A DNA stretch of 64,000 bases from Nitrospiraceae bacterium (GTDB lineage: Bacteria > Nitrospirota > Nitrospiria > Nitrospirales > Nitrospiraceae). The position numbers and the translations under genes were made by a program. Below, piece after piece: positions 1 to 64,000 of this stretch. The stretch covers positions 1 through 64,000 of the forward strand of contig JAHBWI010000007.1 in the NCBI GenBank assembly GCA_019637075.1. Reading direction: 5' to 3'. The notes beneath the pieces were generated by a model that saw nothing but the letters and a program-made list of their open reading frames with translations, had not been told where the DNA came from and ran no database searches. Position 1 is the stretch's first letter. Every line of letters starts with the position of its first letter.

Positions 1-444
<444 letters not shown>

Positions 445-492
445 TGCCTTTGCGCCCGGCGTGGTAGCATACAGTGATACGGCTGGAGGACC

Positions 493-1143
493 ATGGCTGA
501 TCGTGCCGTCGGGGTGCCCATTGCAAAAGAGGGGTTTCCATTCGTCGGTGGGCTTGGAGCGGCCACGGCGGCTGCTGCGTTGGTCGACTGGACCGTTCCC
601 ACTCTCTTGTTCGGCGGGTTCACGCTGTTTACAGCATGGTTTTTCCGAAACCCATCCAGAACGATTCCCCAGGATCCCAATGCGGTCGTGGCGCCGGGCG
701 ACGGCAAGGTCATCGCGATCGAGGAGGAGTTCGAGCCTCGATATCTGAAGGAAAAGAGCATCAGGCTCACGATCTTCCTGAACGTCTTTGACGTGCACAT
801 CAATCGAATTCCTTGCGAGGGAACGGTCGAAGGGGTCGTGTATCAGCCGGGGCAATTCCTCGTGGCGAGCAAGCCGGAAGCGACGCTTCGAAACGAGCAG
901 AATGCGGTCATGCTCAAGACGCCGTCCGGCACGAAGGTGTTGTGCGTGCAGGTGGCTGGATTGATTGCCCGCAGGATCATCAGCTGGGTCGGCCAAGGGG
1001 ATCGTGTCGAGCGTGGGGAACGGTATGGTCTGATTCGCTTCGGGTCTCGAATGGATACGTTTTTGCCGCTCGGGACGAAAGTCCGTGTGGCGGTTGGGGA
1101 CCGGGTTAAGGGCGGAGAAACCATTGTGGGGGAACTCCAATGA
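493..1143 (+). CDS. psd: Phosphatidylserine decarboxylase proenzyme
   Basis: This 216-residue protein belongs to the short phosphatidylserine decarboxylase family, which makes phosphatidylethanolamine at the inner membrane. Two hydrophobic N-terminal segments are followed by the catalytic domain with LNVFDVHINRIP and the self-cleavage site FGSR near the C-terminus, where Gly-Ser cleavage makes the pyruvoyl group. GGAGGA precedes the ATG by a few bases. The TGA stop overlaps the ATG of pssA (ATGA), so the two enzymes that make and decarboxylate phosphatidylserine are translationally coupled. Confidence 0.95.
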   Translation: MADRAVGVPIAKEGFPFVGGLGAATAAAALVDWTVPTLLFGGFTLFTAWFFRNPSRTIPQDPNAVVAPGDGKVIAIEEEFEPRYLKEKSIRLTIFLNVFDVHINRIPCEGTVEGVVYQPGQFLVASKPEATLRNEQNAVMLKTPSGTKVLCVQVAGLIARRIISWVGQGDRVERGERYGLIRFGSRMDTFLPLGTKVRVAVGDRVKGGETIVGELQ

Positions 1144-1940
1144 AACCAGCGCCGATTCGGGGTGCCTTCGCCAAGGGGAATCGGAAGCGGCAGGCGATGT
1201 ACCTGATTCCGAATCTCTGCACGACGGGGAACCTGTTCTGCGGGGTCTTTGCCATCCTCTCGGTATTCAACGGCCAACATTTGGCTGCGGCGATCGCCAT
1301 TTTGGTCGGCATGATTTTCGACATGCTGGACGGGAAACTGGCCCGCCTGACCAATAGCACCGGGCAGTTCGGCATCGAATATGATTCCCTCTCCGACGTG
1401 GTGTCGTTCGGCGTCGCGCCTGGTCTGCTGATTTACTCGTTTGCTCTCAGCGGGCAGGGGATGTTCGGAGTGGCGGTGATGTTCACCTATGTGGCAATGG
1501 GAGCCGTGCGGCTGGCGCGGTTCAATGCCACAGTGGCGAATTCAGACAGTAAATATTTCACGGGCTTGGCGATTCCGGCTGCCGCGGGCGTGATTGCGTC
1601 GCTGGTCATCTTCGATCTGCACATTACGCAGATGGGATCGGAGGTAAAGCCGATCCTGATTCTGGTGATGACGCTCTGCCTGGCGTTTCTGATGGTCAGC
1701 ACCATCAAGTATCGCAGCTTCAAAGACATGAAGTTCCGTCGAGGCGAGCACTTTACCTACCTGGTGTGGGGCATTCTGGCATTGATGTTGATTGTTGCCT
1801 GGCCTCAGGTTATGGTATTTGTCATGTTCGCCGGATACGCGGTATCAGGCCCTGTCTCTCGTTTGTGGGGGATGGTTGCAAAGCCTTCCGCCAAACAGCT
1901 GACCAGGTCAGAGACGCCGGTGTTGGAGTCGAAAGAGTAG
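1140..1940 (+). CDS. pssA: CDP-diacylglycerol--serine O-phosphatidyltransferase
   Basis: This 266-residue integral membrane protein has the full CDP-alcohol phosphotransferase signature: DG, two residues, AR, eight residues, G, three residues, D, three residues, D (it begins DMLDGKLAR). Several hydrophobic helices follow. It condenses CDP-diacylglycerol with serine to give phosphatidylserine, the substrate of the psd product encoded immediately upstream and overlapping by four bases. A later start at MYLIPNLC would give a protein 19 residues shorter, but the ATGA overlap favours the start given. A 361-base leader region separates it from leuA. Confidence 0.93.
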   Translation: MKPAPIRGAFAKGNRKRQAMYLIPNLCTTGNLFCGVFAILSVFNGQHLAAAIAILVGMIFDMLDGKLARLTNSTGQFGIEYDSLSDVVSFGVAPGLLIYSFALSGQGMFGVAVMFTYVAMGAVRLARFNATVANSDSKYFTGLAIPAAAGVIASLVIFDLHITQMGSEVKPILILVMTLCLAFLMVSTIKYRSFKDMKFRRGEHFTYLVWGILALMLIVAWPQVMVFVMFAGYAVSGPVSRLWGMVAKPSAKQLTRSETPVLESKE

Positions 1941-1944
1941 TGTG

Positions 1945-2200
1945 CGGGCTGTGATGAGGAGTAGTAGGCGACGCTGACCGTAGTGAGAGAGCCGGCGGAT
2001 GGTGCAAGCCGGTCGGTCAATCGCCGAACTCGCCTCTGAGCCGGACCCACGAACCCCAAAAGGGTGGTAGTCGGTCCCGAGTCATCCACGTGACGGATTG
2101 AATGAAGGGCGGCGGGAATATGATTCCCGTTGCCGAATCAGGGTGGTACCACGAAGAGCTGGAAGCCTTCGTCCCTGTCCGTGGGGCGAGGGCTTTTTTA
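1945..2200 (+). ncRNA. T-box leader of leuA, Leu (CTC) specifier
   Basis: The gene-free stretch between pssA and leuA holds the landmarks of a tRNA-sensing T-box. AGAGAGCCGG near 1986-1995 matches the Stem I GA-motif and distal arm. GAACTCGCCTCTGAG at 2026-2040 has the usual specifier layout, with CTC (Leu) at 2029-2031. AGGGTGGTACCACG at 2140-2153 is a near-consensus T-box that pairs with the uncharged tRNA acceptor end. A terminator hairpin with a U run ends it. Uncharged tRNA-Leu should stabilise the antiterminator and allow leuA to be transcribed. Exact stem boundaries were not folded computationally. Confidence 0.88.
2164..2200 (+). terminator. Regulated intrinsic terminator of the leuA T-box
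   Basis: An AGCCTTCGTCCC arm pairs through GC and GU pairs with GGGGCGAGGGCT and is followed directly by a run of T. It lies just after the T-box sequence, as expected for the alternative terminator/antiterminator pair. Confidence 0.85.
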
Positions 2201-2301
2201 TTGGCAGATTGTCGAAACCGGTTTCCAACGTTGTTTTCTACACCTGCGGCTTCGTTGGGAACCCGGATTGAGCAATCTGCGGAACAGAGGAGGGTGGGAC
2301 C

Positions 2302-3849
2302 ATGACGAGGATGATCAGAATTTTCGATACGACGTTGCGCGATGGCGAGCAATCGCCGGGGGCCAGTATGAACGTCGAAGAGAAACTCATGGTCGCCAAG
2401 CAACTGGCTCGCCTGGGGGTCGATATCATCGAGGCTGGGTTTGCATACAGCTCGCCCGGCGATTTCGAGGCTGTACGGCGGATCGCGCATGAGGTGGATG
2501 GGCCGACTGTCTGCAGTTTGGCCCGTGCGCGACCGGAGGACATCACGAGGGCCTACGAAGCGTTGAAAGGCGCGCCGAGGGTCAGGATCCATACGTTCCT
2601 GTCGACGTCGGACATCCATCTGAAGCATCAGTTTCGCATGACGCGGGACGAGGCCAAGAAGCGGGCGGTAGAGATGGTGCAGCTGGCTCGTACGTACGTC
2701 GACGACGTCGAGTTCTCGCCGATGGATGCCAGCCGGTCGGATCCGACCTACCTCTATGAGGTCATCGAGGCGGTCATTGCGGCGGGGGCTGGGACCGTCA
2801 ACATTCCGGACACGGTCGGTTACACAATTCCGCAGGAGTTCGGTAAATTAATCCGCGGTATCCGGGAGCGGGTCCCGAACAGCAGGCAGGCGATCATTTC
2901 CGTCCATTGCCACAATGATTTGGGGTTGGCCGTGGCGAACAGTCTGGCTGCCGTGATCGAGGGGGCTGGGCAGGTGGAATGTACGATCAACGGGATCGGA
3001 GAGCGCGCGGGAAATACATCATTAGAAGAAGTGGTGATGGGATTGCGAACGCGCAAGGACCTCTACCAGGCCGATACCAAGGTCAATACCGAGGAAATTT
3101 CCAAGACGAGCCGTCTCGTGAGCAAGATTACCGGGATGGTCGTTCAGCCGAACAAGGCGATTGTCGGAGCCAATGCGTTCGCCCATACCTCGGGCATCCA
3201 CCAGGATGGGTTGCTGAAGGACAAGACCACCTACGAGATCATGCGGCCCGAATCGATCGGTCTCGAACAGAACAAGTTGGTCATGGGCAAACTCTCCGGT
3301 CGCCATGCCTTCCGGCAACGTTTGGAGGAACTCGGTTACAAGTTGTCGGAGGAGGAGATCAATCACGCGTTCGAGCGGTTCAAGAAGTTGGCGGACCATA
3401 AAAAGGAGATCTACGAAGAAGATCTCGAAGTCATCGTGTCCGAAGAAGTGGCCAAGATGTCGGAGCGTGTCGTCTTGAAATCGTTTCAGGTCGAAAGCGG
3501 AACCAACAAGACGCCGAAGGCCACGGTAGAGTTGGAGATCGACGGCAAGACCGTGACGCACACCGGCACGGGGGATGGACCGGTCGATGCCGTCTACCGA
3601 ACGATCGCCGCGATGACCCATACCAAGAGCAAACTGCTGATGTTCGGGGTCAACGCCATCACCGGCGGAACCGATGCCCAGGGCGAGGTCTCAGTGCGGG
3701 TCGAGGAAGATGGCCGAACCGTGACCGGACACGGGGCCGATACCGACATCATTACCGCTTCGGCCAAGGCCTATCTGAATGCATTGAATAAGCTGGCCTA
3801 CCATGCGTCCAAACAGGCTGAGGGCGTGCAGAAGGTCAGCTTGATTTGA
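2302..3849 (+). CDS. leuA: 2-isopropylmalate synthase
   Basis: This 515-residue protein catalyses the committed step of leucine synthesis, condensing acetyl-CoA with 2-oxoisovalerate. The N-terminal TIM barrel carries [12 protein letters not shown] (residues 9-20) and the metal-binding HCH pair (H202, H204). The C-terminal third (about residues 370-515) is the LeuA dimerisation domain that binds leucine for feedback inhibition. AGGAGGG lies seven bases before the chosen ATG; the in-frame ATG at 2311 is badly spaced. Regulation is likely double: the T-box leader at transcription and leucine at the enzyme. A cupin gene and leuB follow on the same strand. Confidence 0.97.
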
Positions 3850-3878
3850 TCCCGATCCACAGGGTAGATTCCTCAATT

Positions 3879-3906
3879 CCCGACCGTGGCGAGCGCCGCG
3901 GTCGGG
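3879..3906. repeat. Perfect hairpin between leuA and the cupin gene
   Basis: CCCGACCGTGGC and GCCGCGGTCGGG face each other across a four-base loop, forming a GC-rich stem of about twelve pairs with one mismatch. No T run follows, so it is more likely an mRNA-stabilising or processing element inside the leu operon than a simple terminator. Confidence 0.6.
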
Positions 3907-3959
3907 CCCTGCCCCTTCCGATCACGGCGATCGGCCGGCGGTGAGGGAAGGGTCTCCTC

Positions 3960-4319
3960 ATGCTGCACACGCATCTACGACAGTGTCCGGAATTCTTGGC
4001 CGGCGATCACACGAGGCTGCGGGAATTGCTGCATCCGTCGAAGGCGCCGCTCAAGTTGGGGTACAGTCTGGCGCACGGGTTCGTCGATCCGGGCAAGGCG
4101 TCGCTGTGGCATCGCTTGACCTCGTCCGAGGTGTACTACTTCATCTCTGGGTGCGGCACGATGCAGGTGAACGAGGAATCAGTGAAGGTCGAGGCCGGCT
4201 CGGTCGTCTACGTGCCGCCCGGCGCGAACCAGTCGCTTGTGAACGAAGGAACCGACCCGGTCGAGTTTCTCTGCCTGGTGGATCCCGCCTGGACTCCGGA
4301 ACAAGAAACGGTGCTTTGA
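3960..4319 (+). CDS. Small cupin-domain protein
   Basis: This 119-residue single-domain cupin has the two conserved motifs: HRLTSSEVYYFISGCGTM (motif 1, including the glutamate) and the PPGANQSLVNEG stretch (motif 2). Such proteins are metal-binding beta barrels acting as mannose-6-phosphate-isomerase-like enzymes, dioxygenases or small-molecule sensors, and the sequence does not tell which. It lies between leuA and leuB on the same strand, 110 bases after leuA and 21 bases before leuB. It is therefore probably cotranscribed with them, although no role in leucine synthesis is established. Confidence 0.85.
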   Translation: MLHTHLRQCPEFLAGDHTRLRELLHPSKAPLKLGYSLAHGFVDPGKASLWHRLTSSEVYYFISGCGTMQVNEESVKVEAGSVVYVPPGANQSLVNEGTDPVEFLCLVDPAWTPEQETVL

Positions 4320-4340
4320 TAACGAAGAGGAGAAGATCAC

Positions 4341-5414
4341 GTGAAAGCGAAGATCGCGGTATTGGCGGGTGATGGCGTCGGGCGAGAAATCGTGCCGGAG
4401 GCGGTAAAGATTCTCAAGGCGGTGGCGGAGCGCTACCACCATACGTTCGAGTTCACGGCGGCCGATGTCGGAGGCCAGGCCATCGATAAGGTCGGGGTCC
4501 CCCTTCCCCAGGATACGCTGGCGGTTGCCAAACAGAGTGATGCCGTGTTGCTGGGAGCAGTCGGCGGGCCTAAGTGGGAGGGGCTGGAATATAGTCTACG
4601 CCCGGAACGGGCTCTGCTCGGTCTGCGCGAGCAGCTCGGCCTCTATGCCAATCTTCGCCCGGCGAAACTCTATCCGGGACTGGCCGATGCCTCCACCTTA
4701 CGCCGGGAGGTTATCGATGGGATCGACATGCTCGTCGTGCGTGAACTCACGGGCGGCATTTATTTCGGCAAGCCCAAAGGCATAGAGAAACTGCCGGGTG
4801 GCGGAGAGCGCGGCATCAACACCGAAGTCTATACGACGGAGGAAATCAGGCGGATCGCGGTGGTGGCGTTCGACGCAGCTCGGAAGCGGAAAAAGAAGCT
4901 TACCTCGGTCGATAAGGCCAATGTGCTGGAATCCTCGGAACTCTGGCGGCGCGTGGTCTGCGAGGTGCATAAGGATTATCCTGATGTGGCGTTGAGTCAC
5001 ATCTACGTCGACAATTGCGCGATGCAACTGGTCCGGAACCCACGGCAGTTCGACGTGTTGTTGTGCAACAACATGTTTGGAGACATTTTGAGCGATGAGG
5101 CGGCGATGCTGACCGGTTCGATCGGCATGCTCCCGTCGGCGAGCGTCGGAGCAAAGGTCGGCCTGTTCGAGCCGATTCACGGGAGTGCTCCGGACATTGC
5201 GGGGAAGAACATCGCCAATCCTATTGCGACGATTGCGTCCGGCGCCATGATGTTGTCCTATGCCTTCCAACTCGACAAGGAAGCAGCCGCGATCGAGCAA
5301 GCCATCGTGAAGACGCTGGATCTCGGCTACCGCACGAAGGACATCCATGCCGAGGGCATGAAACTGCTCGGGACAACGGAGATGGGAGACGCGATTCTTC
5401 GGAATCTGGTCTGA
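4341..5414 (+). CDS. leuB: 3-isopropylmalate dehydrogenase
   Basis: This 357-residue NAD-dependent decarboxylating dehydrogenase converts 3-isopropylmalate to the ketoacid precursor of leucine. It shows the family core: [16 protein letters not shown] at the N-terminus, the substrate-binding arginines in [29 protein letters not shown] with the metal aspartates, and the NAD-binding [18 protein letters not shown]. The start is a GTG preceded by AGAGGAGA. Length matches the family. leuC and leuD do not occur in this window, so the isomerase must be encoded elsewhere. Confidence 0.97.
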
Positions 5415-5422
5415 ACGGGACC

Positions 5423-6643
5423 ATGACACTCACCGCACGCGTGACGACAATCGAAACGCTGGTCGGTATCGGAGAGCCGGACTACAGCGGAGACGGCGGT
5501 CCTGCCGCCTCGGCATCGTTGAACGAGCCGAAAGGCGTATGTCTGGACCGTGACGGCAACCTGTTTATCGCCGATGCCGAAAACCATGTGGTGCGGCGAG
5601 TTGATCGGGCAACGGGCCTGATTACTACAGTGGCTGGACGGCTCGCGGCCGGACCAGGGGCTTCGTTTGCCGCCGCAGGACAGGCAGCCGCCGAACCGCC
5701 CGGCGAAGAAGAAGACCCGTTTGCCGAACCTTCCTCCGACAAGTCGAAGACGTATAGCCAGGTCACGGACGTTGGCGGTACGGTGCGTTACGTGACCGGC
5801 GGAGGCATTGGGCTCAGCCGCTTCGAAGGCGACGGTGGCCCCGCCACCCGTGCCAGCTTGAATTTTCCGAGCGCTGTTGCGGTCGACAGGGCCGGCAATC
5901 TCTACATCGCCGATACGATGAATCACCGCGTCCGAAAAGTCGACGCGCGCACCGGCGAGATCTCCACACTTGCTGGGACGGGGCAGCCGCGGTTCCATGG
6001 CGACGGAGGACCAGCCGCGTCGGCTGGACTGAACGATCCTGTGGCGTTGGCCGTAGACGAGACGACGCTGTATATCGCCGATCAAGGCAACAATCGAGTC
6101 CGTGCGCTCGATCTGTCCTCAGGGACCATCCGCACCATTGCGGGGGATGGCACCGCTGCGTACAACGGCGACGAGATACCCGCGACTCAGGCCAGTGTGG
6201 CCGGGCCGGGTGGCCTCGCCTTGGGACCTGGCGGCACGCTGTTCATTGCCGATACCTTTAATGGGCGCATCCGCGCCGTGGCCCTCTCAACGGGAAAAAT
6301 TTCCACGGTCGTGGGTGACGGAGGAACATATCGGTATCAAGGTCCCCAGGATCCTCCTTCTGCCAGTCTCTCTCGGCCCGCCGGCATCGCCGTAACTGTC
6401 GACGGGGCGATCTTGATCACCGATTCCGACAGCCATTTGATCCGCCGGTACGATCCGGCGACCAAGGCCATCAGTCGCGTGGCAGGAAACGGGGTGGCTC
6501 AATTTTCCGGCGATGGTGGGGATGCGTTGGCTGGGAGTTTGAGCTACCCGTTCGGGGTCGCCGTCGACGCCACCGGCAGCATCGTCGTCGCCGACACATT
6601 CAATCACCGTATTCGAATTGTGCGAATCGCGACGGAAGGATAG
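5423..6643 (+). CDS. NHL-repeat beta-propeller protein
   Basis: This 406-residue protein is built from about six NHL-type blades, each with a variant of GDGGPA.SA.LN.P.GVA, then G.LFIADT.NHRVR and I.TVAG. It should fold as a six-bladed propeller used for protein or ligand binding, or for lactonase-like chemistry. Between blades 1 and 2 is an Ala/Pro/Glu-rich insert (about residues 78-125) that looks disordered. No signal peptide is seen with this start. It sits 8 bases after leuB and 5 bases before asd, so it is cotranscribed with amino-acid genes, but its function is unknown. Confidence 0.85.
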   Translation: MTLTARVTTIETLVGIGEPDYSGDGGPAASASLNEPKGVCLDRDGNLFIADAENHVVRRVDRATGLITTVAGRLAAGPGASFAAAGQAAAEPPGEEEDPFAEPSSDKSKTYSQVTDVGGTVRYVTGGGIGLSRFEGDGGPATRASLNFPSAVAVDRAGNLYIADTMNHRVRKVDARTGEISTLAGTGQPRFHGDGGPAASAGLNDPVALAVDETTLYIADQGNNRVRALDLSSGTIRTIAGDGTAAYNGDEIPATQASVAGPGGLALGPGGTLFIADTFNGRIRAVALSTGKISTVVGDGGTYRYQGPQDPPSASLSRPAGIAVTVDGAILITDSDSHLIRRYDPATKAISRVAGNGVAQFSGDGGDALAGSLSYPFGVAVDATGSIVVADTFNHRIRIVRIATEG

Positions 6644-6648
6644 TCACG

Positions 6649-7668
6649 ATGTTGAAAAAGAAAAAGGCCTACACGGTGGCGATCATCGGAGCCACGGGGG
6701 CTGTGGGGAAGGAAAGCCTGGAGATTCTGGAGGAACGGAAGTTTCCGATCGAATCGCTCAGGCTGTTTGCGTCAAAACGATCGGCTGGGGAGTCCCTGTC
6801 GTGCCAGGGCAAGAGCTACAAGGTTGAGGAACTGACCGAGAAGTCGTCCTTCGCCGGAGTGGATCTGGCTTTTGTATCCGCAACGGATGCCATCAGCCGG
6901 GACTATGGGGCCAAGCTCGGTGCCGCCGGTGTGTCGGTGATCGACGATAGTGCGGTCTTTCGTATGGACCCCGACGTGCCGTTGGTGGTACCGGAAGTTA
7001 ACGCCGCCGCCTTAGGTGCGATGAAGAAGGGGATTGTGGCGATTCCCAATTGCACGACGACGCCGCTGGTGATGGCGCTCAAGCCTTTGCAGGATGCGGT
7101 GGGGGTCAAGCGGGTCGTGGTGACGACCTTTCAGTCGGTCTCCGGGACCGGTGCGGCTGCAATGGATGAACTGGTCGATCAGACCAAGGCACTCATGACC
7201 TTTCAGGACGTGAAGGTGCAGGTCTACCCGTATCAAATTGCCTTCAATTTGCTCCCGCATATCGGGTCATTCGGGGAAGGGGGCGACTGTTCCGAAGAAG
7301 TGAAGATCGTGCGTGAAACCAGGAAGATTCTGGATGCGCCGAAGCTGCGTGTGACCGCGACGACAGTGCGAGTGCCGGTCCTGCGGTGTCATTCGGAAGC
7401 CATCAACGTCGAGTTGGAGCGCCCGCTCAAGCCGAACGATGCCCGAGCTGCCTTGGCCGCCATGCCCGGCGTGATCGTGTACGATGACCCGACCAAGAAG
7501 CTGTATCCCATGCCCTTTGAGGTGTCGGGAAAGGACGAAGTCTACATTGGGCGTGTCCGAGAAGATGAGTCAGTCACCAACGGGCTCAACTTGTGGGTGG
7601 TGAGCGACAATCTCCGAAAGGGTGCGGCGCTCAACGCGGTTCAAATCGCGGAATGTCTGATACAATAA
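6649..7668 (+). CDS. asd: Aspartate-semialdehyde dehydrogenase
   Basis: This 339-residue NADPH enzyme reduces aspartyl phosphate to aspartate semialdehyde for lysine/diaminopimelate, threonine and methionine synthesis. The N-terminal Rossmann motif is GATGAVG, and the active-site cysteine is C135 in PNCTTTPL. The downstream SVSGTGAAAMDEL stretch and the RVPVLRCHSEAINVE strand with the catalytic His are also present. Length and motif order are typical. It is 5 bases from the NHL gene and 3 bases from the DUF2905 gene, all on one strand. Confidence 0.97.
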   Translation: MLKKKKAYTVAIIGATGAVGKESLEILEERKFPIESLRLFASKRSAGESLSCQGKSYKVEELTEKSSFAGVDLAFVSATDAISRDYGAKLGAAGVSVIDDSAVFRMDPDVPLVVPEVNAAALGAMKKGIVAIPNCTTTPLVMALKPLQDAVGVKRVVVTTFQSVSGTGAAAMDELVDQTKALMTFQDVKVQVYPYQIAFNLLPHIGSFGEGGDCSEEVKIVRETRKILDAPKLRVTATTVRVPVLRCHSEAINVELERPLKPNDARAALAAMPGVIVYDDPTKKLYPMPFEVSGKDEVYIGRVREDESVTNGLNLWVVSDNLRKGAALNAVQIAECLIQ

Positions 7669-7671
7669 AAC

Positions 7672-7926
7672 ATGGCGGAATGGAGCGGCCTGGGCAGACT
7701 CCTGATCCTCGTGGGACTCGCTGTGGCTGGTGTCGGAGTCTTGTTCATTCTGGCGGACCGTTGGCCGGGAATCGGTTCGCTTTTTAACTGGATCGGAAAA
7801 CTTCCTGGTGACATGTCCATCCGCCGAGAGCATTTCAGCGTTTATGTGCCGATTGCAACCAGTCTGGTGCTCAGCATCCTGCTGAGCGTTGTGTTCTACC
7901 TACTTTCATGGCTGTTTCGCCGTTGA
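7672..7926 (+). CDS. DUF2905 two-helix membrane protein
   Basis: This 84-residue protein has an N-terminal membrane helix (about residues 8-27), a short WIGKLPGDMSIRREHFSVYVP core and a C-terminal helix (about residues 60-80). That pattern is the signature of the DUF2905 family of small inner-membrane proteins of unknown function. It starts 3 bases after asd and its 3' end overlaps the next gene by 19 bases, which indicates one operon. Confidence 0.88.
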   Translation: MAEWSGLGRLLILVGLAVAGVGVLFILADRWPGIGSLFNWIGKLPGDMSIRREHFSVYVPIATSLVLSILLSVVFYLLSWLFRR

Positions 7927-9164
7927 TCCGGTGTGGCGTGCCCTTTCCGGCAGGCGTCGTCCTGGCCCTGCTGATCGTGCTGACGGCAGCCATTCCTGCT
8001 TCCGCCGAGTCCATTCGTGTCTTGGTCGGGCAGGATCTCCACCAGCTGGAAGTCCGATCCGAGGGGGAGCTGGCCGTGATCTCGGATCACGGAGACAGCC
8101 GCGCCGTGCATGCTCCGCTGCACATTCAGTCGCGATCGGACGGTATTCACGTCAACGGCCGGCGTATGGGGGGGGACTCACTGACCGTTCGGCCCTTGCG
8201 CTCGGGCCTCACGCTGTTGATGGGAAAGGATGCCGCTGCGTCGGGATCTACTCGAGCTGCTGCCGGCGCCCAGTCGGCGGCTCCCCAGGGGCTGCCGGTG
8301 AGTGGTGCAGTGAAGGTATTGCGCAAGGGACGAGCGCTGTCCGTTGTCAATCAGGTTGACCTGGAAGAATATGTGAAAGGCGTCGTGCCCGCGGAGGTGA
8401 GCTCGGCGTGGCATTCCGAAATGCTGAAGGTGCAAGCGGTGGCGGCTCGGACGTATGCGCTCTATAACAAAATGCTAAGCGCCGCGCGCGAGTACGATGT
8501 CGTCGCGACGACACAAGACCAGGTCTATCGGGGGCGGGCTGGGGTCGATCGACGGGTGGAAGACGCGGTGGAGGCCACCAGAGGCATCGTCGTCACCCAT
8601 CAGCAGGCACCGATTTACGCGGCGTTCTCTTCGACAGCCGCGGGGCCCACCGAGGATGCGGTCAACGTGTGGCTAAACAAAGATCTGCCCTATCTGAAAG
8701 GCGTCGAGTGTCCCTTTGATTTGGATTCTCCCTATTATCAATGGAAGGCCAGCGTGAAGATCGAACAGTTGGAGCGCAACCTACGGCAGCAGGGTTTTGC
8801 CGTGGGAACGATTGCGACCCTCACTCCCATTGCCTATAGCCGGGCCGGACGTGTTGCCCGGCTGCGGATTCTCCATTCCGATGGCGAGGTCGTATTGCGT
8901 GGTGAGGATCTTCGCAAGGCAGTGGGCTACACCATCATCCCCAGCACTCAGTTCGAGGTGGAATCAGTTGGTGCCGAAGTGACCTTTGCCGGGTACGGCG
9001 CCGGCCATGCGGTGGGACTATGCCAGTGGGGCGCCAAGGAGTTGGCCGAACTCGGCTATTCCTATGCCAGCATTCTTCGCTACTACTATCCCGGTACCGA
9101 ATTGCAAAATGCCGCCGTTGTTCCCCTGTCTGCCCCAACCCTTCCTGCACCCCATGCTCCTTAG
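7908..9164 (+). CDS. Secreted SpoIID/LytB-domain protein
   Basis: This 418-residue protein begins with a signal peptide ending near PASAES. A SpoIID domain occupies about residues 115-380, with the EEYVKGVVPAEV motif, QAVAARTYAL and the C-terminal GHAVGLCQWGAKELAELG motif. In Bacillus SpoIID is a lytic transglycosylase acting on peptidoglycan stripped of stem peptides. In non-sporulating bacteria relatives are presumed cell-wall hydrolases or amidase enhancers. The start overlaps the DUF2905 gene and its end overlaps queA by 11 bases. A wall role fits the nearby rod-shape cluster but is inferred. Confidence 0.88.
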   Translation: MAVSPLIRCGVPFPAGVVLALLIVLTAAIPASAESIRVLVGQDLHQLEVRSEGELAVISDHGDSRAVHAPLHIQSRSDGIHVNGRRMGGDSLTVRPLRSGLTLLMGKDAAASGSTRAAAGAQSAAPQGLPVSGAVKVLRKGRALSVVNQVDLEEYVKGVVPAEVSSAWHSEMLKVQAVAARTYALYNKMLSAAREYDVVATTQDQVYRGRAGVDRRVEDAVEATRGIVVTHQQAPIYAAFSSTAAGPTEDAVNVWLNKDLPYLKGVECPFDLDSPYYQWKASVKIEQLERNLRQQGFAVGTIATLTPIAYSRAGRVARLRILHSDGEVVLRGEDLRKAVGYTIIPSTQFEVESVGAEVTFAGYGAGHAVGLCQWGAKELAELGYSYASILRYYYPGTELQNAAVVPLSAPTLPAPHAP

Positions 9165-10194
9165 CGATTTCGATTTTCCCTTCGATCCGACCTTGGTGGC
9201 CGATCAGCCGGTGCTTCCCCGCGACCAGGCGCGGCTGCTCGCGCTGGATCGTGCGAGCGGTTTGCATCAACACCTCCGCGTAGCCGATTTGCCGCAGCTG
9301 TTGCGGGCGGGAGATTTGGTTATCGTCAACGATACTAAGGTGATGCAGGCGCGTGTGCCGGTTCGGGTTGCTTCGACGGGAAAGGCCACCGAATTGCTGT
9401 TTGTCGAAGATCTCGGCGATGGGGTGTGGTCGATTTTGATCAAAGGCCGTCTGCGCCCGGGAGCGGTCCTTGAGTTTTCGTCAGGCGTGCAGGGCGAGAT
9501 CTTGGAGCGGAGTCAGGATCGGACCACGCTCCGGGTGACGGGACCGGCCGGCGTAAGCGACCTGATGCACAGCGCCGGGACGATGCCGCTGCCACCCTAC
9601 ATCAAACGGCTTCCGACCCAGGAGGATCTGACCTGGTATCAAACGATTTTCGCGCGTCGGGAAGGTGCGATTGCGGCGCCGACCGCGGGCCTGCATTTTA
9701 CCGACGAACTCATGCAACGATTGGCTGCCTCGGGCGTGGGAGTGATGAACGTCACCCTACACGTTGGGCCCGGCACGTTTCGTCCCGTCATCGTCGAACG
9801 GATTACGGAACATCGCATGGGTGCGGAGCGGGTCGAGGTCTCGGCTCAGACGATCGAAGCGATCGAACGAACCAAGGCATGCGGTGGTCGCGTGATGGCG
9901 GTGGGCACGACGGTGGTGCGGGCGCTGGAGTCGGCGGCATACGCGACCGGGCGGCTGCAGCCTTTCGACGGTCCCACTGAGTTGTTTATCTCGCCGGGTT
10001 TCCCGTTTCGAGTGGTGGATGCGCTGCTCACCAACTTTCACCTTCCGCGCACGACACTGCTCATGCTCGTTTCCGCGCTGGTCGGTATCGAACGATTGCG
10101 CGAGGCGTACCGGGAAGCCGTGACGCAACGGTATCGATTCTACAGCTATGGCGATGCGATGTTGATCGGCGAGGGGTGGCCGAGGGCTACATGA
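9154..10194 (+). CDS. queA: S-adenosylmethionine:tRNA ribosyltransferase-isomerase
   Basis: This 346-residue enzyme transfers the ribosyl part of SAM to 7-aminomethyl-deazaguanine in tRNA to make epoxyqueuosine. The protein begins MLLSDFDFPFDPTLVADQP, as in the family, and carries LVIVNDTKVMQARV, the APTAGLHFT motif, HVGPGTFRPV and NFHLPRTTLLMLVSAL. The frame stays open upstream, but ATG 9154 gives the family length. It overlaps the SpoIID gene by 11 bases and converges with the foldase gene on the other strand, with an 8-base overlap. Confidence 0.96.
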   Translation: MLLSDFDFPFDPTLVADQPVLPRDQARLLALDRASGLHQHLRVADLPQLLRAGDLVIVNDTKVMQARVPVRVASTGKATELLFVEDLGDGVWSILIKGRLRPGAVLEFSSGVQGEILERSQDRTTLRVTGPAGVSDLMHSAGTMPLPPYIKRLPTQEDLTWYQTIFARREGAIAAPTAGLHFTDELMQRLAASGVGVMNVTLHVGPGTFRPVIVERITEHRMGAERVEVSAQTIEAIERTKACGGRVMAVGTTVVRALESAAYATGRLQPFDGPTELFISPGFPFRVVDALLTNFHLPRTTLLMLVSALVGIERLREAYREAVTQRYRFYSYGDAMLIGEGWPRAT

Positions 10195-10885
10195 GTTCTT
10201 TGTGGATCTTGATGGGTACCTTGGTCTTCATCGACTCGGCGTACGCCATCAGGGCTCGCTGCTGTTTCTGAAAGAGGAAGCTCTGGAAGATCCGCTCCTT
10301 GGCTGCTTCGGCCTTGGCGGGATCGGTTTCGGCTTGGCGAGTCACGAGTGCCTGGGCTTCGGAGAATTCAGAGGGCGTCAACGCCACCGCATCCATGATG
10401 ACCAGTCTGGCTTTGTTCGTGAGGATGTCCTTTGTTTCCATCGCTTCGAACAGTGCCGGCGTCAAGTGATTGGCGGACAGCAGGCGTCGGTACAGATCTG
10501 GATCGAACTGGCCGTTGCGCTGAAACTCGGTACGTTGCGTGATCGCATTGCGCAGATCCTCGTCGGATACCGTCAGCCCCATCTCGTTTGCCGTAAGCAG
10601 CCACATGCGATTCTCGATCAGCTGCTCGAGCACGAACTGCTTGAGAAATTCGTCCTTGATGTCCGTCTGCCCCTTGTCTTTGTAGAATCGATACGTATTC
10701 TCGTAGGCGCGACGGAATTCATCCTGAGGAATTTGTTGGTCACCCACTGAAGCGACGCTGGTTCCGGTTTGTTGTCCGAATCCCCACCATCCCATCGTGA
10801 TAATGAAGGCGAGGGCAAGGAGCCCCATGATGGATTTCAGAAACCAGGGATAATCGTGCGCGGCTTCGCGAAGCAGTTTGATCAT
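10187..10885 (-). CDS. SurA-N/PpiD-like membrane-anchored chaperone
   Basis: This 232-residue protein has one N-terminal membrane anchor (about residues 17-36, IMGLLALAFIITMGWWGFG). A SurA_N-type helical chaperone domain follows, with ASVGDQQIPQDEFRRAYENT and QFVLEQLIENRMWL. This is the layout of the first half of PpiD. No parvulin (PPIase) domain follows, so it ends where the catalytic domain would begin. It may help fold exported proteins at the periplasmic face of the inner membrane. It lies tail to tail with queA. Confidence 0.8.
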   Translation of the reverse strand: MIKLLREAAHDYPWFLKSIMGLLALAFIITMGWWGFGQQTGTSVASVGDQQIPQDEFRRAYENTYRFYKDKGQTDIKDEFLKQFVLEQLIENRMWLLTANEMGLTVSDEDLRNAITQRTEFQRNGQFDPDLYRRLLSANHLTPALFEAMETKDILTNKARLVIMDAVALTPSEFSEAQALVTRQAETDPAKAEAAKERIFQSFLFQKQQRALMAYAESMKTKVPIKIHKELM

Positions 10886-10992
10886 CGATGACCTTCCATG
10901 ACGAGTTTTCTCGCGGGATTTTACTCAGGCGATCGCAGAAAACGCAAGAGGGACGCGGTGGATACCGTTGTGTGCCGGGATTGCGACTTTGT

Positions 10993-11021
10993 TTGTGCAG
11001 ACAGGGGAGATTTGTTATAGT
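10993..11021 (+). promoter_or_regulatory. Sigma70-like promoter before the RDD gene
   Basis: TTGTGC at 10993-10998 and TATAGT at 11016-11021 are separated by 17 bases. Transcription would begin near 11028, which supports the TTG start at 11046 over longer reading frames. Confidence 0.55.
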
Positions 11022-11045
11022 GTGAATCGATCGGGGAGATCTGAA

Positions 11046-11504
11046 TTGGCAGAGGAGGTTACTGGGGAAAGCCCGTTCGAACTGGGCGTCTATCCGAAAG
11101 CCCAGATCCTGAACCGATTCATCGCCAAGGTGATCGATCTGCTGATTGTTGCCGCGGCGGACCGGGTGGTCCCGCCGGTCGGATTCCTTGCCGGACTTGC
11201 CTATATATTGGTAGCCGATGGGTTCGCAGGCGGTCGGAGTTTGGGAAAACGACTGATCGGACTTCAAACCGTCGTTCCCCGCACTCGTGACGCGGCAGGC
11301 TTCAAAGAATCGATTATCCGGAATCTCCCGTTTGGTCTTGCCCAGTTGGCATTCGAAATTCCCTACGTCGGGTGGATCGGGTGGTTGGCCATTCTCTCGC
11401 TCGAGGCGCTGCTTGTGATCGGGAATGAACAGGGTCGCCGCCTGGGTGATGAAATCGCCAGAACCCAAGTGCTGGACACCGGGCAACTGGAAGTACCTGA
11501 TTGA
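11046..11504 (+). CDS. RDD-family membrane protein
   Basis: This protein of about 152 residues starts with FELGVYPKAQILNRFIAKVIDLL, followed by hydrophobic helices, GGRSLGKRLIGLQTV and a C-terminal helix ending GRRLGDEIARTQVL. Arg-Asp-Asp-like positions in the first helix and the SLGKRLIGL motif identify the RDD family, whose members include ion antiporters and uncharacterised membrane proteins. The TTG start is chosen because GGGGAG lies seven bases upstream and the promoter lies just before it. An in-frame GTG at 11022 would be nearly at the transcript start. Confidence 0.82.
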   Translation: MAEEVTGESPFELGVYPKAQILNRFIAKVIDLLIVAAADRVVPPVGFLAGLAYILVADGFAGGRSLGKRLIGLQTVVPRTRDAAGFKESIIRNLPFGLAQLAFEIPYVGWIGWLAILSLEALLVIGNEQGRRLGDEIARTQVLDTGQLEVPD

Positions 11505-11524
11505 ACCGTTGATGCGATCGCTGA

Positions 11525-12604
<1,080 letters not shown>

Positions 12605-12616
12605 TCTCCATCCCGA

Positions 12617-13504
12617 GTGTGGATGGCTATCTTGCGCTCAACATACGGCTCCAGGCGATTAGCCGTCGTGCTCTTCGCCTTGCTGCTCGCCGCGCTGTTT
12701 CTCCTGCCTAGCCAAAGCCAGGGATTGCTTCAATATCTCGGCGGACCGCTCGGACAGATTCTCAGCCTGCCGTTGGCGGCTTTTTCCGCCGTGGATCACG
12801 GCCTCACGGAGACGTGGGACGGATACGTCGCGCTTCAAGGCGTGCGCGAGGAAAACCGGCAATTGCGCCGTGAGCTTGATCTGCTGAAGGGCCACAACAA
12901 CCAGCTTCGCGAGTCGGTCGCCGCCACGCAACGGTACGAAACTCTCCTGCAGTTCAAGGAACAATCCAAGTCGCAGACTGTGGCCGCCCAAGTCATCGGG
13001 CGTGACGCCACCAATTGGTATCGAGGTTTGATTCTGAACAAAGGCGAGCAGGACGGCGTTCGTCCGGAAATGGGGGTGGTGACACCCGCCGGAGTGGTGG
13101 GCCGCATAGTGAAGGCCAACTCCGCCTCTTCGGTCGTCCTGTTGGTGACGGACGCGAACAACGCGATTGCGGGTCTCGTGCAACGCACGCGGGATGAGGG
13201 AATCGTCGAAGGCACCAGCCATGGACGAGCTCGTCTGAAATACATCCCGCTCCTGTCGCACGTGCAAGCCGGTGATCGTGTCGTAACCTCCGGCTTGACC
13301 GGCGTGTTTCCGCGCGGCATGGCGATCGGTGTGCTGACGCAGATTGAAAAGGAAGAGGGGGCCTTGTTTCAGACCGCCGAGATCGAACCCGAAGTGGATG
13401 TCACTAGGCTGGATGAGGTCCTCGTCATCACCGCACCATACGAGGAAGCCGAGGCGGCGCAAAAGCTTCTGCAAGGGACGCAGGGAGACCGGAAAAAACC
13501 GTGA
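12617..13504 (+). CDS. mreC: Rod-shape-determining protein MreC
   Basis: This 295-residue protein has an N-terminal membrane anchor (about residues 16-35), a coiled-coil stretch near residues 70-105 (EENRQLRRELDLLKGHN) and the MreC beta-barrel region with VVTPAGVVGRIVKANSASS and GDRVVTSGLTGVFPRGM. MreC assembles in the periplasm and activates the PBP2-RodA synthase. The GTG at 12617 or the ATG at 12623 could be the start; neither has a clear ribosome site. Its 3' end overlaps mreD by four bases. Confidence 0.94.
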   Translation: MWMAILRSTYGSRRLAVVLFALLLAALFLLPSQSQGLLQYLGGPLGQILSLPLAAFSAVDHGLTETWDGYVALQGVREENRQLRRELDLLKGHNNQLRESVAATQRYETLLQFKEQSKSQTVAAQVIGRDATNWYRGLILNKGEQDGVRPEMGVVTPAGVVGRIVKANSASSVVLLVTDANNAIAGLVQRTRDEGIVEGTSHGRARLKYIPLLSHVQAGDRVVTSGLTGVFPRGMAIGVLTQIEKEEGALFQTAEIEPEVDVTRLDEVLVITAPYEEAEAAQKLLQGTQGDRKKP

Positions 13505-14001
13505 AGTTCGTCTTGTACGTCGTTTTGGCGCTGGTGGTGGTTCCGTTTCAAACCACACTGCTCCATTACGTCAGCATCTTGGGAGTCCGCCCGGACTTGG
13601 GGCTCATCGCGGCCTGTTTAGTGGGATTTCTTGGCGGCGAGTTAGACGGGCTGGTGCTCGGACTCATCCTTGGTTGTTCGCAGGATTTGTTGTCCGCAGG
13701 CGATCTCTGGGTAAATGTGGTCACCAAGGGCGGCGCCGGATTTTTGGCCGGATTGGCCGGACGCCACATGGCGCATATCACGCCGATGGTCCTGTTGGTC
13801 GGCCTGGGGGTCATTTCCTGCCTGTCCAGCGCGGTCTTCATGTATTCGATGAAACCGACTACGCTGGAAGAAACGTGGACGGTCCTTCGATCCACGGTGC
13901 TGATTCAGGCTACCTTCGACGCCCTGATCGGCGCTGGGGTCTATCTGCTGTTCAGGCGGCGATGGCCCGACGACCGTCTCATCACCGATCCGGTATTGTA
14001 G
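13501..14001 (+). CDS. mreD: Rod-shape-determining protein MreD
   Basis: This 166-residue polytopic membrane protein has about five hydrophobic helices. The N-terminus resembles MreD (QTTLLHYVSILGVRPDLGLI), and the GLVLGLILGCSQDLLSAG segment corresponds to the conserved G-x-x-x-G-x-x-D-x-x-S region. It bridges MreC and the cytoplasmic MreB filament in the elongasome. The GTG start overlaps the mreC stop, which implies coupled translation, and mrdA follows 24 bases later. Confidence 0.92.
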   Translation: MKFVLYVVLALVVVPFQTTLLHYVSILGVRPDLGLIAACLVGFLGGELDGLVLGLILGCSQDLLSAGDLWVNVVTKGGAGFLAGLAGRHMAHITPMVLLVGLGVISCLSSAVFMYSMKPTTLEETWTVLRSTVLIQATFDALIGAGVYLLFRRRWPDDRLITDPVL

Positions 14002-14025
14002 ATAGGGGTTCTCTACAGGATAGGT

Positions 14026-15906
14026 ATGGCCTCCGTCGGGCTGAACGATTCAGAACTTCACGATCTCCAGCGGCGACTCACTATTCTGCGTGTGGGATTG
14101 CTGCTCGTGGTTGGACTGCTTGCCTTGCGCCTCTGGCACCTCCAGATCCGAGAGGGGCCATACTATCGGGACCTCTCGGAAAACAATCGGACCAGATCGG
14201 TCATTCTCGAACCGGCTCGCGGCCTTATTTTCGATCGTAATGGCGTGTTGCTGGCCAACAATGTGCCGAGTTTCGCCCTGTATGTGACGTTGGAGGACGT
14301 GAAGGACCGGGAAGCGTTGGTCGCACAACTGACCTCACTCCTGAATCTCGATTCGGAGCTGGTGCATAAGAAGTTGTCTTCCGGCCGGGGGGGCAAGCTG
14401 CAGCCGAGAAAGATCAAGGACCGGCTGACTCTGCGGGAAGCGACCCTGATCGAATCGCACCGGCTGGATTTGCCGGGAGTGATGATTCAGGTGGAATCGC
14501 AGCGGAACTATCCGGGCGGCGCGGTGGCGGCGCACGTACTCGGCTACGTGGGGGAAATTTCAGCGGAACAACTCGAGAAGCCGGAGTTTGCCGATCTCCA
14601 TCAAGGGAGCATCGTCGGACAATATGGTGTGGAGAAATCGTTCGACCGGCAGGTTCGTGGTCGGGCGGGGCAAAAAAGCGTCGAGGTCGATGCGTTGGGC
14701 CATGAAAAACGTGCGGTCGTCATGGACAAGCCGTTGGCCGGCGATGACCTCTATCTCACGATCGACGTGCGACTGCAGAAGATGGCCGAAGATTTATTGG
14801 GACCGGAATCGGGCGCCATCGTCGCATTGGACCCGCGGACCGGAGATATCCTGGCCATGGCAAGCCGGCCGGGTTTCGACCCCAACGTGCTTTCCAAGGA
14901 GTTGACCGCGAAGCAGTGGGTGGAAATCGTACAGGATGAGGGACGGCCGCTCAACAATCGGGCCACCCAAGGGCAATACCCGCCCGGTTCGACCTTCAAG
15001 GTTGTGATGGCTGCCGCGGCGTTGGAGTCCAATACGGTGACGCCGGCCACGCAGGTGCGCTGCACCGGCGGCTATCAGTTCGGTAACCGGCTGTTCCATG
15101 ACTGGAAAGCCGGCGGGCATGGATCGGTGGATATGGACCATGCGTTGATCCATTCGTGCGACGTCTATTTTTATACCGTGGGCCAACGAATGGGCATCGA
15201 TACGATCGCGGACTATGCGAAGCAGTTCGGATTGGGGCAGGAGACCGGCGTCGAGTTACCGTCCGAACGGGTCGGCATCGTGCCTTCCACAGCCTGGAAG
15301 CAAAAGGCCAAAGGCCAACCCTGGTTCCCCGGTGAAACGATCTCCGCCTCCATCGGCCAAGGGTATGTGACCGTGACCCCGCTTCAAATGGCGAGTGTGA
15401 TCGGGACGGTAGCTAATGACGGAGTGTCCGTACGGCCTCGGTTGGTGCGGTCGATCATGAATCGAGTGACCGCGTCGCAAGAGGAACTGGCGTCGACTGT
15501 CCGTGGGCGCGTCAACGTTAAACCTGCCACGTTGAAGCTGATTCGCGATTCATTGGCCGGAGTCGTGAAAGAGGGAACCGCGACGAGAGCCAAGTCGCCG
15601 CTGGTGACGATTGCCGGAAAGACGGGAACGGCTCAGACGGCGGCCCTACGCACGGGGCCCGAAAAAGACATTCCGAAGAAGTTTCGCGACCATGCCTGGT
15701 TTGTTGCCTTTGCTCCCGTAGAGGCTCCGACCATCGCCGTCGCGGTGTTGGCCGAGCACATGGGCCACGGCGGGTCGGCCGCGGCACCCCTGGCGAAAGA
15801 ATTGATTGAGGCCTATGTGAAAGCCTACCCGCAACCGGTGGCGGGAACCGGGAGCGGGGCCGCAAAACCTAAACCCCCGGCGGCTATCGCTCCGGAGCGG
15901 ACCTGA
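14026..15906 (+). CDS. mrdA: Penicillin-binding protein 2 (elongasome transpeptidase)
   Basis: This 626-residue monofunctional class B PBP has an N-terminal membrane helix, a pedestal/dimerisation domain (about residues 60-230) and a transpeptidase domain. The active-site serine is S322 in PPGSTFK, the SxN equivalent is SCD in HSCDVYFY and KTGTAQT starts at about residue 532. The Pro/Ala-rich C-terminal tail (PVAGTGSGAAKPKPP) is probably disordered. It crosslinks peptidoglycan during elongation with RodA, whose ATG overlaps its stop codon. Confidence 0.96.
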   Translation: MASVGLNDSELHDLQRRLTILRVGLLLVVGLLALRLWHLQIREGPYYRDLSENNRTRSVILEPARGLIFDRNGVLLANNVPSFALYVTLEDVKDREALVAQLTSLLNLDSELVHKKLSSGRGGKLQPRKIKDRLTLREATLIESHRLDLPGVMIQVESQRNYPGGAVAAHVLGYVGEISAEQLEKPEFADLHQGSIVGQYGVEKSFDRQVRGRAGQKSVEVDALGHEKRAVVMDKPLAGDDLYLTIDVRLQKMAEDLLGPESGAIVALDPRTGDILAMASRPGFDPNVLSKELTAKQWVEIVQDEGRPLNNRATQGQYPPGSTFKVVMAAAALESNTVTPATQVRCTGGYQFGNRLFHDWKAGGHGSVDMDHALIHSCDVYFYTVGQRMGIDTIADYAKQFGLGQETGVELPSERVGIVPSTAWKQKAKGQPWFPGETISASIGQGYVTVTPLQMASVIGTVANDGVSVRPRLVRSIMNRVTASQEELASTVRGRVNVKPATLKLIRDSLAGVVKEGTATRAKSPLVTIAGKTGTAQTAALRTGPEKDIPKKFRDHAWFVAFAPVEAPTIAVAVLAEHMGHGGSAAAPLAKELIEAYVKAYPQPVAGTGSGAAKPKPPAAIAPERT

Positions 15907-17024
15907 TGATTGACCGTGTGATCGATAGTCGCGGCCTGGACAGTTTCGACCTGCGCTTCCTCGGGCTTATCGTCATCATTTTGTCCGTCGGGGTGGTCTC
16001 GATCTACAGCGTGACGCATTCCCAAGACACCAACTTTCCCTTTTATCTGAAGCAAATTGTCTGGATTCTGCTGGGGGCGGTGGCGTTTCTGGTGATGTAT
16101 CTGTCCGACTATCACAAGATCGCCCGGCTGGCTTATCCAGCCTATATCGTCATTTTGATCCTCCTCGCGGTCGTGCTGGTAATGGGCAAATCCAGTCGCG
16201 GCGCGCAGCGATGGATTCCAATGGGCCCATTCGCGTTTCAACCGTCGGAATTTGCCAAGCTCGTATTGATTCTCGTGTTGGCGAACTACTATTCGACCGT
16301 TTCACGGGTCGGCTGGTTGCAACGGGTAGTCCTGCCCGGCCTCATCGTGCTGCCGGGACTCATCCTGATTTTGAAGCAACCGGATCTCGGCAGCGGTCTG
16401 AGCTTTCTGGCGGTCTATGCGGCGATGCTGCTGATGGTGGGGGTTCGCTCGAAAGCCCTCGGCATTATCCTGCTCCTTTCCGTGATGCTGTTCCCGTTTG
16501 TTTGGGAATATGTTTGGGCATCCTTGCACGATTACCAGCGACAGCGGGTCATGGCATTCGTGGACCCCGACTACGATCCAGGAGGGAAGGGCTACCACGC
16601 GCTGCAATCCCGTATTGCGATCGGCTCGGGAGAATTGGTGGGCAAGGGCCTTTACGGGGGAACTCAGAGCCAGCTGAAATTCCTTCCTGAAGGCCATACG
16701 GACTTCGTATTTGCCGTGTACGCCGAGGAGTGGGGATTCCTTGGGGTGCTCGTCTTGCTCGCGCTGTTTATCGCCCTGATATGGGTCTCGTTGGAAATTG
16801 CCGGGCGAGCCAAAGATACGCTGGGGGCGCTGCTTGCGGCGGGAATTATCGCCATGCTGTGTTTCTGCGTGGTGGTCAATATCGGTATGACGGCCGGCAT
16901 GTTCCCGATCGTGGGCATTCCGCTTCCGTTGGTAAGTTATGGAGGGAGCGCCACCATTATGACGATGGCGTCCCTTGGATTGTTGTTGAACGTCAAAAGA
17001 CGGCGTTTGACCCTGTTCTACTAG
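15906..17024 (+). CDS. rodA: Peptidoglycan glycosyltransferase RodA
   Basis: This 372-residue SEDS-family membrane protein has about ten helices. Conserved features include the SSRGAQRWIPMGPFAFQPSE loop, LKQPDLGSGLSF with the catalytic Asp region, EGHTDFVFAVYAEEWGFLG, and PLVSYGGSATIMTMASLGLL near the C-terminus. It polymerises lipid II into glycan strands, paired with PBP2 encoded directly upstream. It closes the elongasome cluster; a 147-base leader then precedes rng. Confidence 0.96.
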   Translation: MIDRVIDSRGLDSFDLRFLGLIVIILSVGVVSIYSVTHSQDTNFPFYLKQIVWILLGAVAFLVMYLSDYHKIARLAYPAYIVILILLAVVLVMGKSSRGAQRWIPMGPFAFQPSEFAKLVLILVLANYYSTVSRVGWLQRVVLPGLIVLPGLILILKQPDLGSGLSFLAVYAAMLLMVGVRSKALGIILLLSVMLFPFVWEYVWASLHDYQRQRVMAFVDPDYDPGGKGYHALQSRIAIGSGELVGKGLYGGTQSQLKFLPEGHTDFVFAVYAEEWGFLGVLVLLALFIALIWVSLEIAGRAKDTLGALLAAGIIAMLCFCVVVNIGMTAGMFPIVGIPLPLVSYGGSATIMTMASLGLLLNVKRRRLTLFY

Positions 17025-17104
17025 GCATGCCTGGACAGAGGGCAAGCCATTGTGAAATAACCATATTTAGTAAGGCAGGGGGAATCGGTTCGGCGAGACA
17101 ACCA

Positions 17105-17138
17105 GGAACCCGGGACGGATGGTCCCGCGTCGGTTTCC
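17105..17138 (+). promoter_or_regulatory. Leader hairpin upstream of rng
   Basis: CGGGAC and GTCCCG (17111-17116, 17122-17127) pair across GGATG, and outer arms GGAACC / GGTTTCC extend the stem with a bulge. RNase E/G mRNAs are known to be controlled through structured leaders that the enzyme itself cleaves, so this could be an autoregulatory element. That role is inferred. Confidence 0.4.
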
Positions 17139-17171
17139 CGGCTCCTCCTACCTGACCGCAAAGGAGTGTGT

Positions 17172-18680
17172 ATGGGCGTAGAGATTGCCATCAGTATTTC
17201 GCGGGAGGAAACCCGCGTCGCGGTGCTGGATAACGGGGTCGTCACGGACCTCTATGGAGACCGCGCGAAAGATCAGGATTTCGTCGGAAACATCTATAAG
17301 GGACGTGTCGCCAAAGTACTGCCCGGGATGCAGGCCGCTTTCATCGACATCGGACTGGAAAAAGCTGCATTTATGCATGTGTCCGATCTCACGATGGAGT
17401 TGGATACCGGAGACACGCTGATCGAGGGTGAGGAAGACGAAAAAGAGTCGGAAGTGCCACGCCCCAAACGCCAGAGCTCGAAGCCGATCGAAGAATTACT
17501 GTCGGAAGGCCAGGAGGTCATGGTCCAGATTTCCAAGGGGCCGATCGGCACGAAGGGGCCCCGCGTGACGACCTATGTTTCTCTTCCCGGAAGATACCTC
17601 GTGTTCATGCCGACGGTTGAGCATATCGGGGTATCACGCCGGATTCCCCGGGACGATGAACGGGCGCGCCTGAAGGACATCATGAAGCGGGCCCGTCGGC
17701 CTGGGTATGGCTATATCGTTCGAACGGTCAGCGAAGGCGTCAAAGAGGATGAACTCCGTTCCGATGTCGAGTTTCTCCACGTTCTGTGGCAGGACGTGCT
17801 GGCCAAGCGGGATCACCAGCCGGCCCCGAGTCTCTTGCACAGCGATTTGAGTTTGAGCTTTCGTGTGGTCCGCGATCTGTTCGGCCGCCGCGTGGATCGC
17901 CTTCTGATCGACTCGCGCGACGAGTATGAGGCCATTCGGAATTTCGTCCAGCGATTTTCGCCGGAACAAACTTCGCGGATCCACTTCTACGACAAGGAAG
18001 AAAGCCTGTTTGACCATCTGGGTGTGGAGCAGGAGATCGCCCGGGCCATGAGCCGCAAGGTCTGGCTGAAATCAGGTGGCTATATCGTCATCGACCATAC
18101 GGAGGCGATGACGGTCATCGACGTGAACACGGGCCGTTTCGTCGGCAAGCGTGACCAGGAAGAGACGATCCTCCGCAACAACCTCGAAGCGGCTCGCGAG
18201 ATCGCGTATCAAGTCAAGTTGCGCGGCATCGGCGGCATCATCATCGTGGACTTCATCGACATGGAGCGGGAGAAAAACCGCGACAAGGTCTACCATGCGT
18301 TGGTAGACGCCATGTCATCGGACAAGGCAAGGACCCGAATCTCCAGAATTTCCGACCTGGGATTGATCGAAATTTCCCGAGAACGTGTACGCGAAGACCT
18401 GCTTCGTGCGTTATCCGAGCCGTGCCACTATTGCGACGGTCGGGGCTATACCAAGTCCCCAATGACGGTCGCATATGAGATTTTCAGGGAAGTGCGGCGG
18501 ATCGGGAACGGGATCGAGCAGCAGCGTGTCGTCGTCGGGGCTCACCCGACGGTCGCCAATTTGCTGCAGGAGCAGGAGCAGCAAGGGATCGAGGATCTTG
18601 AACGGCGATTCGGCGCCAAGATTCTCGTGCAATCGGATGATCGCCTGCATCTGGAACAGTTCGATCTGGTCGTGATTTAA
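17172..18680 (+). CDS. rng: Ribonuclease G/E family endoribonuclease
   Basis: This 502-residue enzyme cleaves single-stranded AU-rich RNA during rRNA maturation and mRNA decay. An S1 domain (about residues 35-130, with GNIYKGRVAKVLPGMQAAFI) is followed by the catalytic RNase H-like/DNase I-like core, with the metal-binding VIDVNTGRFVG and IIVDFIDME. The zinc-link motif is CHYCDGRGY. Length fits RNase G rather than RNase E, which has a long C-terminal scaffold. AAGGAG five bases before ATG 17172 decides the start over an upstream GTG. The S1 region carries an acidic insert (EGEEDEKESE). Confidence 0.95.
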   Translation: MGVEIAISISREETRVAVLDNGVVTDLYGDRAKDQDFVGNIYKGRVAKVLPGMQAAFIDIGLEKAAFMHVSDLTMELDTGDTLIEGEEDEKESEVPRPKRQSSKPIEELLSEGQEVMVQISKGPIGTKGPRVTTYVSLPGRYLVFMPTVEHIGVSRRIPRDDERARLKDIMKRARRPGYGYIVRTVSEGVKEDELRSDVEFLHVLWQDVLAKRDHQPAPSLLHSDLSLSFRVVRDLFGRRVDRLLIDSRDEYEAIRNFVQRFSPEQTSRIHFYDKEESLFDHLGVEQEIARAMSRKVWLKSGGYIVIDHTEAMTVIDVNTGRFVGKRDQEETILRNNLEAAREIAYQVKLRGIGGIIIVDFIDMEREKNRDKVYHALVDAMSSDKARTRISRISDLGLIEISRERVREDLLRALSEPCHYCDGRGYTKSPMTVAYEIFREVRRIGNGIEQQRVVVGAHPTVANLLQEQEQQGIEDLERRFGAKILVQSDDRLHLEQFDLVVI

Positions 18681-18778
18681 ATCCGCTCGGCGTTCGACCT
18701 TATGCCTGCCTCACGGCGGGCCTCTTGTCGCCCCCGTCACTGCCCGTCTCGTCCACTACCGGCTTATCCTGGTTGGCC

Positions 18779-19942
18779 ATGGCTGATTCATCGCTGCGGG
18801 CATGGTTACTGTTGCGCGCGGTTCCCGGAGTCGGGGATGCCGTTCTGCTGAAACTGATTGAGGCGTTCGGCGAACCGGACGCGGTCCTCGCCAGCTCGGT
18901 TGCCGCACTGATGGAGGCGGGGTGCCGTGCCTCGCTTGCGGAAGCGATCGTGCGTGGACCTGACGCCTCGGCGCGTGAGGCGGCGGATCGGGAACTCGAG
19001 CAGGCGGCTCGTGAAGGCATCGATGTGCTGACGGTGCTCGATCCGCACTATCCTGCACGGCTCCGTGTGATCCCAGATCCACCGCCGCTGTTGTATGTCA
19101 AAGGCACCGTAACATCGGAGGATCAGACGGCCGTCGCGATCGTGGGTGCTCGGAGAGCGAGTGAAGCGGGGCGGTTGTTCACTGAAGAACTGGCTCGCGA
19201 GCTGGTGGCCGCCGGACTGACGATCGTCAGTGGATTGGCACGGGGGATCGATGGGGCGGCCCATCGCGGGGCGCTGGCGGCCAACGGTCGCACATTGGCC
19301 GTGATGGGGTGCGGTCTCGATCGGACCTATCCACCACAACATCGCCTGCTGCGTGCTGAGATTGAGCAGCACGGCGCCGTCCTGTCCGACCTTCCATTGG
19401 GGGCTCAGCCATTGAGCCACCATTTTCCTCGCCGCAATCGAATCATCAGCGGGCTTGCGTTGGGTGTGATCGTGACTGAGTCGACACTCGAGAGCGGGTC
19501 TTTGATCACGGCACGTCTTGCCGGCGAGCAGGGACGCGAAGTGTTTGCGGTGCCGGGTTCTGTGAAGTATGAAGGCAGCCGTGGCCCCCACAAGCTCCTT
19601 CGAGAAGGTGCGCGATTGGTTGAGTCTGCGGCAGACGTCATCGAAGAATTGTGGCCGCAATTGGATATTGTATGCAAGCAGCGATTTGCTGAGCGCGTGG
19701 CTCCTGTGAAAAAATCAGACCATCGCTTTGGAAAAGAAGAAAGCCTGGTGTATGATGCAGTTTCATGCGAGCCAAGGACGATCGACGAAATTATTCAATC
19801 GACCGGCCTTGCGGCCCACGAAGTATCTGCCGCACTTCTTGGTTTGGAATTGAAGCAGGCGATTCGACCGTTGCCCGGTCAAGTCTATATACGGCCATTG
19901 TCGGAGCCGTTCTCGAAGGGGTGGGGAGCCGACAGACCATGA
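18779..19942 (+). CDS. dprA: DNA-processing protein DprA/Smf
   Basis: This protein of about 387 residues loads RecA onto incoming single-stranded DNA in natural transformation. It has an N-terminal HhH/SAM-like region (LLRAVPGVGDAVLLKLIEAFG), the Rossmann-like core with AIVGARRASEAGR, VSGLARGIDGAAHRGAL and GCGLDRTYPPQH, and a C-terminal winged helix (about residues 310-380). The frame is open 18 codons upstream of the chosen ATG, but MADSSLRAW matches the usual family start. topA follows after 34 bases, an association seen in many bacteria. Confidence 0.95.
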   Translation: MADSSLRAWLLLRAVPGVGDAVLLKLIEAFGEPDAVLASSVAALMEAGCRASLAEAIVRGPDASAREAADRELEQAAREGIDVLTVLDPHYPARLRVIPDPPPLLYVKGTVTSEDQTAVAIVGARRASEAGRLFTEELARELVAAGLTIVSGLARGIDGAAHRGALAANGRTLAVMGCGLDRTYPPQHRLLRAEIEQHGAVLSDLPLGAQPLSHHFPRRNRIISGLALGVIVTESTLESGSLITARLAGEQGREVFAVPGSVKYEGSRGPHKLLREGARLVESAADVIEELWPQLDIVCKQRFAERVAPVKKSDHRFGKEESLVYDAVSCEPRTIDEIIQSTGLAAHEVSAALLGLELKQAIRPLPGQVYIRPLSEPFSKGWGADRP

Positions 19943-19976
19943 GATACTCAAGCGCCGCTTGAAGCGATAGGACAAA

Positions 19977-22313
19977 ATGGCAAAAACCCTGATCATCGTT
20001 GAGTCGCCCACCAAGGCGAAGACGATTACGAAGTACCTGGGGCGCGGCTATGCCGTGATGGCCTCCGTCGGCCACGTCAAAGATTTGCCTACCAGCAAGT
20101 TGGGCGTGGATCTGGAGCACGACTTCGAACCCCAGTACGTCACGATCAAGGGCAAATCGAAAGTGCTTGCGGATATCAAGAAGAAGGCTTCCGAAGTTGA
20201 CAAAGTCTTCCTGGCTCCGGACCCTGACCGTGAGGGGGAAGCCATTGCGTGGCACATCGCGCAGGAACTGCATGGCAAAGGGAAGAAGAAAGACGGGAAA
20301 GTCTTCCGTGTGTTGTTCAACGAAATTACCGAGTCCGCCATCAAGCGGGCGCTGCAGTCGCCCGGCGAGATTGACATGAAGCTCGTGCAGGCGCAACAGG
20401 CCCGCCGAGTCTTGGACCGAATCGTCGGTTATCAAGGCAGCCAGCTGTTGTGGAAGAAGGTTCGACGAGGCCTCAGCATGGGGCGCGTCCAGTCCGTGGC
20501 GGTGCGTCTCATTTGTGATAGGGAAAAAGAGCGGGAAGCCTTCCGCGCGGAAGAATACTGGTCGATTACGGCGCTATTGTCTGGTCCAAACCCGCCCGCC
20601 TTCGAATCCAAGCTCCATTCCATCAATGGGCAAGACGCAGAGATCGGCACCGGCGATGTGGCGCAACGAATCCTGGCTGACGTGCAGGGCAAAGATTTCG
20701 TCGTGCAATCGGTTGAGCGGAGAGAGAAGAAGCGGAATCCGGTAGCCCCGTTTATTACCAGTCGCTTGCAGCAGGAAGCGGCCAGGAAGCTGCACTTCAC
20801 CCCGAAGAAGACGATGACCCTTGCCCAGCAGTTGTATGAGGGGGTGGAGATCGGGGCGGAAGGCGCCACCGGCTTGATTACCTATATGAGAACGGATTCG
20901 CCACGCATCTCTCAAGAAGCTACGGAGGATGCTCGGCAGCTGATTCAAGAACGGTTCGGCGCCGACTACTTGCCTGCCACGCCGAACGTCTACAAGACGC
21001 AGAAAGCCGCACAGGAAGCACACGAAGCGATTCGTCCGACGAAAGCCAGCCGCGACCCCGAATCGATCCGCCAATACCTTGAGCACGACCAATATCAACT
21101 CTACAAGTTGATCTGGAACCGCTTCATTGCCTCCCAGATGGTGCCTGCGATCCTGGATGTGACCCGAGTCGACAGCGCACCAGTCGGAACCCAGGACCGT
21201 TACATTTTCCGGGCGACCGGTACGGTCGTGAAATTTCCCGGGCATACGGCGGTGTACCTTGAGGGAATCGACAAGGAATTGCTGACGCAGAAACCCAAGA
21301 GCGATCAGGAAGCGGAGGACGATTCGGACCGACAGCTCCCTGCGCTCAACGAAGGCGAACGTCTTCGGTTGATCGCACAGGACGCGCAGACGGTGCCAGG
21401 ACTGACTTCCAAACAGCATTTCACCCAACCTCCTCCGCGTTACAATGAAGCGCTGCTGATCCGTGAGTTGGAAGAAAAAGGCATCGGCCGTCCATCCACT
21501 TATGCCTCGATTATTTCTACGATCCAAGATCGAAAATATGTCGAGAAGGTCGAGGGCCGATTTCTTCCTACCGAAACGGGAAAGACCGTCAATGAGTTTC
21601 TCCTGAAGGGGTTCCCGGATCTCCTCGATACCGAGTTCACGTCTCATATGGAGGAGCAACTGGACGAGGTGGAAGAAGGCACCAAGCCGTGGGTCGCGGC
21701 GGTGAGGGAGTTCTATGCGCCGTTTACCAAGGACATGGAGCTGGCCCAGAACATCCCCGGTCCGAAGGACGTCGTCGAGCCGCCAACCGACATTCCTTGC
21801 GAGAAGTGCGGGCGGATGATGGAGATCAAATGGGGGCGGAACGGAAAATTTCTCGCCTGCCCTGCGTACAAGGAAGATCCTCCCTGCAAAAACACACAGA
21901 ACTTCGAACGCCTAGCCGACGGGACGATCAAGATCGTGCCGAAGGTTGAGGAAACTACGGATGAAAAGTGTGCGAAGTGCGGGAGTCCGATGGTGGTCAA
22001 GAGCGGACGCTTCGGAAAATTTCTGGCCTGCTCCGCTTATCCCGCTTGTAAGACGACAAAGGCCATCGCGTTGGGCGTGAAGTGCCCGCAGCCCGGTTGC
22101 GGCGGCGACTTGGTACAGAAGCGGACGAAGAAGGGCCGGAACTTCTATGCCTGCAGCCGGTATCCAGAATGTGAATATGCCCTGTGGGATCGACCTATCA
22201 ATAAGGCTTGTCCTACTTGCCAGGCCCCATTCCTAATCGAAAAGGTGAGCAAGCAGACGGGGCGAACTGTTCAGTGCCGAAACGAAGAATGCGGCTACCG
22301 TGAAGCTGGGTAG
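19977..22313 (+). CDS. topA: DNA topoisomerase I
   Basis: This 778-residue type IA topoisomerase relaxes negative supercoils. The N-terminal Toprim domain shows TLIIVESPTKAKTITKYLG and APDPDREGEAIAWH, and the catalytic tyrosine is Y303 in ITYMRTDSPRIS. The C-terminus has four zinc-binding modules (about residues 605-776), the first three with typical CxxC pairs and GKFLACPAY-like knuckles, the last CPTCQAPF...CRNEECGY. The start follows a short spacer after dprA. Confidence 0.97.
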   Translation: MAKTLIIVESPTKAKTITKYLGRGYAVMASVGHVKDLPTSKLGVDLEHDFEPQYVTIKGKSKVLADIKKKASEVDKVFLAPDPDREGEAIAWHIAQELHGKGKKKDGKVFRVLFNEITESAIKRALQSPGEIDMKLVQAQQARRVLDRIVGYQGSQLLWKKVRRGLSMGRVQSVAVRLICDREKEREAFRAEEYWSITALLSGPNPPAFESKLHSINGQDAEIGTGDVAQRILADVQGKDFVVQSVERREKKRNPVAPFITSRLQQEAARKLHFTPKKTMTLAQQLYEGVEIGAEGATGLITYMRTDSPRISQEATEDARQLIQERFGADYLPATPNVYKTQKAAQEAHEAIRPTKASRDPESIRQYLEHDQYQLYKLIWNRFIASQMVPAILDVTRVDSAPVGTQDRYIFRATGTVVKFPGHTAVYLEGIDKELLTQKPKSDQEAEDDSDRQLPALNEGERLRLIAQDAQTVPGLTSKQHFTQPPPRYNEALLIRELEEKGIGRPSTYASIISTIQDRKYVEKVEGRFLPTETGKTVNEFLLKGFPDLLDTEFTSHMEEQLDEVEEGTKPWVAAVREFYAPFTKDMELAQNIPGPKDVVEPPTDIPCEKCGRMMEIKWGRNGKFLACPAYKEDPPCKNTQNFERLADGTIKIVPKVEETTDEKCAKCGSPMVVKSGRFGKFLACSAYPACKTTKAIALGVKCPQPGCGGDLVQKRTKKGRNFYACSRYPECEYALWDRPINKACPTCQAPFLIEKVSKQTGRTVQCRNEECGYREAG

Positions 22314-22452
22314 ACGGCTTCGTTCCTCTCTCCCTTTCCTCTCATCCCTGTAGCATTCCTTCTCCGTCAGCCATTCAGCACTCTGACTTTGTTGTGTCGC
22401 GTGTGTTGGTTTGACTTGCGCACGGCGCGCTAGTCGCAGGAGCAATGAGATC

Positions 22453-22475
22453 TGTTCTCACTGAATTTGAGAACA
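22453..22475. promoter_or_regulatory. Perfect operator-like palindrome upstream of the bacterioferritin genes
   Basis: TGTTCTCA at 22453-22460 and TGAGAACA at 22468-22475 form a perfect eight-base inverted repeat with a seven-base spacer. It lies in the 308-base gap between topA and the first bfr gene. The TGAGAAC half recurs at the Fur-box-like site near 28937, so an iron- or redox-responsive repressor is a reasonable guess. Confidence 0.5.
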
Positions 22476-22501
22476 TTTGTCGATAATACGTATCTCTCTT
22501 G

Positions 22502-22533
22502 TTGACAAGCCCCGTGAGAATCTCTAATTAGAG
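22502..22533 (+). promoter_or_regulatory. Candidate bfr promoter with a palindrome over the -10
   Basis: TTGACA at 22502-22507 is followed after 17 bases by TAATTA. The perfect 12-base palindrome CTCTAATTAGAG (22522-22533) covers that -10 position, which is how a repressor operator is often placed. The rest of the topA-bfr gap shows nothing coding. Confidence 0.5.
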
Positions 22534-22621
22534 TGTAAGATAGAAAGTAGAAATGCAATCTGATGCGCGTATGCGCGTCAGGTCATCACGGGAGGCGCCC
22601 TATGGCCGGGAGGAGGGACCC

Positions 22622-23098
22622 ATGAAAGCGAAACAGGGAGTCATCGAGATTCTGAATAAAGTGCTGACGGCAGATCTCACAGCGATCAATCAATATTTCG
22701 TGCATGCAAAGATGTGCGCCAATTGGGGCTATGAGAGACTGCACCATAAAGTCAGAGAGCGGAGTATCGACGAAATGAAGGATGCCGATCAATTGATCGG
22801 ACATATCCTATATCTGGAAGGCGTTCCCAACGTTCAGCGTATGAACACGGTGCAGGTCGGGGAAAATGTCCCAGAACAGTTCAAGCTTGATCTCAAGGCT
22901 GAGCAGGAGATGCTGGCGCTGCTGAGCGATGGAATTGTGCATTGCACCAAGGTCGGGGACTTCACCACGCGTCATATGCTGGAAGACATGGCGGAAGATG
23001 TGGATGCCCACATTGATTGGATCGAAACGCAAGTGGAAACCATCAAGCAGGTCGGGGTAGAAAACTACCTGGCCGAGCAAATCAAGAAGGATAGCTGA
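22622..23098 (+). CDS. bfr: Bacterioferritin, haem-type subunit with degraded ferroxidase site
   Basis: This 158-residue four-helix ferritin-like protein aligns with E. coli Bfr without gaps at the key sites. Met52, the haem ligand, is kept in DEMKDAD. Of the six ferroxidase ligands, E51, E94 and H130 are kept, but position 18 is Asp, 54 is Asp and 127 is Val. It should therefore bind haem but oxidise iron poorly by itself. The start is the ATG after GGAGGGACC. A second bfr gene follows 40 bases later, so mixed 24-mers are likely, as known for two-subunit bacterioferritins in other bacteria. Confidence 0.93.
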   Translation: MKAKQGVIEILNKVLTADLTAINQYFVHAKMCANWGYERLHHKVRERSIDEMKDADQLIGHILYLEGVPNVQRMNTVQVGENVPEQFKLDLKAEQEMLALLSDGIVHCTKVGDFTTRHMLEDMAEDVDAHIDWIETQVETIKQVGVENYLAEQIKKDS

Positions 23099-23138
23099 TC
23101 GGGGCCACTGGCCCTATGCGGTATCAGCAGGAGTTATC

Positions 23139-23618
23139 ATGAAAGCCAAAGACGGGGTAATCGAGCGTCTCAATAAAGTACTGGTGGGGGAATTGACAGC
23201 CGTGCATCAATACCTGTTACACGCCGCTCTGTGTAAGAATTGGGGATATGAGCGGTTGCACGAGCATTTCAGCCACCTGGCCCAGGAGGAGGTTTCCCAT
23301 TCCTCAGGATTGATCGACCACATTTTGTATCTCGAAGGGACTCCGGCGGTCGATCAGTTGGATGTTGTGGCAACAGGTAAGAAGGTGCCGGATCTGTTTG
23401 AGGCGGATTTGTCGTTCGAGCGAGAGGACGCGGATCTTTTGAGAGAGGGGATTGTGCACTGTGCGAAGGTCGGTGATTTCACTACCCGGCATCGGCTTGA
23501 GGATATGATCATCGATACGGAGGAGCACATCGATTGGTTTGAAACCCAGCTCCGTACGATCAAACAGGTCGGGCTACCAGTCTATCTGGCCGAACAGATG
23601 AAGGGTGGTAAGGTTTAG
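23139..23618 (+). CDS. bfr: Bacterioferritin, ferroxidase-type subunit lacking the haem Met
   Basis: This 159-residue paralogue of the preceding protein keeps ferroxidase ligands E18, E51, H54, E94 and H130 but has Thr at 127 (with Glu at 128 and 129). The haem ligand position 52 is Val (QEEVSHS), so it cannot bind haem in the usual two-Met site between like subunits. The pair appears to divide iron oxidation and haem-mediated iron release between subunits. AGGAG precedes the ATG. A strong GC hairpin follows the stop. Confidence 0.93.
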   Translation: MKAKDGVIERLNKVLVGELTAVHQYLLHAALCKNWGYERLHEHFSHLAQEEVSHSSGLIDHILYLEGTPAVDQLDVVATGKKVPDLFEADLSFEREDADLLREGIVHCAKVGDFTTRHRLEDMIIDTEEHIDWFETQLRTIKQVGLPVYLAEQMKGGKV

Positions 23619-23645
23619 CCCGCCAAATCGAACGTGGGATTTTGG

Positions 23646-23671
23646 GGCGGCCCGACCCCCATCGGGCCGCC
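23646..23671 (+). terminator. Terminator-like hairpin after the bfr pair
   Basis: GGCGGCCCGA and TCGGGCCGCC pair perfectly around a six-base C-rich loop, 28 bases after the second bfr stop. Only a weak T-rich tail follows, so its efficiency is uncertain. Confidence 0.6.
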
Positions 23672-23703
23672 AGTAGTTCTTTCCTGATAGGCGAGGGGTG
23701 GTA

Positions 23704-23862
23704 TCAACAAGGGTGGCCTGGAGGTATGGCGCCCCGCATGTACGGACAGTCAATCGCCAGCGCTGCCGAAGTGACGGTTAGGCCGCAGGGCGCGCAGCTC
23801 CAAAATGGTCCGGTAAAGGTTAATTCGTTTCGACCGCAACGTGGGCATCGTATGATCTTCAT
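23704..23862 (-). CDS. Small zinc-ribbon protein
   Basis: This 52-residue protein contains two CxxC pairs (CPRCGRNELTF and CAPCGLTV) spaced as in a zinc ribbon. Its ATG overlaps the TGA of the preceding redoxin-like gene in the order ATGA, and GGGAG lies a few bases upstream, so it appears translationally coupled. No enzymatic domain is present; a role as a small adaptor or redox-sensitive zinc protein is only a guess. Confidence 0.6.
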   Translation of the reverse strand: MKIIRCPRCGRNELTFTGPFWSCAPCGLTVTSAALAIDCPYMRGAIPPGHPC

Positions 23863-24417
23863 CGGATCTCCCACTGAGCGGTGATTTTCGCAGCAGGTCC
23901 TGTCAGTCCTCGTAGGCTCCACGGAACTACAACTCCCGGTCTAACGGTCTTCTTCTCCTGAAGCGGCTTCATCAGTCTTCGTTTCTCCTCCACGATTGCA
24001 CGGAGAGTGTTCATCCCACTCTGGCTGAGGGCGTGGATCAAATGGAAACGCAGGAATCCCTCCGGGTCGACAAGGAATGTGTAGCAGTTTGTGTGAAAGG
24101 CGGACCATGAGACGTGAAAAGCCCGATGGACACGCTTGAGAGTGTCGATAACGACGGGAAGCGCGAGTGTGCTGAGCTGTGAGAGGTTGCAGCCATCGTC
24201 GAGATCCAAGTGGGAAGTCACAGCAAGGAAATTGGGCCGTTCGCGATGGAGTCGATGCATATGGAGTTCAAGAAACGCAGCTCGGGTGAGACTCGGGAGT
24301 TGGCGAAGCAGATCGCGGTCCGTCGACCGTGAACGTCTTGCGAGCCGATGATGTGAAGCCGGCCTGCAATAGTAATGGTACCCTGAATATTGGAGTCGTC
24401 TGCCCCATCTGGATCAC
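23859..24417 (-). pseudogene. Redoxin (AhpC/TSA-like) gene broken by two frameshifts
   Basis: Three reading phases together spell one redoxin-like protein. The N-terminus (MGQTTPIFRVP) starts at a GTG overlapping the HD-GYP stop as GTGA. The middle (LHIIGSQDVHGRRTAICF) lies in a second phase. The C-terminus (LPSLTRAAFLELHMHRLH, then NFLAVT and NCYTFLVDPEGFLRF) lies in a third and runs to a TGA that overlaps the zinc-ribbon ATG. The breaks fall near 24370 and near 24300-24310, each equivalent to one missing base. No peroxidatic cysteine is visible near PSLTR. Real decay or assembly error are both possible. Confidence 0.65.
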
Positions 24418-25244
24418 GGGAGTTCTTCTTCCTCCATGTGTCCGGTAGGTAAGTTAGCTGGAAGGGAAGAGGAGGGGGCCTCAGGAGGAATCGAGGCGCC
24501 CTCCCCTGCGCGTTGTGGAAGGGCACATTCCACTCCGAACCTCGAACCTAAAGGCGATGCATCCTTGGTTTGAAAGGCATGAACCGGTTGCACAGGGAAT
24601 TGCAGGAGTTCAGAGGCCAGCGCGACCAGTGATGGGTCGAACTGGGTCCCTGAGGAGGCTTGGAGCAGCCGACAGGCTCGTGCGGCCGAGCCAGACTGCC
24701 GGACCAGCATGTCAAAGGAGTCCGCGACGGCGAGAATACGTGCCGGCAGCGGCACATAGAAGCCGCGCAGCCCGTAGGGATATCCAGAGCCATCCCAATG
24801 CTCATGATGGTGTGCGATCCACAACGCAGCGCGACCTAGAAAGCGAAACTCGCTCAATAGTTGCGCACCTTCCCGCGAATGGCTTTGCACGAGGATGTAT
24901 TCCTCAGGCGTCAGAGTCGCGCTCGGGTCGGTCAAATGTTTTGGAACCGTCAGAAGCCCGATATCATGCAGCAACGCGGCGTAATGCAGCTCTGTCTGAT
25001 CCTCCGGCGAGAGTCCTGCCTCCTGTCCCAAGCGCATTGCATAGTGAGCAGCTTGCTCCCCATGGCCATAGTGGTGAGGCAGTGCGGTTTCGATACGACG
25101 AGCCAGCCGACAGAGGGTGAGATGGCATATATACTCACGGGACGAAAGGGGCAGGGACAACGAATCGAGCGTCCGCAGTTCCATCATGATTCCGTGAAGC
25201 AACTGAGCTGTGGGGTTGATTGGCGCAACTACGGATGACTGCAT
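24414..25244 (-). CDS. HD-GYP domain protein, probable c-di-GMP phosphodiesterase
   Basis: This 276-residue protein carries an HD-GYP domain in about residues 55-200: HGEQAAHYAMRLGQ, the metal-binding LLHDIGLL (H93, D94), SHSREGAQLL, HHHEHWDGSGYPYGL and ARILAVADSFDML. Such domains hydrolyse cyclic di-GMP. No receiver or sensor domain precedes it, only about 50 residues of unassigned sequence. AAGGAGG lies just upstream of the ATG. Its stop overlaps the start of the redoxin-like gene, so the three minus-strand genes form an operon. Confidence 0.9.
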   Translation of the reverse strand: MQSSVVAPINPTAQLLHGIMMELRTLDSLSLPLSSREYICHLTLCRLARRIETALPHHYGHGEQAAHYAMRLGQEAGLSPEDQTELHYAALLHDIGLLTVPKHLTDPSATLTPEEYILVQSHSREGAQLLSEFRFLGRAALWIAHHHEHWDGSGYPYGLRGFYVPLPARILAVADSFDMLVRQSGSAARACRLLQASSGTQFDPSLVALASELLQFPVQPVHAFQTKDASPLGSRFGVECALPQRAGEGASIPPEAPSSSLPANLPTGHMEEEELP

Positions 25245-25257
25245 CGGTCACCTCCTT

Positions 25258-25302
25258 AAAAAAACAACAGAGCCCAAGACCGTGGGCACGATCTTGGGCT
25301 CT
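25258..25302 (-). terminator. Intrinsic terminator on the minus strand
   Basis: AGAGCCCAAGA and TCTTGGGCTCT form a perfect 11-base inverted repeat. In the minus-strand direction it is followed by a run of seven T. It ends transcription of the membrane protein/FMN-binding operon before the HD-GYP gene. Confidence 0.88.
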
Positions 25303-25350
25303 GGGCCTATGGCCTCTGGCCGCGGGCTGTATGGCAGACGGGCGTCTGGT

Positions 25351-25875
25351 TTAGTGCTTGTGGCTTTCCCCGTGCTTCCCAGCCATGAGTGGCTGCTTAA
25401 GAATCCACATCTCGTGCAACGGGATCCACATCATGATCAGGAACGACACCATCATCAGCGTATCGCCAGTCAGCATCGTGATGACGAAAACGGGAGACAC
25501 GTAACTGATCAGCCAGGGGGAGAGGAGATCCAATCCCACGCCGCCAAATGCCAACCATGTCGTCCATACTTTCGTGGCATGGCTCGCATTCGTGAGGTAG
25601 AGGACGTGGACAAGAATCATAAACACCACCGGCATCGTAAACAGATGAAAGTGGGTGACCTCCGCCAATTCTCGGAACGACATGGGTTCGCCGAAGGTGG
25701 CATCCGACCCACGGTAGTGATCGGCAATGCCTTGCGGCGAGAGGCCCGTCATGCTGTGTGCCCAGAAAAATGAAAAGAGGAATCCCGTGAGCATCAGCCC
25801 AAGAAAAATCGTATAGAGCAATCGGATGTGACGGTCCGAATCTCGGAGTCGAAAGCGGCTGTTGAAGTTGCGCAT
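25351..25875 (-). CDS. Four-helix His-rich membrane protein, possible b-type cytochrome
   Basis: This 174-residue protein has four predicted membrane helices. Histidines lie inside or at the edges of them: FFWAHSM near the end of helix 1, THFHLFTMPVVFMILVHVL across helix 2, and IPLHEMW near the end of helix 4. This pattern could bind haem, but no named family is recognised with confidence. It is the last gene of a minus-strand run containing an FMN-binding protein, lipoprotein and porin, and ends before a strong terminator. Moving electrons from quinol to the periplasmic flavoprotein is an inference. Confidence 0.75.
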   Translation of the reverse strand: MRNFNSRFRLRDSDRHIRLLYTIFLGLMLTGFLFSFFWAHSMTGLSPQGIADHYRGSDATFGEPMSFRELAEVTHFHLFTMPVVFMILVHVLYLTNASHATKVWTTWLAFGGVGLDLLSPWLISYVSPVFVITMLTGDTLMMVSFLIMMWIPLHEMWILKQPLMAGKHGESHKH

Positions 25876-25896
25876 AGCCGGAGTACGGGCCGTGGC

Positions 25897-26574
25897 CTAG
25901 TTGCCGAAAATGGATTTGAAGAAGCCTTTGTCCGTCTTGCGCGCCGTCATGGTATCGCTGCCCTGTCCTGCCGGCTTGAGATAAAACTCGTCGACAAGCA
26001 CCAGCACGCGCTTAATGCCTGCGCTCATCGAGCGAACGGACATCGTCGCGCCGCTGATGTTGATAATGTCCTTGTTGATCCTAATCGGATCTAGGACGGA
26101 CTTGCCTTCGTATTGAGAATTGAACCGCTTCTGCCGCACCTCGCTGCCGCGCGCTTCCCGAAAGATCAGCAACTCGATATCCGATACCTTGCCCTGTTGG
26201 TCGACCCCGACCATGTAAGTCATCGGTTTATGTTTACCGATGGTGTTATGTACCATCGCATACCCGTCGATTTGTGTGCCGGTCTCGCCGATGTAAATTT
26301 CAAAGGACTCTTCCGGGAATTTCCAGCCGATTCGCTCTTCGATCTGTGCTTTCTTTTCAGGAGTGAGACGAATTTGTTCCTTCCTCACTCGCTCGGATTT
26401 TGGAAGAATGACCCTGAGCCCTTCCTCCTCGGTCATGAAGACCTCTGCCATGGTCATTTCCTGATCCGTCAGATAGCGTTTCAGTTCACTGTCCCATATC
26501 CGCTCGCTGCGGGCTAAGGTGGGGAGGAGAGCAACGGATAGTATGACACTGGACAGTAGGACGACGAACTTCAT
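25897..26574 (-). CDS. Periplasmic FMN-binding protein (covalent flavin site SGAT)
   Basis: This 225-residue protein has a signal peptide (MKFVVLLSSVILSVALLP, cleavage near residue 23) and a C-terminal FMN-binding domain of the RnfG/NqrC type. Its INISGATMS motif is the site where ApbE attaches FMN through a phosphoester bond, predicted at T177. The apbE gene lies nearby at 29039. The ATG overlaps the preceding lipoprotein stop as ATGA, and that overlap decides the start. It is likely a one-electron carrier in the periplasm; its partner may be the membrane protein encoded next. Confidence 0.88.
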   Translation of the reverse strand: MKFVVLLSSVILSVALLPTLARSERIWDSELKRYLTDQEMTMAEVFMTEEEGLRVILPKSERVRKEQIRLTPEKKAQIEERIGWKFPEESFEIYIGETGTQIDGYAMVHNTIGKHKPMTYMVGVDQQGKVSDIELLIFREARGSEVRQKRFNSQYEGKSVLDPIRINKDIINISGATMSVRSMSAGIKRVLVLVDEFYLKPAGQGSDTMTARKTDKGFFKSIFGN

Positions 26575-27029
26575 GTTGTTGCACAGCCTTTCTCTCGCAG
26601 CTTCGTTGTGAGCCGAGTGGAAATATCTTGCAGCACCTCTTCCGACGGTTCGATCGGCCACCATTTTGTGGCTTGCGACGTCACACCACCCCTGGCGTGC
26701 CAGCGTTGACGGATCTCGGTAACGTTGACCGAGGCGACATCCTTGTCGTGCGTGACCGTAGCAGTTAACTGTGCCCGCTCACGGTTGCCGAATCCTTCAC
26801 GCCCGAAGATGCCGAACGACCGCTCTTTGCCTTCCATCTCGATCCAGGCTGTTTCGATTACACCCTTTTCCTTGTTTTGGGTCGTAATCGAGTAGCCTTT
26901 TAGGACATCGACCGTGGCTTCCCATGTGGTGTCGTATGAGCAGACAGATGTGTGTGCGTGGCTGCCGTTCATGCTTGCACAGCCAGTGATCAGCAAGCAT
27001 AGGATGGCGGTCAAGGCAGAGGATTTCAC
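26571..27029 (-). CDS. Lipoprotein of unknown function
   Basis: From the GTG at 27029 this is a 152-residue protein with a lipoprotein signal peptide ending LCLLITGCAS, so it should be anchored by the Cys. The mature part (YDTTWEATVDVLKGYSI and KGVIETAWIEMEGK) loosely resembles BamC/NlpB-like or similar small outer-membrane lipoproteins, but this was not verified. An upstream ATG at 27077 would add 16 polar residues and spoil the signal peptide. It overlaps the FMN-binding protein gene. Confidence 0.75.
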   Translation of the reverse strand: MKSSALTAILCLLITGCASMNGSHAHTSVCSYDTTWEATVDVLKGYSITTQNKEKGVIETAWIEMEGKERSFGIFGREGFGNRERAQLTATVTHDKDVASVNVTEIRQRWHARGGVTSQATKWWPIEPSEEVLQDISTRLTTKLREKGCATT

Positions 27030-27092
27030 GTGCAAGAGATTCCTTTCGGGCGGCGGATTGTCCGAATGTTCAGACAATCCGCCGCATGCGGC

Positions 27093-28592
27093 TTAAAAAT
27101 ACGTCGCAGCAGAGATTACAAACGCGCTGTCATGAATCCGTCTCTCCGTGTTGGAATTAAAGGACTTGGGCATATACTGATAGCTGACCTTGAACACGGC
27201 GTCTTCCACCGGACGGTAGTTCAAGCCAAACGAAATTTGCTCCAATTCCCCTTGGTTTTCACCGCGGTTGTCCATGTTCAAGTTAACTCTGTCGTATCTG
27301 ACGACCGCCGTGAACGTCGCGCCTTCCCCAAATCGCTTGGGAGAGAGTGCCGTCAGGAATGCAGGCATAAAGTGGTAGTTCCCTTGGATATAGAAGCCCT
27401 GCATACGTTGTGGGGGAGCCGCCAGGGTATTGAACGTATTCACCCCGGTGAGGAGTGAGCCCACAGGATTTGTGGCGCCGCCAGGAACGGGAATCTGCCG
27501 AGAATTCCCGCGAGCATAGGCCCAAGCCGCTTCTCCGATGACTTCGAACGGACCCTTTTGGAGCGTCCAGTCGACCGCCATGATGCTGAGAGGATTGTAG
27601 CTGTAGGGCGAGGCGTTGCCGAAGTATCCGGAGCCTGCGACCTCAATGCCCAACATGGGACTGAACGCCATACGGCCGGACACGGCCTTGCCGTTGTTGA
27701 TATCTAACCCGTCAGCGGAAGCGCATTTACGCTGTCGTGAACCTCGAGTTCCGTCTTCTTCGCGGATCCGTGGCGTGCCGTCTGCGTTGTATCCGCAGGG
27801 CCCGGTTGTGACATAGAACTCGTAGTCCAACTTGCTGGTCCGGCCCGGGTAGACCGTACCGTAGAAGCCTGCGCCGGTTTCGGCCATTGTGGAAGGAATC
27901 ACAAGACGGCTGACAAGTGGGCGATCGGTTAAATCGTTCAACGGTGAATCATGCAACAGGTTGAACTTTCCGATCGGGATGAGCAGGATGCCCGCCCGAA
28001 GATTGAAAGGTTCTTTCACAAGGTAGTCGATATGGGCGAATTCGAGCCCGATTTCCGCACCCTGTGTCGCATCTTCTCGAATGCCGTGCTCGATTTCCAA
28101 TTCGGCTGCGAACTTCACATGCTCAGTGACGTCAGCATAAATGAATGGCACAAAGCGTTGCTGGTCAAACCCGTTGGTGGTACCGCGCTTCACACCGTTG
28201 GCTTCGTATCCGGACTCAAGAACGCCGTTTCGGTGCGAGCGAAATTGGATATCCATATAGCCGCCGACAATAGCCTTTGGTGCCGATACGAAAGGCTTTG
28301 CGTACACAAGACGGCCTGAGCCAGTTGATCCGAAGGAAAGAGCAGGCTGGGATTCGGCACGACGTTCTCGGCCGACCTCAGGCAGAGAACCGATGCCAGG
28401 CTCGTTGATCTGTCCTGCTGAGGTGTCGCGGCGTTCCATGGCGCCTTCATGACGTTCGTGTTCCTGGAGTCGCTTTTCCACTGCTTCATCGACCATTTTC
28501 TTGATGTCTTCCGGGGTCATATCAACAGCCATAGCCGGCAAAACCGGTAAGCTAGCGAAGACGAGAGCCCCGAGGATTGACCGCACCCTCAT
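27093..28592 (-). CDS. Outer-membrane porin-like beta-barrel protein
   Basis: This 499-residue protein has a signal peptide (ending near PAMAVD), a short predicted coiled coil (MTPEDIKKMVDEAVEKRLQ) and a long beta-rich region. The barrel part has alternating hydrophobic strands such as VKFAAELEIEH and NLRAGILLIPIG, and it ends in aromatic Phe (ISAATYF), the usual barrel-insertion signal. The coiled coil followed by a barrel recalls OprP/OprO-like porins. GGAGG precedes the ATG. It is in the same direction and probably the same operon as the Com-like gene upstream and the lipoprotein downstream. Its substrate is not known. Confidence 0.8.
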   Translation of the reverse strand: MRVRSILGALVFASLPVLPAMAVDMTPEDIKKMVDEAVEKRLQEHERHEGAMERRDTSAGQINEPGIGSLPEVGRERRAESQPALSFGSTGSGRLVYAKPFVSAPKAIVGGYMDIQFRSHRNGVLESGYEANGVKRGTTNGFDQQRFVPFIYADVTEHVKFAAELEIEHGIREDATQGAEIGLEFAHIDYLVKEPFNLRAGILLIPIGKFNLLHDSPLNDLTDRPLVSRLVIPSTMAETGAGFYGTVYPGRTSKLDYEFYVTTGPCGYNADGTPRIREEDGTRGSRQRKCASADGLDINNGKAVSGRMAFSPMLGIEVAGSGYFGNASPYSYNPLSIMAVDWTLQKGPFEVIGEAAWAYARGNSRQIPVPGGATNPVGSLLTGVNTFNTLAAPPQRMQGFYIQGNYHFMPAFLTALSPKRFGEGATFTAVVRYDRVNLNMDNRGENQGELEQISFGLNYRPVEDAVFKVSYQYMPKSFNSNTERRIHDSAFVISAATYF

Positions 28593-28731
28593 TGGAAACC
28601 TCCGTGAACTGTATAGTGGTGATGGTCTGACTCGGGACTCGATGGTCTCTGGCCTGTATAGGATGTGCTGCAAGAGTATGGACAAGCTGTCGAGGATGTA
28701 CTGAGCGAGATACCTCCTTCCATGATAGAGG

Positions 28732-28908
28732 TCATGATGCAACCGTGCTCCACCCTTCAATGGACGCGAAAGGGATGAGGACAATGCGCTTACAGCGTTT
28801 GCATTTCAGTTCCAGACCCCCGCCGCGGACCTTGGCGATGAGCTGCCCGCATTCACAGCGGGTTTCGGCGTTGGAGCCAGATTCGATGGGAGAGCTTGTG
28901 GATGCCAT
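28732..28908 (-). CDS. Com-like small zinc-finger protein
   Basis: This 58-residue protein has the Com-family pattern CECGQLIAKV followed by LELKCKRCKRIVLIPF, giving two pairs of cysteines for zinc. In phage Mu, Com is a translational activator; bacterial relatives are mostly uncharacterised. AGAGGAG precedes the ATG. The gene is first after a Fur-box-like site and heads the direction of the porin/FMN-binding operon, 139 bases before the porin. This could make it a regulator of that operon, but no direct evidence exists. Confidence 0.75.
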   Translation of the reverse strand: MASTSSPIESGSNAETRCECGQLIAKVRGGGLELKCKRCKRIVLIPFASIEGWSTVAS

Positions 28909-28937
28909 TTCGCGAACGGCTCCTCTCAAATGAAATT

Positions 28938-28956
28938 GAGAACGATTATTAATATC
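28938..28956. promoter_or_regulatory. fur box: Fur-box-like site between divergent zinc-finger and apbE genes
   Basis: GAGAAC-GATTAT-T-AATATC matches 14 of 19 positions of the classical Fur consensus by direct comparison. An adjoining perfect inverted repeat, TCTCAA-N6-TTGAGA (28924-28941), overlaps it. It sits about 30 bases before the Com-like gene and about 85 before apbE, so it could control both directions. Confidence 0.7.
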
Positions 28957-29026
28957 TCGCAACCGAGGGAGAAGTCAACCCCCTCTGCTTGCTGCCTGGC
29001 CAGTGTCATTCGGCCCAGGCGGTCTC

Positions 29027-29032
29027 TATAAT
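29027..29032 (+). promoter_or_regulatory. Consensus -10 box placing the apbE transcript start at its ATG
   Basis: TATAAT at 29027-29032 lies seven bases before the ATG of apbE. A transcript starting at the normal distance would begin at or next to the start codon, giving a leaderless mRNA. The -35 region is weak. Confidence 0.4.
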
Positions 29033-29038
29033 GGAATC

Positions 29039-30103
29039 ATGCGGCTACCTGACCCGGTGCTCGTTGCTTCCCGACTTTTCGACTGGCGCAGGCTCTTGCT
29101 CGTCATTGTGGTCTTTGGCGCGCTGCACGGGTGTGCAGGAGTGGGCGGAGGGGGGGATCCAGTAGTTCTGAAGCGGGCCCAGTTGCATATGGGTACCGTC
29201 GTGTCTATCACGGCGGTGGCTGCTCGTCGCGAAACTGCCCAAGAGGCGACTCAGGCGGGTTTTCAAGAAATCAGGCGCTTGGAGCAGCTCCTCAGTACCT
29301 GGCGTCCAGATAGCGAGCTTTCGCAGGTCAATGCTTCTGCCGGTAGACGGCCGGTTCGTGTGAGCCAGGAGACGTTCGAGTTGGTGTCCCGATCATTGGA
29401 TTTCGCGCGGATGACCGGGGGAGGATTTAATATTGCCGTGGGCCCGGCTGTTGAGGCGTGGAGTGTCACCGAACGGCAGCAAATCCCAACTGTTCAAGAG
29501 TTAGAGCGATTGCATCCGCTAGTAGATTGGCGAGCTATTCAGCTGGATGAGGGGGAGCGTACGATTTTTTTGCCGCATTTCGGAATGCGCATCGATATCG
29601 GGGGGATAGGAAAAGGGTACGCGGCGGACCGTGCCGCTGAGGTGATGCAACAGGCTGGTGCTCAGGGAGGAGTGGTCGCGCTGTCCGGAGATATTAAGAC
29701 GTTCGGGAGTCTTCCAGAGCAGGCGGGTTTTTCTGTTGGAATTCGGCATCCCCGACGCGAGGGCGTCCTGCTTGCCAGGATCAATCTCAAGAATGAAGCA
29801 ATTTCAACCGCCGGTGACTACGAGCGGTACTTTGAACGAGACGGCATTCGCTACCATCACATCCTCGATCCCTTAACTCTCCAACCGGCTTGGGACTGTC
29901 AGAGCGTGACCGTTGTGGCTTCGGATGGGATCACTGCCGATGGGCTTGATACGGGCTTATTCGTGATGGGGCGGGAACGCGCCATGGCATTGATTGAGAG
30001 TCTGCCCGGTGTCGGCGCAATCATCGTCGATCGGGATGGAAAAGTTTGGGTCTCCTCGCGTTTACAGGGCAGAGTTCAAATGGGGGAGGCAACGCTGGAA
30101 TAG
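29039..30103 (+). CDS. apbE: FAD:protein FMN transferase ApbE
   Basis: This 354-residue lipoprotein (lipobox LHGCAG) uses FAD and Mg to attach FMN covalently to Ser/Thr in SGAT-type motifs of exported proteins. Family motifs are HMGTVVSITAV, GGIGKGYAADRAAE, VVALSGDIKTFG and the AISTAGDYERYF...HHILDPLT region, which holds flavin- and metal-binding residues. The likely client is the FMN-binding protein at 25897-26574, divergent across the Fur-box-like site. The start is ATG 29039, close to a TATAAT. A longer frame from 29003 would put a stretch before the signal peptide. Confidence 0.93.
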   Translation: MRLPDPVLVASRLFDWRRLLLVIVVFGALHGCAGVGGGGDPVVLKRAQLHMGTVVSITAVAARRETAQEATQAGFQEIRRLEQLLSTWRPDSELSQVNASAGRRPVRVSQETFELVSRSLDFARMTGGGFNIAVGPAVEAWSVTERQQIPTVQELERLHPLVDWRAIQLDEGERTIFLPHFGMRIDIGGIGKGYAADRAAEVMQQAGAQGGVVALSGDIKTFGSLPEQAGFSVGIRHPRREGVLLARINLKNEAISTAGDYERYFERDGIRYHHILDPLTLQPAWDCQSVTVVASDGITADGLDTGLFVMGRERAMALIESLPGVGAIIVDRDGKVWVSSRLQGRVQMGEATLE

Positions 30104-30126
30104 CTGTAGTGGGTTCCTTTGCGAAT

Positions 30127-31086
30127 CTAACGACCCAATGTATAACTGAGGGGAATGTGGATTGTTACGCGCTCTCGCCCAAGCTGCTGGGTCAGTACAA
30201 AGGGGGCCGCTTGCCGCACCGCCTCTAGGGCCGCCTGGTCGAGAATGTCATGTCCTGAGCTTTTTGCAATGTCAGATGAAGCAAGTTGACCATCAGCCAG
30301 AATTACCGCTCGAACAACCACACGACCTTCCAATTTCTCAATTCTTGCTGCGGCTGGGTAACGCTTAAAGGGTTCGATGCGCTGCAGGATTGATCCTGCT
30401 AGCCAACCCAAATCCGGTTTCCGCGTCGGCGGTGCCTGCACCGTAGGAGGTGCGACGGCTGCTACGCTGGTAGCTGGCGGCTCAGATTCTGGCGGTGCTG
30501 TGGCTGATTGTGCCGGAGGGGTATTGGGCGTCGGCGGTGCGGCCGTCTCTTCCCGCACGGGAGTTGGGGGCTGCGGTTCACTAAGTGACGGCTGGGGATG
30601 GAGAGTGCTTTCTACGTCTTGCTTGGGGGGCTCGGGGACGCCTGTGGATTGTGGTGCGGCCACAGCGGCCGATTCTGATCGGAAAGGTTCGACGTGAGGG
30701 GGTGGTGCTGGTGCCAGGTCGGCGGATTCGATGGGCCTGGGCGGATCGGCACTGACCGCATCCCGAGAGGAAGGCCGCTGCGCAGAAGCAACCGGAGGGC
30801 CGGTCGGTCGGGCTGGCATCGGGATCTCTTTCCTCGCTGATGGCTTGGGCCGCGTCGCAGCGGGGACGGCGGGGGTGCTTGAGGCTGAAGTCGAAGCGGG
30901 CGCCTCGGGAGGGTGCACCACAGCCACGTTCCACTGGAAGGGCGTGGTGCTAGGCGCCAGTGTTACTTTTGCCAGAAATGATGTGGCCAGAAACAGAGCG
31001 AAGCCGTGTATGCAAGCAGAAATGATCCAGCCACTCAGTCGCAGGTGGGCAAACTCCCTGTTCCCAACGACTGGCTGATCAGTCAC
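30127..31086 (-). CDS. tonB: TonB-family energy transducer
   Basis: This 319-residue protein has a single N-terminal membrane anchor (about residues 18-40), a long Pro/Ala-rich periplasmic spacer (about residues 55-220) and a C-terminal TonB domain (about residues 230-319; RVVVRAVILADGQLASSDI, LDQAALEAVRQAAPF, VTIHIPLSYTL). It passes proton-motive energy from ExbBD to TonB-dependent receptors. No such receptor gene lies in this window. The ATG overlaps the exbD stop as ATGA. Confidence 0.92.
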   Translation of the reverse strand: MTDQPVVGNREFAHLRLSGWIISACIHGFALFLATSFLAKVTLAPSTTPFQWNVAVVHPPEAPASTSASSTPAVPAATRPKPSARKEIPMPARPTGPPVASAQRPSSRDAVSADPPRPIESADLAPAPPPHVEPFRSESAAVAAPQSTGVPEPPKQDVESTLHPQPSLSEPQPPTPVREETAAPPTPNTPPAQSATAPPESEPPATSVAAVAPPTVQAPPTRKPDLGWLAGSILQRIEPFKRYPAAARIEKLEGRVVVRAVILADGQLASSDIAKSSGHDILDQAALEAVRQAAPFVLTQQLGRERVTIHIPLSYTLGR

Positions 31087-31457
31087 AAGCGAACGACCTC
31101 CAAGCTGACCGACTGGAAGCCCAGGCCCCTCACTTCATCAACCACCGCCACAAATCGTTCCAGCAACGTGACCTTGTCGGCGCGGACGACCACGAGCGAT
31201 TCACGAGGTTGCGAGGTCAAAGCCGCCTTTAACCCATCGGCGGGAATCGCCTGATCATTCAAGAAGAGATTTCCTTCCGAGGTCAGGGTGATGACGACGG
31301 GGACGTCTTTATGGTCGCCGACTTCCTTGGCCTTAGCCAGATTGACAGGGATTTGCCCAGTACTGATGAACGTTGCAGTCGTCAGTACGATGACCAGGAG
31401 CACCAGCATGACGTCGACGAGAGGGATGACGTTGATCTGATTAACTTCTCGTTCCAT
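31083..31457 (-). CDS. exbD: ExbD/TolR-type biopolymer transport protein
   Basis: This 124-residue protein has one membrane helix with the functional Asp in VIPLVDVMLVLLVIVLTTATF, then a small periplasmic domain (VITLTSEGNLFLNDQAIPADGL). With ExbB it forms the proton-conducting motor that energises TonB. The N-terminus is encoded within the end of exbB (17-base overlap), and tonB follows with a four-base overlap. Confidence 0.94.
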   Translation of the reverse strand: MEREVNQINVIPLVDVMLVLLVIVLTTATFISTGQIPVNLAKAKEVGDHKDVPVVITLTSEGNLFLNDQAIPADGLKAALTSQPRESLVVVRADKVTLLERFVAVVDEVRGLGFQSVSLEVVRL

Positions 31458-31872
31458 GCTGCACCTTATAGAGAGATAAGAGTTCAGCGACGCGGCGACG
31501 CAGGATGTTGTTCATCACAACGCAGGGAATCGCAACCAACAGTCCGACCGCCGTTGCCTTGAGGGCAAGGCTCAGGCCGATCATAATCGTGTTGACGGCC
31601 ATTGTGCCGGAGGTGCCCATCGTGTGGAAGGTCAACATAATGCCCAATACAGTGCCAAGCAGGCCGATATAGGGGGCATTGGCGGCGACGGTACCAATGA
31701 TCACGAGACGTTTAGTGAGGGCAATCTCAAAAACCTGAACATCGGAGAACTGGGCGGGATCTACCTTACGATAGTACAACCAACGCTCAACAGCTACTGC
31801 CAGGCACCATACACTTAAGGACAGCAGGAGACCGATAATTCCATAATCCACGGCGTGCTTCAACGCGTCCAT
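31441..31872 (-). CDS. exbB: ExbB/TolQ-type motor protein (short form)
   Basis: This 143-residue protein belongs to the MotA/TolQ/ExbB family. It has an N-terminal helix (YGIIGLLLSLSVWCLAVAVE), then VAANAPYIGLLGTVLGIMLTFHTMG and the conserved C-terminal helix ALKATAVGLLVAIPCVVMNN. It is shorter than E. coli ExbB because the large cytoplasmic loop is reduced. AAAAGGAGTG precedes the ATG. It opens the exbB-exbD-tonB operon, and a TGAGAAC half-site lies about 85 bases upstream. Confidence 0.93.
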   Translation of the reverse strand: MDALKHAVDYGIIGLLLSLSVWCLAVAVERWLYYRKVDPAQFSDVQVFEIALTKRLVIIGTVAANAPYIGLLGTVLGIMLTFHTMGTSGTMAVNTIMIGLSLALKATAVGLLVAIPCVVMNNILRRRVAELLSLYKVQHGTRS

Positions 31873-31992
31873 GAGACACTCCTTTTAGGATGAACAATCA
31901 CGGCTCACGGCGCGGTGGGTTGGATCCCGTCGTGACCACTCTGCACTCTATGTGAGAACCAAAGACACTCCGTCAAATTCCGCGCGGCTCAA

Positions 31993-33135
31993 TCAGGTGT
32001 TCTGCGCCGACCTTTGCGCAAAGAGGACCGTATGGGTGGCGACCACGCGGAGTTCTACGGCCGTGCCCACCTGATAGACGCTCGTTGAGGGTTCGCTGCT
32101 ATGCACTATTTGCCCAGACGGTAGGCGAATGGTGTAAAGGTTTTCTGAGCCCTTGAATTGCCGGGAGAGTACGCGCGCTTCGGCCCCCTTTGTGGGGACG
32201 ACGTGAATGTCGTCCGGGCGGATCATTACCACCACATGGGTGCCGTTCTCCAGGCTGAGAGTATTAGGAAATGAGCCTAACTCGGTGGCGACCATTCCAT
32301 GGGTCACGACTCCGGAAATGAAATCGGCTTGTCCCACAAAGTCGGCGACGAACGGCGTTGCGGGCATGTGATAAATGGCTTCAGGCGCATCGAACTGCTC
32401 AAGCCGGCCGTTGTTGAGCACCGCGATGCGGTCGGCCATCGCGAACGCCTCGTCGTGGCCGTGGGTGACCAAGATTGTGGTGGTCTTTGTCCGACGGAGC
32501 AGTTCATGCAGATCATGGCGCATTCGACTCGCCATATCGGGATCCAGGTTGCTGAACGGTTCGTCCAGCAGCAATACGATCGGCTGTTGGGCCAGCGCCC
32601 TTGCGAGTGCGACGCGTTGTTGTTGGCCGCCAGAGAGTTCATGCGGATAGCGCCGGTCCAAGCCGGAGAGTCCAGTCAATTTGAGGAGATCCTCGACCAC
32701 GCCGCGGCGTTGATGTTTGGATAAATGCCGTAGGCCGAAGGCAATATTCTGTTCGACCCGCAGGTGCGGGAAGAGTGCATATTCTTGGAAGACCATTCCG
32801 ACCCGGCGCTGTTCCGTTGGCACCAGAAAGTCTGGGCTGGACACGAGTTGGCCTGAGAGTGTGATGGCGCCGGCGGTTACGCGTTCAAAGCCGGCGATGG
32901 CTCTAAGAATGGTGGTCTTGCCACAGCCGGATGGTCCGAGCAGGCAGAGAATTTCCCCTTCTTGCGCACTGAAGCTAATCCCTTCTACGGCTGGCCTGGA
33001 TGGCTCATAGGCGCAGGACACACTTCTAAGATCCAGCACCGGTGGCGACGTGGGCATTGAATCGCCCGCTGAGGGCGCCGATTGGCCCGCTGAATGTTGC
33101 CCGTTGTCCTCGTCAGGACCCACTACGCAATTCAC
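31993..33135 (-). CDS. fbpC: Ferric iron ABC transporter ATP-binding protein
   Basis: This 380-residue ATPase has Walker A LLGPSGCGKTT, Q-loop VGMVFQEYALFPHLRVEQN, signature LSGGQQQRVALARAL, Walker B VLLLDEPFSNLD and the switch His in TILVTHGHDEAFAMAD. A C-terminal TOBE-like domain (about residues 300-370) fits the FbpC/PotA group. The GTG start has GAGAGGA seven bases upstream; an ATG 26 codons later would also leave the ATPase intact. It is the last gene of the fbpA-fbpB-fbpC operon, next to fur. Confidence 0.92.
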   Translation of the reverse strand: MNCVVGPDEDNGQHSAGQSAPSAGDSMPTSPPVLDLRSVSCAYEPSRPAVEGISFSAQEGEILCLLGPSGCGKTTILRAIAGFERVTAGAITLSGQLVSSPDFLVPTEQRRVGMVFQEYALFPHLRVEQNIAFGLRHLSKHQRRGVVEDLLKLTGLSGLDRRYPHELSGGQQQRVALARALAQQPIVLLLDEPFSNLDPDMASRMRHDLHELLRRTKTTTILVTHGHDEAFAMADRIAVLNNGRLEQFDAPEAIYHMPATPFVADFVGQADFISGVVTHGMVATELGSFPNTLSLENGTHVVVMIRPDDIHVVPTKGAEARVLSRQFKGSENLYTIRLPSGQIVHSSEPSTSVYQVGTAVELRVVATHTVLFAQRSAQNT

Positions 33136-33147
33136 GGCAATGTCCTC

Positions 33148-34734
33148 TCAGGCAGCACGCCAGTCCTTTGATACCAACATCAAGAGGGCTGGCAGGCTGA
33201 GTATGACGATCAGCAGAGCCGAGGGAGCGGCCAACTGGTAATACTCCTCACTAGCTTCGAGCCAAACCCGAATGGCCAACGTATCGAAACCGACGGGACG
33301 CAATAACAGGGTCGCCGGAAGTTCTTTCATCGTCTGAAGGAACATGAGCACCCAGGCCGCGACGAAGCCATTCCGAATCAGGGGGAGTGTCACACGGCGC
33401 AAGATCTGTCGCGTCGTGCAGCCAAGAGTCCTCGCCACTTCTTCGATATTCGGTGTGACCTGTTGCAGGGCTGGTTCAAGCGACTGCAGGCCGGCCGGTA
33501 AGAAGTGTAGGACGTAGGCCACGACCAAGACCACCATTGAACCATACAAGAACGGGGCAAGGCTTGTGAAGAGGACCAGGACGGCCAAGGCGGCCACGGG
33601 ACCCGGCAACGCGTACCCGGCATAGGCAGCTTGTAGGCAGGCCAGGTTGATGCGACTGGGACGCCGGCTGGCGAGATAAGCCAACGGGAGGCCTAGTATG
33701 ACGGCGCTGGTTGCAGCCAAGCAGGCGAGGAAGCCGCTATTCCAAACGAACCCATAAAACCGTGCATCCAATACTCCCTGCGACACTGCAGCGACGCTCC
33801 ATTTGATCAGCATGAAAGCTGGGACGCCGAATGATGCGGCGAATACCAAGCCGACGAACATGGTCAAGAGCGTTACACCGATTGGGCCGCGATCTTGTCG
33901 GACGGGCGTTCGGTAACGGCCGGCTGTTTGATAGAATCGACTGCGCTGTCGAAACCATCGCTCTGTCACGAGAAACAATAAGGCCAGGGCAACCAGCAGC
34001 ACGCTCAGCACACTTGCGGCGGTATGATCATACCGGCTGGTCATTTGCTGGTACACCGCATAGGTCAATGTTTGATAGCGGAGCAGCGAGACGGCCCCAA
34101 AGTCTGAGACCACGTACAGAATGACCAAGGCCAATCCGGCGGCGATGGCGGGTCGAATCAGCGGGAGCGTCACCCGCCAGAGTGTGGCCCATGGAGAGAC
34201 ACCGCAGACCCGGGCGACCTCCTCGAACGAGACGTTCAAGCTGAGCAAGGCTCCACGGGCAAGAAGGTACACAAAGGGAAACGTATCCAGGGCCATTACG
34301 AGGCTGACCCCAGAGAAGCTGGTGGGGGACAAAAGTAGACCGGCCGGCGCACCGATCGACTGCCACCACTCGTCGATGGGCCCGCCCATTCCGAGAAGGT
34401 GCGCGTAGACGTAGGCCAGCACATAAGTCGGCATGGCCAGTGGCAGCACCAGCACCCATTCCCAGATCCGTCGCCCAGGGAACTCATAGCGCACCACGAC
34501 CCAGGCCAGCGAGACGCCAAGCGCGAGTGTCAGCAGGGAAACACTAGTGGCGAGGGACACCGTGTTCCAGAGCAACTCGGGGATTCGAGTAGCCCAGAGA
34601 CGCTTCCACACGGCGGGGCTGGCCGTTGCAGCCAGAAAGGTAACGTAGGCTAACGGAAGCACCAGCAATGTGGTGGTGGCCAGGCTAAACCACTGTAGCG
34701 GTGACAGGATGAACTGGCGAACCGAGGTGACCAT
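33148..34734 (-). CDS. fbpB: Ferric iron ABC transporter permease (fused two-domain)
   Basis: This 528-residue membrane protein has about twelve helices in two homologous halves, each with an EAA loop (EVARVCGVSPWATLWRVTLPLIRPAI and the later EVARTLGCTTRQILRRVTLPLIRNG). This is the FbpB/CysW-type fused permease arrangement. With FbpA and FbpC it imports Fe3+ across the inner membrane. It lies 15 bases after fbpA and 12 before fbpC. Confidence 0.93.
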   Translation of the reverse strand: MVTSVRQFILSPLQWFSLATTTLLVLPLAYVTFLAATASPAVWKRLWATRIPELLWNTVSLATSVSLLTLALGVSLAWVVVRYEFPGRRIWEWVLVLPLAMPTYVLAYVYAHLLGMGGPIDEWWQSIGAPAGLLLSPTSFSGVSLVMALDTFPFVYLLARGALLSLNVSFEEVARVCGVSPWATLWRVTLPLIRPAIAAGLALVILYVVSDFGAVSLLRYQTLTYAVYQQMTSRYDHTAASVLSVLLVALALLFLVTERWFRQRSRFYQTAGRYRTPVRQDRGPIGVTLLTMFVGLVFAASFGVPAFMLIKWSVAAVSQGVLDARFYGFVWNSGFLACLAATSAVILGLPLAYLASRRPSRINLACLQAAYAGYALPGPVAALAVLVLFTSLAPFLYGSMVVLVVAYVLHFLPAGLQSLEPALQQVTPNIEEVARTLGCTTRQILRRVTLPLIRNGFVAAWVLMFLQTMKELPATLLLRPVGFDTLAIRVWLEASEEYYQLAAPSALLIVILSLPALLMLVSKDWRAA

Positions 34735-34749
34735 GGGGCTTCAATGCTG

Positions 34750-35775
34750 CTAGCGCAGCCCCACTTGTTCGATGAGTGTGAGCGTCGGTTCACGAAGTTC
34801 GGCCAGGCGGGCCAGCGGAACTAAGGCCGCGCGGAACGAGTGCCGGTCGACTAACGCGGGATCGGCTTTCACTTCCGGATGCAGTGGGTACTCCTTGTCC
34901 AGATCCGCAAACAGTTTCTGGCCCGCTTGCGCCACCAGAAATTCGACTAGCACCTTGGCGGCCTCGACGTGTTTGGACGTGCGGGTCACACCGATACCCG
35001 CGACGTTCATGATCGCTCCCATTCCCCCTTCTTGTTGATCCGGCATAAGGGCCGCGATGGGGGCGTCCGGTTGCGCGGCAAGGTGACGGTAAATGTAGTA
35101 GTGATTCACGATGCCGACCGCCGCTTGTCCCTTGGCGACCGCCTCTACGATCTGGCTGCTCTTTTGATAGACCTGGTTGCCTGCATTGACCTTGAGGCCC
35201 TGAAGAAACTGTTTGGTCTTATCATCGCCATATGTCGCCTTGATGACCGAGACTCCCGCCTGAAGATATTCGCTGCCGGAATTGGGAATCGCGATCTTGT
35301 CCTTCCACTGTGGGTTCGCCAAGTCGAGGAGCGACTTAATCTGGTCCGGTGTGACGAGCTTACTGTTGTAAACGACGATCCAGAACCTGCCCGAGAGTCC
35401 GATCCAACTGTTGTCGGCGGCACGGAATTGCGGGGGTATTGCTCGGTCGACTTCCCTCATATTGAGCGGTCTCAGAAGCTTCAACTCGCGGGCATGTTCG
35501 AGACTGCCGGCATCGTTTGTGATGAACACGTCGGCCGGGGTACGGTCCCCTTCGGCTTGGAGCCGGTTTACCAACTCGGTCGTGCCGGAAGACAACAACT
35601 CCACTTGGATGCCGCTCTTGGCTTGGAATTCGTCGAGCACCGGTTTTATTAAGCGTTCGGCACGGCCCGAATACACTACCAGCTTGTCCGCTGCTTGGGC
35701 GTCCGGGGACAGGGCTGACAAGCACAGGGACATAACCAGGCACACCCACGCCGACATCATGCGGGCCGACACCAT
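34750..35775 (-). CDS. fbpA: Periplasmic ferric iron-binding protein
   Basis: This 341-residue solute-binding protein has a signal peptide (ending near DAQAADK) and FbpA/transferrin-like features: LVVYSGRAERLIKPVLDEF, SGTTELVNRLQAEG and VNHYYIYRHL. The adjacent tyrosines of the last motif are iron ligands in FbpA proteins. GGAGG eight bases before ATG 35775 decides the start, although the frame extends 15 codons further. A Fur-like site at 35821-35849 precedes it and the fur gene is the next neighbour, so Fur repression is likely. Confidence 0.93.
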   Translation of the reverse strand: MVSARMMSAWVCLVMSLCLSALSPDAQAADKLVVYSGRAERLIKPVLDEFQAKSGIQVELLSSGTTELVNRLQAEGDRTPADVFITNDAGSLEHARELKLLRPLNMREVDRAIPPQFRAADNSWIGLSGRFWIVVYNSKLVTPDQIKSLLDLANPQWKDKIAIPNSGSEYLQAGVSVIKATYGDDKTKQFLQGLKVNAGNQVYQKSSQIVEAVAKGQAAVGIVNHYYIYRHLAAQPDAPIAALMPDQQEGGMGAIMNVAGIGVTRTSKHVEAAKVLVEFLVAQAGQKLFADLDKEYPLHPEVKADPALVDRHSFRAALVPLARLAELREPTLTLIEQVGLR

Positions 35776-35820
35776 GAGACGCACCTCCTGAGATAGAGAG
35801 CTAGAAGCGAGAAATGGCAA

Positions 35821-35849
35821 GATAATTGAAATTGATAACCCGTCTCAAT
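35821..35849. promoter_or_regulatory. Fur-like operator before fbpA
   Basis: GATAAT at 35821-35826 and TTGATAAC at 35832-35839 are hexamer-like Fur elements, and ATTGA/TCAAT (35831-35835 and 35845-35849) form an inverted repeat. GATAAT-TGAAAT-T-GATAAC matches 12 of 19 consensus positions. It lies upstream of fbpA and downstream of fur. Confidence 0.55.
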
Positions 35850-35874
35850 ATGCTACCTGAAAAAAGACGGGCCG

Positions 35875-36306
35875 TCAATGGCGGCAGTGCACGCAGAGGC
35901 CGTAGAGCTCAAGCCGGTGCGTTTGGATGACGAACCCATTCTTGGTCGCCACTTCCTCCTGGAGCCGCTCGATTTCGCAATTTTCGAACTCCACAATCTT
36001 TCCGCAGCCCGTACAGATCAGGTGATCATGGTGTCCCTTATGGGAGACGTTGTCGTACTGGGTTTGCGAACCGAAATGTCGTGCCTGCGCGATGCCTGCC
36101 TCGCAAAAGAGATTCAGTGTGCGATAGATGGTCGCCAGGCCGAGATGCGGGTCCTTTTTCGCGAGCTGGTGGTACATCGTCTCGGCGGTGACGTGTTCCT
36201 GGCGAAGGAAAGCCGTCAGGATGAGTTCTCGTTGGCGGGTCAGCTTCAACTGATGCTTCGCCAGGTGCTGGCGGAGGGCATCCATTTCTTTGTCAGTTTT
36301 TCTCAT
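35875..36306 (-). CDS. fur: Fur-family metal-dependent repressor
   Basis: This 143-residue protein has an N-terminal winged helix (LTRQRELILTAFLRQEHVTAE, ATIYRTLNLFCEAGI). The C-terminal metal-binding and dimer domain carries HHDHLICTGCGK and CVHC, so both structural zinc CxxC pairs are present. Its position beside fbpABC and near Fur-like sites makes iron regulation the best reading, though Zur and PerR are related. The ATG has no strong ribosome site visible. Confidence 0.92.
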   Translation of the reverse strand: MRKTDKEMDALRQHLAKHQLKLTRQRELILTAFLRQEHVTAETMYHQLAKKDPHLGLATIYRTLNLFCEAGIAQARHFGSQTQYDNVSHKGHHDHLICTGCGKIVEFENCEIERLQEEVATKNGFVIQTHRLELYGLCVHCRH

Positions 36307-36525
36307 GACAGAACCGGCTGTGTAAGCGCCCCATTAAAAACGAAAGAGCCTCAGCTGGTCAAGGGGCGGTGTTTCAGTGGAGGCCATGAGCGAGTGGCTG
36401 AATTGAACTGTGTCGAACGAGTTCGGCTTGCGTGATGTGACGGGACACGCGCGACAGCGGTGCTGGCCAACGTTTTTGCGATCCTGCTATATTCGGACGA
36501 TGTTTCGTATGGGAGGAACTTGGTA

Positions 36526-37089
36526 ATGCGGAAACCGCAGGAAATGACGGTCGATCGGGTGCTGCTGTTATCGGTCCTGGCGCAGGTCGAACCCTACGGG
36601 TTGATGAGCGACGTGAAGCTGCAGCAACTGTGCTTTCTTGCTGAACTGCAGATGTTCGGAAAGGGATTCAAGGGGTTCCATTTCGAATTTTTCCGCTTCG
36701 CTTATGGCGCCTTCAGCAAAGATCTGGACAACGATCTGACCTCGCTCCGGCGGAAGGAGCGAATCGAAAATTTCAGCATTTCCGACCAGGCGAGGGAAGA
36801 GGTGTTGCCGCTGTTGCAGAAAGGGATTGAGGCCAGCGAAACGAACCAGAAGATCTATGAAATCTTGCAGGCGGTCCTCACAACCTATGGACCGCAGGAC
36901 GTGACTGCCATCACCCAATCGGTCGAGTCCGTCGAATTGAGTACGCCGCAGCAGCCCGAATTCAAAATCCCGATCCGGGACATCGTCTTCCACACCACAC
37001 TGCTCGTGCCGGCGCGGATTGAGGTGCAGGCTCAATTCGGTCTGCCTGGCGGCCTCACCGCCAAACTCAATGCTGCAATGGGCTATTGA
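36526..37089 (+). CDS. Panacea/SocA-like (DUF4065-type) protein without a visible toxin
   Basis: This 187-residue protein has an N-terminal region (LLLSVLAQVEPYGLMSDVKLQQLCFLAELQMFG, FRFAYGAFSKDLDNDLTSL) that resembles the DUF4065/Panacea fold of antitoxins such as SocA. GGGAGGA lies just before ATG 36526. Panacea antitoxins normally sit beside a toxin gene, but here the neighbours are fur and an HTH gene, so either it acts alone or the family assignment is loose. The stretch back to fur holds only a possible TATATT -10 box near 36488. Confidence 0.6.
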   Translation: MRKPQEMTVDRVLLLSVLAQVEPYGLMSDVKLQQLCFLAELQMFGKGFKGFHFEFFRFAYGAFSKDLDNDLTSLRRKERIENFSISDQAREEVLPLLQKGIEASETNQKIYEILQAVLTTYGPQDVTAITQSVESVELSTPQQPEFKIPIRDIVFHTTLLVPARIEVQAQFGLPGGLTAKLNAAMGY

Positions 37090-37111
37090 TTCCGTCGTGA
37101 GAGGGCGCGGC

Positions 37112-37390
37112 TCAACGAAGCTCGAGAAATCCACCCAGAAGCGCTGTTCTCAGTAACTGAGCCACGTTTGTCACGCCGAACTTCCTCATGATCATGGCGC
37201 GGTGCGCCTCCACGGTGCGCATGCTGATGCCCAGTTCTCGCGCGATATCCTGATTTTGGGCGCCAAGCCATACCCGCTCCAAAATCATCTGCTCGCGTTT
37301 GGTCAGCTCGATGGGACGCTGATAGGGTGAGAGCGGCGCGCTAATCAATGTGACTTTGGGCTTCTTGAATACACGCGTTTTTTTCGTCAT
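37112..37390 (-). CDS. Single-domain LuxR-type HTH protein
   Basis: This 92-residue protein is little more than a GerE/LuxR DNA-binding domain: LTKREQMILERVWLGAQNQDIARELGISMRTVEAHRAMIM. It has a basic N-terminal tail and no receiver domain. It is clearly related to the protein encoded at 60288-60608 (both share the W.G..N..IA..L.IS..T.EAHRA pattern and a QLL.TAL.GG end). Two near-repeats lie in its upstream region, so it may be autoregulated or bound by a neighbouring response regulator. Confidence 0.88.
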   Translation of the reverse strand: MTKKTRVFKKPKVTLISAPLSPYQRPIELTKREQMILERVWLGAQNQDIARELGISMRTVEAHRAMIMRKFGVTNVAQLLRTALLGGFLELR

Positions 37391-37474
37391 TAGGAAGTCG
37401 CAACCTCCCAGGCTTAACTAGGGTGTCGTTGTCATCATCCTGCCTCGGCGGCCGGCCAGACAGGGAGTTTAAGT

Positions 37475-37572
37475 CCTACATGTAATAGTATGGCACGAGC
37501 GGTCATGGGCACAAATCAGGAGTTAGCTCGTTGTTGCGTCAGGCGGAATCCTACGATGTAATTCGTAGTATG
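37475..37572. repeat. Pair of related operator-like repeats upstream of the HTH gene
   Basis: CCTACATGTAATAGTATG at 37475-37492 recurs at 37550-37572 with two insertions (CCTACG, ATGTAAT, TCGTAG, TATG in order). The second copy is a perfect inverted repeat, CTACGA-N6-TCGTAG. The two copies are 75 bases apart in the gap between the HTH gene and the NarL-type regulator gene. Confidence 0.55.
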
Positions 37573-37604
37573 ATTGCAGGGGGTAGAACATGAGACGGAG
37601 GATG

Positions 37605-38231
37605 TCAGTCGACGAGTCGGGCGTCTACGGCATAGCGGATCAGGTCGGCGGTCGTGCGCAGCCGCAGCTTGTCCAGCAGCCGGCCGCGATATGTACTGAC
37701 GGTCTTAGCACTGAGGGCTAGGCGATCACCGATCTCCGTCAAGGTGAGTCCTGCCGCCATCAACCGAAGGATCTGCAATTCTCTGTCCGACAGTGCACGC
37801 GGCCTGGTCGTGGGGCGATCCGACAGTTCATGGGCAAGCTGCTCTCCCAGCGAGAGACTGACGTACCGTCCTCCCGATAGCACTTTTTCCACTGCCGTGG
37901 TCAACTCCTCCGGTGCGCTGTCCTTGGTGACGTAGCCTGAAGCGCCGGCCCGAATGGCGCGTGTGGCATACTGCTCTTCTGGATAGAGGCTGAGGACAAG
38001 GACGGGGAGTTGCGGACGTGTTTGCTTTAGGTCTCTGAGCACATCGAGGCCGTGCCGATCAGGAAGGTTCAAATCGAGGATCACAAGGTCCCATTTGTGT
38101 TTGGTGAGGGCCTGTTGCATGCCGGCGGCAGATCCGGCCTCGCCGAAAGTTGGTGACGGCAGTTCTTCTGCCAAGACTTGCCGGAGTCCTTTTCGTACGA
38201 TGGCGTGATCGTCGACCAGGAGGATATTCAC
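37605..38231 (-). CDS. NarL/FixJ-family response regulator
   Basis: This 208-residue protein has a receiver domain (MNILLVDDHAIVRKGL, phospho-Asp in DLVILDLNLPDRHGLDVL, Lys in YVTKDSAPEE) and a C-terminal LuxR-type HTH (LSDRELQILRLMAAGLTLTEIGDRLALSAKTVSTYRGRL). Its ATG overlaps the stop of the PAS kinase upstream as ATGA, so they are a coupled pair. It is closely similar to the regulators at 41991 and 43247, which indicates local duplication. Confidence 0.94.
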   Translation of the reverse strand: MNILLVDDHAIVRKGLRQVLAEELPSPTFGEAGSAAGMQQALTKHKWDLVILDLNLPDRHGLDVLRDLKQTRPQLPVLVLSLYPEEQYATRAIRAGASGYVTKDSAPEELTTAVEKVLSGGRYVSLSLGEQLAHELSDRPTTRPRALSDRELQILRLMAAGLTLTEIGDRLALSAKTVSTYRGRLLDKLRLRTTADLIRYAVDARLVD

Positions 38232-41200
38232 GGCCGCACCTCCGAAGCTTGCGAGTCCACGGTCGCATTCGCTCCGCGTTCCTGGTGAAGTGGGATCCGC
38301 ACAACGGCCGTCGTACCTTTACCCGGAGCGCCGTCTATGGAGAATTCTCCGTTCAAGAGTGAGGAACGTTCCCGTACCCCGCGCAGCCCAAGCCCGGTGG
38401 GCTTGGCGGCGACTTCCGTCGCGATACCTGCCCCATTGTCCTCGATCTGCAGCACGAGCGATTCTGCTGTCTGGGTCAATGAGATATGGACTTCTGACGC
38501 CTCCGCATGGCGGGCGATGTTGGTTAAAAGTTCCTGGGTGATGCGAAATAAGCCGGTTGAGATGGCTTCACCAAGTTGAAACGTGGAATGATCAGGCGAC
38601 GTCGTCAATTCGCATAGAATGCCTGAGCGGGTCTCTAGGTCCTTGGCCAGCCATTGAATGGCCGCGACGAGGCCGAGGTCGTCCAGGTGAGTCGGACGAA
38701 GCCCCATGGCCGCATGGCGAGAGGCATCAATGGCCTGGTCTACCAACTGAAGGGATGAGCCGACTTGCGCCAGAAGCGATTCGAGGCCGGGTGCGGGTTG
38801 CTGGCTGCGTAGCTTCTTCTTGAGACTGCTGAGTTCCAACTTGATCGCTGTCAGCAGTTGCCCCAGTTGGTCGTGCAGATCATGAGCGATAGCCCGCCGC
38901 TCCTCCTCCTGAATCTCGATGAGTCGCCGTGAGAGGTCGCGATAGCGTTCGTTTGCTGTTTGTAGCTCCCGTTCGACGTGTTTCCGTTCGGTGATATCCC
39001 GGCTCACGCCGATCACGCCGATTACCGTGCCGCTTTCATCCCGATAGACATCCTTGGTGGAGAGATAGGTTCGAGCAAAGTCTGCCGTAGTGACTTCTTC
39101 TTCGAACGTTTGGGTGCTGTCCAAGGCGATCACACGATGGTCATCATCAGTCAACTGACGGGCTGTCTCCGGAGAGAACAATTCCCAGTCGGTGTGTCCC
39201 ACGATTTCGTCGATCGGTCTGCCCGCTGCCGCCGCCACAGCCGGGTTGGCCAGGAGATACCGACCCTCCATGTCCTTTAGGTACACTGCGTCGGTCGTTC
39301 CGTTCGTGATCGCTGAGAGCAGAGTGAGGTTGCGGTGCAGCCGTTCGGCGGCTATGCGCTGCTCGGTGACGTCGGCGACCACGTAGGAAAAGCGGGGATA
39401 CCCGCTGGGCCCTCGTCCAATGGAGCAGACGGTTGCATTGAGGTGCTGGGTTTTGCCTTCCTTGACATGCTCGTAGTCGAACTTGACCGGCGCTCCGGTT
39501 CGAGCCGCGGCCCGATAGTGTCGAATCCATTCGTCTACGATGTGACGGGGAACTCCGAGTGCGGTGGCGGTTCGGTTGTGCATCTCTTCGGGGGTGGTGC
39601 CGAAGAACGCCGCGGTGGTGGCATTGTCCGTGATGTGCAGGATGTCGTCATCGCAGAGTTCCACGACACCCATGAGAAGGACGCCGCTTTCAAAAAAGCT
39701 GCGGAGGATCGATTCGCTCTGTCGAAGCGCCGACTCGGCTTGTTTGGATGCGGTGACATCCGTGATCAGCGCATACACCCCCTGGGCGCTCCCCTGGGAT
39801 CTGGTATCCGGCACGTAGTTGACTTTCATCCAACGACTCGGCTTGTCGGAGCGGGACATATGGTACTCGAACGAAATCGTTTGCCCTGACAGTGCCGCAT
39901 CCACATAAGGTTTGGCGTACTCAAAATTTTTACGCCCCATCAATTGCATCATCGTCTGCCCGAGGATGCGATCCGCTGCCAGTCCAAAAAACGTTTCATA
40001 CGCCTTGTTGACGAACTGGTATCGGTATTGCCGATCAACGTAGGAAAAGAACCCGGGAACATTGTCGGCGAGGACACGGAATTCCTGCTCTTGTCTGCGG
40101 AGACGATGTTCCGTTTCTTTCCAGGCGGTAATGTCGCGGAATGAGGCGACAATGCCGTAGGGCTCCGTCGCGTCTCTACGAGCCAAGGCTTCGGTATTGA
40201 TGGAAATCCACACAAGCCGGTTATCCTCCCGGCGGACCCCCATGATCACATTGGCTTGCGGTTTTCCGGTACGCAAGCTCACCATGACCGGATGGGATTC
40301 AGCAGGGAATGGCCGGCCGTCTTCGTGCACGGTCCGCCAGGACGGATCCGAGGCGTTTCGGCCTACGAGCACGTCTGCCGGGACGCCTAAGATGAGGCTG
40401 GCGCTTGGGTTACAGGAGACGATGGTCCCGGTGTGATCCAATACGACGACGCCCTCGGCCAGCGCCGTGATCACACCGCGATAGCGCTCCTCGCTTTCGC
40501 GCAAGGCCTGCTCCGCCTGCTTTTGTTCGGTGATGTCTAGGTGCGATCCGGTCATGCGGACAGGAACGCCCTGGTCGTCCCGGAGGAGCGTGGCATGGGT
40601 CAGTATCCAACGATATCGACCGTCTTTGTGTCGGAGTCGATGTTCCAGGCGATAGGTAGGGATCTGGCCGGAGAGGAACTGATTGACGAGTCCGAAGGCC
40701 CGTTCCCGGTCTTCCGGATGCAACCGCGTTTCCCATTCGGAAGGAGAATCGGATATCTCCTGGTCGGCATACCCCAAGCTCTGTTTCCACAGGGGGGAGT
40801 AGTATGTTCGGTTCGTTCGAAGGTTCCAGTCCCAAATGCCGATTTGCGTGGCCGACACGACAAGGCTGAACCGATCCTCCGTTTCGCGGAGCACTTTCTC
40901 TGTCTCGGCGAGGGTCGTGATCTGCAGCTCGAGTGCCGCGTTCGTTTGCTGCAGGGCCTCCGTCCGTTGGGCGATGAGGTTTTCGAACTCCGATCGTTCT
41001 TGCCGCTGACGCACGTGGACCAACAACAGCGCCAAGACCCAGCCTGCGACGATGGCCAAGGTGCGGTTGAAGTAGGCGGCAGAGAGATTGCCGACCGGCG
41101 AGACGGTCAAGCCGGCCAGCGTCAGCAGGGTCATCGCGGCGGCGCCGAGGGCGGGGGCGTAACGGCTCGTGAGCCAATGTGTGAGGATCACCGGCAGCAG

Positions 41201-41377
41201 GTAGAGGGTGGGAACGGAGTAACCTTGCGGGATATAGCAATCGAGGACGAAGATGGCGATGAACAGGCCGGCGGTGAGAGGGCGGCACCAGCGGGCGCCT
41301 CTCATGAGTAGGCTGAGAGATTCCAGTGCAGTCATAGCAATGCCGACGAACAGGGCAGAATCGCCCCTGCGCGGCAT
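38228..41377 (-). CDS. Multi-PAS membrane histidine kinase (HisKA_3)
   Basis: This protein of about 1049 residues has an N-terminal set of membrane helices (about residues 20-135) and a short coiled coil. Five PAS/PAC units follow, starting near DRFSLVVSATQIGIWDW, RYRGVITALAEGVVVLD, EFRVLADNVPGFFSYVD, ILRSFFESGVLLMGVVE and LLSAITNGTTDAVYLKD. The dimerisation/phosphoacceptor helix is RRAIAHDLHDQLGQLL, and the ATPase domain ends with LGLRGVRERSSLL. This is the NarX/DesK type, matched to the NarL regulator with which it overlaps. AGAGAGG four bases before ATG 41377 decides the start. Confidence 0.92.
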   Translation of the reverse strand: MPRRGDSALFVGIAMTALESLSLLMRGARWCRPLTAGLFIAIFVLDCYIPQGYSVPTLYLLPVILTHWLTSRYAPALGAAAMTLLTLAGLTVSPVGNLSAAYFNRTLAIVAGWVLALLLVHVRQRQERSEFENLIAQRTEALQQTNAALELQITTLAETEKVLRETEDRFSLVVSATQIGIWDWNLRTNRTYYSPLWKQSLGYADQEISDSPSEWETRLHPEDRERAFGLVNQFLSGQIPTYRLEHRLRHKDGRYRWILTHATLLRDDQGVPVRMTGSHLDITEQKQAEQALRESEERYRGVITALAEGVVVLDHTGTIVSCNPSASLILGVPADVLVGRNASDPSWRTVHEDGRPFPAESHPVMVSLRTGKPQANVIMGVRREDNRLVWISINTEALARRDATEPYGIVASFRDITAWKETEHRLRRQEQEFRVLADNVPGFFSYVDRQYRYQFVNKAYETFFGLAADRILGQTMMQLMGRKNFEYAKPYVDAALSGQTISFEYHMSRSDKPSRWMKVNYVPDTRSQGSAQGVYALITDVTASKQAESALRQSESILRSFFESGVLLMGVVELCDDDILHITDNATTAAFFGTTPEEMHNRTATALGVPRHIVDEWIRHYRAAARTGAPVKFDYEHVKEGKTQHLNATVCSIGRGPSGYPRFSYVVADVTEQRIAAERLHRNLTLLSAITNGTTDAVYLKDMEGRYLLANPAVAAAAGRPIDEIVGHTDWELFSPETARQLTDDDHRVIALDSTQTFEEEVTTADFARTYLSTKDVYRDESGTVIGVIGVSRDITERKHVERELQTANERYRDLSRRLIEIQEEERRAIAHDLHDQLGQLLTAIKLELSSLKKKLRSQQPAPGLESLLAQVGSSLQLVDQAIDASRHAAMGLRPTHLDDLGLVAAIQWLAKDLETRSGILCELTTSPDHSTFQLGEAISTGLFRITQELLTNIARHAEASEVHISLTQTAESLVLQIEDNGAGIATEVAAKPTGLGLRGVRERSSLLNGEFSIDGAPGKGTTAVVRIPLHQERGANATVDSQASEVRP

Positions 41378-41408
41378 TATACCTCTCTTGGATCGATCGG
41401 GGTATGGG

Positions 41409-41825
41409 TTAGGCGTTGCTGCGGTGTCCGGTTGCCACGGATTGTGGATGCCTCGAGGCAAGTGCCGACTGCAGGGTGAGTTGAAGGCTTGCGGGGGCTA
41501 CAGGCTCGATCAGGCAGTAATCGAGGCGGAGCGCTTGAGCGACCGTCTTGAATTTTTCGCTCTCAAGGGCCGGCTCGTGTAGCACCGCGACTATCGCAAT
41601 TTTGACGTCGGGAAACGTTCGTCGCAATTCGGCCAGTTCCTCAGGGCCTTGGTCGTCCCTAATGACGGAGCGTGCAATCACCAAGTCGGGAGGCTGGGAT
41701 GCCGCCTGGATTTGCGCGACCGCCAGACTGCCGGCGTGGCGGATCGCCAGGTCTTTGGCCGGCGCAGCCAGTCCGACCATTCGACGCAAGGTCTCATCGG
41801 CATTGATCAGCAGGATGGTAGTCAT
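41409..41825 (-). CDS. Degenerate receiver-like protein
   Basis: This 138-residue protein has the length and beta/alpha pattern of a receiver domain (MTTILLINADETLRRMVGLA with an acidic pair at 10-11, PPDLVIARSVI, VKIAIVAVLHEPAL, YCLIEPVAPASL). The phospho-acceptor position in DLVIARS is Ala/Arg rather than Asp, and the Lys near the end is Glu. It should therefore not be phosphorylated normally. It lies directly upstream of the PAS kinase gene on the same strand and may be its first operon partner. A pseudo-receiver role is inferred. Confidence 0.65.
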   Translation of the reverse strand: MTTILLINADETLRRMVGLAAPAKDLAIRHAGSLAVAQIQAASQPPDLVIARSVIRDDQGPEELAELRRTFPDVKIAIVAVLHEPALESEKFKTVAQALRLDYCLIEPVAPASLQLTLQSALASRHPQSVATGHRSNA

Positions 41826-41990
41826 AGCCCTCGGTTTTGAAAGTGGTGGTCGGCTGATGCCGCGACCGATTCTATAATCAATTACACATGATAGACGGGA
41901 TTCTTGAAATCGGATGAATGCGGAAAGTAGTGCAGGATTACAGCTGGCCGTGCTGTCAGAAAAATCCTCGTTCGGCGCGGGCCGTGACGC

Positions 41991-42647
41991 TCAGGTCAAT
42001 TGCTGATCAACGGCGTAGCGGATCAGCTCGGCGGTCGTCTGCATGCCGAGTTTGGTAAGGATCCGGGAGCGATAGGTACTGACGGTCTTGACGCTCAGGT
42101 TCAGGTGGCCCGCGATCTGTGTCAGGCGGCGGCCTCTGGCGATCCATTGGAGGATTTCCAACTCCCGGTCCGATAGTGAGCGGTGGATCTGTGATGTCTG
42201 GCCCTTCGCAGCAGTATGTCGGTGGGAAACTTCGAGGGCCAAGTGCTCGGCGAGTTCGGGGCTGATGTAGTGCCCTCCTGCCAGGAGCTTTTGTACGGCT
42301 GCGGATACCTCTTTGATCCCCTTGTCTTTGCTCAGAAAACCAGAGGCGCCTGCCTTCAACGCACGCAGGGCAAAATGGTCCTCCGCCTGCAGGCTAAGGG
42401 CCAAAACCGGCATGTTGTGATGCGTCGCTTTGATCTCGCGCAGCACTTCCAATCCGCTTCGGTCCGGAAGGCTCAAATCGAGGAGCACCAGGTCCCAACG
42501 CTGTTTCTGAACGAGGTCGATGGCTTCCTGCGCATGTTCTGCTTCCTGAAGCAGGAGTGCCGGGTGGTCGGAAGACAGGATATCGGCGAGTGTTTCCTTC
42601 AGGCCGCGGCGGACGATGGCATGGTCGTCCACGATCAAAATATTCAT
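41991..42647 (-). CDS. NarL/FixJ-family response regulator, no adjacent kinase partner
   Basis: This 218-residue protein starts MNILIVDDHAIVRRGLKETL. It has the phospho-Asp in DLVLLDLSLPDRSGLEVL and the LuxR-type HTH LSDRELEILQWIARGRRLTQIAGHLNLSVKTVSTYRSRI. An ATG seven codons upstream is possible, but MNILIVDD aligns with its paralogues. Unlike the regulators at 37605 and 43247 it does not overlap a kinase gene, so it is an orphan within the three-regulator group. Confidence 0.92.
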   Translation of the reverse strand: MNILIVDDHAIVRRGLKETLADILSSDHPALLLQEAEHAQEAIDLVQKQRWDLVLLDLSLPDRSGLEVLREIKATHHNMPVLALSLQAEDHFALRALKAGASGFLSKDKGIKEVSAAVQKLLAGGHYISPELAEHLALEVSHRHTAAKGQTSQIHRSLSDRELEILQWIARGRRLTQIAGHLNLSVKTVSTYRSRILTKLGMQTTAELIRYAVDQQLT

Positions 42648-42867
42648 GGGCTGGGCTCCGTGGGCCAATGGGAGCCACGGTCGGCAGTACGGCGCAGGGA
42701 TGATCGGGATGTTGGGAGGATGTTTGTCTTTCTGATGCGCCGGGGGCGTTTCAGTAGGCCCTGTGTTCGGGATCGTGATCGGCCTCCAATCCCTTGACCA
42801 GTCTGCACTAGGAAATCACCTTAGCGTACATTCATGCGACTGTGTAGCAGACCACATAGCCGGTTTG

Positions 42868-42958
42868 GCAGGGCTAGACGGCCCTGCGTCTACTTGGGCA
42901 GTTGGTCCTGTAAGGACCGCGTAGGAAAACGGGAAGGCCGGGCCCGTGACCGGCTTCC
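42868..42958. repeat. Cluster of hairpins in a 600-base gap between two regulator genes
   Basis: The gene-free stretch 42648-43246 contains consecutive inverted repeats. GCAGGGC-N6-GCCCTGC (42868-42887) interleaves with TAGACG-N6-CGTCTA (42875-42892). GGTCC-N5-GGACC (42904-42918) follows, then GCCGG-N8-CCGGC with flanking GGAA/TTCC arms (42932-42958). The first two cannot form together. No reading frame here looks coding on either strand. It may be a small RNA or a REP-like element. Confidence 0.5.
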
Positions 42959-43246
42959 TACTGGTAACAACGGACTTGCAGCAGTCCATAGAAACTGCGG
43001 TCATTGGGGATTCCAATGCCTGGTTTACGTCGAGGCAGAGGGGGGGCAGATGCGGCACAGGATCGGGGGTTGGGGCCTTAGGCTGTCTCATTCAGATTCA
43101 ACAAACGATCTCCTGAAATACTCTGTATATTCAATCACAACAGTGGTTTTATCGAAATCAGAAGGACAGGGCATCTCTTGGCAGAAGATTGCGCTGGTCG
43201 CTGTAGGAGGAAAGCTGATATGTGCGCGGCCGGTTGGGGCTTCTGA

Positions 43247-43918
43247 TTACTCGACCAAGTGGTGGTCGAGCGCGTATCGGATCAGATCGGCAGTGGTATT
43301 CAAATGTAGTTTCTCCAAGAGCCGAGCACGGTAGGTGCTGACGGTCTTGAAGCTCAACGATAGTTGGTCGGCGATCTCCGTGACGGTCTTGCCTCGGGCG
43401 ATCCATCGCAGCACTTCAAGTTCGCGGTCCGACAACAACTCGTGCAGTGCTGTTGGTGCGGGTGTGGCGCGCCTGGTGAGTTCGTCGGCTAACCGCTCCG
43501 CTAAGGAAGCGCTGATATATCGGCCACCCGCCAGCACCTTGTCCACGGCGAGGGTGATTTCCGCCGGCGCCGTGCTCTTCGTCAGATACCCTGCCGCACC
43601 GGCCCGCAACGCGCGGGTGGCATATTGTGCCTCCGGGTAGAGGGTGAGGATCAGGACGGGGAGCTCCGGCCGGAGAATCTTGATTTCCTTCAAGGCATCC
43701 AAGCCGTTCTTGTCCGGCAGATTGATATCGATGATGGCCAGATCCCACGGATGGTTCTGTCCGGCTTGCATCAGCCCCTGGCCGGTTTCCACCTCGCTGA
43801 ACTGCACCGAGACCAATTCCTGTTCCAGTAGCTGCTTCAACCCTTGTCGGACGATGGCATGATCGTCGGCCAGCAGGATTCGAAGGGGATGAGCGTGTTG
43901 GTGGTGAGTCCTAGTCAT
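43247..43918 (-). CDS. NarL/FixJ-family response regulator
   Basis: This 223-residue protein has the receiver motifs RILLADDHAIVRQGLKQLL, LAIIDINLPDKNGLDAL (phospho-Asp) and YLTKSTAPAEIT, and a LuxR-type HTH (LSDRELEVLRWIARGKTVTEIADQLSLSFKTVSTYRARL). Its start overlaps the end of the large PAS kinase gene by eight bases, so it is that kinase's coupled partner. It is a paralogue of the regulators at 37605 and 41991. Confidence 0.94.
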   Translation of the reverse strand: MTRTHHQHAHPLRILLADDHAIVRQGLKQLLEQELVSVQFSEVETGQGLMQAGQNHPWDLAIIDINLPDKNGLDALKEIKILRPELPVLILTLYPEAQYATRALRAGAAGYLTKSTAPAEITLAVDKVLAGGRYISASLAERLADELTRRATPAPTALHELLSDRELEVLRWIARGKTVTEIADQLSLSFKTVSTYRARLLEKLHLNTTADLIRYALDHHLVE

Positions 43919-46900
43919 GGCGTGGTTGCATCGCTTGCTGCCGGGTCAGGGGAAGCGTCAGGCCTGCTCTGGTCCCGGTGCCCGGCCTGCCGGTGATGGT
44001 GAACGATCCTCCAAGCAATGCCGCCCGTTCCTGCATGCCTTGGATGCCGTAGGACGTGGTCGCGTCTATCTGGTTGGGAGTGATGCCGATGCCGTTGTCT
44101 TGAAATTCCAATTCAAGCTGGCCGTCTTGAATATCCAAGACAATATTGACGTGCGATGCGTTGGCATGCCGGATTACGTTGGTCAGCAATTCCTGCATGA
44201 TGCGATAGGCGGCGGTCGCAATGTCTGAATCGACGGGCGTCGCGGCCCGGTCCGGCCCGGCTGTGAATTCGCAGTTGATGCCGGTGCGGAAAGAAAATTC
44301 ATCGACGCTCGCCTGCAAGGCCGGGAACAGTCCGAGCTCGTCCAGCATGGCAGGGCGTAGAATGGTCGTCATGTAATGGATGGCCGCCATCGTGCGTTCG
44401 GTCAGGGTAATCATGGTTGAGATACGGTTAAGGACCGCGGGATCGTGTCTGGGAATGGAGTCGGACTCCAGGCGCTTACGGAGGCTGAACAGGTCAAACT
44501 GCAGCGCCGTGAGAGCTTGACCGAACTCGTCGTGGAGTTCACGTGAAATCCGTCCGCGCTCGAATTCTTCGGCCTGGGTCAGCCGGAGGGTGGCGTCTCG
44601 AAGACGATCGTAGGCCTGCTGGAGTTCGGTCTCCGCGGCTTTTCTCGCAGTGACGTCCTGGACCGTGCCGGTAAAGCGGATGACCTGGCCGGCCTGATCG
44701 TAGGTGGCTTGGCCGAGGTTGGACGCCCATCGTACGGCGCCGTCAGAGCGAATGAATTGGAACTCCAGCGTGACAGGGGTGTGGGCCGCGATTGCATACT
44801 CCAAGGCGTCGCTGAAGGCTTCACGGTGGTCGGGATGAACAAGTTGACGAAAGGCCTGCAGGGTGCCTTCAAAGGATCGGAGACCGAAAATGCTGAAGCA
44901 TTCTTCGGACCAGTAGATTCGGTCACTTGCCGCATCCCACTCCCACACTCCCATTTCGGAGGTCCTCAAGGCCAACTGTAGGCGTTTCGTGCTCATGCGG
45001 AGCGCTTCTTCGTTGCGTTTACGGTCGGTGATATCCATGGCGACGCCGATAGTGCCGACGATTCGTCCATGGCCGTCAAAGCGCGGTTCGACATGGGTAT
45101 GAAACGTCGCGACATTCGTCGCCAGTTCCAGCGTGACGCGGTCTCCCTTGAGGGCGCGCTGGTGTTGTTCCAGTATGGGAGGGAGAGCGCCAAGGCCGGT
45201 CATAAATTGCTCCAGCGACTGGCCCACGATCTCATCGGGCGCCAACCCCAACGTCGTCAGGCCTCGACCGGTCGAGGAGGTAAAGTGCAAATCCGGGCTC
45301 ATGGTCCAAAGGATGGCCGGGAATTCCTCGAGTAGGAGGCGGAGTTCTTGCTGCCGGTGACGTGCGGCCTCCTCGGCAAGTTTTCGATCCGTGATGTCCC
45401 GTACCATCGCCAGCAGGTGAGATGGGATTCCCTCGGCTGATCGAATCAGAGAGATGCTGACCGTGGCCCACACATGGGTGCCGTCCTTGCGGATGTATCG
45501 CTTTTCGAACTCCTGGCGAGTCGCCCGACCATCCAGCAGGCTCTTTACTCTTTCAAGATTGGCGGGCAAGTCGTCGGGGTGTGTCAACGATTGGAAGGTG
45601 CGGCCGCGCAGTTCCCCTTCCTCATAGCCTAAGATGGCGCAGATAGCAGGGTTCACCTGACTGATGTGTCCGGCAAGATCTGCGGTCGAGATCCCCAGTG
45701 AGGCATGATGATAGGCCTGGCGAAAGCGCTCTTCGCTCTCACGCAATGCCGCCTCGATGTGTTTGCGTTCGGTAATATCGAGGATCACACCCTGCAGCGT
45801 TTGCGCTTTGCCGTCCATCAGGGAGACCGTTACGCTGTCATATACCCACACCGTGCGGCCATCCGCCGCGATCATGCGGTATTCGAAGCTATGGGCGGCG
45901 CCTCTGGCCGTGTGATCGTGACAGTACTGGATGGCCGCGGCCCGGTCGTCGGGATGGAGATGGTTAGGCCAGAATTGCGGATCATCCAACCATTGTTGAA
46001 CGGGATAACCGAGCAACGTTTCGGCATGGCCGCTGACAAATGTAAACTGAAAGGTGCTGGCGTCGGCCTCCCACACGATCCCGTCGATGCGTTCCACGAG
46101 GTCGCGATAGCGTTGTTCGGATAGCCGCAGAGCCTGTTCGGTGGATTTGCGAACCGAGACGTCGCGCACGATCGCCAGGATGTAGGGGCGATCCAGATGC
46201 ACCAATCGACAGCTCACTTCCACAGGAAAGGTCGAGCCATCCTTGCGTCGGTGGATCGATTCCGTCGGAACCGATCCCTGTGGCGGCATCGATCGAATTC
46301 GCTCCCGCCACACTTCAGGGTCGAAGTGCGGCGCAATATCGAAGACGGAGAGCTGCAGAAATTCTTCACGGGTATAGCCGAGATCGGCATGGGCGGGCTC
46401 GTTGCAGTCTAAAAAACGAGCCGAGGCCGGGTCGATGATCTCGATGGCGTCGGTGGCCTGATCCAGGAGGGAGCGGAAGAAGGCGAGGGCATTTTCCCGT
46501 TCCTTGCGATCCGTTACGTCGATCATCGCCCCGATCATCCGCACCGCCTTGCCGTCCGGCGTCCGGAGGATCGTGCCACGATCGAAGTAGCTGCGATAGG
46601 ACCCATCAGCCGTACGGAAACGGTATTCGTCGGCCCAGCCGGAGTCGCTGCCGGCAATCGCTCGTTGCACGTTTTCCGTCACCCTCGGGCGCTCATCCGG
46701 ATGCAGTCGCGATGCCCAGGCTCGAATCGACGGTTCCGACTCCGAGTCTAAATTGAAGAGGGCTCGTGCGTTGGCGCTCCACCAATGGCGATCGGTCGTG
46801 ATGTCCCATTCCCAGAGGATGTCATGGGTATGGTGGGCTAGAATCTGCCATCGTTCCTCGGTCTGTCCAAGCTTGTCCTGTCGTATCCGAAGTCGCACAA

Positions 46901-47213
46901 GGAACCAGGCGACGAACCAGAGCGTCATCACCCCGGTGAGTCGATTGAAAGTTGCGGTCGAGAGCGAGGTCCCGGGCGGTGAGAATACGAAGCCCGCGCA
47001 GATCAACAGCGAGCAGAGAGCCGCGAAGGGCAGGGGGGCTTGCCGATTCCGCATCTGAAAGCTGAGGGCGAGCGGAATAAAATAGAGGATCCAGGGAATG
47101 TGGCCGAGGGGGAGCGCAATATCAGCCGAGCAAATCAGGCCGGTGGTCAGGCCGATCGACATCAGAACGCGCAAATCCTTCCCGAATATCATGTGCCGAG
47201 ACTGGGTCTGCAT
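43911..47213 (-). CDS. Multi-PAS membrane histidine kinase (HisKA_3)
   Basis: This protein of about 1100 residues starts with a membrane region (LMSIGLTTGLICSADIALPLGH and following helices to about residue 120). Six PAS/PAC units come next, beginning near RWQILAHHTHDILWEWD, FFRSLLDQATDAIEIID, RYRDLVERIDGIVWEAD, RFRQAYHHASLGISTAD, LRLLLEEFPAILWTMS and RLQLALRTSEMGVWEWD. The phosphoacceptor helix is RISRELHDEFGQALTAL and the ATPase domain ends YGIQGMQERAALLGG. It is coupled to the NarL regulator just downstream. The PAS number suggests several input signals, but no ligand can be named. Confidence 0.92.
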   Translation of the reverse strand: MQTQSRHMIFGKDLRVLMSIGLTTGLICSADIALPLGHIPWILYFIPLALSFQMRNRQAPLPFAALCSLLICAGFVFSPPGTSLSTATFNRLTGVMTLWFVAWFLVRLRIRQDKLGQTEERWQILAHHTHDILWEWDITTDRHWWSANARALFNLDSESEPSIRAWASRLHPDERPRVTENVQRAIAGSDSGWADEYRFRTADGSYRSYFDRGTILRTPDGKAVRMIGAMIDVTDRKERENALAFFRSLLDQATDAIEIIDPASARFLDCNEPAHADLGYTREEFLQLSVFDIAPHFDPEVWRERIRSMPPQGSVPTESIHRRKDGSTFPVEVSCRLVHLDRPYILAIVRDVSVRKSTEQALRLSEQRYRDLVERIDGIVWEADASTFQFTFVSGHAETLLGYPVQQWLDDPQFWPNHLHPDDRAAAIQYCHDHTARGAAHSFEYRMIAADGRTVWVYDSVTVSLMDGKAQTLQGVILDITERKHIEAALRESEERFRQAYHHASLGISTADLAGHISQVNPAICAILGYEEGELRGRTFQSLTHPDDLPANLERVKSLLDGRATRQEFEKRYIRKDGTHVWATVSISLIRSAEGIPSHLLAMVRDITDRKLAEEAARHRQQELRLLLEEFPAILWTMSPDLHFTSSTGRGLTTLGLAPDEIVGQSLEQFMTGLGALPPILEQHQRALKGDRVTLELATNVATFHTHVEPRFDGHGRIVGTIGVAMDITDRKRNEEALRMSTKRLQLALRTSEMGVWEWDAASDRIYWSEECFSIFGLRSFEGTLQAFRQLVHPDHREAFSDALEYAIAAHTPVTLEFQFIRSDGAVRWASNLGQATYDQAGQVIRFTGTVQDVTARKAAETELQQAYDRLRDATLRLTQAEEFERGRISRELHDEFGQALTALQFDLFSLRKRLESDSIPRHDPAVLNRISTMITLTERTMAAIHYMTTILRPAMLDELGLFPALQASVDEFSFRTGINCEFTAGPDRAATPVDSDIATAAYRIMQELLTNVIRHANASHVNIVLDIQDGQLELEFQDNGIGITPNQIDATTSYGIQGMQERAALLGGSFTITGRPGTGTRAGLTLPLTRQQAMQPRHD

Positions 47214-47340
47214 GAACGATGCAACTGACGATGGGAATACAGAATCGACGAGCGACTTTACCTGATCTATACGTGAGCGCAGTAGGGCCGTTAGGCTCTA
47301 TCTCGACGGTAGTAATACTGAAGAAATAGCATCACTCATG

Positions 47341-47371
47341 GAAGTTGGTCCGGCCTTGGCCGGCCAACTTC
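47341..47371 (-). terminator. Hairpin terminator after the carboxypeptidase gene
   Basis: GAAGTTGG-(T)CCGGCC pairs with GGCCGGCCAACTTC across a two-base loop, ten bases past the stop of the minus-strand carboxypeptidase gene. The T run is absent, so it may be a weak or factor-assisted terminator. Confidence 0.6.
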
Positions 47372-47381
47372 GTGCACGAGG

Positions 47382-48917
47382 TCAGCTGAGTCGATACAGC
47401 TCGGAGTATTTCCGTTCGACATAGCGCAGGAATGGTTCGGGATCGAGACTTGTCCCCGTGATGCGCTGGCACAAGTGCGTTGGGGTGAACATGCGCCCCC
47501 AGCGATGGATCTTCTGTTCCAGCCACCGTCGCAATCCCATCAGCCGGCCCGCGGCGATGTCCTCTTCCAGATGCGGCAGTTCGCGCGCGGCCTGCTCATA
47601 GAATTGCACGGCGTAGAGGTTGCCCATGGTGTAGGTCGGAAAGTAGCCGAATGCTCCCATGGACCAATGCACGTCCTGCAGCACCCCGTCGGCGTCTCGA
47701 TCTGGAACAACTCCGAGATCATGCCGCATCTTTTCGTTCCAAATACCGGGCAGGTCCTCCGGCTGCACGCGTCCCTCGACTAGGTCCCGCTCGATCTCGA
47801 ATCTCAGCATGATGTGCAAGTTGTACGTCAGCTCGTCCGCCTCGACACGGATCAGCGACGGTTGCGCGCGGTTGATGGCGACGTAGAACTGCTCCAATCC
47901 CACGTGCCGCAACTGTTCGGGGAAGGTCTGCTGCAGGATCGGATAAAAAAACCGCCAGAAGGGGCGTGAGCGGCCGACGCAGTTTTCCCACAACCGTGAT
48001 TGGCTTTCATGAATTCCCAGCGACACGGATTCTCCCAACGGGGTGCCGTAATAGCGGGGATCGAGGCCTTGGTCGTAGAGCCCGTGGCCGCCCTCGTGGA
48101 TGCAGCTGAAGAGGCAGGAGGGCAGATCCTCCTCGAAGACCCTGGTCGTCACGCGCACATCGGTGGGATGAAACGATGTAGTGAAGGGATGGGCGGAGAG
48201 GTCCAGCCGGCCTCGCTCGAAGTCATACCCCATGGCCGTGAGCACCAGCCGGCCGAATTCGATTTGACGCGCGCTGTCGAAGTGCTGCGTGAGCGCCCTG
48301 TGATCGATCGAGACGGCGCTCTGTGTCACTCGTTTCAAAAGCGGGACCAATCGTGCGCGAAGTTGTTCGAAGAGCGGAGTCAGTTGGGCAATGGTCGAGC
48401 CGGGCTCATAGACGTCGAGCAACGCATCATAGGGGGAAGCCTTGTAGCCGAGGTAATCGGCTTCCTCGCGTTTCATCGCCAACAGACTCGAGAGGTGAGG
48501 AAGGAAGGCCTTGAAGTCGCTTGCCGTCCGTGCCTCGACCCACGCCTGCTGAGCCAACGAGCAGGCGCGACTCAGACGCACGACGAAGGCCGAGGGCAGC
48601 TTCTTGGCGCGGCTGAAGTCGCGCCAGACCTCGCGCAGGAGGGATCGGGATGGTTCGTCCCAGGACTCCTGCCCTTGCTCCGCTGCTTGTCCGGTGGTCG
48701 GGTCTACCCATGACGACAGCAAGGCCGCGATCTCGTCGGAGACGAGTTTTTGGTGCGCCAGTCCCTGCAACACCGCGATCTGCTCGGCGCGCGCGGGGCC
48801 CCCTCCGACGGGCATGTACGTTTCCTGGTCCCAGGACAAGACCGAGGCGGCGGCATTGATGCGTTGGATTTCCAGCAAGCGGGTCGAAAGCGGTTCCAAG
48901 GTTGCGAGGTTCTTCAC
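47382..48917 (-). CDS. M32-family metallocarboxypeptidase (Taq type)
   Basis: This protein of about 511 residues is a zinc carboxypeptidase of the thermostable Taq/Pfu family. The zinc motif HEGGH lies at about residues 274-278 (SCIHEGGHGLYDQG), followed by GIHESQSRLWENCVGRS, a conserved M32 stretch. Other family landmarks are VLSWDQETYMP and PEDLPGIWNEKM. GGAAGGAG before the GTG at 48917 decides the start over an in-frame codon 15 residues upstream. It acts in the cytoplasm on peptide C-termini. The divergent neighbour is an O-methyltransferase gene. Confidence 0.93.
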   Translation of the reverse strand: MKNLATLEPLSTRLLEIQRINAAASVLSWDQETYMPVGGGPARAEQIAVLQGLAHQKLVSDEIAALLSSWVDPTTGQAAEQGQESWDEPSRSLLREVWRDFSRAKKLPSAFVVRLSRACSLAQQAWVEARTASDFKAFLPHLSSLLAMKREEADYLGYKASPYDALLDVYEPGSTIAQLTPLFEQLRARLVPLLKRVTQSAVSIDHRALTQHFDSARQIEFGRLVLTAMGYDFERGRLDLSAHPFTTSFHPTDVRVTTRVFEEDLPSCLFSCIHEGGHGLYDQGLDPRYYGTPLGESVSLGIHESQSRLWENCVGRSRPFWRFFYPILQQTFPEQLRHVGLEQFYVAINRAQPSLIRVEADELTYNLHIMLRFEIERDLVEGRVQPEDLPGIWNEKMRHDLGVVPDRDADGVLQDVHWSMGAFGYFPTYTMGNLYAVQFYEQAARELPHLEEDIAAGRLMGLRRWLEQKIHRWGRMFTPTHLCQRITGTSLDPEPFLRYVERKYSELYRLS

Positions 48918-49003
48918 GTCTGACTCCTTCCACCGCCGGGTCCGTGGTATGATCCGCGGCATTTGTCAGGTATTGTCGCATAACCCCTCAGTGGAGTGAA
49001 ACG

Positions 49004-49648
49004 ATGCCCGAGTTGGTTTCCGCCGACATCGAGACGTATGCCGAATCCCATTCCCTGCCGGAATCGCCCGTCCGGCGCGCATTACGCGAAGAGACCGAAC
49101 GGACGATGGAATATGCACGCATGATCGTCGGGCCGTTGGAAGGGGCGTTTCTGCATATGATGGCGGGGCTCGTGCGGGCAACCCGGGTGTTGGAAATCGG
49201 CATGTTCACCGGCTACAGTGCGCTCTGCTTTGCGGAGGCGCTGCCGTCCGACGGCCGAGTCGTCACCTGCGAAGTGGATGAGGAGTCGGCGGCGGTGGCG
49301 CGGCGCTTCTTCGGCCGGTCTGAGCATGGCGGCAAAATCGACATTCGAATGGGGCCGGCCCTCGACACGCTGCAACAACTGACCGGTCCTTTCGATCTGG
49401 TCTTTATCGATGCGGACAAACTCAACTACGTGAACTACTATCGCCGCGCGATTGAGCTCCTCTCGCCGCACGGGGCGATTCTCATCGATAACGTACTGTG
49501 GGACGGCGATGTATTGAAGCAACCTCCGCCCGACGAAAAGACCGCGGCGATTCAGGAGGTCAATCGGGTGGTGGCGGCCGATGTCCGTGTGACATCGGTG
49601 TTGGTTCCGATCCGCGACGGCATTCTGGTGGTGAGAAAACGGGGATGA
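49004..49648 (+). CDS. SAM-dependent O-methyltransferase (CCoAOMT-like)
   Basis: This 214-residue class I methyltransferase has the SAM-binding VLEIGMFTGYSALCFAEALP and motif VVTCEVDEESAAVARR. The metal-binding catalytic region is DLVFIDADKLNYVNYYRRAI and GAILIDNVLWDG, typical of caffeoyl-CoA/catechol O-methyltransferases. The substrate is unknown; bacterial members methylate catechol-like or other small molecules. Its stop overlaps the ATG of the EamA gene, so the two are one unit. Confidence 0.9.
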   Translation: MPELVSADIETYAESHSLPESPVRRALREETERTMEYARMIVGPLEGAFLHMMAGLVRATRVLEIGMFTGYSALCFAEALPSDGRVVTCEVDEESAAVARRFFGRSEHGGKIDIRMGPALDTLQQLTGPFDLVFIDADKLNYVNYYRRAIELLSPHGAILIDNVLWDGDVLKQPPPDEKTAAIQEVNRVVAADVRVTSVLVPIRDGILVVRKRG

Positions 49649-50565
49649 GCCAGGGCGACAAGGCCAGCGCACAGTCCTCCGAAACTACCGCCTACGCGGC
49701 GTTATCGTTGGCGGCCGTATTGTGGGGAGGGTCGATCGTTGCGCAGAAGCTCGCCTTGGGCGCGTTCTCGGCCGTCGAAGCTTCCGCGCTCCGCGATATC
49801 GGCGGGCTCATCATTGTGCTGGCGACGTGGTGGTGGCAGGAAGGCCGCTTGGCCTCGTTCAACGCCGCAGATCTCCGAACATTGTTCCTGCTTGGGCTTG
49901 GAGTGCTGGGTAACCACCTCCTCATCCTCTATGGCTTGCGCTTTGTCAGCGGCGCCGTTGCAGGTGTGATCATCGGTTCAGCACCGGTGGTGACGGCACT
50001 GCTGTCGGCATTGTTGATACAAGATGTCCCGCTGCGGCTGGTCTGGGCCGGAGGGGTTTTGTCCTGCGCGGGGGTGGCGCTGGTGTCCGTGGCCGGATTC
50101 CAAGCAGCCGGCGAACAGCCCCTCCTCGGCGGATTGTTGGTCTTCGGCGGGGTGGTGAGTTGGGCGTTATATAGTATCGGCAGCCGGTCCATCATGGCGC
50201 GCGTGTCGCCGCTCACGGTCAATTGGACTACGCTGCTCGTGGCCACCGTTCTTCAACTACCCCTCCTCTGGACGGACCGGAAAATGCTGGAGGCAGGCCC
50301 GGCCTCTGTGACCACGCCGGATTGGTTGGCCCTTGCCTATCTCGTGGTATTCGCCACGGCGGTGGCGCAGCAGGCCTGGCTGTATGGCGTGCAGGGGATC
50401 GGACCCTCGCGCGCCTCGGTGCTCGGCAATTTGACGCCCGTCGCGGCCGTCGCGTTGTCGGTAGCCGTGCTGCAGGAATCGGTTGGGCTCGTGGAACTCG
50501 TCGGTATCGCCCTGATTTTGGCCGGGGTGTGGCTCGTCGGTTGGCAGTCGGCGCGAGCCAAATGA
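49645..50565 (+). CDS. EamA-family (DMT) membrane transporter
   Basis: This 306-residue protein has about ten membrane helices in two EamA repeats. The N-terminal one begins YAALSLAAVLWGGSIVAQKL and contains GLRFVSGAVAGVIIGSAPVVTALL; the second contains GPSRASVLGNLTPVAAVALSV. DMT transporters export metabolites or amino acids. It overlaps the O-methyltransferase gene by four bases (ATGA), so it may export a methylated product, which is speculative. Confidence 0.9.
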   Translation: MSQGDKASAQSSETTAYAALSLAAVLWGGSIVAQKLALGAFSAVEASALRDIGGLIIVLATWWWQEGRLASFNAADLRTLFLLGLGVLGNHLLILYGLRFVSGAVAGVIIGSAPVVTALLSALLIQDVPLRLVWAGGVLSCAGVALVSVAGFQAAGEQPLLGGLLVFGGVVSWALYSIGSRSIMARVSPLTVNWTTLLVATVLQLPLLWTDRKMLEAGPASVTTPDWLALAYLVVFATAVAQQAWLYGVQGIGPSRASVLGNLTPVAAVALSVAVLQESVGLVELVGIALILAGVWLVGWQSARAK

Positions 50566-50671
50566 CCGCCCGAGTGCCGCGGGCGGTCGCTTTCATCACG
50601 ACTGGCTATCCTTCCTGCCCTTTGCTATCGTGCGCCCTATCCGACACATCCGACCAATCGATGTAAGCGTC

Positions 50672-52210
50672 ATGGGTACGAAAGCTGCGAAACGACAGCC
50701 ATCCCGGCAAGGCTCGGTGAAGCAACAGGCCGCGGTCATGGTCACGTCGCGGGACGGGCTGATCAAGGCCTTCAGCAGGGCGGCCGAGCGCATGTTGGGC
50801 GTACGGGCTCAAGCGGTGGTGGGAAAACTCACGCCGGTGGCTTTTCATGACGAGACGGAGTGGCGCCGGCGTTTGCCCAAGCCCAAGAAGACGCCCCGTG
50901 CGTTGGAGACGGCAGCCTTCCGGCTCATTGTCGCCAAGGCAGGATTGAGACGTCCCTCCGAGGCTGCATGGACCTATGTCCGTCGCGACGGCCACCGCTT
51001 TCCCGTCATTGTGTCGATCACCGCCTTCCCGGCCGAGGGCGGTCGGGTTGGGGGCTATGTCTTCGTCATTCATGATACGAGTCGGCAGTTGCACACAGAG
51101 CAGATGTTGCGCCGGCAGGCCGAATTGCTGGACCTTGCCAACGATGCGATTCTCGTGCGCGATCTCAAGCGGGACACAATTACGTATTGGAATGACGGAG
51201 CGGTCCGGCTCTACGGTTGGAGTAACAAAGAGGCGTTGGGGGCCTACATTCACAAATTCCTGCACACCAAGTTTCCGCGTCCCTTACCGGAGGTGAAACG
51301 GAAGTTTCTTGCGAACGGATTCTGGAACGGCGAGCTTGTTCACACCACCAAGACCGGCAAGCGAATCACGGTGTCCAGTCGGTGGACGTTATTGCGGGAC
51401 GCGAATGGCGTCCCTGAAGGAAGTCTCGAACTCAATACCGACATTACGACTCAGAAGCACGCGCAGGCGGTGCTCGAGGCCGCCCACGAAGAACTCGAGC
51501 GGCGGGTCACCGAGCGGACGGCGGCGCTCAGCGAGGCGAATGAGCGCTTGCGCGTGCTCTCGCGTCGCCTGATGGAGATTCAGGAGACGGAACGTCGTGC
51601 GATTGCCCGTGATTTGCATGATGAAGTCGGCCAGGCTTTGACGGCCATCCGGCTCAATTTACAGGAAATTCGAGACGCGCCCAAATCCCAATCGGTCGAA
51701 AAGGAGATTGTCGACAGCATGCAGGTGCTGGATCAAGTACTCCAACACGTGCGGAGCATAGCCCTCGATCTTCGTCCATCGCTTCTCGACGAACTGGGGT
51801 TGGTGCCGGCCTTACGGTGGTATGTGGCCAAACAGGCGGAGCGGGCGGGGTGGCATGTGGACTTCCAGGTCGAAGGCATGACCACCCGTCCCTCTCCCGA
51901 CGTCGAAATCGCTTGCTTTCGATTAACCCAAGAAGCCTTGACCAACGTGGTGCGCCATGCCTCCGCGCAGCGCGTCAAAGTATCGTTGCGAAGCGATCGC
52001 GGAACGCTTGTGTTAATCGTCCGGGATGACGGCGTGGGATTCGAGCCGCAGCTGCTTCGCTCCGACCCTCGCGCACAGAGGACGGTTGGGCTCTCGGGGA
52101 TGGAGGAACGGGTTCGCCTGGTCGGCGGACAATTTGCACTTTCGTCCGCCCGTCGCCAGGGCACGGAGGTTCGCGCGACGTTTCAGCTCGACGAGGGAGA
52201 GCGACGATGA
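50672..52210 (+). CDS. Soluble PAS histidine kinase (NarX type)
   Basis: This 512-residue protein lacks membrane helices and carries two PAS-like units (about residues 30-140 and 150-270, the second beginning LLDLANDAILVRDL). A coiled-coil linker (about 270-300) and a HisKA_3 helix follow, with the phosphoacceptor in RRAIARDLHDEVGQAL. The HATPase domain shows LTNVVRHASAQRV and VGLSGMEERVRLVGG. Its stop overlaps the regulator ATG (ATGA), so they form a two-component pair. Confidence 0.93.
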   Translation: MGTKAAKRQPSRQGSVKQQAAVMVTSRDGLIKAFSRAAERMLGVRAQAVVGKLTPVAFHDETEWRRRLPKPKKTPRALETAAFRLIVAKAGLRRPSEAAWTYVRRDGHRFPVIVSITAFPAEGGRVGGYVFVIHDTSRQLHTEQMLRRQAELLDLANDAILVRDLKRDTITYWNDGAVRLYGWSNKEALGAYIHKFLHTKFPRPLPEVKRKFLANGFWNGELVHTTKTGKRITVSSRWTLLRDANGVPEGSLELNTDITTQKHAQAVLEAAHEELERRVTERTAALSEANERLRVLSRRLMEIQETERRAIARDLHDEVGQALTAIRLNLQEIRDAPKSQSVEKEIVDSMQVLDQVLQHVRSIALDLRPSLLDELGLVPALRWYVAKQAERAGWHVDFQVEGMTTRPSPDVEIACFRLTQEALTNVVRHASAQRVKVSLRSDRGTLVLIVRDDGVGFEPQLLRSDPRAQRTVGLSGMEERVRLVGGQFALSSARRQGTEVRATFQLDEGERR

Positions 52211-52860
52211 GTACGGTCCGTGTCTTACTCGCTGAAGACCATACGCTGGTCCGAGCCGGGTTTCGTGCGTTGCTCGAAAAACTGGAGGGGGTCCAAGTCA
52301 TCGGGGAAGTGAGCGATGGTCGCGATGCGCTCAACATGGCCAAGGAATTGACCCCCGACATTGTGCTGATGGATATCGCGATGCCCGGACTCAATGGACT
52401 CGAAGCCACCCGCCGTTTGCGCCAGGCTTGTCCGGGAACGAAGGTCCTCATGTTGTCGATGTACACGAACGAGGAATATCTCAAGGAAGCGCTCCGGGCC
52501 GGTGCAGCCGGGTATCTGCTGAAAGACGCGGATCGAACCGAGTTTGAGTTGGCCATTAAGACCGTATGTCGGGGTGGGACCTACCTGGCGCCGGCGCTCG
52601 CGAAGTTTACGGTCGACGCCTTCTGCCGGGACGATGCCGCTCCCGCCGGTCCTCTCGCGAAGCTGACTGCCAGGCAACGCGAGATTCTGCAGTTGGTCGC
52701 GGAAGGGTGCTCGACCAAACAAATCGCCCAACGATTGAATCTCAGCGTCAAAACAGTGGAAGCGCATCGTACCCAAATCATGGATCGCCTTGAAATCCAT
52801 GATATTCCCGGCCTTGTACGGCTGGCCGTCCGGACGGGGCTTGTTGCCCCGGATCCATAA
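52207..52860 (+). CDS. NarL-family response regulator
   Basis: This 217-residue protein has the receiver motifs VRVLLAEDHTLVRAGFRALL, DIVLMDIAMPGLNGLEAT (phospho-Asp) and YLLKDADRTE, and a LuxR-type HTH (LTARQREILQLVAEGCSTKQIAQRLNLSVKTVEAHRTQI). It is coupled to the kinase just upstream. It is less similar to the three minus-strand regulators than they are to each other. Its target is unknown; a palindrome with an ACGTA core lies about 100 bases downstream. Confidence 0.94.
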   Translation: MSTVRVLLAEDHTLVRAGFRALLEKLEGVQVIGEVSDGRDALNMAKELTPDIVLMDIAMPGLNGLEATRRLRQACPGTKVLMLSMYTNEEYLKEALRAGAAGYLLKDADRTEFELAIKTVCRGGTYLAPALAKFTVDAFCRDDAAPAGPLAKLTARQREILQLVAEGCSTKQIAQRLNLSVKTVEAHRTQIMDRLEIHDIPGLVRLAVRTGLVAPDP

Positions 52861-52963
52861 TAGGTGTCCGAGCAGGCCGCTTGCTGCTGAATCCCCCTCC
52901 GTAACTCCTCGCGGACCGCAATCAGGAAGACCGGTGTGTCATCCAACGCACTAGGGTGAAATA

Positions 52964-52979
52964 CCCTGACGTATCAGGG
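52964..52979. promoter_or_regulatory. Perfect palindrome between the regulator and a small membrane protein gene
   Basis: CCCTGA-CGTA-TCAGGG is a perfect 16-base inverted repeat in the 223-base gap after the regulator gene. It contains ACGTA, the reverse of the TACGT core clustered further downstream, and could be a binding site of the adjacent regulator. The rest of the gap shows no coding sequence. Confidence 0.45.
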
Positions 52980-53083
52980 ATTCCCCGATGCGGGCCACCC
53001 CCCGAGTTGGGTAGCGTTTGGCCCACGTTTGGAATCATCACCCATCGACCCACGTGAAGCACTGAACGGTACCGGGGTCCACT

Positions 53084-53317
53084 ATGCCAGAGCTCTCACA
53101 CCAGCCATCGTTGTCCACACCTACCAGCTCCCATCCGTTGCGGGCCGCTGCCACGAAGAAGGGCCGTCCATCACGACAGGCCTATGAATTCGGGGAAGGG
53201 TTCAATCAGTTGGCTTCCGCCAATCGCCGTCTGCGGCTTCTCGCCTTTTGCTTTACGCTGGTCCTGCTCGGGGTCCTAGCATTGCTGGTTCTGGAAATCC
53301 GCGGACTCTTTCATTAG
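53084..53317 (+). CDS. Small single-helix membrane protein
   Basis: This 77-residue protein has a polar Ser/Thr/Pro-rich N-terminus (about residues 1-45) and a C-terminal membrane helix (LLAFCFTLVLLGVLALLVLEI), with a basic RRLR just before it, so the N-terminus should be cytoplasmic. No domain is recognised. It lies between two signalling genes, and its upstream region contains the CCCTGA palindrome. Confidence 0.55.
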   Translation: MPELSHQPSLSTPTSSHPLRAAATKKGRPSRQAYEFGEGFNQLASANRRLRLLAFCFTLVLLGVLALLVLEIRGLFH

Positions 53318-53364
53318 CCGATCGACAACCTGTCCAACCGCCTTCCCTTCCCCATTTGGTCCTG

Positions 53365-53510
53365 TACGTTTAGGCTCGCGACATTCGCCCAATCATCAGC
53401 GCAGTCGTAATTTGCTACGTCTCTCAGGGCGCATGCTCTTGTGCCCGCGACGTAGCATCGGACGGTTTACGTAACCACTCATTCGGAGTATTCTTGTCGG
53501 GCTTTTACGT
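53365..53510. promoter_or_regulatory. Cluster of TACGT/ACGTA sites before the large hybrid kinase
   Basis: Five copies of TACGT or its complement occur in 146 bases (53365, 53416, 53450, the symmetric TTACGTAA at 53467, and 53506). Two of them form the perfect inverted repeat GCTACGTC (53414-53421) and GACGTAGC (53449-53456). By base composition about 0.3 would be expected. The arrangement fits a LuxR/NarL-type regulator binding region at the promoter of the following gene. Confidence 0.5.
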
Positions 53511-53538
53511 CTGTCATCTCTCCTGCCATAGGGACTCC

Positions 53539-56500
53539 ATGGCTTTCAGCGGAAGCGACTTTGGGAAGATCGCGCTTGTCCTGTTGCTGACCGGTGCGGT
53601 CTGCGCCTTGGATCTCATCACTCCATTGGGCCACGTTGTGTGGCTCCTCTATCTCGTGCCGTTGGCGCTGGCTTCCCGGCTTCCCATTCCGAATGCCCCC
53701 TTTTCCATTGCGGCCCTCTGCACCGGGTTCCTCGCCCTGGGCTTCTGGTTCTCGTTACCCGGTGTGGCGCCGTCCGTTGCGTTGTTCAACCGTGCGTTAG
53801 GCAGTGCGGTGCTCTGGGGCGTGGCGCTGTTCATCCGCGAACGTCGTACGGCGGAAATGCGGTTGCAGGAGACCAACGTTCAGCTGGAGCGAAGAGTCGC
53901 GGAACAGACGCAGACCTTGGTCGCCGTCAACGAGCAATTGACGAGAGAGTTGGCCGCGCGACGCCATGTCGAATTGGCTCTCCGTGAAAGTCAGCAGCGA
54001 TTTGAGATGGCGGTGACAGGGGCGGACGTCGGCGTGTGGGACTGGGACATCAAGACCAATCACGTGTACTTTTCGCCCCGATGGAAGAGTCAATTGGGCT
54101 ATGCGCCGGAGGAAATCGAAGACACATTCAAGGAATGGGAGGTCCGGCTGCACCCGGAAGATCGTGCCCGCGCGCTGGCTGCCGTCGACGGCTACCTCAA
54201 AGGAACGACGGCGCAGTATCGACTCGAGCATCGGTTGCGGCACAAGGACGGATCCTACCGGTGGATCGCTGCATTCGGCGCCGGGTTTAGAAATCCCGAG
54301 GGTAAGATCGTGCGGATGTCGGGATTCCATCTTGATATCACGGTCCGAAAACATGCGGAGGATGCGTTGACCCGCGCCGAGGAGCGCTATCGAACGATGG
54401 TCGAGCAGGCCGTCGTGGGGCTGTATCAATCTTCTGCGACCGGACGGTATCTCTCCGTGAATCCTGCCCTAGCCAAGCTATATGGGTACGATTCTCCCGC
54501 GGACATGATCGACCAGGTCGAGGACATTGCGCGACAGGTCTATGTCGAACCGGGTCGCCGGGGCGCTTTCGTGGAACTGATACAGGAGTGCGCCTCCGTC
54601 ACGGGGTTCGAATCCCAGGTCTTTCGAAAGGGCGGCGGCACTATTTGGATTTCCGAGAGCGGCCGCGCCCTTCGGGACGAGACCGGGCGGATCGTGGGCT
54701 ATGAGGGCATGGTCGAGGACATTACCGGTCGGAAGGAAACCGAGCAGCGACTACGAAGTAGTGAAGAACGCTACCGCGAGTTGGTGGAGTCCACGGGCGA
54801 CATCATCTATCGAACGGATGCAGCCGGCCGATTCACCTACTGCAATCCGGCTTCCTTGCGCGTGTTGCAATTCGCGCCCAAAGAGCTGTTGGGGCGACAC
54901 TATCTGGATATCGTCCGCCCGGATGCGCGGAAGGAGACCGAGCGATTGTATGGACGGCAGTTCATCCGGCGAATCCCGACGACTCGGTTTGAGGTGCCGG
55001 TCCAGAGAAAGGACGGCCAACAAGTGTGGCTCCAGCAGGATACGCAGCTGCTGCGTGAAGGGTCGGTTGTCCTTGGGTTTCAGGTCGTGGCGCGCGATGT
55101 GACCGAGCGCAAGTTTGCCGAACGGGCGCTTCGCGAGAGTGAGGAGCGCTTTTCCAGGGCGTTTCACGCCAGCCCGGCCGCGATGTGCATCACGAGCATG
55201 GCCGACGGACGATTTCTGGAAGTGAACGATGCGTTCATTGTTCAATCGGGCTATGGCCGGGACGAAATCCTGGGACGCTCATTGGCAGAGATTCAGGCTT
55301 GGGCCGACCCGGACGACCGGCGTCGGGTATTTGAGCGGCTAGGGCAAGGCGAAAGTGTGCGGGATTTCGAATCCCGCGTGCGGGTGAAATCGGGCGAGAT
55401 CCTGGACGTGCTGATGGGCTTTGCGCCGGTCACGTTCGGAACTCAACCCTCTCTGTTGACCCTAAGCGTCGATATCACCCGACGAAAGCAGGCCGAGACG
55501 GCCCTCCGCCAGAGCGAAGAGCGTTTCATGAAGGCATTCCATAGCAGCCCGGCGGTCATGGCGATCAGCCGATCCGAAGACGGCCTCTTTCTCGACGTCA
55601 ACGATGCATTTGTCCGCGTCTCGGGCTATTCGCGGGAAGAGTTGCTGGGCACGTCGTCGTTGGATATCGGCATGTGGGTCAATCCGGAGCATCGCCGTCA
55701 GTTGCTCGAGGAACTGCGCGTGAAGGGCTTCATCCGCGACCTCGAAAAAGAATTTTGCACCAAATCGGGGGAAGTCCGGCACGGGCTCTTCAACATCGAG
55801 CGAGTGTCCATCGGGGACCAAGAATGCATCTTAACGCTGGTGCTGGATATCACGCCCCGGCGGCGAGCGGAGGATGCGCTGCGTCGGAGCCAGTCCGTCC
55901 TGCAGGCCCACCAGGATGCCTTGATGCGGCTGACGAAGAGTGTGCACATCGGGTCGGGGGAATGGCAGTCGGCGCTGGAAGAACTGATACGCACCTCGAC
56001 GGGCGTCCTCGATGTCGATCGGGGGAGCGTCTGGTTGTTGGACCAGACAGGTGCCTACCTGGACTGTGCCGAACTCTTTGAGCGGCGGGAATCGCGGCAC
56101 CTTCGCGGCGCCCGACTGAACGTGGCATCGTATCCCAGATACTTTGCCGAGCTGTTCCAGGAACAGGTTGTGGACGCGCATGACGCCATGGCTGATCCTC
56201 GGACCGCGGAGTTGGCCGACCAGTACCTGCGTCCGCTCAATATCGGCGCCTTGCTGGATGTGCCGCTCTTTTTCGGCGGGCGGTTGGCCGGGGTCGTGGG
56301 TCACGAACACGTCGGGCGCTCGCGGACGTGGAGCAGTGAGGAGATTCGGTTCGCATCCTCCATCAGCAACCTGGTCGCGCTGGCCTATGAGGCCAAACAG
56401 CGGCAGGACGCCGAGCAGGCGTTGCTGCGGGCCAAGGAAGCCGCTGAATCGGCCAATCGTGCCAAAAGCGATTTCTTGGCAACAATGAGCCATGAGATCC

Positions 56501-58350
56501 GCACACCGATGAACGCGATCGTAGGGATGGCTGACCTGCTGTCGGAGACTCCCCTGACGGACGATCAGCGCGAGTACGTCCAGATTTTCCGGGATGCGGG
56601 CGGCAACCTGCTGAGCCTCATCAACGACGTCTTGGATTTTTCCAAGATCGAAGCCGGATACCTCGAACTGGAGGCCATCGAGTTCGATCTCAGCGATCTC
56701 GTTCAGCGGGCCGCCGAGTTGGTGTCGGTACGAGCCGCCGAGCGCAATCTCGAATTGGCCTACCGGATCAAGCCGGACGTCCCGACTTCCCTCGTAGGTG
56801 ACCCCAACCGGCTCAGGCAGGTGCTCATCAATCTGCTCGGCAACGCCGTGAAATTCACGGAGGTCGGCGAGGTCGTATTAAGGATCGAACGGAATCCTGA
56901 GGCGGATCAGCCGGGAGCTCTGCTGTTTACGGTGCAGGATACGGGAATCGGCATTCCCGCCGACAAGCTGGATTCGATCTTCGAGCGCTTCACGCAGGTC
57001 GACTCCTCGATCACGCGGCAATACGGCGGGAGTGGGTTGGGGCTCACGATCTCTCGGCGACTGGTCGAGGGTATGGGTGGGCATATGTGGGTGCGTAGCG
57101 AATTGGGCCGCGGCAGCACCGTTGGTTTCACGGCGCTGTTCGGTGTGTCCGCCCGGCCGGCGGTCGAGACGATTGCGCCGGCGCAATGGGAGCAGTTGGC
57201 CGGCCTGCGCACCTTGATCGTCGACGACAACGCGACCAACCGACTGATCGTGCGAGAGACCTTGGCGGGGTGGGGGATTCCGGCTGGAGAGGTTGCGAAC
57301 GGCTCTGAGGTCTGCGCGGAATTGGCCCGCGCTCAACAGGCGGGGCTGCCCTATCGATTGATCATTTTGGATGTGCGGATGCCGGGCAAGAGCGGGTGGG
57401 ATGTCGCCGGCGATATTCGGCGGACGCCGGCGTTTGCAGACCTGCCGATCCTCATGCTGACGTCCGAGCGCAGGGCCGGTGATCAAGGCCGTGCCCGCGA
57501 TGTCGGGGTGGTGCGGTTTCTGACGAAACCATTCCGCCGCTCCGATCTGTTCAACGGCATGATGACGGTCATCGGGCTGGTCGCTCAACCGGGCCCCGAT
57601 CGATCGAAGGAGTCCGAGGGCAGTGCGAGTGCGGGGCAGCGAGCGCTGACGATTCTGCTGGCGGAAGATTTTCTCGACAACCGCCGGATGATGGAATTTT
57701 ATTTCAAATCGACCCCGCACCATCTCGATACGGCAGCCAACGGGCAGGCGGCGGTGGAACTGTTCACCCATGGGCAGTATGACCTGGTGCTGATGGATGT
57801 CCAGATGCCGGTGCTCGACGGCTACAGCGCGACCAGGGCGATCCGCGAGTGGGAGCAGGAGCAGGGGCGCAAACCCGTGCCGATCTTGGCGCTCACGGCC
57901 AACGCACTGCCGAGCGAAGTCCAGCGGAGTCTGGCGGCCGGCTGCACCGCCCATCTCACCAAGCCGATACGAAAGGCACGGTTGCTGGAGGCGGTACGTC
58001 TCTATACCCGATCGGCCGATGAAGCCGACGGAACGCCGGCCGAACGCCACGAGGAGAAAGTCGTCCTGCGGGTCAGCGCCGAATTCGAGGAATTGATGCC
58101 CTCATTCCTCGAGAATCGTCGGCGTGATCTTGAACAGATCGCCCTGGCGACGGTGCAGGGCGACTTCGACACGATTCGTGCGATTGGCCACGGGATCAAA
58201 GGGGCGGGCGGGACCTACAGCTTGGATGTCGTCAGCGACATCGGCCGGGGATTGGAGCAGGCCGCCGTCCGTCGGGATGCGGGGCAGGTCGACCTACACC
58301 GCCAGGCGCTCCAGCGATTCCTCGAGCATCTTCAGGTGGAATATGTGTGA
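53539..58350 (+). CDS. Giant hybrid histidine kinase: PAS x5, GAF, HisKA, two receivers, HPt
   Basis: This protein of about 1603 residues begins with membrane helices (about residues 10-110) and a coiled coil. Five PAS units follow; the fourth and fifth ([32 protein letters not shown]) look like recent duplicates. A GAF-like domain ([20 protein letters not shown]) comes next. HisKA has [20 protein letters not shown] and HATPase has [13 protein letters not shown]. Two receivers carry [11 protein letters not shown] (Asp in [12 protein letters not shown]) and [10 protein letters not shown] (Asp in [13 protein letters not shown]). The C-terminal HPt has [11 protein letters not shown]. It is a complete phosphorelay in one chain. 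The likely next acceptor is the NtrC-type regulator 74 bases downstream. Confidence 0.93.
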
Positions 58351-58424
58351 GCGGCGCCCAGCGGGATCGCGGGGATTCCGGCGGGTCTTGTCCTGGGTAG
58401 GAAGGCCAAGGGGGGACGACAGTC

Positions 58425-59789
58425 ATGCGTGTGCTTCTGGTCGAAGATCAGATCGATATCCGACAGCTGTTTCAACAGGTCATTCGAGCCCGCGGACATG
58501 AGGTCACGGCCTGCGCGGACGGCGAATCCGCCTGGGAGGCGTATCAGCAGGGTGGATACGAGCTCTTGCTCCTTGATTGGGAGCTGCGCGGGGGCGGTAT
58601 GGACGGCATCCAGCTATGCCGCCAGATCCGGGCCGACCTGCGCGGAGATCGCTGTGTGATCGTGATGGTCACGGCCCATGATTCCGCCGACTCCCTGCGG
58701 CAAGCCCTGCAGGCGGGCGTCAACGACTATCTGGTCAAGCCGATCGGCATCGAGTTCCTGAAGCTTCGATTGGCGATTGCCGAGCAATGGGTGGAGGACG
58801 TCCGGCGGCGGTTCGAAGCGGAGGACCAGGCGCAGGCCCTTCAGTCGCAGCTGGCGGACCAGGGAAAGTTTCACGACCTGGTCGGCCGTAGCGCCGCCAT
58901 GGTGAATCTCTTCACACAGATTCAGGAGGTGGCGGCAGTGGACGCCACTGTGTTGATCGAAGGCGAAACCGGGACGGGTAAGGAATTGGTGGCGCGCGCC
59001 ATCCACCTCTCGAGTCGACGGAAGCATCGGCCGTTCATCGCAGTCAATTGCGCCGGCTTCACGGAATCAATCTTGGGGAGTCAGTTGTTCGGCCACAAGA
59101 AGGGGGCCTTTACCGGCGCGATCGACAATCAGGAAGGCCTCTTCGAAGCGGCCAACGGCGGCACCCTGTTCTTAGACGAGATCGGGGACATCATCCCGGC
59201 CGTGCAGACCAGCTTGCTGCGGATGCTGCAGGAACGGGAGGTGACCCGTCTCGGCGAAGCCAAGCCGCGGAAGATTGATGTGCGGGTCGTGGCCGCCACG
59301 CACCACAATCTTGCGGATGACGTGGAACGAGGCACGTTCAGAAAAGATCTTTTGTATCGGGTCAGGGTGGCGCGGGTGCAGCTTGGCCCGCTTCGCGAAC
59401 GGCGAGAGGATATTCCTTTGCTCGTCCATTCGTTCGTCACGCAATTTCGCTCCGTGATGGAAAAGCCGGTTCACCACGTCCATGTCGATGCGATGCAGCT
59501 GCTTATGGACTATGCCTGGCCGGGCAACGTTCGCGAGCTCAAGAGCGCCGTCGAGTCCGCAATGATCCATTGCAAAGGGACGACGTTGCACGTGGATGAT
59601 TTGCCGCCGGAGATAGTCGATGGGTCGGTTGCGGCTGTCACCCCGCCGAGTGCCGACGAGCGGGCGCGCATGCTCGATGCCCTCCGTCGCGCCGGCGGCA
59701 ATCGCTCCGAGGCAGCCAGACTGCTGGGCATGAGTCGCCGCACCTTCTATCGTCGTTTGGCTGAGTACGATTTGTCGGTCCCCATCTGA
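58425..59789 (+). CDS. NtrC-family sigma54 response regulator
   Basis: This 454-residue protein has a receiver (VLLVEDQIDIRQLF, phospho-Asp in LLLLDWEL), an AAA+ sigma54-activator domain and a Fis-type HTH. The AAA+ domain shows Walker A GETGTGKELVARAIH, the sigma54-contact loop KGAFTGAID, Walker B LFLDEIGD and a C-terminal LPPEIVDG stretch. The HTH is ALRRAGGNRSEAARLLGMSRRTFYRRL. It follows the hybrid kinase, so it probably takes the phosphoryl group from that kinase's HPt. A possible enhancer palindrome and sigma54 promoter just downstream offer a direct target. Confidence 0.95.
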   Translation: MRVLLVEDQIDIRQLFQQVIRARGHEVTACADGESAWEAYQQGGYELLLLDWELRGGGMDGIQLCRQIRADLRGDRCVIVMVTAHDSADSLRQALQAGVNDYLVKPIGIEFLKLRLAIAEQWVEDVRRRFEAEDQAQALQSQLADQGKFHDLVGRSAAMVNLFTQIQEVAAVDATVLIEGETGTGKELVARAIHLSSRRKHRPFIAVNCAGFTESILGSQLFGHKKGAFTGAIDNQEGLFEAANGGTLFLDEIGDIIPAVQTSLLRMLQEREVTRLGEAKPRKIDVRVVAATHHNLADDVERGTFRKDLLYRVRVARVQLGPLRERREDIPLLVHSFVTQFRSVMEKPVHHVHVDAMQLLMDYAWPGNVRELKSAVESAMIHCKGTTLHVDDLPPEIVDGSVAAVTPPSADERARMLDALRRAGGNRSEAARLLGMSRRTFYRRLAEYDLSVPI

Positions 59790-59831
59790 CAGCATCACAT
59801 CCTCATTCACTGAGCCTCCACTCAGAAATTG

Positions 59832-59856
59832 TGTCGTTCCGAGCCAATGACACAGT
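59832..59856. promoter_or_regulatory. Possible upstream activator site (TGTGTC...GACACA)
   Basis: TGTGTC and GACACA form a perfect six-base inverted repeat with 13 bases between. It lies about 105 bases upstream of the sigma54-like promoter and 43 bases after the NtrC-type gene. That is the usual place for an enhancer-binding protein site. Confidence 0.5.
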
Positions 59857-59960
59857 CATGCTACTAGCTGTTGTGCCAGCGGATTGACGCTTCAATCGTT
59901 GCCCCGCTGAGTGACTCTGCCTAAGGCCTCGGTTTTTCATCATCTCCCCAAAATTCCCCG

Positions 59961-59976
59961 CTGGCACAGTCCTTGA
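59961..59976 (+). promoter_or_regulatory. Sigma54-like promoter
   Basis: CTGGCACAGTCCTTGAT resembles YTGGCACG-N4-TTGCW: the -24 GG is perfect and the -12 element reads TTGAT rather than TTGCT. It points into the small reading frame at 60041 and the LuxR-HTH gene. Confidence 0.55.
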
Positions 59977-60040
59977 TAGTTGTCAGGAGCAAGGACGCGA
60001 CACACGAATGGCCCGAAAGCAGTTTGGAGCACCGGCCACG

Positions 60041-60244
60041 ATGGACGTCAAAGGGTTCTTGCTCAGCAACGGCACCGACCGGGAATTTCTACTCGCGATT
60101 CAGCCGACGGGCAACGGACTGTTCGACCGGTTATTCGTGCGGGGAAAGGTGGATGGGTACTAGGTGGATCTGACCGGCGCGGTGCTCTCGTATCTGAACG
60201 GGCTTGGGGATGCGACCGGACCGCTTCTCAAGCCTGAACGCTAA
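60041..60244 (+). pseudogene. Small open frame interrupted by an in-frame TAG
   Basis: An ATG at 60041 opens 40 codons (MDVKGFLLSNGTDREFLLAI, then FDRLFVRGKVDGY) that end at TAG 60161-60163. The same frame continues for 26 more codons (VDLTGAVLSYLNGLGDATG) to a TAA at 60242-60244, and looks coding on both sides. A GTG directly after the TAG could restart translation. It may be a decayed gene, two overlapping tiny genes, or stop-codon readthrough. It lies between a sigma54-like promoter and the LuxR-HTH gene. No family is recognised. Confidence 0.45.
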
Positions 60245-60287
60245 CGAACGTCCGCTGGACACAATTCACGTCACAATCGGAGGACAT

Positions 60288-60608
60288 ATGTTGAACGGAA
60301 ACTATGATATGGAGCGGGCGATGTTGAACGGGCAGCACACGGACGAACAGATGGAGCACGGTCGTCCTGCCGACGGGCGCGTGATGTCGAAGCGCCGTCC
60401 GGAAGACCTGACGCCGCGCGAGCGTGAGATTCTCCAATTGGTCTGGTCGGGGATGACCAACCGCATCATTGCGGACCGGCTCCACATCAGCATCAAGACG
60501 GCGGAAGCGCATCGCGCCAATATGATGAAGAAGCTTCGAGTGTCCAATACCGCGCAGTTGCTGAAGACCGCGCTGGAAGGGGGCCTGCTCGTTTCAACCG
60601 CGAGCTGA
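60288..60608 (+). CDS. Single-domain LuxR-type HTH protein
   Basis: This 106-residue protein consists of a polar N-terminus and a GerE/LuxR HTH (LTPREREILQLVWSGMTNRIIADRLHISIKTAEAHRANMM). It has no receiver. It is a paralogue of the protein encoded at 37112-37390. CGGAGGA precedes the ATG, which decides the start over a longer open frame. It is downstream of the NtrC-type regulator and the sigma54-like promoter and may be a relay in that cascade. Confidence 0.88.
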   Translation: MLNGNYDMERAMLNGQHTDEQMEHGRPADGRVMSKRRPEDLTPREREILQLVWSGMTNRIIADRLHISIKTAEAHRANMMKKLRVSNTAQLLKTALEGGLLVSTAS

Positions 60609-60761
60609 GATGATCCGCGGCGACCGGCCGCCGGGAGGCTTGCCCAGCCTCACTGGTCCAGCCGCTTCCCGCGGGTCCGCCCCTGCGTGTTCCCGCCGAA
60701 ATGAGGCTCGCTCCGGCAGCGGTGTTTGCAGTAAGATGCCGCCCAGCCGGAGGAGCCTCCC

Positions 60762-61154
60762 GTGATCGAACAGCGAATCGAAGAAATTACCCGCGCGAAT
60801 CTTGCCTTCTACGCCGCCTTTGAAAGTCTGGACATGCTCCAGATGGACAAGGTCTGGGCGCACCTGGAATATGTGACTTGCATCCACCCCGGATGGACGC
60901 TCCGTTCCGGGTGGCCTGCCGTGCGCGATTCCTGGGTACTAATCTTCAACAACACGTTTTCGATGAAATTCGAACTGACCGAGGTTCAGGTCCAAGTGGC
61001 CGGCGACCTTGGCTGGGTGATTTGCACCGAAAACCTGACCAGCCGGCAGGGCGAAAAGCCGATGGAGACGAGCGTGCTCGCCACCAATCTGTTCGAACGC
61101 ATCGGTGATGAGTGGTTGATGATCCACCACCACGGATCGCCCGTGATGGGCTAG
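60762..61154 (+). CDS. SnoaL-like (NTF2 fold) protein
   Basis: This 130-residue protein has the SnoaL-like pattern: LAFYAAFESLDMLQMDKVWAH, VTCIHPGWTLRSGWPAVRDSW and the C-terminal ATNLFERIGDEWLMIHHHGSPV. The fold is a cone-shaped barrel used by isomerases, hydrolases or as a binding module; the active residues cannot be assigned here. A GTG start is preceded by GGAGGA. The gap of 153 bases before it shows nothing recognisable. Confidence 0.85.
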   Translation: MIEQRIEEITRANLAFYAAFESLDMLQMDKVWAHLEYVTCIHPGWTLRSGWPAVRDSWVLIFNNTFSMKFELTEVQVQVAGDLGWVICTENLTSRQGEKPMETSVLATNLFERIGDEWLMIHHHGSPVMG

Positions 61155-61269
61155 TCCCTCCCCCTCACATCCTTGTCGCATTCATTTCTACGGCAGTCTT
61201 GAAGGAAGTACGTCTTCCCTCGTTCTTGATTCTTAACCCCAGCATTCCCTGGTACCGAAATTTAAGCTG

Positions 61270-61284
61270 TCCAGTAATACTGGA
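61270..61284. promoter_or_regulatory. Perfect palindrome upstream of the acetyltransferase gene
   Basis: TCCAGTAATACTGGA is a perfect 15-base palindrome (six-base arms around AAT). It lies about 150 bases before the acetyltransferase gene and is a plausible operator. The rest of this 280-base gap shows no coding sequence. Confidence 0.45.
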
Positions 61285-61436
61285 TTAGTGATAAGATCGG
61301 CTATACATACTGCAGGGATGCTTCGCCGACTGTTGCTGCAGGTTGTTCGACGTGATCGGCTGCTCTTTCGGCGAGATGCGCTACGGATAGGGGCACGCGC
61401 AGTGCGCCGATGCTCAAACGGGAAGGGGGCTCCGAG

Positions 61437-62072
61437 ATGATTCCTCATTCCATGTCAGTCCGAGCACAGACATTGCCCATGGTTGGAACGCTAACTCGGT
61501 TATGTAAGGGGCTGGGAGAACTGGGTACTCTCATCCGCGAGGATTGGGCCACAAACAGCTGCGATTGGACGATGCCTGGGTTCCGGGCCATTGCCGTGCA
61601 TCGCTTCGGGACCTGGGTGTCCAACCGGCGGGGAGGGGTACCGAAGTCGGTGCTGATGTGCCTTTATCGATCTCTGTATCGGTTTGTACGGAACCATTAC
61701 GGCGTGGAAATCCCTCTGAGCGTGGTATTAGGCCGCAGGGTGAGCATCGTTCACCAAGGCGGTATCGTGTTCCATTGGAGAGCCGAGATCGGTGATGACT
61801 GTGTGATCCGGCACAATGTCACAGTGGGAGCAGGATACGGGGGGCAAAAGACGTTGAACACGGGACCGAAATTAGGAAAAGGGGTGGAAGTGGGCACGGG
61901 TGCGGTGATTCTTGCCGGTGTGAAGATCGGTGACGGCGCCTTTATCGGGCCGAACGTGACCGTGATGTCGGATGTGCCTGCCGAGGCCAGAGTGTTCGCA
62001 GAGGCGCCTCGCGTCATTCGATTACCCGATCCTGCACATGCCGTACGCAAAGTCAGCGGTTTGGAGTCATAG
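61437..62072 (+). CDS. Serine-acetyltransferase-like hexapeptide protein
   Basis: This protein of about 211 residues has an N-terminal helical region (LCKGLGELGTLIREDWATN) and a left-handed beta-helix of hexapeptide repeats. Examples are IGDDCVIRHNVTVGAGYGG, LGKGVEVGTGAVILAGVKIGDGAFIG and PNVTVMSDVPAEA. It resembles serine O-acetyltransferase, with FHWRAEIGDD in place of the usual active-site stretch. Substrate specificity is uncertain, since related enzymes modify sugars or sit in metabolite clusters. GGAAGGGGG precedes ATG 61437, which decides the start over an earlier ATG. The FkbH-like gene follows 18 bases later. Confidence 0.82.
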   Translation: MIPHSMSVRAQTLPMVGTLTRLCKGLGELGTLIREDWATNSCDWTMPGFRAIAVHRFGTWVSNRRGGVPKSVLMCLYRSLYRFVRNHYGVEIPLSVVLGRRVSIVHQGGIVFHWRAEIGDDCVIRHNVTVGAGYGGQKTLNTGPKLGKGVEVGTGAVILAGVKIGDGAFIGPNVTVMSDVPAEARVFAEAPRVIRLPDPAHAVRKVSGLES

Positions 62073-62090
62073 GATTGGCCATCTATCTTC

Positions 62091-64000
62091 ATGACAAGAT
62101 CGGAAATTAACCCCGCCCAAGTCGCTTGTTCGTCAGAGAGCCGCGGAGACGCCCTGCGTGCTGTTGGAAAACATGAAGCAGCGGTGGAAGCGTATCTTGA
62201 CGGTATCACGTCACCTCCCTCCGCAGAACTCTGCCTGAAGCTTGCCCGTAGTTACGAGCGGATCGGGCGTTACACCGAGGCCTGTTTCTGGGCGCAGTCC
62301 GTGATCGATGCGGGCGACGACTATATGGCCTGGCAAGCCGGTTGGTCTCTCTTCCAACGTTGTGCGTCGCGCAGCACGCCTCCCGCCCTTCGTTCAGTGA
62401 AGGTGGCGTTGCTCGGCAGTTACACCACGACTCAATTCGGACAACTGCTGCGATTCGCCCTCAGTCGGCTTGGAATTATCGCCAGCTTCTATGAAAGCCA
62501 TTACGGGCAATTTCAACAGGACATCATCGACGCTGCCAGCGGCCTCTACGCGTTTGCCCCCGACATCGTCGTTCTCGCCGTGCAAGAGGGAGATCTCCGA
62601 CTGCCCCAGTACAGCGATGAGCCGGAACAGGAAATTCGGCGTGAAGTCGAACGGTGGACAGCCTTGTGGCGTCAGGTGGCCACACGGTCCGCCGCGCGCA
62701 TCGTGCAACACAATTTCGCGCTTCCTTGCGAAGTGGCCTTGGGGCACCTCTCGGTCAAGCTGCCGGGTTCTCGCTACATGATGACGCAATTCGTCAACGC
62801 CGGGCTGGGTGAGGCGGCCGGAACCAAGGTGGCGATGGTCGATTGCGAACGCCTGTCCGCCCTCATCGGCAAGCAGCGTTGGTCGGATCCTCGATATTGG
62901 CACTTGGCAAAGCAGGCTGTCGCATTCGAGGCGTTGCCGCTGCTGGCCAGGCACAATGCCGCTGTCATCGCGGCGGAACTTGGACTCAATCGAAAGTGCC
63001 TCGTGTTGGACCTGGACAACACCCTCTGGGGCGGCGTCATCGCAGAAGACGGCCTGGCCGGCATCAAGCTCGGCGATTCGGTGGACGGAGAAGCCTTCGT
63101 TCGTTTTCAGGAATACATCCTCGAACTCAAACACAAGGGAGTCATCCTCGCCGTCTGCTCGAAGAACAATCATGCCGATGCGATTCAACCTTTCGAGCAA
63201 CATTCGGAAATGCGGCTGAAGCTCGAAGATGTGGCCCTCTTCGTTGCCAACTGGGATTCGAAGCCGGACAACCTTCGAAAAATCGCTCAGACGTTGCAAA
63301 TCGGGCTCGATTCGCTGGTCTTCGTCGATGACAATCCGACGGAGCGGGATGCCGTTCGTCGGTTTGTGCCGGAGGTGGACGTCGTGCCGTTGCCGGGAGA
63401 CCCCTCGCAGTACCGGCGGGCTCTGTCGCAATACCTGTTGTTGGAGACGGCGTCGCTGACGGCTGAAGACCGTACACGCACCGATCAGTATCGCGCCCGA
63501 TCACGGGTGAGGGAACTGGAGTCTTCTGCCGGCTCGATGGAAGACTTCTACCGTGGCCTCCATATGCGGGCCATCGTGGCGCCGTTTGAGCACTCCCAAT
63601 TGCCTCGAATTGCACAGCTGATCGGGAAGACCAACCAATTCAACCTGACGACGAAGCGCCATGGGATGGCGCAACTCGAGGCCTTTCTTGGGGATCCGAA
63701 CTGCGTGCATGGTGCGTTGCGCTTGCGCGATCGGTATGCCGACCATGGATTGGTCAGCCTCGTGATCGCGCACCAACAAGGTACCCTGCTTGATATCGAT
63801 ACCTGGCTGATGAGTTGCCGTGTCATCGGGCGCACGGTCGAGGCCACGATGCTGGAATACCTTTGCCGGCGAGCGATGTCGCTGGGCTGTGTCGCTCTCA
63901 GGGGGACGTATATACCGACTCCGAAGAATGCGCTTGCGGCCGATGTCTATGCCAAATTTGGGTTCGAACAGGAGGTTGCTTCGGAACAATGCACCACGTG
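62091..64000 (+). CDS. FkbH-type HAD/GNAT protein (cut by window edge)
   Basis: The frame opens at ATG 62091 and stays open to the last base, giving at least 636 residues. An N-terminal tetratricopeptide-like stretch (about residues 15-95) precedes a region of unclear fold. The HAD domain of the FkbH group starts near residue 305 with LVLDLDNTLWGG, then CSKNNHADA and LVFVDDNPTERDAV. A C-terminal acetyltransferase-like domain follows (IAQLIGKTNQFNLTTKR). FkbH proteins load a three-carbon unit from 1,3-bisphosphoglycerate on to an acyl carrier in polyketide-type pathways. The stop codon is outside the window. Confidence 0.9.
   Translation, partial: MTRSEINPAQVACSSESRGDALRAVGKHEAAVEAYLDGITSPPSAELCLKLARSYERIGRYTEACFWAQSVIDAGDDYMAWQAGWSLFQRCASRSTPPALRSVKVALLGSYTTTQFGQLLRFALSRLGIIASFYESHYGQFQQDIIDAASGLYAFAPDIVVLAVQEGDLRLPQYSDEPEQEIRREVERWTALWRQVATRSAARIVQHNFALPCEVALGHLSVKLPGSRYMMTQFVNAGLGEAAGTKVAMVDCERLSALIGKQRWSDPRYWHLAKQAVAFEALPLLARHNAAVIAAELGLNRKCLVLDLDNTLWGGVIAEDGLAGIKLGDSVDGEAFVRFQEYILELKHKGVILAVCSKNNHADAIQPFEQHSEMRLKLEDVALFVANWDSKPDNLRKIAQTLQIGLDSLVFVDDNPTERDAVRRFVPEVDVVPLPGDPSQYRRALSQYLLLETASLTAEDRTRTDQYRARSRVRELESSAGSMEDFYRGLHMRAIVAPFEHSQLPRIAQLIGKTNQFNLTTKRHGMAQLEAFLGDPNCVHGALRLRDRYADHGLVSLVIAHQQGTLLDIDTWLMSCRVIGRTVEATMLEYLCRRAMSLGCVALRGTYIPTPKNALAADVYAKFGFEQEVASEQCTT

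Follow-up and report, generated by a model that had tools for sequence, protein, structure and literature searches.

What does a conserved gene set of Nitrospira do that places a porin, a flavin protein and a small membrane protein behind a predicted site for the iron regulator Fur, divergent from the gene of a flavin transferase? The window analysed here (the whole stretch of DNA, 64 kb of a Nitrospira-type genome) carries such a set, for which a first-pass annotation had suggested a role in iron-controlled electron transfer. Our analysis indicates that the conserved, putatively iron-regulated set very probably builds a flavin electron relay outside the cytoplasm, and that the task of this relay is most likely to reduce and release scarce iron for uptake.

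The locus and its components

All the genes listed below were confirmed as open reading frames. The order previously described, a minus-strand run of com-like, porin, lipoprotein, FMN protein and M4 genes divergent from apbE, was borne out at every position, and the neighbours named with it were recovered by Pfam, whose matches in the window comprise TonB_C, ExbD, MotA_ExbB, FUR, an FbpABC-type ABC transporter and two ferritin-like genes. No family of Pfam or NCBIfam reaches its cut-off with M4, the lipoprotein or the zinc ribbon. By inspection, the likely starts are ATG 28592 for the porin, ATG 29039 for apbE and a GTG near 27029 for the lipoprotein.

25351..25875, minus strand: M4, four-helix inner-membrane protein, 174 aa; order-wide, with invariant H75, H77 and H90 (Nitrospirales)
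25897..26574, minus strand: periplasmic FMN_bind protein, 225 aa; Sec-type signal, DIINISGATMS (T177), RnfG-like domain
26571..27077, minus strand: small lipoprotein, lipobox LITGC; likely start downstream of the frame's first codon (see above); no family match
27093..28592, minus strand: porin, Porin_O_P family (Pfam and structural model)
28732..28908, minus strand: com-like four-Cys zinc ribbon, 58 aa; first gene of the minus-strand set
28938..28956, no strand assigned: Fur-box-like site GAGAACGATTATTAATATC, 15/19 to the E. coli consensus; a second register overlaps at 28932
29039..30103, plus strand: apbE, FAD:protein FMN transferase; lipoprotein-type signal; longest open reading frame from GTG 29003
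30127..31872, minus strand: tonB, exbD, exbB; linked neighbours (Pfam)
31993..35820, minus strand: fbpC, fbpB, fbpA, ferric-iron-type ABC importer; linked neighbours
35875..36306, minus strand: fur (PF01475, E 3e-35)

The zinc ribbon has four cysteines, and its CxC...CxxC pattern is invariant in distant relatives; it resembles phage Com only weakly (PHROG 6417, E 6e-4; nothing above cut-off in Pfam) and its gene stays adjacent to that of the porin throughout the phylum. The lipoprotein is present order-wide in Nitrospirales and was not found in the same-class loci outside the order. In several relatives, the gene of another lipoprotein (about 210 residues) lies between com and apbE; the window has no such gene.

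The porin belongs to Porin_O_P (25.6 bits, cut-off 20.9). Its gene adjoins that of the FMN protein across the phylum and in the proteobacterial counterparts discussed below, as might be expected if the two formed an MtrCAB-like conduit for extracellular electron transfer, in which flavin took the place of haem and the FMN protein plugged the porin. Decahaem conduit barrels have about 26 strands, whereas the model of the porin is a barrel of 16 strands with an N-terminal helix, and its nearest folds are the small diffusion porins PorB, OprP, OprO and those of DcaP type. Both the barrel size and the fold matches point to a diffusion channel and speak against an electron conduit. Since the outer membrane is also too wide to be bridged by one FMN, we consider an Mtr-like conduit very improbable.

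Conservation and concerted loss

We compared the presence of the components in 61 related genomes. M4 occurs in 47 of them, and its distribution is identical to that of FMN_bind proteins: both are present in 47 genomes, both are absent from 14, and neither is ever found without the other (Fisher p 4e-14). M4 and ApbE agree in 51/61 genomes (p 6e-5), many of the exceptions being incomplete genomes. One genome (G036) counts against the unit in that it has M4 and the FMN protein and lacks ApbE, although the 5' end of its porin gene is missing too. In the Nitrospirales loci that we read, the genes for M4, the FMN protein and the lipoprotein form an uninterrupted run next to the porin gene, and com and apbE are present in most. 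The porin gene lies immediately upstream in nearly all of these loci, and on the other side of M4 in two (L023 and L027). Frequent neighbours are fbpABC, tonB, exbBD, fur and ferritin-like genes. Ca. N. defluvii is among the carriers of the set (L072).

A natural deletion points the same way. One complete, single-contig genome (G032) lacks M4, FMN_bind and ApbE; at the syntenic place, topA, a ferritin-like gene, fur and com (the last with a Fur box of 14/19) remain and a broken fragment of a di-haem gene is present, while porin, lipoprotein, FMN protein, M4, apbE and exbBD are gone. This concerted loss is the pattern expected if one functional unit is lost. Chance clustering is ruled out by the order-wide synteny and by the identical presence and absence of M4 and FMN_bind. 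The search for the set in other genomes, one of the checks proposed at the outset, found porin, lipoprotein, FMN protein and M4 staying together, with no sign of scattering. These comparisons show the minus-strand genes (zinc ribbon, porin, lipoprotein, FMN protein and M4) to be one evolutionary unit.

A conserved predicted Fur box in front of the set

The Fur-box-like site at 28938-28956 is the top-scoring site of the 64 kb (15/19 to the E. coli consensus). None of 500 shuffles of the intergenic region reached 15/19, and the window has two sites scoring at least 14/19, against 0.15 expected. In relatives, the 150 bases upstream of com contain a site of at least 13/19 in 25/25 cases, compared with 2% of random windows, and in 22 of these 25 it is the best site of the entire locus of 10-16 kb. 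Regions upstream of apbE, M4, exbB and tonB match a Fur box rarely or never. Among distant module operons, sites of 14-18/19 lie near most of the loci read (L172, L173, L177, L178, L179, L169 and others); near one (L170) there is no site at 14/19. A chance match is excluded by the window and shuffle scores together with the conservation in all 25 relatives. The match that the first-pass annotation placed over the com/apbE divergence is thus present and conserved, although its score, given there as 14/19, is 15/19 when recomputed. The sequence features of a Fur regulon are all found here, i.e., a predicted box at the promoter, its conservation in relatives and a fur gene, and the persistence of the box throughout the phylum supports the suggested control by Fur. 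The case for a link to Fur is strong, with a conserved predicted box in front of the minus-strand set.

ApbE and its client

ApbE family proteins attach FMN to the threonine of [ST]GAT motifs outside the cytoplasm. The ApbE of the locus (PF02424, 281.7 bits, cut-off 25.6) has the motifs GGIGKGYAAD, HHILDP and ADGLDT, and its hydrophobic N-terminus is, by inspection, a lipoprotein-type export signal (FGALHGC). The FMN protein has an FMN_bind domain (PF04205, 33.5 bits, cut-off 22) and a signal peptide, judged by inspection. Its SGAT lies at residues 174-177, so T177 had been rightly named as the position to be flavinylated, and [ST]GATMS is present in 37/37 relatives. We found a single ApbE and a single FMN_bind protein in the window's genome, those of the locus, so that this ApbE has no other FMN_bind client in the genome.

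The pairing of enzyme and client finds its strongest evidence in gene fusions. In seven same-class loci (L169-L174 and L176), an ApbE protein encoded beside M4 has the FMN domain as its C-terminal portion; an eighth open reading frame (L175) is cut by the contig end and was kept out of this count. Such fusions pair an ApbE with its client. Their ApbE part has no clear signal peptide (that of L170 is somewhat hydrophobic near its start), which suggests that this domain is cytoplasmic, and a twin-arginine motif (e.g., SRRRFLK) lies between the ApbE and FMN domains. Flavinylation in the fusions may therefore precede Tat export rather than occur in the periplasm. An internal start at the Tat signal is conceivable in that an ATG, GTG or TTG stands two codons before RR in 6/8 of the ApbE-FMN fusions, but with no clear ribosome-binding sites.

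The fusions, the pairing of one enzyme with one client and the concerted loss all support the earlier proposal that the FMN protein is the client of ApbE, and together make a strong case that the two belong together. Comparison of genomes shows, with high confidence, that the set is one unit, that ApbE is paired with the FMN protein, and that a predicted Fur site fronts the set.

M4, a candidate membrane electron carrier

M4 and 21 relatives match none of NapH, MsrQ, PepSY, DsbD, NQR/RNF and DUF4405 in Pfam, and M4-type proteins tested against NCBIfam matched none of the described classes of membrane carrier. The AlphaFold model has four long helices (pLDDT 76, pTM 0.71), and a PDB fold search with it gave no match below 0.001. 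In a scan of a genome collection, the best 80 of 151 relatives are all of Nitrospira type, with one or two labelled Nitrosospira, and among these 80 the nearest named relatives are Nitrospira genomes. A search of plasmids gave only chance matches with M4 as query and none with a same-class M4. As far as such searches reach, M4 is a protein of no described family. Its assignment to DUF4405/b561 was rejected, being unsupported by sequence or profile; a forced alignment (A4) is misleading when taken alone.

The positive-inside rule places the N-terminus of M4 in the cytoplasm; in helix 2, H75 and H77 would then be close to the periplasmic end and H90 close to the cytoplasmic one. Helix 2 is the only membrane helix with invariant histidines (75, 77 and 90), and the two-helix bis-His pattern for haem b of the known flavinylation cytochromes is absent. 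H75 and H77 are invariant in a wide alignment of 22 sequences that includes relatives fused to a CxxCH segment, while unfused M4 retains H90, which the fused relatives have lost. M4 is homologous to these cytochrome-c-fused subunits (hhalign 98.6%), in which the CxxCH insert lies in the loop between helices 1 and 2, a site that fits a periplasmic loop. The gene of one fused relative stands together with those of cytochrome b, Rieske and cytochrome c (L186), and that of another adjoins NiFe hydrogenase genes (L183). Together with the covalent-FMN motif, this kinship to a subunit of a cytochrome b/Rieske operon lends support to the electron-transfer module that had been suggested.

M4 might instead be an assembly or metal-binding partner, with the electrons of the FMN protein coming from elsewhere. 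H53, H75, H77 and D116 are conserved near the predicted periplasmic face, where they could bind a metal, and no haem-protein family was recognised in unfused M4. Against this stand the homology to a c-haem-bearing subunit and the fact that unrelated, cytochrome-like proteins with four histidines hold the same slot in proteobacterial sets. We judge this alternative unlikely and consider it likely that M4 is a membrane electron carrier, which would add a candidate class to those of flavin-based periplasmic redox systems. More tentative, at somewhat less than even odds, is the combined proposal that M4 represents a new kind of electron carrier across the membrane, one that is specific to a Fur-controlled flavin module in Nitrospirota and distantly related to the c-haem subunit of a cytochrome b/Rieske operon, and that the fused ApbE of the same class flavinylates its client before Tat export.

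Iron as the proposed acceptor

The best explanation of the set is, in our view, a Fur-repressed module for iron starvation that carries out periplasmic ferric reduction, with electrons passing from M4 to covalent FMN to Fe(III); we give it a probability of roughly 0.6. Under iron scarcity, the minus-strand set would be released from repression by Fur, and ApbE would attach FMN to the FMN protein outside the cytoplasm. M4 would draw electrons either from the quinol pool or, across the inner membrane, from the cytoplasmic side, and would carry them, probably via haem (the presumptive cofactor) on its conserved histidines, to the covalent FMN. The porin would admit ferric iron or a ferric chelate, which the FMN protein would reduce, and the freed iron would be taken up by FbpABC in the window's genome and by FTR1 or FeoB in relatives. 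Iron as the acceptor is, on its own, a somewhat better than even proposition.

The genes linked to the module bear on this point. In three loci (L172, L173 and L176), fbpBC or fbpABC and fur are in one run with the module, and elsewhere it lies near FTR1, cupredoxin and fur genes (L169), FeoB (L180), or ferritin and fur (L178). FTR1-type and FeoB systems take up ferrous iron, and their linkage to the module favours a role as a reductase. FbpABC, in turn, is classed as a ferric importer without a need of its own for Fe(II), which counts against iron reduction. The proximity of fbpABC to the set, as first annotated, holds as linkage, but the importer is not tied to the module: four genomes have the module without fbpA (G001, G022, G057 and the incomplete G048) and ten have fbpA without the module. 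Nitrospira need much iron; they are major nitrite oxidisers as well as complete ammonia oxidisers. In the relatives searched, FTR1 is absent except for one partial match, and there is no clear FeoB (the FeoB_N search does not discriminate, as other GTPases match). For these bacteria, the gene set would be a concrete and testable route of iron capture.

The same Fur-controlled redox module could also serve an acceptor other than iron, M4 and FMN feeding a periplasmic enzyme, e.g., a di-haem peroxidase, as an iron-sparing replacement of a cytochrome. A gene for a MauG/CCP-like di-haem lipoprotein lies downstream of M4 in 12 of the 47 carriers and is intact nowhere else among the 61 genomes, and the similar proteobacterial set of Ideonella has a CCP_MauG gene at its flank. 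The replacement of haem by flavin at low iron has been discussed (PMC8238504). However, neither the window's genome nor 35 of the 47 carriers has the di-haem gene, and the iron genes beside the module, importers included, change over the phylum while the module persists. This makes a non-iron acceptor unlikely.

Less probable still is that the module helps to take up some nutrient or metal other than iron, e.g., copper or an organic chelate, and has Fur as one input among others. Porin_O_P is named for phosphate and pyrophosphate channels, genes for a cupredoxin (L169) or a multicopper oxidase (L189) adjoin the module in some relatives, and MauG-like proteins also occur in copper uptake loci. 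Against it speak the conserved Fur boxes and the way in which fur, FbpABC, FTR1, FeoB and ferritin genes recur beside the module. Ferric reduction thus remains our preferred reading.

Comparison with known systems

The general kind of system is covered by earlier work: flavinylated systems and DUF4405/FezC cytochromes have been tied to iron reduction (PMC8238504, PMC11334425), and a Fur-regulated porin has been described (PMC545781). In the literature searched, no paper on Nitrospira mentions this gene set, be it for an FMN-binding protein with ApbE or for iron uptake.

In the clusters of Meheust et al. 2021 (PMC8238504), FMN_bind and ApbE are joined by a membrane carrier of NapH, MsrQ, PepSY, DsbD or NQR/RNF type. 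The Nitrospira set shares with them the extracytosolic ApbE, the [ST]GAT FMN_bind client, a membrane protein in the cluster and the link to iron genes. It differs in that M4 belongs to none of the five classes, that porin, zinc ribbon and lipoprotein are added, and that a Fur box lies directly in front. Like RnfG and NqrC, the FMN protein has an FMN_bind fold and a covalent-FMN motif; unlike them, it scores 22.2 bits against an rnfG cut-off of 102, and the locus has no rnf or nqr genes. The psp porin of Geobacter and Desulfuromonas is, like that of our set, PF07396-like and under predicted Fur control, with a proposed role in iron transport; in the part of that account considered here, it is reported as a porin gene with Fur boxes and no flavin partner is described (Rodionov 2004, PMC545781).

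DUF4405/FezC (Huang et al. 2024, PMC11334425) is, like M4, a small membrane protein tied to flavinylation or iron redox, and the binding of haem through dimerisation, as modelled for FezC, is possible for M4. In contrast to DUF4405, to which it has no sequence match, M4 confines its invariant membrane histidines to helix 2. The closest parallel in organisation comes from proteobacterial plasmids (Ideonella, Methylocystis and Novosphingobium), which encode a barrel protein, FMN_bind, ApbE and a protein of four helices in which four histidines are invariant. These sets share four functional slots, in identical order, with the Nitrospirota module; they differ in their barrel families and in the membrane slot, held by an unrelated four-His, b561/DUF4405-like protein to which M4 has no profile match. 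The same slot without profile kinship suggests that M4 probably works like the cytochrome of the proteobacterial sets while standing outside their families.

Variation in gene content among relatives

Genome searches in three carriers of the module (G001, G022 and G057) gave no match to either FbpA, of the ferric-iron-type ABC importer, or the iron importer FTR1. In the window, weaker matches to the E. coli Fur box (12-13/19) overlap one another between fbpA and fur:
35821-35846, Fur-box-like sites

The surroundings of the module also vary. Downstream of the gene for M4, the four-helix inner-membrane protein, 12 module carriers encode a di-haem MauG/CCP-like lipoprotein, as in:
L032:5667-7592
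L027:10142-11899
L043:4899-6734
Among 61 genomes, the intact gene is confined to those with the module, and a broken fragment is retained in G032, a complete genome without it. An additional lipoprotein gene (~210 residues), in the same direction as apbE and not present in the window, separates com from apbE at L028, L036, L038, L042 and L047. One locus (L025, in G036) has the module but lacks com and apbE and has a shortened porin 5' end, reflecting either a deletion or an assembly join.

Fusions and related systems

In same-class relatives (L169-L174, L176), ApbE and FMN_bind form a single protein, with a twin-arginine motif in the stretch between the domains; no clear N-terminal signal was found in the ApbE part. 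An ATG, GTG or TTG lies two codons 5' of the RR in 6/8 fusion sequences, and no clear ribosome-binding sites were seen before such candidate internal starts.

An M4-like subunit bearing CxxCH occurs in an operon that encodes an unusual bc-type complex in Nitrospirota:
L186:6073-9089, cytochrome b with fused c-type domain, Rieske protein, M4-like subunit, cytochrome c

Proteobacterial plasmids carry counterparts in which a membrane protein with four His is encoded together with a beta-barrel, FMN_bind and ApbE:
L187:3225-7612
L188:3876-6731
L189:3111-6634
The Ideonella set is accompanied by a cytochrome c peroxidase gene, and that of Methylocystis by multicopper oxidase and ferritin-like genes.
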